Source: Clostridia bacterium
Lineage (GTDB): Bacteria > Bacillota_A > Clostridia > Oscillospirales > CAG-272
Assembly (NCBI GenBank): GCA_017632155.1
Contig: JAGBRZ010000249.1
Location: forward strand, 1-19,055
Reading direction: 5' to 3'
DNA: 19,055 nucleotides
A program made the translations under genes and the position numbers. Positions 1-19,055 of this stretch are shown here, piece after piece. A model generated the notes under the pieces. The model was not told the origin of the DNA, ran no database searches, and saw nothing but the letters and a program-made list of their open reading frames with translations. Numbering within the stretch: position 1 is the first letter of the stretch; the number at the start of each line of letters is the position of its first letter.

Positions 1-174
1 ATCATCAAGAAGTTCTATGCTGCTGTTGAGTCGGGTGATAAGGCTGCTGCTACCGAGGCATACAAGGTTGCAGTAAAGTGTGTTGACCAGGCTGCTGCTC
101 GCGGTATCATTCACAAGAATGCTGCTGCACACAAGAAGAGCCAGTTCACACTCGCCCTCAACAAACTCGCGTAA
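1..174 (+). CDS. rpsT: 30S ribosomal protein S20, C-terminal part (5' truncated by window)
   Basis: The first base is in frame and translates to 57 residues ending in a TAA. The stretch is rich in Ala and Lys and contains IIHKNAAAHKKSQF followed by LALNKLA, the typical C-terminal helix of bacterial S20, which binds the 5' domain of 16S rRNA in the small subunit. The beginning lies outside the window, so start and promoter are not visible. Codon use is strongly biased (gct, aag, gtt), as expected of a ribosomal protein. A terminator hairpin follows at once. The next gene is convergent, so rpsT is the end of its transcription unit. Confidence 0.93.
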   Translation: MIKKFYAAVESGDKAAATEAYKVAVKCVDQAAARGIIHKNAAAHKKSQFTLALNKLA

Positions 175-187
175 ACCCATTATATAG

Positions 188-225
188 AAAAAGGGATGCA
201 AGTCGTGCTTGCAGCCTTTTTCTTT
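188..225. terminator. Bidirectional intrinsic terminator between rpsT and the minus-strand operon
   Basis: An AAAAAGG / CCTTTTT outer stem encloses a TGCAAG / CTTGCA inner stem with a short tcgtg loop. The T-run follows on the plus strand, and the A-run supplies a T-run for the minus strand, so the hairpin can end both rpsT and the convergent nine-gene operon. Confidence 0.85.
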
Positions 226-234
226 TATAGACGA

Positions 235-262
235 AACCCACGGCATTGCCGTGGGTTGTTTT
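235..262 (+). terminator. GC-rich hairpin with T-tract
   Basis: A perfect 10 bp stem (AACCCACGGC / GCCGTGGGTT) with a 3-base loop is followed on the plus strand by gttttta. It abuts the stop codon of the acetyltransferase on the other strand. As the second hairpin after rpsT it may act as a back-up terminator, or it may simply protect the 3' end of the minus-strand mRNA. Confidence 0.6.
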
Positions 263-771
263 TATTTCTTAATCGAATAATAAATGCACTTGTGAGTTAC
301 CCCGCGATACTCAACCTCGGCGGTCATTTTTGTGCGTTTCATACCGCACTTTTCCATAACGCGCATACTTGCATCGTTTCCCTCAAATGCGCCGGCAAGT
401 ATCTCTTCGAAGCCCATCGAGAAAAGATAATTTATCACCGCCTCGAAAGCCTCCGTGGCAAAGCCTCTATTATGATAATCGGGATGCAAAGCGTAGCCCA
501 TTTCGATGCACTTGTTATTGATTTCGCAGTCGTTGATAAGCCCGATCAGCTCCTCGTCGAGATAGATCCCGAAAACGAATCTGTCTTCTTTCAAAGAAAG
601 ATTTCTTAAAGATTCAAACAGCTTGATCTCGTCTTCGTGCGTGAGAAGATCGGGAACCATATAAGTCGCCTTGACTATGTCGCTTTTGAAGATCGACATC
701 AACGCACCCGCGTCGCATTCGCGAAAAGCGGAGAGGGTGAGGCGGGGTGTTACTATCTTGCGTAGACTCAT
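262..771 (-). CDS. GNAT family N-acetyltransferase (RimJ/RimL-like)
   Basis: A 169-residue protein of the Acetyltransf_3 type, which transfers acetyl from acetyl-CoA to an amine of a protein, amino acid or antibiotic. The start TPRLTLSAF matches the family's 'TERLxLR' opening. Residues about 93-108 (GYALHPDYHNRGFATEA) hold the acetyl-CoA pyrophosphate-binding Q/RxxGxA element as NRGFAT. NDASMRVMEKCGM near residue 131 is the usual C-terminal motif. The ATG overlaps the stop of the upstream gene in ATGA, implying translational coupling, and this is the last gene of the minus-strand operon. The substrate cannot be read from sequence; a defence or resistance role is possible but unproven. Confidence 0.88.
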   Translation of the reverse strand: MSLRKIVTPRLTLSAFRECDAGALMSIFKSDIVKATYMVPDLLTHEDEIKLFESLRNLSLKEDRFVFGIYLDEELIGLINDCEINNKCIEMGYALHPDYHNRGFATEAFEAVINYLFSMGFEEILAGAFEGNDASMRVMEKCGMKRTKMTAEVEYRGVTHKCIYYSIKK

Positions 772-1115
772 CTTCTTATCAAAATCCCTTTCATAAACTC
801 CGATGTGTTATGAAAATTATACGCGATCGTCTTTTCTTCCTCGGTACAGCCGATGAGAAGCTTGATCTCGGAATCACGTTTCCACAGATCGACCGTGCAG
901 ATGATCGCGTCGCAAATACCGTCGGGCAAAGAGCCGCGCCACACGTCGATGCCGCTTCCGTCCATAGATGACGTGTTTTCAATATAGCCGTAATCGAGCT
1001 CATATTTGATCTCGGGGTATCGCGGATGGGTGCTGCCCTTTGGTCTGTCGATGACGATCTTACCGGACGAAACAAGCTTGTCCACGGCTTGCCAAAAATG
1101 AATGTTTTGTTCCAT
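768..1115 (-). CDS. Small inorganic-pyrophosphatase-like protein
   Basis: A 115-residue protein. The region from about residue 20 (IVIDRPKGSTHPRYP) to 60 resembles the core of soluble family I pyrophosphatases: DYGYIENTSSMDGSGIDVW aligns with the family's YGYI...DGDPLDV. In the true enzymes DxDPxD supplies three metal-binding aspartates. Here the pattern is D52-G-S-G-I-D57, so the middle aspartate is replaced by Ser, and the protein is much shorter than the usual ~175 residues. Catalysis on pyrophosphate is therefore doubtful; it may act on another phosphoanhydride or be non-catalytic. I chose ATG 1115, because the longer frame to 1316 lies inside the upstream methyltransferase and is unlike any pyrophosphatase. 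It begins 8 bp after that gene and overlaps the acetyltransferase by 4 bp. Confidence 0.75.
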   Translation of the reverse strand: MEQNIHFWQAVDKLVSSGKIVIDRPKGSTHPRYPEIKYELDYGYIENTSSMDGSGIDVWRGSLPDGICDAIICTVDLWKRDSEIKLLIGCTEEEKTIAYNFHNTSEFMKGILIRR

Positions 1116-1123
1116 AATTTTAT

Positions 1124-1861
1124 CTATTGCTTTTTTGCCTTGACCAAAAGGAAATTCGGCTTGTGAAGATCCTTTTCCCAACTTTTGTCCATTGCGATCG
1201 TTTCCTCGGTCGGAACGGGTTCCATCATCCTTTCGACGGTAAATCCCGCCTCGCAGAGGCAGTTGACGATCTCGGAAAAGGTTCGGTGATATTTTAGGAC
1301 GCCCTCGACAAACCATTTCGTGCTGCGCTTGCCGCCGCGCGCGTAGTCGGTAAGTTTGTAGTGAAGTACCTCACCGTTATCATCTCTGAACCATCCTGCG
1401 CCCGCTATCGGCGCCGTTGTCAGCGGATGCTCCTGCGAAAAGATGAAGTATCCTCCGGGGTTCAGTACGTCGTAAACTCCACGGACAAACGCGGCGAAAT
1501 CCTCGACGTAATGCACCGCAAGCGAGCTGAAGACAACGTCGTATTTTTCCTTGATGAAGAAAAGATCGCTCATATCCGCGTGTAAAAATTCAATATCGGG
1601 GTGCTCTTGGGTTGCGACCTCAAGCATCTTCTCGGAAATATCGATGCCGAGAACGGTCGATGCCCCTCTCGCCTTGAATTCGGCGCAGTTTTCACCGTAG
1701 CCACAGCCGAGGTCGAGGACTGCCTTACCCGAAAGGTCGGGCGAAAGAGAGAAGAGCGCTGGCTTTTCCTCGAGGTTGTTTGCACTGTATTTATTACTGC
1801 GAATCCTTTTGTAACCGTCAAAAAACTCCTGATTGTCGAATATATTCTGCGATTTGCTCAT
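1124..1861 (-). CDS. Class I SAM-dependent methyltransferase (Methyltransf_11 type)
   Basis: A 245-residue protein with the Rossmann-fold methyltransferase layout. Motif I is VLDLGCGYG (residues 48-56), the glycine-rich SAM loop. GIDIS at 72-76 carries the acidic residue that binds the SAM ribose, HADMSDL follows at about 94-100, and YDVVFSSLAVHYV at about 107-119 is the post-motif strand. NPGGYFIFSQEHP is the typical motif III region. No substrate-specific domain is visible, so the target is probably a small molecule. The ribosome site AAGGAG (1869-1874) overlaps the stop codon of the preceding methyltransferase, consistent with co-translation. Confidence 0.9.
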   Translation of the reverse strand: MSKSQNIFDNQEFFDGYKRIRSNKYSANNLEEKPALFSLSPDLSGKAVLDLGCGYGENCAEFKARGASTVLGIDISEKMLEVATQEHPDIEFLHADMSDLFFIKEKYDVVFSSLAVHYVEDFAAFVRGVYDVLNPGGYFIFSQEHPLTTAPIAGAGWFRDDNGEVLHYKLTDYARGGKRSTKWFVEGVLKYHRTFSEIVNCLCEAGFTVERMMEPVPTEETIAMDKSWEKDLHKPNFLLVKAKKQ

Positions 1862-1872
1862 CTCGATGCTCC

Positions 1873-2631
1873 TTAAAAAGGCTTTTTTGCCAGATACAAA
1901 ACATAGGTGTCATTGAACACTACCTTGTTTCCTCCCGCGAGTACGGCGGCGCGGAGTCCTTCGAAAAACTTTGTCTTGTACGGTTCGGGTATGACGATGT
2001 GATCGCAATGAGTGCCGCAGTAGGCAACGTATTCGTCCGCGTTGAATTCGCGCGTGCCGAAAAACTCACGCTTTTCAAAATCAACGTAGCCGTAATTCGG
2101 CGCGTTTGTGTATTTGAACGATCCGTGCGTGTAGGGCGTCTCAGGCTTATAGTATGCGGAATAAATCTTTTGAATTTCGGTGTAAAGAGCTTCATTCGGC
2201 GTCTTGTAGTCACCGCGCATCAGTATCATCGCGAGCGTCCCGCCGGGCTTGAGGAGGTCAAAAGTCTTGGAAAATGCGATTTCTTCGGGGATCCATTGGA
2301 TAGTCGCGGCAGAGTAGATCATATCGAACTTCTGATCGCCGAAATCGTGCGTGATAAAGTCATCGTTTACAATGCTGAAATTCGGATAATGACCGTATTT
2401 CTGTTTCATTTTTTCATAAAGATGCTCACCGAGCTCGATGGCGTTGTAGCCACAACCGGTATTCAGTATAGGATCGGTTGCTTGCCCCGTTCCCGGTCCG
2501 AGCTCGAGGACCGATTTACCCGCGCCGATCTCTGCATATTCGATCAACGAGGCAAAAAGCTCGGTGGAATATCGCGGGCGGTATTTGTCAAATTCCTCGG
2601 GGATCGTGTCAAAAATTTTTCTGAATTCCAT
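1873..2631 (-). CDS. Class I SAM-dependent methyltransferase
   Basis: A 252-residue protein with motif I VLELGPGTG (residues 41-49), a diverged motif II region (YNAIELGEHL) and a DDFITHDF stretch with the motif II/III acidic residues. FDMIYSAATIQWIPEE and LKPGGTLAMILMRGD are family hallmarks. The N-terminal FRKIFDTIPEEFDKYRPRYS resembles small-molecule methyltransferases related to UbiE/trans-aconitate methyltransferases. It is only distantly similar to its downstream neighbour, so the pair is not a recent duplication. Start ATG 2631 follows an AAGGAG (2640-2645) that overlaps the stop of the NUDIX gene. The substrate is unknown. Confidence 0.9.
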   Translation of the reverse strand: MEFRKIFDTIPEEFDKYRPRYSTELFASLIEYAEIGAGKSVLELGPGTGQATDPILNTGCGYNAIELGEHLYEKMKQKYGHYPNFSIVNDDFITHDFGDQKFDMIYSAATIQWIPEEIAFSKTFDLLKPGGTLAMILMRGDYKTPNEALYTEIQKIYSAYYKPETPYTHGSFKYTNAPNYGYVDFEKREFFGTREFNADEYVAYCGTHCDHIVIPEPYKTKFFEGLRAAVLAGGNKVVFNDTYVLYLAKKPF

Positions 2632-2643
2632 AAGCGTTCTCCT

Positions 2644-3270
2644 TTATAAAGTGTGAAAAAGCTTTTCTGCTTCGGCGAAAAAACGCGGAGTGACCTGCGG
2701 ATACGTAAGATTATCGGGGAGAGAATGGAATGCTCCAACCGCCTTCATTTCGCTTTTGGGAAGTTCTCCGATGGATTTTGCTACGGCAAGGAAAACCATT
2801 CCGTTAGCACATCCTTGCGAATCGAATCCCCAATAGTCGCAGACGGGATAGATCTCCGCGTCATTGATGCCGCTTTCCTCAAAAAGCTCGCGGCGCGCGC
2901 ATTCAAGCGGAGTTTCGCCCGCTTCAATATGCCCGCCCTGAGTTTCCCAAGTGTCGCGCTCCTCGTGCATCGAAAGGATCCACTTGCCGCCATAATTGGT
3001 GCAAACAGCTGTGAACATATATTTTTCAAGGTATCCGACGGGAAAAAGTCGGCACTGTAAGTCTTGGCGCGAAGCTTTTGGAGGGTTAAGATCAATTCCG
3101 AGTTCCTTGCATTTTTCAAGTGCGTGCGCGTGACCCTTCTGTGCGGATGTTCTGTACCAAAAGATTGCTTGCTCAAAGTCTTTATCAACTTCCTCGCAAT
3201 ACTTTGCAAGATCGTACTGAGCAGATCTTTCTCCGATATAAGCTTGCAGACGAATATGTTGAATTATCAT
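2644..3270 (-). CDS. NUDIX hydrolase with N-terminal Sel1-like repeat
   Basis: A 208-residue two-part protein. Residues about 10-58 (AYIGERSAQYDLAKYCEE, then ATG-proximal QAIFWYRTSAQKGHAHALEK) match one Sel1-like helical repeat, usually a protein-interaction module. Residues about 80-208 form a NUDIX fold. The Nudix box fits GX5EX7REUXEEXGU exactly: G113, E119, R127-E128, E131-E132, G134, so metal-dependent hydrolysis of a nucleoside diphosphate linked to another group is likely. I prefer ATG 3270 to an upstream ATG at 3297, because 3270 forms an ATGA overlap with the phosphatase gene and gives the natural start of the Sel1 repeat. The repeat fused to a NUDIX domain is unusual; the repeat may tether it to a partner. 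Confidence 0.87.
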   Translation of the reverse strand: MIIQHIRLQAYIGERSAQYDLAKYCEEVDKDFEQAIFWYRTSAQKGHAHALEKCKELGIDLNPPKASRQDLQCRLFPVGYLEKYMFTAVCTNYGGKWILSMHEERDTWETQGGHIEAGETPLECARRELFEESGINDAEIYPVCDYWGFDSQGCANGMVFLAVAKSIGELPKSEMKAVGAFHSLPDNLTYPQVTPRFFAEAEKLFHTL

Positions 3271-3728
3271 AGCAAAGTTTCCAGAAGACCCTCGCAAGCC
3301 TCATATATGTCGCGGTAGGTGACGTCAAAATTGCCGACGTACCAAGGGTCTGCAACGTCACCGGGACGGGTGGTGTAGTCCATCATTTTGCGGATCTTGC
3401 CATTGGGATCGCCTCCGAGAATGCGGTGCATATTGCGGATGTTCGCAGAATCCATACCGATGAAGAGATCGTACTTATCGTAGTCCGAGCCTTGAAGCTG
3501 AACCGCGCGCTTTCCGTCGGGTGAGATGCCGTGCCGTTCAAGCTCTGCACGTGCGGCAGGATATACGGGATTGCCTACGCCGTTTTCAATTTCTTCGGCA
3601 CTTGTAGCCGCCGATCTGATCACAAATTCCGCCTCAAGCCCGCGTTCTGCGACCATTTTCTTGAATATAAACTCCGCCATCGGGCTGCGGCAGATGTTGC
3701 CGTGACAGACGAACATAATCTTTACCAT
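3267..3728 (-). CDS. Low-molecular-weight protein tyrosine phosphatase
   Basis: A 153-residue cytoplasmic phosphatase. The N-terminal VCHGNICRSPMAEF holds the CX5R P-loop, with nucleophile C8 and R14, followed by S15. DVADPWYVGNFDVTY near the C-terminus carries the general-acid aspartate (about D127) in the family's DP(W/Y) motif. Length is normal. Members dephosphorylate protein phosphotyrosine or phosphoarginine, or occasionally small molecules. In Firmicutes they are often linked to capsule or stress control, but no tyrosine kinase is in this window. The start overlaps the upstream MazG-like gene by 7 bp and the stop overlaps the NUDIX start. Confidence 0.93.
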   Translation of the reverse strand: MVKIMFVCHGNICRSPMAEFIFKKMVAERGLEAEFVIRSAATSAEEIENGVGNPVYPAARAELERHGISPDGKRAVQLQGSDYDKYDLFIGMDSANIRNMHRILGGDPNGKIRKMMDYTTRPGDVADPWYVGNFDVTYRDIYEACEGLLETLL

Positions 3729-4048
3729 CTTTTCATATTCCTTTCAAATTTCTTGGTGTAAGCTTCGCGCAGTTCATCGGAGGTGATTCCGTAGCAGAGC
3801 ATAACGTCGTGGTAATACATCAGGACGTCCGCCATTTCTTCAATCAGATGCGCGCGGAGCTCGGGGTTGGAAACGGCTTCCTCGTCACCGTTCTTTTTGA
3901 CGATGTCGGCAACCTCGCCGATCTCGCCGATCATCCAAAGGAGCTTGTTCTTGCCCGTGTCAACACAGATCGGCTCCCATTTGTCCTTGTATTTTTCCTG
4001 CAGAGCTCTCTGCATTTCAAGCATTTCGTTTACCGTGAGTTCAGCCAT
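3722..4048 (-). CDS. MazG-like nucleotide pyrophosphohydrolase
   Basis: A 108-residue all-alpha protein. GEIGEVADIVKKNGD carries EXXE (EIGE), and HLIEEMADVLMYYHDV carries EXXD (EMAD), the paired Mg-binding motifs of the MazG/HisE superfamily, which convert NTPs or dNTPs to the monophosphate plus pyrophosphate. One compact domain is typical of iMazG or MazG-like house-cleaning enzymes. Together with the NUDIX enzyme in the same operon it suggests control of damaged or modified nucleotides. It starts 1 bp after the upstream membrane protein gene. Confidence 0.88.
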   Translation of the reverse strand: MAELTVNEMLEMQRALQEKYKDKWEPICVDTGKNKLLWMIGEIGEVADIVKKNGDEEAVSNPELRAHLIEEMADVLMYYHDVMLCYGITSDELREAYTKKFERNMKRW

Positions 4049-4049
4049 A

Positions 4050-4358
4050 TCAAAAGATTCCTTTGTTATATTTTATCATTGCATAGAAAGCAAATCCGAG
4101 GCCGATCACCAAGCCGAGGATCATAACCGCAGAGGCGACGATCTCAAACTCAAGCGCCATCAAAAGCGAGAAGATCATAAAAGATGCGCCGATGATGATA
4201 TTGCCGATGCCGACGAGTCTGCCGAAGGGAATTATATTCTCGGGTGGGACGCGGTGATAGTGGTATCTGTGCAAAGCGCGCACGTTTCCGGTCATATTGA
4301 CTCCGCCGATTATGCAAAGAATCACGCCGAGAACGGATGTAAAGATGTATTCGTACAT
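4050..4358 (-). CDS. Small integral membrane protein (DUF3784-like)
   Basis: A 102-residue protein with three predicted hydrophobic helices: about residues 4-23 (IFTSVLGVILCIIGGVNM), 47-67 (LVGIGNIIIGASFMIFSLLM) and 72-94 (EIVASAVMILGLVIGLGFAF). The loop after helix 1 (RALHRYHYHRVPPENIIPFGR) is basic. The pattern 'G.xN...LHxYHxxRV...pFGR.vGxGxIxIG' resembles small clostridial membrane proteins of DUF3784 type, but I cannot verify the family. The ATG follows the TAA of the kinase gene directly, so translation is coupled. Function is unknown; it is the only membrane component of the operon. Confidence 0.78.
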   Translation of the reverse strand: MYEYIFTSVLGVILCIIGGVNMTGNVRALHRYHYHRVPPENIIPFGRLVGIGNIIIGASFMIFSLLMALEFEIVASAVMILGLVIGLGFAFYAMIKYNKGIF

Positions 4359-5234
4359 TTAATTTTTCCTCCTGTACCATTTGGGTACTGCATTTGTGAA
4401 ATTATCGTACCAATCAAGCACGTCGCGCGCCTGATTCATCATTGTGTTTATTTCCTCGTCCCCGAACGGGATCGCCCACGGAATCGAGGATAGCATATTG
4501 CTGCCGATATAGAGCGCGAGAAGCTCCCAAAACTTGTGCGGAACATCCCCGTCAAAATAGCCGTCAACATTGCCCGAGGCAAAGGCGGGAGCGGCTTGCG
4601 CACACCAGACGATTCGGTTGAATTCTTCCCAAGGATCGCCGAAATCGTAGCGGTCAAAGTCGATTATGACTATTTTGCCATTTTCAATCATCATATTTCC
4701 AATATGATAATCGCCGTGCTGATAGCATTGGGGGCGATCTTTTAGCAGATGTCGGTTTGCCGCGAGGTAATCGAGGATGAAATGATCGCCCTCGAATTTC
4801 AGCGGGCATTCGGAGTACATTTTAATTTTTCGGTCTATCTTTGCATTGAAGCGAGGCTCCCAATCGGGCTGATCTTGGGGCGCGGGAATTGAGTGGATCG
4901 CCCGAAGCAGCCTGCCCGCTTCGCAGCCAAGACTGTACTGTTCTTCCTCACTCATTTCCTTGACGGCTTCTTCCGCGTCAACTCCCTCAACGAATCTTTG
5001 AAGCATATAATATCCGTCCTCACACTTGCCGCAGTCGATGGGATTGCACATCGAAACGCCGAGCTCTTCGACCTTCTTTTGCATACGGAACATATCGGGA
5101 TAACGTTCGCCGCGCGGGGAATTCGTCACGCGCAAGAGATAGACATTCCCGCCCTCATCAACCGCGCGGTATTTTTTATCTCCCGACCAGCCTTTGTTGA
5201 TCTCGGCAAGCTCGGTGAATTTCGGTAACGGCAT
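4359..5234 (-). CDS. Aminoglycoside phosphotransferase (APH) family kinase
   Basis: A 291-residue protein-kinase-like small-molecule kinase. An N-lobe (about 1-80) contains VYLLRVTNSP. The catalytic loop HGDYHIGN (173-180) supplies the catalytic D175 and metal ligand N180. IIDFDRYDFGDPWEEF (190-205) is the DFD-type metal motif plus the family's 'FGDPxxE' tail. Relatives phosphorylate aminoglycosides, choline, homoserine or other alcohols; the substrate is unknown here and chromosomal clostridial members are often not resistance genes. It is the first gene of the operon, with ribosome site GGAGG at 5242-5246 and a consensus promoter 33 bp upstream. Confidence 0.88.
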   Translation of the reverse strand: MPLPKFTELAEINKGWSGDKKYRAVDEGGNVYLLRVTNSPRGERYPDMFRMQKKVEELGVSMCNPIDCGKCEDGYYMLQRFVEGVDAEEAVKEMSEEEQYSLGCEAGRLLRAIHSIPAPQDQPDWEPRFNAKIDRKIKMYSECPLKFEGDHFILDYLAANRHLLKDRPQCYQHGDYHIGNMMIENGKIVIIDFDRYDFGDPWEEFNRIVWCAQAAPAFASGNVDGYFDGDVPHKFWELLALYIGSNMLSSIPWAIPFGDEEINTMMNQARDVLDWYDNFTNAVPKWYRRKN

Positions 5235-5266
5235 ATCATCGCCTCCAAGTGCTGTAAATTGATTTA

Positions 5267-5295
5267 ATTATAACATAATCTATAATTAATTTCAA
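5267..5295 (-). promoter_or_regulatory. Sigma-A promoter of the nine-gene minus-strand operon
   Basis: On the minus strand TTGAAA (5295-5290), exactly 17 bp and a perfect TATAAT (5272-5267). The expected start of transcription is about 5260, giving a ~25-base leader with GGAGG. No other good promoter is visible down to the GNAT gene, so one transcript probably covers 5260-262. Confidence 0.8.
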
Positions 5296-5345
5296 GTATT
5301 ATGAGCTCAACTTGCCGTTGATGCGTATTATTTTTTTCTAACTTC

Positions 5346-5374
5346 TTGCAAGAGCGCAAATAATGTGGTATAAT
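5346..5374 (+). promoter_or_regulatory. Sigma-A promoter of the transglutaminase-like gene
   Basis: TTGCAA (5346-5351), 17 bp, and a perfect TATAAT (5369-5374), followed by ribosome site GGAGG at 5390-5394 and ATG at 5404. It is divergent from the operon promoter, with about 50 bp between the two -35 boxes, so a shared regulator could bind there, but I see no clear operator. Confidence 0.72.
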
Positions 5375-5403
5375 TATCAAAAAGCAAACGGAGGATCGGG
5401 TAA

Positions 5404-6801
5404 ATGATCGAATTCCGCGAAGAAGATATAAAATATATTGCCATCGAACTTCCCGATGAGGTGAAGTTTTATAAATATGCCGGAGATTTTGAAGGTGAAG
5501 AAAAGGTTGTTCTTTCTTTGCTTAAAGGCGAAATGCCGACAGCTTTGCGTCGCCGTCTTGAACTTGAGCTTGCGATCTGCCGCGAGATGCAAAGGGATTA
5601 TTATACCGATTTTGATACACTTCTCGGAAAGATTCAAGAAAAGTACCCCGCCTGCACGGCTGAAAATCTCGAATATATAATTTCGCAGGGAAGTGCCGAT
5701 TATATCCGCAAGAACGGCGAGCGCTATTTTCAGCGCTCGGCAAGATCGAACATCCTCGAATGTCAAGAGGCGTATTTGAAATCTCTGCCGGGCGGAGTTT
5801 ACGAAAACTCTTACCGAAATCCTCTGCGCCACGAAAATCTTGAGATAATGAAGAAGCACGGATACCGCAAGGTGCGCTGGCGCATCCGCGAGTGGCTGAC
5901 GGTTGACGAGGGTGCACAGCGCGTGGGCAAAAAGATCCGCGTTCATCTGCCCTATCCCGCAGAGTGTGACGAGCAGAGCGACATCGTGCTTTATTATTCC
6001 TCGCATCCCGTTTATATCTCGGATGCCGATCAGCGCACTGCGTTTATCGAAACCGAGTATAAAAAGGACGAGCGGTTTGAGATCGAATTTTCTTATACTT
6101 TAACCGTTCCTTACTATGACCTTGATCCCGCAAAGGTATCAGCGGAGCAGCCCTCGTTCTGCACCGAGGAAGAACTCCCGCAGATAAGGATTACTCCTGC
6201 GATCAAGGCGGTAGCCGACGAGCTGAAGGGCGATGAAAAGAATCCGCTCCTCCTTGCGCGAAAGGCTTACGAATACGTGACGACGAATATGTCGTATTCT
6301 TATATGCGTGAGTATCTTTGCATTGAAAACATCCCCGAATTCGCGCTCTTTAACAAGCGCGGTGACTGTGGAGTTATGGCTTTGCTCTTCATCTCACTTT
6401 GCCGTGCAATGGGTGTGCCCGCGCGTTGGCAGTCGGGTAGCCATTGCCGCCCGAATCGCATCGGAAGCCACGACTGGGCGCAGTTCTATGTTGCCCCTTG
6501 GGGCTGGCTGCACGCCGATCTTTCCTTCGGCGAGGGCGCGCATAAATACGGTGACCGCGAGCTTTGGGAGCATTATTGCGGCAACTTTGACGTCTTCCGC
6601 GAGATCAATAACCACTCGCAGGGAACGCCGTTCGATCCTCCCAAAAAGTATCTCCGCACCGACCCTTACGATAATCAAAGCGGCGAGGCGGAATACGAGG
6701 ATATGGGACTCGGATTTGAAGATTTCCACAAGGGCAGAACGATAGTAGAATTTGAAGATATAACGGAGGAATCCAATTGTAAAACTGCGTTTTACAATTG
6801 A
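5404..6801 (+). CDS. Transglutaminase-like superfamily protein
   Basis: A 465-residue protein without signal peptide or membrane helix. A long helical N-terminal region (1-~130) and a beta-rich middle (~150-240) precede a transglutaminase-like core at ~265-385. The catalytic triad is visible: C322 in RGDCGVMALLF, H356 in SHDWAQFYV and D372 in HADLSF. LALCRAMGVPAR-type sequence (LFISLCRAMGVPARWQSG) is characteristic. These enzymes act as transglutaminases or, commonly in bacteria, as cysteine proteases; the substrate is unknown and a cytoplasmic site is likely. The last eight residues (CKTAFYN preceded by N) and the TGA are encoded by the palindrome of repeat A copy 1, so the original C-terminus may have been replaced by insertion. 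Confidence 0.85.
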   Translation: MIEFREEDIKYIAIELPDEVKFYKYAGDFEGEEKVVLSLLKGEMPTALRRRLELELAICREMQRDYYTDFDTLLGKIQEKYPACTAENLEYIISQGSADYIRKNGERYFQRSARSNILECQEAYLKSLPGGVYENSYRNPLRHENLEIMKKHGYRKVRWRIREWLTVDEGAQRVGKKIRVHLPYPAECDEQSDIVLYYSSHPVYISDADQRTAFIETEYKKDERFEIEFSYTLTVPYYDLDPAKVSAEQPSFCTEEELPQIRITPAIKAVADELKGDEKNPLLLARKAYEYVTTNMSYSYMREYLCIENIPEFALFNKRGDCGVMALLFISLCRAMGVPARWQSGSHCRPNRIGSHDWAQFYVAPWGWLHADLSFGEGAHKYGDRELWEHYCGNFDVFREINNHSQGTPFDPPKKYLRTDPYDNQSGEAEYEDMGLGFEDFHKGRTIVEFEDITEESNCKTAFYN

Positions 6802-6919
6802 GAGGCGCGCGCTTATCGCCGCCGCAAAAATCAAAGATTTTGGCGGCTCCCCTCGGCGCGCGGGCTCGCGTGGCTCGCTTGAAAGGTGTTTTTTCGGTCG
6901 GCAGAGCCGCCGAAAAAAC
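6773..6919 (+). repeat. Repeat A, copy 1 (structured ~147 bp element)
   Basis: It begins with CC and a perfect palindrome, CAATTGTAAAAC (6774-6785) / GTTTTACAATTG (6789-6800), around TGC. The stop codon of the preceding gene lies in its right arm. A GC-rich core follows, with ctcggcgcgcgggctcgc shared with copy 2, and then GAAAGGTG. It ends with a hairpin GTTTTTTCGG (6888-6897) / CCGAAAAAAC (6910-6919), with an extra CGGC/GCCG inner stem. Copy 2 at 7866-8027 has the same order and changed bases in the inner stem. No coding capacity of its own is credible. Confidence 0.85.
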
Positions 6920-6977
6920 AATTTTATTTAAACTAGTCAAATAATTAGCCGAAAAACATAGAATACGGAGAAATAGA

Positions 6978-7865
6978 ATGAAAAAATTTATAATTGCGAT
7001 AGACGGCGGCGGAACAAAAACAGTCGGCGTGCTTGCCGATATGCACGGTGAGATCCTCAATTACAAGGTTGGTGGACCTTCCAACCCCAATGATATAGGT
7101 GAAAAAGCGGCAAGAAATACCCTGACTTCGATCATTCGTGAGCTTGCCGATGCAGAAGAAGGCTGGATAGACAGCGTTTATGCGGGTATTTCGGGTGCTA
7201 TCGGGAACGAGGGCATTCTCCGACGTGCAGTGTCCGAGGCTTGTCCCGATGCTAAGATTAAGGTTGCAAGCGATATATACAATCTCTTTGCTCTTCTCGA
7301 CGGTGACACCTCGCGCGATGCGGCTGTTATTATCTGCGGCACGGGCGGAGTTTGTTTTGCGCGCAAGGACGGAGCGCTTCACCGCATAGGCGGTTGGGGA
7401 TATTTGCTCGATAACTTTGGCGGCGCATATTCTGTCGGTCGCGACGGTCTTGAAGCCGCTCTGCGCTATCACGATGGCAGAGGCGAGGCAACTGAGCTTT
7501 ACGCTCGTGCGGAGGCTTATCTCGGGGCAAAACCCGAACACGCCATCAAGAAGATCTACGCCGAGGGCAAGACCCTTATCGCAGGATTTGCGCCTGAAGT
7601 TCTTCACGCCTGCGAGGCGGGTGATGCCGTTGCCGCGCGGATCGTCGATTCGGCGATAGACGGTATTTGCGGATTTATCGACCGTGCTTATGATATTATC
7701 GGCAAAAAATTCGATTGCGTTGTGGGAGGCGGCTTGATCTACAATGCCTATATGAAGTCGCGTATTCTTGCTCTTCCCGATGACAAGGCGAGAATAATCT
7801 ATCCCGAAAAAGAACAGATTTACGGCGCGCTCAGACTCGCACTGGAGCTTTCAAAGGAAAATTAA
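6978..7865 (+). CDS. BadF/BadG/BcrA/BcrD-type ATPase, N-acetylglucosamine-kinase-like
   Basis: A 295-residue ASKHA-fold kinase. IAIDGGGTKT (residues 6-15) is the phosphate-1 loop. ICGTGG near 119 is the phosphate-2 loop. RIGGWGYLLDNFGGAYSVGRDGLEAALR is the hallmark of the eukaryote-like N-acetylglucosamine kinase/BadF family, and CVVGGGL near 240 is the adenosine motif. ATP-dependent phosphorylation of an amino sugar in the cytoplasm, in murein or amino-sugar recycling, is the most likely role; no iron-sulfur cysteines of dehydratase activators are seen. ATG 6978 follows CGGAG at 6966-6970. It lies between repeat A copies 1 and 2, with copy 2 starting right after its TAA. Confidence 0.85.
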   Translation: MKKFIIAIDGGGTKTVGVLADMHGEILNYKVGGPSNPNDIGEKAARNTLTSIIRELADAEEGWIDSVYAGISGAIGNEGILRRAVSEACPDAKIKVASDIYNLFALLDGDTSRDAAVIICGTGGVCFARKDGALHRIGGWGYLLDNFGGAYSVGRDGLEAALRYHDGRGEATELYARAEAYLGAKPEHAIKKIYAEGKTLIAGFAPEVLHACEAGDAVAARIVDSAIDGICGFIDRAYDIIGKKFDCVVGGGLIYNAYMKSRILALPDDKARIIYPEKEQIYGALRLALELSKEN

Positions 7866-8027
7866 CCAATTGTAAAACTGTGTTTTACAATTGAATACCG
7901 CGCGGCGGGGATTCGCGCGCTTATCGGCGCTTGAAAAAATCTTTGATTTTTGCAGCTCCCCTCGGCGCGCGGGCTCGCTTGGCTCGCCTGAAAGGTGTTT
8001 TTTCGGAGGCGAAGCCCCCGAAAAAAC
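7866..8027 (+). repeat. Repeat A, copy 2 (structured ~162 bp element)
   Basis: It starts with the same CC and palindrome as copy 1 (CAATTGTAAAAC 7867-7878, GTTTTACAATTG 7882-7893; centre TGT instead of TGC), directly after the kinase stop. It shares cgcgcttatcg, agctcccctcggcgcgcggg, tggctcgc and GAAAGGTG. It ends in GTTTTTTCGG (7997-8006) / CCGAAAAAAC (8018-8027), with AGGC/GCCC inside. The differences from copy 1 are mostly insertions near position 7895-7915 and changes inside stems. Confidence 0.85.
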
Positions 8028-8051
8028 GAATTTAATTGAAATCGAGTTTTT

Positions 8052-8334
8052 CTATAGCCGAAGAGAGTCGAACTCATAAGCTCTGCGGCGATAAATTTTC
8101 GCGTCTTTCGGCGTGATATATCTTGCAAGGTTAATACCTTGCTTCGCTACATCCCACCAAAATCCATCAAAAATTTATTCTCCGGAGAGTGCGAAGCAGT
8201 TTTCATCAAGCAAATATTCGAATAGGCAAAGAAAAAATTTGATGTAAGATATTAATCTTTCGAGAATTTTTTCTGCAGCATATGCGGATATTTGCCGATG
8301 AAAACCTTATTAGTTCAACTCTCTTCGGCTATAG
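8052..8334. mobile_element. MITE-like element B (283 bp, 23 bp inverted ends)
   Basis: The left end 8052-8074 begins CTATAGCCGAAGAGAG. The right end 8312-8334 is its inverted copy with one mismatch in 23. The interior holds no plausible gene but many nested inverted repeats: GCAAGG/CCTTGC (8125-8142), TGCTTCGC/GCGAAGCA (8140-8147 with 8191-8198), GTTTTCATC/GATGAAAAC (8199-8207 with 8297-8305), and CTCCGGAG. No clear target-site duplication flanks it. It fills the gap between repeat A copy 2 and the sugar transferase, whose ribosome site lies only 4 bp beyond the right end. Confidence 0.75.
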
Positions 8335-8352
8335 GCTAAAAGGTTTAATGAA

Positions 8353-8964
8353 ATGAAGAAAAGCAAAAATAGGAAGATATACGAAAGATACGTCAAGCGG
8401 ACACTTGACGTGCTCTTCGCGTGTATCTTCCTCTTCTTGCTCTTTCCCGTGTTTTTGATAACAGCGTTGCTTGTGAGAATAAAACTTGGTGCGCCCGTGA
8501 TATTCAGCCAGCCGCGCGGAGGCTTCGGCGGGCGGGAATTTATGATACTTAAATTTCGAACGATGACGGATAAGCGCGATTCGGAGGGCAAGCTCCTGCC
8601 CGATTCCGAAAGACTGACGCGCTTTGGCAGATTCTTGCGCCGGACAAGCATCGACGAGCTCCCGCAACTTCTAAACATTCTTCGCGGAGAGATGTCCTTC
8701 GTCGGTCCGCGCCCGCAGCTTGCGGAATTTTTGCCACATTATACAGATGAAGAAAAACTGCGCCATTCGGTGCGCCCGGGGCTTACGGGACTTGCACAGG
8801 TATCGGGCAGAAACTCACTTCCGTGGAAAAGACGCTTTGAACTCGATGCGGAATATGCCAAAAACGTTTCCTTTTTCCTTGACGCCAAAATAGTTTTTCT
8901 TACAATCTTCGCTCTTTTCGGCAAAGGCAAGGATAGCGACGTCGAGAATTTTTACGATAGATAA
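8353..8964 (+). CDS. Bacterial sugar transferase (WcaJ/PglC-type phosphoglycosyl transferase)
   Basis: A 203-residue monotopic phosphoglycosyl transferase that would move a sugar-1-phosphate from a UDP-sugar to undecaprenyl phosphate, the first step of capsule, exopolysaccharide or glycoprotein glycan synthesis. One re-entrant hydrophobic segment (about 19-43) is followed by KFRTM (67-71) and the catalytic dyad D101-E102 in TSIDELPQLLNIL. FVGPRP (116-121) and GLTGLAQVSGR (143-153) complete the signature. Length matches the small catalytic-domain-only class. The usual glycosyltransferase, flippase and polymerase genes are absent here, so it works alone or with a distant cluster. Ribosome site AAAAGG is at 8338-8343. 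Confidence 0.93.
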   Translation: MKKSKNRKIYERYVKRTLDVLFACIFLFLLFPVFLITALLVRIKLGAPVIFSQPRGGFGGREFMILKFRTMTDKRDSEGKLLPDSERLTRFGRFLRRTSIDELPQLLNILRGEMSFVGPRPQLAEFLPHYTDEEKLRHSVRPGLTGLAQVSGRNSLPWKRRFELDAEYAKNVSFFLDAKIVFLTIFALFGKGKDSDVENFYDR

Positions 8965-8967
8965 CAA

Positions 8968-8997
8968 ACACCGTCGATCCCGGACGGTGTTTTTTTG
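8968..8997 (+). terminator. Intrinsic terminator after the sugar transferase
   Basis: A stem ACACCGTC (8968-8975) / GACGGTGT (8983-8990) with a 7-base loop is followed by seven T. It separates the sugar transferase from the sigma factor unit. Confidence 0.9.
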
Positions 8998-9026
8998 TAA
9001 ACAAAATGTAAACACGGCGGATTGGG

Positions 9027-9052
9027 TGAAAATTTTTGAAAATTAATCCGTT
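9027..9052 (+). promoter_or_regulatory. Putative ECF-type promoter of the sigma factor gene
   Basis: TGAAAA (9027-9032), 16 bp, and CGTT (9049-9052) followed by TATATGGT. The same boxes with the same spacing recur in front of the downstream membrane protein gene. The layout fits ECF promoters (a GAA-containing -35, and CGTx at -10). No sigma-A promoter is evident in this gap. Confidence 0.65.
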
Positions 9053-9088
9053 ATATGGTTGACCGAAAAAATTAAGGAGGAAAATCAA

Positions 9089-9592
9089 ATGAAAGAAATA
9101 GATTTCTCCGCATTCTTCAAGGAATATTATCCGCTTCTCAGGGCTTTTTGCATCGCAAGGTTTTCACTTGACAGCTATGATGCAGATGATTTCGCTTCGC
9201 AGGCGTTCGGCGACCTGTGGGAACAGTGGGATAACTTCAAAAAATCACCGCCGCCGGCAATTTATTCTTGGCTTTGCCTGCGTGCCCGTTCGCTCTTTAT
9301 CGACGAATACCGCAAACGAAAGCGCGCGCCCGATGAAGTGGAATATAGCGAGGAATTGCACGGCATCCCCGACATCGACGGTGCGGCAGAGGATGAGTCA
9401 TATCAAGACTACATAGCCGAGATACGCTCAAGGCTCGGCGAGCGCGAAAACGAGATATTTACCGCAATGGTCGAACAGTCGCTCGGCATTGACAAAACGG
9501 CGGAAACGCTCGGTATGACCCGCTCGGGAACGCTGACGGCTTGGTACCGATTGCGGACGAAACTCGGCGAAATACTGAAAAATATTTTCTGA
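9089..9592 (+). CDS. RNA polymerase sigma factor, sigma-70 family, ECF-like
   Basis: A 167-residue sigma factor with the two ECF domains. Region 2 is at about 6-80: FFKEYYPLLRAF, then DADDFASQAFGDLWEQW, the -10 recognition/core-binding part. Region 4 is at about 112-167: RLGERENEIFTAMVE, then KTAETLGMTRSGTLTAWYRL, the -35-binding helix-turn-helix. Sigma-1 and region 3 are absent. I chose ATG 9089, which follows a strong AAGGAGG (9074-9080), over an in-frame ATG at 9059 that would overlap the promoter. It is followed at once by a second copy of its promoter and a membrane protein with anti-sigma topology, indicating an autoregulated envelope circuit. Confidence 0.88.
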   Translation: MKEIDFSAFFKEYYPLLRAFCIARFSLDSYDADDFASQAFGDLWEQWDNFKKSPPPAIYSWLCLRARSLFIDEYRKRKRAPDEVEYSEELHGIPDIDGAAEDESYQDYIAEIRSRLGERENEIFTAMVEQSLGIDKTAETLGMTRSGTLTAWYRLRTKLGEILKNIF

Positions 9593-9596
9593 AAAA

Positions 9597-9622
9597 TGAA
9601 AATTATCTCCCCGAAATTCGTT
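9597..9622 (+). promoter_or_regulatory. Putative ECF-type promoter of the membrane GLUG protein gene
   Basis: TGAAAA (9597-9602), 16 bp, CGTT (9619-9622), then TATATGGT: the same boxes and spacing as at 9027-9052. It begins 4 bp after the sigma stop codon, so the membrane protein gene has its own sigma-dependent start besides read-through. Confidence 0.65.
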
Positions 9623-9684
9623 TATATGGTGAAGGCAAAACAGCCGGCCGGCAACCACACACAGCCTTTGAAAGGAGCAAAAGA

Positions 9685-11418
9685 ATGAAAAACTTAAAAG
9701 ATAAAAGCGAAAGACTTCTGCTTGGCAAGATCATCGAAGCCGAAGCAGAATCGCAGAACCCCGATATGAAGCTCGTCCGCGAATGTGCCGATAAGATCGA
9801 AGCCACCGCAGGCAAGCTTACCGAGTCCGAGATCGAAGCAAAGCTTGCAAAGATCACGGGCGCAAAGAAAACAGAAAAAGTACACACAAGATTCAAAAAG
9901 CGCAAACTCCTCGTGTCGCTCATCGCAGCCTCTCTCGCAGTTATTATGGTATCTGCGGCTGCCGCAAGCTCGGTGGGCTGGGGCTGGCTGCCATTCCCCT
10001 TTACCCGTAATTCGTATCAGCTCACCGAGGTGCCCGAGGGCTACGTCGGAATTTATACGGAAGCCGACCTCGACCTCATCCGCAACGACCCCGACGGCAA
10101 CTTTATCCTTATGGAAGATATCGACCTCGGCGGTAAGGAGCACACCCCCATCGGCGACTACCTGAACCCCTTTGACGGCAAGTTCAACGGCAACGGCCAC
10201 ATTATTTCGAACTTCACCATCACCGCATCGGGTGCGGCTATTTGGGAAAAAGTTAGCGTGGAAGAGTACCAAATGCGCTATAAAGCAGAGGAGGAGAAAT
10301 ACGGAAGCGAAAAATATATGTGGTTCAATGAATATGAACTCCCTGCATATTCTTTATTTGGAAAAGACGGAAGATTTAACAGTTTGGAAGGGGTAGAGGT
10401 TCAGGATGAATATGATCTGCAGTATATTTCCGCTATAGGTTTGTTCGGCAACGCAGGAAATGCTACGATTACAGGTCTTGGTGTTGAAAATGCAGCTATA
10501 ACCGTCAGTGATGCAGATTATTCTGCTGTAGGCGTTATTGCAGGTCAGGTAGGATATATAAGTTCTTGTTACGTTAAGAATTCCACTGTTACTGTAGGTG
10601 CTAACACTGCGGCGGTAGAAGAATATGCTAACGGCAAGCAAATTGATATATTTGATTACATGCACGGAAATGCATTGGCTCCCTTTAGCTGTGATCGCGT
10701 TTACAGCATATCTGCCGGAATCCTTTGTGGTGAGGCGTTTGCAATTGATAGCTGCCATACCGACGGTGAACTGACTGCTTCGGGAAATGGAAGTGAGAAT
10801 ATTAATTATTCTACTCTCTCTGCGGGACTTATTGCGGGTTACGGCGGTTCGGCTGTAAGCTCGTACTCAACTGGAAATGTTAATATCGAAGGAAATGTTT
10901 TTGATAGTCAAGGAATTCTCGGAAAGAAATCTCTTGTGCCTTCCTTCATCTATATTGATGCATACAAAACGCTTATTAATGATGGTCTGTGCGGCGGAAT
11001 AAATATTACTGATGATGCAAGTCAGCGTAATAAGGCTCCAGGTGATGTATTGAGGCTTAGCGTACTTTTTTCATACGATTACGATAACGCTCTTTTGAAT
11101 GATCAAAAGTATGCCAATATCGAAGAACTCGAAGAAAATTTCTTTGTCAGTGGACAGGGAACGCAAACAGACGAAAATTTCTGCTTTATTTATAAACTTT
11201 GGGATCGTTACGCGAGAATGCTGATGCAGAATACCATCGAAAAGTACGGTGATATTCCACTAATCGAGCAGCTCTATAAAGACGAGAAAATGCGTATCGG
11301 CACCATCTGCTGCTACACTCCCGAAGGAAAGGAAAAAGCCGACTTCTACGAAGGCTTCGACTTCAGCGACGTCTGGACGATAAAGGGCGGAATGCCCGAA
11401 CTCAAGATTTTCGGATAA
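9685..11418 (+). CDS. Membrane protein with anti-sigma topology and GLUG-type ectodomain
   Basis: A 577-residue protein. A charged cytoplasmic part (1-~70) is followed by the positive cluster KKRK (71-74), one membrane helix (~75-95) and a ~480-residue outside region. That region opens with IYTEADLDLIRNDPDGNF and DGKFNGNGHIISNFTI, then repeats such as GLFGNAGNATITGLGVENAAIT, GVIAGQVGYISSCYVKNST and GLIAGYGGSAVSSYSTGNV, which are GLUG-like beta-helix units, and ends with VWTIKGGMPELK. With the sigma gene directly upstream and a matched promoter, a role as anti-sigma factor and surface sensor is inferred. No HxxxCxxC zinc motif is seen in the N-terminal part. ATG 9685 follows AAGGAG (9672-9677). 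Bases of about 10245-11275 are visibly richer in A+T than either end of the gene. Confidence 0.8.
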   Translation: MKNLKDKSERLLLGKIIEAEAESQNPDMKLVRECADKIEATAGKLTESEIEAKLAKITGAKKTEKVHTRFKKRKLLVSLIAASLAVIMVSAAAASSVGWGWLPFPFTRNSYQLTEVPEGYVGIYTEADLDLIRNDPDGNFILMEDIDLGGKEHTPIGDYLNPFDGKFNGNGHIISNFTITASGAAIWEKVSVEEYQMRYKAEEEKYGSEKYMWFNEYELPAYSLFGKDGRFNSLEGVEVQDEYDLQYISAIGLFGNAGNATITGLGVENAAITVSDADYSAVGVIAGQVGYISSCYVKNSTVTVGANTAAVEEYANGKQIDIFDYMHGNALAPFSCDRVYSISAGILCGEAFAIDSCHTDGELTASGNGSENINYSTLSAGLIAGYGGSAVSSYSTGNVNIEGNVFDSQGILGKKSLVPSFIYIDAYKTLINDGLCGGINITDDASQRNKAPGDVLRLSVLFSYDYDNALLNDQKYANIEELEENFFVSGQGTQTDENFCFIYKLWDRYARMLMQNTIEKYGDIPLIEQLYKDEKMRIGTICCYTPEGKEKADFYEGFDFSDVWTIKGGMPELKIFG

Positions 11419-11429
11419 TACAAAAAATT

Positions 11430-11460
11430 CCCGAGCGGCATTGGTCGCTCGGGGCTTTTT
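11430..11460 (+). terminator. Intrinsic terminator after the GLUG protein gene
   Basis: A stem CCCGAGCG (11430-11437) / CGCTCGGG (11446-11453) is followed by gcTTTTT and preceded by an A-run. It begins 11 bp after the stop codon and isolates the lysine transporter unit from the sigma unit. Confidence 0.92.
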
Positions 11461-11492
11461 ACTATTGCTTTGCACTATTTTTTAAAAATCTC

Positions 11493-11521
11493 TTGACAAT
11501 GCTCATATAAAATGCTATAAT
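11493..11521 (+). promoter_or_regulatory. Consensus sigma-A promoter of the lysine transporter operon
   Basis: Perfect TTGACA (11493-11498), 17 bp, perfect TATAAT (11516-11521). The expected transcript start is about 11528, just before the riboswitch aptamer. Such a strong promoter fits an operon limited by a riboswitch. Confidence 0.92.
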
Positions 11522-11537
11522 ATTTTTGAATTGAATA

Positions 11538-11728
11538 GTCGAATCAAAGAATTGTTAGAGGTGCGGCTGTAAAGAGTATTTGCCGACTGATACCGGGATC
11601 GTGTATCGGCAAAGAAAGGTGCAATCGCCGAAACGGGCTTTCTGCCGGAGAGGGTGCGTTGGGGGACGGGAAAATATCTCGTCAACTGTCACAATGATTT
11701 ATTGTGGAGTGCTGCATATTCGATTGTA
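11538..11728 (+). promoter_or_regulatory. Lysine riboswitch (L-box)
   Basis: Conserved L-box pieces occur in the proper order: TTAGAGGTGCGGC, AAGAGTATTTGCC, GAAAGGTGCAATCGCCGAA, GTGCGTTGGG, AACTGTCAC and GTGGAGTGCTGC. Helices are visible: TTTGCCGA/TCGGCAAA (P2), GACG...CGTC (P4) and CACAAT/ATTGTG (P5). An outer GTCGAAT/ATTCGAT pairing extends P1. The family binds lysine and controls lysine synthesis or import genes. Here it precedes an amino-acid ABC transporter, so lysine is the likely cargo. Confidence 0.88.
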
Positions 11729-11752
11729 CATATCTTTTGGGATATTTATGAC

Positions 11753-11779
11753 GGTCGGAGCACTTGCTTCGGCCTTTTT
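11753..11779 (+). terminator. Riboswitch-controlled terminator
   Basis: A stem GGTCGGAGC (11753-11761) / GCTTCGGCC (11766-11774), with G-T wobbles, is followed by TTTTT. Its 5' arm contains AGCACTT (11759-11765), complementary to GAGTGCT (11707-11713) at the 3' edge of the aptamer. Aptamer/terminator and antiterminator are therefore mutually exclusive. Lysine binding should favour termination. Confidence 0.85.
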
Positions 11780-11820
11780 CAATTAAAATAATTTACTTCA
11801 TTATTAAGGAGAAAAAGAAA

Positions 11821-12696
11821 ATGAAGAAACTCACAGCCATCATCCTTTCGCTCGTGCTCCTCTGCACGGCACTCACCGCTTGCCAGTCGAGAGTAAAGAC
11901 CGACATCAGCGGCGCAAAGAACATCAGCGAGCTCAAGGGCGCGATCATCGCTGCTCAGTCGGATACATTCCACCTCACCGCTCTTGACCAGATCAAGGAC
12001 GACATCACCATCAAGGAATACCCCGACTTCACCGACCTTCTCAACGCTCTTAACTCCGGCGCTATCGACGGTTACGTAGCAGAAGAGCCCACCGCTCTCA
12101 CCGTTTGCGGCACCGATGCGACCCTCGCATACCTCCCCCTCGTTAACAACTCCACCGGCTTCACCGCTACCGATGCAGAGACCGGTATCGCAGTTGCTTT
12201 CAAGACCGGCTCCGAGATGGTTGCAAAGGCAAACTCCGTTATCGCTACCATTTCCACCGAGACCCGCTCCGAGCTTATGAAGCAGATCGTTAAGATGACC
12301 GAGGACATCACCAAGGACGTCGGCGCGCTCGTTCTTACCTCCGATAAGACCGACACATCGAACGGCACCCTCAAGATCGCTATGGAGTGCGCATACCAGC
12401 CCTTCAACTGGGCACAGACCACCGACGTTAACGGTGCAGTTCCGATCGCTAACAACGCGGGTATGTACGCTAACGGCTATGACGTTCAGGTCGCAAAGTA
12501 TATCGCTGCAGAGCTTGGTATGGCTCTCGAGGTTTACCAGTATGAGTGGGATTCCCTCATTCCCGCAGTTCAGTCGGGCGCGGTTGACGGCATCATCGCA
12601 GGTATGAGCCCCACAGCTGAAAGAGAAGAAGAGGTTGACTTCACCGAGTGCTACTACAACTCCAACCTCGTTATCATCTATAAGGTTCAGAAATAA
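11821..12696 (+). CDS. Amino-acid (lysine) ABC transporter binding lipoprotein, apparently circularly permuted
   Basis: A 291-residue lipoprotein: signal MKKLTAIILSLVLLCTALTAC with lipobox LTAC and acylated C21. In ordinary SBP_bac_3 proteins lobe 1 comes first. Here residues ~33-161 are the usual second half (NISELKGAIIAAQSDT, LLNALNSGAIDGYVAEEPTA, GIAVAFKTGSEMVAKAN, SELMKQIVKM). After a linker (162-182) comes the usual first half: LKIAMECAYQPFNW (184-197), NGYDVQVAKYIAAELG, WDSLIPAVQSGAVDGIIAGMSPTAERE and VDFTECYY, ending where the hinge into lobe 2 would normally follow. The order is thus a circular permutation with new ends at the hinge. The L-box and consensus promoter predict lysine binding. 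AAGGAG (11806-11811) selects ATG 11821. Codon use is strongly biased, suggesting high expression. Confidence 0.88.
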   Translation: MKKLTAIILSLVLLCTALTACQSRVKTDISGAKNISELKGAIIAAQSDTFHLTALDQIKDDITIKEYPDFTDLLNALNSGAIDGYVAEEPTALTVCGTDATLAYLPLVNNSTGFTATDAETGIAVAFKTGSEMVAKANSVIATISTETRSELMKQIVKMTEDITKDVGALVLTSDKTDTSNGTLKIAMECAYQPFNWAQTTDVNGAVPIANNAGMYANGYDVQVAKYIAAELGMALEVYQYEWDSLIPAVQSGAVDGIIAGMSPTAEREEEVDFTECYYNSNLVIIYKVQK

Positions 12697-12703
12697 CAGA
12701 TAA

Positions 12704-13471
12704 ATGAATTTCTTTGTACAAGTTTGGCAGATAGTTGTCAAATATTATCCGTATCTTTTAAAAGGTATAGGAATGACTCTTCTGATCTCGCTCGTCGGCA
12801 CTTTGATCGGTCTTGTTATCGGTCTGCTTACGGGTGTTGTCAGAACTACACCTTTTTCAAAAAACAAGGCGCTGCGCATCCTTCATAAGATCCTTAACGG
12901 AATCATCGCGTGCTATATCGAGATATTCCGCGGCACTCCTATGATGGTTCAGGCGATGGTTATTTATTGGGGTTACGCATTTATGAACGGCGGTCAGACC
13001 CTGCCCCTCATTCCCGCAGGTATCTTTATCGTATCGATCAACACCGGTGCATATATGGCGGAGATCGTCCGCGGCGGTATCATTTCGATCGACAAGGGTC
13101 AGTTCGAGGGTGCGTATTCGGTTGGTATGACTCACTGGCAGGCAATGATCCACGTTGTTATCCCGCAGGTTATGAGAAATATCCTTCCTTCGATCTCGAA
13201 CGAGTTCGTTATCAACATCAAGGATACCTCGGTGCTCAACGTTATCGGCGTTGCCGAGCTTTACCACGTTGCGGGCACGATCAAGGCTATGAGCTTCCAG
13301 ACCTTTCAGACCTATGCGGTCATCTGCGTGCTCTACTTCATCATGACCTTCTCGGTGACAAGAATTCTCCGCACGTTCGAAAAGAAGCTTTCGGGCAGCA
13401 AGAATTATACCATTTGCGGATCGCAGTCGGATCCCGCCGCTGAAATTCATATCAAGGAGGAAGCAAAATGA
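12704..13471 (+). CDS. Amino-acid ABC transporter permease (HisM/GlnP family)
   Basis: A 255-residue membrane subunit of a polar-amino-acid importer. The opening [27 protein letters not shown] is the family's first helix region, followed by further helices around 60-80, 90-115, 150-175 and 205-235. The EAA loop that docks on the ATPase is [21 protein letters not shown] (about 140-160); [12 protein letters not shown] and [21 protein letters not shown] are diagnostic. The C-terminal tail after ~240 is hydrophilic. It starts 7 bp after the binding-protein stop without a strong ribosome site of its own, so coupling is likely, and overlaps the ATPase start by ATGA. Confidence 0.94.
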
Positions 13472-14196
13472 ACGAGATAGTACTTGAACATCTTGAAAAA
13501 AGCTTCGGCGACCACAAGGTCCTCCTTGACGTAAACCTTACCGTTAATAAGGGAGAGGTCATCAGCGTTATCGGCTCCTCGGGCTCGGGTAAGAGCACGA
13601 TGCTTCGTTGCATCAACCTCCTTGAAGAACCCACGGGCGGCGTGATCAAGTATAAGGGCGATGATATTCTTTCGCTCAATCTTTCAAAATACCGCACACA
13701 GGTTGGAATGGTCTTCCAGCAGTTCAATCTCTTTGACAATATGACGGCGCTTGAAAATTGCGTCAAGCCGCAGATGAAGGTGCTCAAGCGCAAGAGAGAA
13801 GAGGCGGAGAAGATCGCGAAGGAATATATCGAAAAGGTCGGAATGTCGGCGTATATTAACGCCCGTCCCTCACAGCTTTCGGGTGGACAGAAGCAGAGAA
13901 TTGCAATCGCACGCGCTCTTTCGATGAACCCCGAAGTCATTCTCTTTGACGAACCCACCTCGGCACTTGACCCCGAAATGGTCGGCGAGGTACTTGATGT
14001 TATCAAGAGTCTTGCAAAGTCGGGACTCACCATGATCGTCGTAACTCACGAAATGGCATTCGCCCGCGAGGTCTCCGACAGAGTTATCTTTATGGACGGC
14101 GGCATCGTCCTCGAGGAAGGCACTCCCGACGAGCTTTTCGGAAATCCGAAAATGCCCAGAACGAGAGAATTCCTTTCGAGATATCTTAACGGATAA
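13468..14196 (+). CDS. Amino-acid ABC transporter ATP-binding protein (GlnQ/HisP family)
   Basis: A 242-residue ATPase. Walker A is GSSGSGKST (about 33-41), the Q-loop is [11 protein letters not shown], the signature is [15 protein letters not shown], Walker B is [20 protein letters not shown], and the switch is [11 protein letters not shown]. It is the energy-coupling subunit for the adjacent permease and probably forms a homodimer. AAGGAGGAAGC just upstream of ATG 13468 lies inside the permease gene and the two overlap by 4 bp. The last two bases of its TAA also form the first bases of inverted-repeat element C. It completes the riboswitch-controlled lysine import operon. Confidence 0.96.
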
Positions 14197-14442
14197 AAAG
14201 TGAACAGTGGTTAGTGGACAGTGGACAGAAAGTTGCGAGCAGATAATTTTATTTTGATATTTGCATTCCATTGTGCCGACAGATAATTTAATAAAAAGAA
14301 ATCGGATATTAAGAAGATTGCTTCAAAAATATCCGATTTCTTTATTATTTCAATTTTGCAGTAAACAACATTTTGAGGTACTGAACAGAATTATTTTGTC
14401 GCGTCTTTCTGTCCACTGTCCACTAACCACGGTTCACTTTTT
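14195..14442. mobile_element. MITE-like element C (248 bp, 38 bp inverted ends)
   Basis: The left end 14195-14232 and right end 14405-14442 are inverted copies matching at 37 of 38 positions. The ends contain a heptamer rhythm (CAGTGGT TAGTGGA CAGTGGA). The interior has no gene, but has a 16 bp perfect hairpin that can terminate both flanking transcripts. The element sits exactly between convergent genes, touching the stop of the ATPase gene and ending 3 bp before that of the XRE-S24 gene. No target duplication is evident. Confidence 0.8.
14293..14350. terminator. Bidirectional intrinsic terminator inside element C
   Basis: A perfect 16 bp stem: AAAGAAATCGGATATT (14295-14310) and AATATCCGATTTCTTT (14328-14343), with a 17-base loop. 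T-rich tails occur on both strands: TTTATTATTT on plus and CTTTTTATT on minus. It serves the lysine operon and the convergent XRE-S24 gene. Confidence 0.85.
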
Positions 14443-14445
14443 CGC

Positions 14446-15258
14446 TTACCTTCTTCTCAACCTTCCCAGCACCTTGCCTATGCAAGAAACGTTCTCGAAA
14501 TCCTTGAGCATAATTCTGCCGTACTCGGGGTTGAGCGAGATGAGGCAATCGCCGCCGTAGACCTTGAAATAGCCCGCGCCGTCAAGCACGAATATGCCTG
14601 CTTCGCCAACCTCGACACCCTCCGAATTCTGCACAAGAAGAACGTCGCCGTCGTGGTACTTCGGCTCCATACTGTTACCGCTGATGCGAAGAGCAAAGTC
14701 TGCGGCAGAGGTCGATTCGCTGACGGTGATGCTGACGCTTTCAGCGGCGTCGCCGTCAAGATATTCGCCTATGCCCGCAGAAACGGGAAGGTCGTAAAGC
14801 GGAATCGAACGCTTTGTGACTCTGCCCGCGCCGCTGTCCTTGTATCTGTTTGCAATCGGCGCGGTGACAATGGGAGCAGCATCGCGCGAGAAAACGGGAG
14901 CGGGTGCGGCGGGATATTCTTCACTTGAAACGCGCTCGCGTTCCTTGCCGGCAACGAGCATAAGAAGCTCTTTGCCGTGGTTGTCAAGACGGCGGTATTC
15001 CTCGATCAGCCTGATCTCGTTTCCGTCAAGAGTGAAGTTATTTGTGTTCTCGGGAATGCCGCTGACGATGAAATCGAGCGAGCAATCAAGTGCGTCGCAG
15101 ATTGCGATCATGTTTGAAAGCTTGACCGAATCCGAAAGTCCAGCAAGCAGTTTTGAGAGCGTTCCGAGCGGAATTCCCGAAAGACGCGAGAGCTCGTCGT
15201 TGGTTATTTTTTTCTCATTCTTTATTTGCTTTATTCTTTCAATGTAATCAAAACTCAT
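14446..15258 (-). CDS. XRE-family HTH / S24 self-cleaving repressor (LexA-like)
   Basis: A 270-residue repressor. An HTH_3/XRE domain (about 8-62: ITNDELSRLSGIPLGTLSKLLAG) is joined by a ~90-residue linker to a LexA/UmuD S24 peptidase domain (about 152-268). The autocleavage bond is probably A161-G162 in PVSAGIGEYL. The nucleophile is S196 in SGNSMEP and the general base K232 in GYFKVYGG. HDGDVLLVQ and GEAGIFVLDG match the family. RecA-stimulated self-cleavage would inactivate it, as for phage CI or LexA. ATG 15258 follows AGGGG (15264-15269) and lies downstream of a consensus promoter; an upstream in-frame extension is excluded by that promoter. An operator-like palindrome at its start site suggests autorepression. 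Confidence 0.9.
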   Translation of the reverse strand: MSFDYIERIKQIKNEKKITNDELSRLSGIPLGTLSKLLAGLSDSVKLSNMIAICDALDCSLDFIVSGIPENTNNFTLDGNEIRLIEEYRRLDNHGKELLMLVAGKERERVSSEEYPAAPAPVFSRDAAPIVTAPIANRYKDSGAGRVTKRSIPLYDLPVSAGIGEYLDGDAAESVSITVSESTSAADFALRISGNSMEPKYHDGDVLLVQNSEGVEVGEAGIFVLDGAGYFKVYGGDCLISLNPEYGRIMLKDFENVSCIGKVLGRLRRR

Positions 15259-15271
15259 TTTGATACCCCTT

Positions 15272-15289
15272 AATTCCTTTGTTGGAATT
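15272..15289. promoter_or_regulatory. Putative operator O1 of the XRE-S24 repressor
   Basis: A perfect palindrome AATTCC-TTTGTT-GGAATT, extendable to TAATTCC/GGAATTA, lies directly downstream of the minus-strand -10 box and so covers the transcription start of the repressor gene. Its TTCC-N6-GGAA core recurs at 15400-15413. Confidence 0.6.
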
Positions 15290-15318
15290 ATTATATCACA
15301 AAAATTCCGATTTGTAAA
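15290..15318 (-). promoter_or_regulatory. Sigma-A promoter of the XRE-S24 gene
   Basis: On the minus strand TTTACA (15318-15313), 17 bp, and perfect TATAAT (15295-15290). The spacer contains AATCGGA, also found in the spacer of the divergent promoter. Confidence 0.82.
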
Positions 15319-15357
15319 GAGAAAAATAAAAATTTTTCCGAAAATGATAAAAATATC

Positions 15358-15386
15358 TTGACAAACGAAATCGGATGTGGTATAAT
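15358..15386 (+). promoter_or_regulatory. Consensus sigma-A promoter of the small membrane protein gene
   Basis: Perfect TTGACA (15358-15363), 17 bp, perfect TATAAT (15381-15386). So strong a promoter for a tiny membrane protein implies that repression normally holds it down. It is divergent from the repressor promoter, with 39 bp between the -35 boxes. Confidence 0.9.
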
Positions 15387-15398
15387 AATGCCAGAAAG

Positions 15399-15415
15399 AT
15401 TCCAAAAACGGAAAT
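15399..15415. promoter_or_regulatory. Putative operator O2 in front of the small membrane protein gene
   Basis: ATTCC-AAAAAC-GGAAAT shares the TTCC-N6-GGAA core (15400-15413) with O1. It lies 13 bp downstream of the -10 box, within the first transcribed bases, where a bound repressor would block initiation. Confidence 0.55.
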
Positions 15416-15438
15416 AATCATATTTTGAGAGGTATAAA

Positions 15439-15741
15439 ATGAATAACGTTATTGATAGAAATTACACCCCGGTATCGCGCAGAGAGGACAATATATATAA
15501 TGAAGCTTTCGGTGAAAAGATCATCTCCTTCTTCTGCCTTGTTATCGCATTTTTTGAAAATAATGCTGTCGATGCGATCTGCCGTATGATCGGTGCGCTT
15601 GCCATTGCGGTTGCGTGCTTCTTCTACGTTTCGGGCGTTATGGCCGGAACTCTTTCGGTTCTTGCAATTGCATTTTACGGCGCGCTGATAATTGCGGCTT
15701 CGGCATTTGTATTCCGCACGAAGAGCGTCAGCTCCCGCTGA
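15439..15741 (+). CDS. Small membrane protein of unknown function, divergent from XRE-S24 repressor
   Basis: A 100-residue protein that I cannot assign to a family. A hydrophilic, charged start (1-~25, YTPVSRREDNIYNEAFGE) precedes an amphipathic or membrane-surface segment (28-40, IISFFCLVIAFFE). Two strong hydrophobic helices follow, about 48-68 (ICRMIGALAIAVACFFYVSGV) and 70-92 (GTLSVLAIAFYGALIIAASAF), then a short basic tail. No signal peptidase site or LysM domain is seen. Ribosome site GAGAGG (15427-15432) precedes ATG 15439. Its consensus promoter with a repressor-like operator suggests damage- or stress-induced expression; Bacillus places the division inhibitor yneA similarly beside lexA, but this protein is not recognisably YneA. 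Its 3' end overlaps the convergent ytvI by 14 bp. Confidence 0.78.
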   Translation: MNNVIDRNYTPVSRREDNIYNEAFGEKIISFFCLVIAFFENNAVDAICRMIGALAIAVACFFYVSGVMAGTLSVLAIAFYGALIIAASAFVFRTKSVSSR

Positions 15742-16852
15742 TAGCGGCATTCTTTGAATAGGTGCGGATAGCTCTCCAAGCCACGATGGAAAGCGGCGCG
15801 AGCAGTATTCCCGCAAAGCCGAACAGACGGTAGCCGATATAAAAGGCGGCGAGGGTCAAAAGCGGATGCAATCCGAGATTTTCACCGACTATCCTCGGCT
15901 CGATGAACTGTCGGACTATGACCGTCACTACGTAGAGTAGCAGCAGCCCAACACCGAGGAATATATCCTTTGTCACGAGCGCAAAGAGCGCCCAAGGCAA
16001 AAGAACGATCCCCACACCGAGCACGGGAAGAATATCTACTATCGCGGTTATGGCGGCAATGATTAGTGAGTATTCCACCCCAAGAACGCTGAGCCCGAAA
16101 AATATTTCGGCAAAGGTTATCAGAAGAATAAGAGAATAGGAGCGTAGGTAGCCGATGGCGGCAACCGCCGCTTCTTTTTTTATATGCGAAAGCATTCTCT
16201 TTGCAGATTCGGGAAGAACAGATCTGATCCCGGTTCGTATCCGCTCACTGTCAAGCGTGAAATAGAACGCCGCTATGACGGTCACAATGAGTCCGAGCAA
16301 TAGCTCTGGCAGAGCCTTCAGTATTCCGCTGAGGAGTCCGGGGATAGCACTTCCCATCGACGAAAGCGTATCGCCAACGATTTTTTCAATGAAGGCGTTT
16401 ATCGCCTCTGTCTTTTCTGCTATGTTATCCGATCCCGCGTCCGGAAGCAAAGATGCGAGCTTCTCACCGAACCTTTCAAGAATATCGAGGGCATTGCGAA
16501 AAAATTCTCCTGCAGTGCCTTCTCCCGAACTTATACCCTCGGCAAGTTTCCCAAGCTCTCCGAGGAGGCGTCTTACGCCGAAGAAGAGAAGCGTGACAAA
16601 TGAGGCGAGCAAAAAGATCAAAACCGCAAATGACACCGTCTTTCTCGATGCCCCGGTAAATTTGCTAAGCTTGTTTGCAAGCGCAGATGCGAGCGCTCCC
16701 AGGCCCGCACCGAGGAGGAAGGGCAGTGTAAGAGCGAAAAGATATTTGAATATAATGTATCCCGCTGCGGCAGCCGCAAGAATGCAGAAGAGCGTGGCTG
16801 CGGTGTTTGTGAGACTTTTTCTCATTGTTACTTGGGCTTGTTTTTGATCCAT
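15728..16852 (-). CDS. ytvI: AI-2E family transporter, probable sporulation integral membrane protein YtvI
   Basis: A 374-residue polytopic protein of the AI-2E/UPF0118 family. Two N-terminal helices (~18-60) and a third (~72-95) precede a hydrophilic region (~97-165). A helix group around 180-205 (PELLLGLIVTVIAAFYFTLD) comes next. The conserved C-terminal block follows: AAITAIVDILPVLGVGIVLLPWALFALVTKD, IVRQFIEPRIVGENLGLHPLLTLAAFYIGYRLFGFAGILLAPL. The IEPRIVG and GLHPLLTL elements match YtvI, the sporulation-associated branch; family members are proton- or sodium-driven exporters in other bacteria. AGGAG at 16862-16866 supports the start. It is divergent from rpoB and convergent with the small membrane protein. 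I see no certain promoter in its AT-rich upstream region. Confidence 0.85.
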   Translation of the reverse strand: MDQKQAQVTMRKSLTNTAATLFCILAAAAAGYIIFKYLFALTLPFLLGAGLGALASALANKLSKFTGASRKTVSFAVLIFLLASFVTLLFFGVRRLLGELGKLAEGISSGEGTAGEFFRNALDILERFGEKLASLLPDAGSDNIAEKTEAINAFIEKIVGDTLSSMGSAIPGLLSGILKALPELLLGLIVTVIAAFYFTLDSERIRTGIRSVLPESAKRMLSHIKKEAAVAAIGYLRSYSLILLITFAEIFFGLSVLGVEYSLIIAAITAIVDILPVLGVGIVLLPWALFALVTKDIFLGVGLLLLYVVTVIVRQFIEPRIVGENLGLHPLLTLAAFYIGYRLFGFAGILLAPLSIVAWRAIRTYSKNAAISGS

Positions 16853-16988
16853 TTCTTTTTTCTCCTAAATAAGTATATATGATTTTATGCATTTTTGACT
16901 CGGCGATATACAAAAATCGAAAAATATCATAAAAAGAAAAGAATTTTAAAAAAATTAAGTAAAAAGGAAACTTTTTTTGATTTTCCTA

Positions 16989-17017
16989 TTGACAAACGAG
17001 AAAAAAAGATGTATAAT
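16989..17017 (+). promoter_or_regulatory. Consensus sigma-A promoter of rpoB
   Basis: Perfect TTGACA (16989-16994), 17 bp, perfect TATAAT (17012-17017). It gives rpoB its own start of transcription, about 165 bases before the ATG. Confidence 0.92.
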
Positions 17018-17187
17018 ATTAAACTGCATTATAATCGCTTAATATGTCTAAAAATGGGTCGGGATTGTTTCCGAAGTGCGGTTGATATATTAATATTGTA
17101 TGAAAATATTTCTTGTTTACCGCAAACGAAAATGATTCCGAGAAAGATGTTTAAAGCGAAAAATACTTGAATGGAGTGATTGAATTT
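17018..17187 (+). other. rpoB 5' leader, no gene
   Basis: About 165 transcribed bases without a recognisable RNA family. A TGCGGT (17077-17082) / ACCGCA (17119-17124) stem can form around an AT-rich loop. No terminator-like hairpin with a T-run is seen. A GGAGTG site (17173-17178) precedes the rpoB ATG. The sequence between ytvI and the promoter (16867-16988) is A-rich and shows nothing else. Confidence 0.5.
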
Positions 17188-19055
17188 ATGGTCAACGTAA
17201 CAGACCAGGTGCTCGGAAAGAATGTAAGAAAATCTTTTTCCAAAACGCGCACTACACTCGAAATCCCGAATCTTATTGAGATTCAGACAAATTCCTTCAA
17301 ATGGTTCCTCGAGGAAGGCCTTGCAGAGGTTCTTCGCGACGTATCCCCCATCGTGGATTACAGCGGAAATCTCTCCATCGAATTCGTATCCTACTCGATC
17401 GATTCGAAGCCGAAGTATCCCGTTGAGGAATGCAAGGAGAGAGACGTAAACTACGCGGCTCCCTTGAAGGTCAACGTACGTCTCAATAACAAGCAGACGG
17501 GAGAAGTCAAGCAGACCGATATTTATATGGGTGACTTCCCGATCATGACCGAAAACGGCACCTTCGTTATCAACGGTGCAGAGCGTGTCATCGTCTCGCA
17601 GATCATTCGTTCGCCCGGTATGTACTATGCTTCTGACATAGACAAGGCGGGCAAGAAGACGTTTACTGCACAGATCATACCTTACCGCGGCGCATGGCTT
17701 GAGTATGAGGTAGACAGCAACAACGTCATTTATGTAAGAATAGATAAAAACCGTAAGCTCCCGCTTACAATGTTTATCCGCGCCCTTGGACTTTCGATAG
17801 ACCCCGAAACCGGTAATATGGTATCGAGCATTGAAAGCGCAGAGGATATCTTTGAAATGTTCGGCGACGATATCCGTCTCCGCGCAACTCTTGAAAAGGA
17901 CGAGTCTGAGTCTTCGGCGATCAACCGCCACTCTACCGCATCGGTTGAGTCCCTCCGCGAGATCTTCCGTAAGCTCCGTCCCGGTGAGCCTATTCAGGTC
18001 GATGCGGCTCTTACCCTTATCAACAACTTCTTCTTTGATGCAAAGAGATATGACATTGCTCCCGTTGGACGTTACAAGTTCGACAAGAAGCTTGCTATCT
18101 CCGAGAGAATCGCAAACCGCCGTCTTGCTGCGCCCGTAGTTAGCACCATCAGCGGCGAGCTCCTCTTCGAGGAAGGCCACGTTGTAACTCCCGAGGAAGC
18201 TCTCGAGATCGAATACGCGGCAGTAAACGAGGTTTCGATCTATCTTGACAACGGCGAAGTTATCAAGGTATTCTCGAACCACACCTGCTGGCCCGAAAAG
18301 ATCATCGGCGACAAGCTTCTCGATTGCGGCGTTCGCGAGAAGGTTTCCACTCCCGTTCTTCTTTCTATTATGGAAGAGTGCGGTGGCGACCTTGATGCTA
18401 TCAAGGCGGCTTGTACCGCTCGCATCAACGAGCTTTGCCCCAAGCACATCACCCGCGAGGATATTTTTGCAACCATCAACTATCTGCTTAACCTCGCTCA
18501 CGATGTTGGAACCACCGACGATATCGACCATCTCGGCAACCGTCGTATCCGTTCCGTAGGCGAACAGCTTCAGAACCAGATCAGAATCGGCTTCTCCCGT
18601 ATGGAAAAGATCATCCGCGAGAGAATGACCACTCAGGATAACGAGAAGCTGACTCCTCAGGCTCTTATCAACATCAGACCCGTTGCAACCGTTATCCGCG
18701 AGTTCTTCGGTTCTTCCCAGCTTTCTCAGTTCATGGACCAGGCTAACCCCCTTTCCGAGCTGACCCACAAGCGCCGTCTTTCGGCACTCGGTCCCGGCGG
18801 TCTTTCCCGTGACCGTGCATCCTTCGACGTCCGTGACGTACACTACACCCACTACGGCCGTATGTGTCCCATCGAGACTCCCGAAGGTCCTAACATCGGT
18901 CTTATCTCCTATCTTGCAACTTATGCAAGAATCAGTGAGTACGGCTTTATTGAGGCTCCTTACCGTAAGGTAGACCGCGCAACACGCTGCGTAACCGATG
19001 GGGTCGTTTATATGACCGCTGACGTTGAGGATAACTACATCATCGCGCAGGCTAA
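17188..19055 (+). CDS. rpoB: DNA-directed RNA polymerase subunit beta, N-terminal half (3' truncated by window)
   Basis: From ATG 17188 the frame is open to the window end (622 codons, no stop), beginning [20 protein letters not shown], then [16 protein letters not shown], the conserved rpoB start. Beta-lobe and protrusion parts follow, for example [20 protein letters not shown] and [11 protein letters not shown]. The rifampicin cluster is at residues 508-535 ([25 protein letters not shown]); D517, H527 and S532 keep the sensitive-type residues. [11 protein letters not shown], then [14 protein letters not shown], is the active-site fork. It forms the catalytic core with beta' (rpoC), expected beyond the window. 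It starts from its own promoter, because the usual upstream rplJ-rplL pair is absent here. A 607-codon open frame on the opposite strand is only a consequence of codon bias. Confidence 0.98.

Follow-up and report, generated by a model that had tools for sequence, protein, structure and literature searches.

A circularly permuted family-3 solute-binding lipoprotein in lysine-riboswitch operons of gut Clostridia

Does a predicted lipoprotein encoded behind a lysine riboswitch carry the two halves of a substrate-binding flytrap in reversed order, and if so, does it still serve the importer encoded next to it? The question is raised by a 19,055-nt stretch of a Clostridia bacterium genome (contig JAGBRZ010000249.1 of GCA_017632155.1; the window), in which the ORF at 11821-12696 on the forward strand encodes a lipoprotein of 291 aa plus stop, with a signal peptide and a lipobox (Cys21). 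A sequence-only reading had proposed a circularly permuted binding protein broken at its hinge and linked to lysine. In our reading, to which we give a probability of about 90%, it is the solute-binding protein (SBP) of a PAAT-type ABC importer under lysine-riboswitch control, whose substrate is probably lysine, and its chain underwent a single permutation in the ancestor of one group of gut Clostridia. The locus contains the following features.

11548-11722, forward strand: lysine riboswitch aptamer (RF00168; cmscan 97.4 bits, gathering score 30, model positions 1-182 of 182)
11821-12696, forward strand: family-3 solute-binding lipoprotein of 291 aa (plus stop) with circularly permuted chain (ORF, Pfam/NCBIfam profiles, lobe HMMs, rotation test)
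12704-13471, forward strand: polar amino-acid ABC permease (PF00528 and TIGR01726 above cut-off; 3' of the SBP gene in 29 of 29 permuted loci)
13468-14196, forward strand: ABC ATPase (PF00005; present downstream at all 29 permuted loci, though truncated at L016 where the contig ends)

With a lysine riboswitch plus a permease and an ATPase, the locus has the make-up of a lysine ABC importer operon. Directly 3' of the ATPase gene, at 14195-14442, lies an element of 248 bp, its inverted ends 59 nt long and 86% complementary, that looks like a miniature inverted-repeat element; a nearly identical genome (G001) contains 91 matches to it (E ≤ 0.001, both orientations counted), ten of them with 79-99% identity across at least 200 bases, another genome (G004) contains 11, and none was found in a third (G003). 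Upstream, a sigma-70 region 2 protein (9059-9592) overlaps a mechanically called 625-aa ORF (9541-11418) that probably includes a membrane segment and matches no Pfam family at E ≤ 1; the two products may be a sigma/anti-sigma-like pair.

When we searched for a full-length SBP_bac_3 (PF00497) match in normal order, the native chain gave 76.1 bits (gathering cut-off 26.4) with query residues 216-288 on model positions 20-91 of 132 only; Pfam covers just this C-terminal part because the halves stand in reversed order. The same reversal is seen in phmmer alignments to the PDB: in 4zv1, query 182-288 corresponds to chain residues 10-103 and query 30-142 to 107-215, and the half order is likewise reversed in the alignments to 6h30, 4ymx, 4oen and 3tql (five alignments shown in all), the second-half matches being individually weak (i-Evalues 0.0007 to 180). 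Family 3 has its N-terminal half followed by its C-terminal half; here both are found, the other way round.

The rotation test is decisive. A profile built from 31 canonical relatives was run against the native chain, against the mature chain in every possible rotation, and against 20 shuffled chains. The native chain obtains 155.9 bits (mature chain 156.1) over model positions 3-112 only, and the mature chain, when rotated so that any residue between 158 and 176 comes first, obtains 267.0 bits in one alignment spanning model positions 3-243 of 244; no shuffled chain exceeds 0.5 bits. The rotated chain is thus matched at full length across its old termini (267.0 vs 155.9 bits), which bears out the circular permutation put forward in the sequence-only reading, and the reach of the match agrees with its statement that both halves are complete. 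The general models agree with a permutation and gain little on rotation: TIGR01096 goes from 86.9 bits in two stretches to 93.4 bits in a single stretch (20-238 of 250), and PF00497 from 76.1 to 80.4 bits (model positions 20-127 of 132). Against the PDB the rotated query gives continuous alignments, e.g. residues 7-237 to residues 10-215 of 4zv1, with 76.2 vs 70.1 bits.

The chain can be divided as follows, all parts being on the forward strand.

11821-11883, forward strand: signal peptide and lipobox (LTAC, residues 18-21), with Cys21 as predicted lipid anchor (read from the sequence)
11923-12303, forward strand: residues 35-161, homologue of the canonical second half, which comprises lobe 2 and the C-terminal helices leading back to lobe 1 (HMM L2, alignment with the canonical C-terminal half)
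12304-12363, forward strand: linker between the old C- and N-termini, residues 162-181, an ordered coil in the model (pLDDT, length conservation)
12364-12693, forward strand: homologue of the canonical first half, i.e. lobe 1, the first hinge (YYNSN) and the first lobe-2 strand (283-288), residues 182-291 (HMM L1, model strand E283-288, PDB alignments)

Cys21 was placed by what we take to be the lipobox pattern; it is invariant in the 16 rows of one alignment (A1) and conserved in at least 90% of the 41 rows of another (A2). That roughly the first 160 residues are lobe 2, and that a linker of about 20 residues joins the old C- and N-termini, had both been predicted, and residues 35-161 and 162-181 correspond to these parts. 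The position of the break had to be corrected. We set the hinge in the lipoprotein by presumed analogy with GlnBP; the chain contains the whole of the first hinge strand and runs on through the first lobe-2 strand before it ends, instead of stopping at the hinge strand as had been claimed. Around the equivalent of the break, the canonical sister L114 reads ...NYYISNLVIITKK-DSAYASAKSLEDFAGAKIS...; in permuted proteins the C-terminus falls at the first lysines (...YYNSNLVIIYK), and the chain starts, about 10 residues past the Cys, with sequence matching SAKSLEDFAGAKIS. The chain end lies 12-14 residues from the YY motif (YY counted) in 30 of 30 permuted sequences, the one in the window included. 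These alignments place the new termini in a predicted lobe-2 loop past the first lobe-2 strand, about one strand (some 10 residues) beyond the first hinge. A break exactly at the hinge was ruled out, since strand 283-288 beyond the hinge is present. With the break in this loop, the chain is still covalently continuous at both hinge crossings, and the lobes would be expected to close in the ordinary way.

The one clear physical consequence of the permutation is that the lipid anchor, attached to lobe 1 in canonical proteins, now sits on lobe 2 close to the hinge. In L114 a canonical spacer of 17 residues separates the lipid Cys from lobe 1; the permuted linker is similar in length, so we speculate that it may be this former spacer. 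Three further cysteines are conserved to different degrees among 41 permuted rows (Cys190 in 41, Cys277 in 33, Cys96 in 26), with a disulfide or redox role possible.

The AlphaFold model of the lipoprotein is confident (pLDDT 92.3, pTM 0.83), and an element-by-element comparison with the model of a canonical relative, also confident, shows the same secondary-structure elements in rotated order. A structure search superposes lobe 1 at 1.0 Å, and the best full-length sequential match among those listed is of OpuAC type, but with an rmsd of 5.0 Å and 14% identity. The lipoprotein is predicted to fold as an ordinary two-lobe flytrap. One could also imagine a domain-swapped dimer, in which lobe 2 of one molecule pairs with lobe 1 of the other; swapping is conceivable for a chain that is cut within a lobe and has a single linker holding its old ends, and nothing in the sequence forbids it. 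Set against it are the confident prediction as a single chain, with linker blocks at mean pLDDT 93 (residues 161-170) and 97 (residues 171-180), and the conserved linker length: the distance from the helix motif (L/I)M to MEC is 31-37 residues across 30 permuted sequences, and 36 or 37 in 22 of them. We consider a swap very improbable, and keep to the single-chain flytrap.

The reversed order is a property of a whole clade and not a lone oddity. All 120 homologues listed share 69-98% identity with the protein (order was read in those fetched, and one, P0047, has three lobes). A scan of species genomes yielded 73 loci, on whose ORFs we placed the lobe profiles L1 and L2: the order is L2-L1 in 29 of 29 loci (L001-L029) and L1-L2 in the other 44 (L030-L073, among which L072 is truncated and the ORF of L043 is divided between two frames). 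SBP, permease and ATPase genes follow one another in this order in all 29 permuted loci and in the canonical sisters L114-L116. The lysine riboswitch is upstream in 28 of the 29, and L026 has no upstream DNA, so that the proposed link to lysine holds in 28 of 28 permuted loci with upstream sequence; four of four additional permuted genomes have the riboswitch as well. Among seven permuted members (21 pairs), dN/dS is 0.066-0.19.

These data speak against reading the rearranged gene as a non-functional relic, whether decaying or mis-assembled. The sources are mostly metagenome assemblies, and rare three-lobe chimeras exist among them, namely P0047 (L1-L2-L1') and P0122 and P0123 (both L2-L1-L2'). 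Against this, 29 loci have a common order and breakpoint, the homologues are numerous and close, dN/dS is low, and operon and riboswitch are intact. The common order, operon, dN/dS (rounded, 0.07-0.19) and riboswitch across 29 loci argue that the gene is no artefact; given 29 separate genome records, an assembly artefact is very unlikely as the source of the gene order, and we give almost no credence to a relic. As for the three-lobe proteins, we rejected them as ancestral intermediates because they are too near modern permuted proteins (residues 1-262 of P0122 match P0133 without a difference, and stretches of 68 and 158 residues in P0047 recur exactly in P0133); more probably, a canonical and a permuted gene recombined recently to give them or were fused during assembly.

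Canonical lysine-riboswitch SBP operons of Bacillota provide the closest comparison (L079/L114, L080/L115 and L116, and loci of Paenibacillus, Lysinibacillus and Lactococcus). Like the operon in the window, they have a permease, an ATPase, the mapped binding residues and, in most of those scanned, the riboswitch; unlike it, they have the order L1-L2 with the lipid anchor ahead of lobe 1. The sisters L079 and L080 share 65-69% identity with the window protein in lobe 1 and 42-49% in lobe 2. Counting the loci scanned, the riboswitch is found in 11 of 11 canonical loci of one set, in five of seven of a second (not at L119 and L120; L118 repeats L065), and in a third at L056, L068 and L071 and not at L053, which has 118 bases upstream (L129 and L130 repeat L036 and L056). 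Some canonical loci encode SBP and permease as a single ORF (L031-L034, L039, L041, L054, L121, L122 and L124; hosts include Lactococcus, Pilibacter, Lacticaseibacillus, Enterococcus and three further genomes), whereas the genes are separate here.

Eight positions equivalent to ligand residues of LAO do not vary among 41 permuted rows and are essentially the same across 31 canonical rows; among them D11 and D161 are present as E and F52 as W. Where LAO has S69, S70 and Q122, the permuted proteins have A, G and F. The LAO numbering is the one we presume, and it agrees at D11, D30, F52, S72, R77 and Q122 with mutants named in PDB titles. By sequence comparison, operon, riboswitch and mapped binding residues match those of the canonical sister, and lysine is the best reading of the ligand from the mapped residues, riboswitch and transporter together. 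Lysine would bind between the lobes via the usual residues and pass to the adjacent permease.

Alternatively, the flytrap might no longer be a lysine transport receptor, and bind another amino acid or have a sensing role. In favor of this, lobe 2 has drifted from the sister somewhat further than in canonical pairs: at equal lobe-1 identity, lobe 2 of the permuted proteins averages 0.47 to the sister (56 pairs) vs 0.52 for 615 canonical pairs, the pairs being non-independent. Opposed to such a change are the riboswitch upstream of nearly all permuted loci, the permease and ATPase directly downstream, the eight binding residues kept, and the finding that none of 57 matched genomes of the same family and 65 of another family (E ≤ 1e-35; 8 or 12 candidates scored per genome) carries both forms, as expected if one form replaced the other. 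We therefore regard a change of role as unlikely and favor the lysine receptor.

To place the permutation we computed a midpoint-rooted tree from 88 SBPs, 30 of them permuted and 58 canonical, all brought into common order; it left out L043 (split), L072 (truncated), L113 (lobe-2 score at cut-off), paralogues L086-L100 (below score limits) and repeats L074-L078 and L101-L103. The permuted proteins form one set (support 100/95), which canonical L079 and L080 join as sister (100/97). With a single permuted clade and a canonical sister, one permutation in a lysine importer explains the 30 proteins; its direction was probably from canonical to permuted, given that all other relatives, and the family members with solved structures, have the canonical order. 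A quick permease tree, in which long branches are flagged, groups the permuted operons with L114-L116 (99) and needs two changes to separate the orders.

Full-length (permuted) matches are found in 20 of 295 genomes of the same family, two of 200 of another family, three of 394 of the order and one of 398 of the phylum (G001). Partial matches, read as canonical (order was verified where sequences were fetched or both lobes were listed), occur in 37 genomes of the same family, 63 of the other family, 24 of the order and two of the genus. A survey of close genomes for both orders, as had been advised, found within the genus of G001 permuted genes in seven of 13 genomes and canonical ones in two of 13, in different genomes. 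Genome-level counts used whole genomes of related loci, and one full-length permuted gene was found in every one of the 19 genomes searched, which represent 19 of the 29 permuted loci. The presence in two families, together with both orders in one genus, suggests horizontal exchange of the lysine operon.

The likely origin would be an in-frame tandem duplication of the SBP gene, followed by loss of the first half of the first copy, which would retain its signal peptide and second half, and by a stop arising past the first half of the second copy. Among eight long-frame loci (352-704 aa) we found no tandem that could be the ancestral intermediate; each contains one canonical SBP, fused to a permease in three.

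Permuted binding proteins are known elsewhere, namely the OpuAC type and TpMglB-2, and natural permutation of ABC binding proteins has been described (PMC4990184, PMC2395249). OpuAC/EgtUC-type proteins (glycine betaine, ergothioneine) belong to another ligand family, and OpuAC shares 12-14% identity with the permuted protein; nothing points to a shared origin with the present clade, for which a canonical sister is known. The sugar-binding lipoprotein TpMglB-2 (Tp0684, 'Type Ic / Cluster Bc') is likewise a naturally permuted, lipid-anchored ABC binding protein and has homologues in Gram-positive gut bacteria (PMC4990184). As described there, it differs from the present case in its Type I fold and glucose ligand, and its permuted part, only 13% identical to EcMglB, may have been acquired from another gene, whereas both halves of the window protein align to the canonical sister. 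Titles and parts of abstracts in the open-licence PMC literature gave no permuted family-3 amino-acid binding protein among the matches listed.

In PMC4990184, anchoring is raised by the authors as a possible reason for the permuted topology of TpMglB-2. Selection for a shift of the lipid tether from lobe 1 to lobe 2, which would change how the protein is seated on the permease, is a possibility that we raise only tentatively for the present clade. If true, this would be the third tethered binding protein to reach a permuted topology, after the OpuAC type (which we take to be tethered) and TpMglB-2, and tether position, not ligand, would drive the permutation of binding proteins.

To our knowledge, natural circular permutations are usually old and have no close unpermuted counterpart. 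Here an unpermuted sister, at the lobe identities given above, is found in a riboswitch operon of like make-up, and even a genus with permuted genomes includes canonical orthologues. The sister pair is a natural experiment: a change of chain order without loss of function becomes testable, and the role of tether position in docking and transport can be tested directly.
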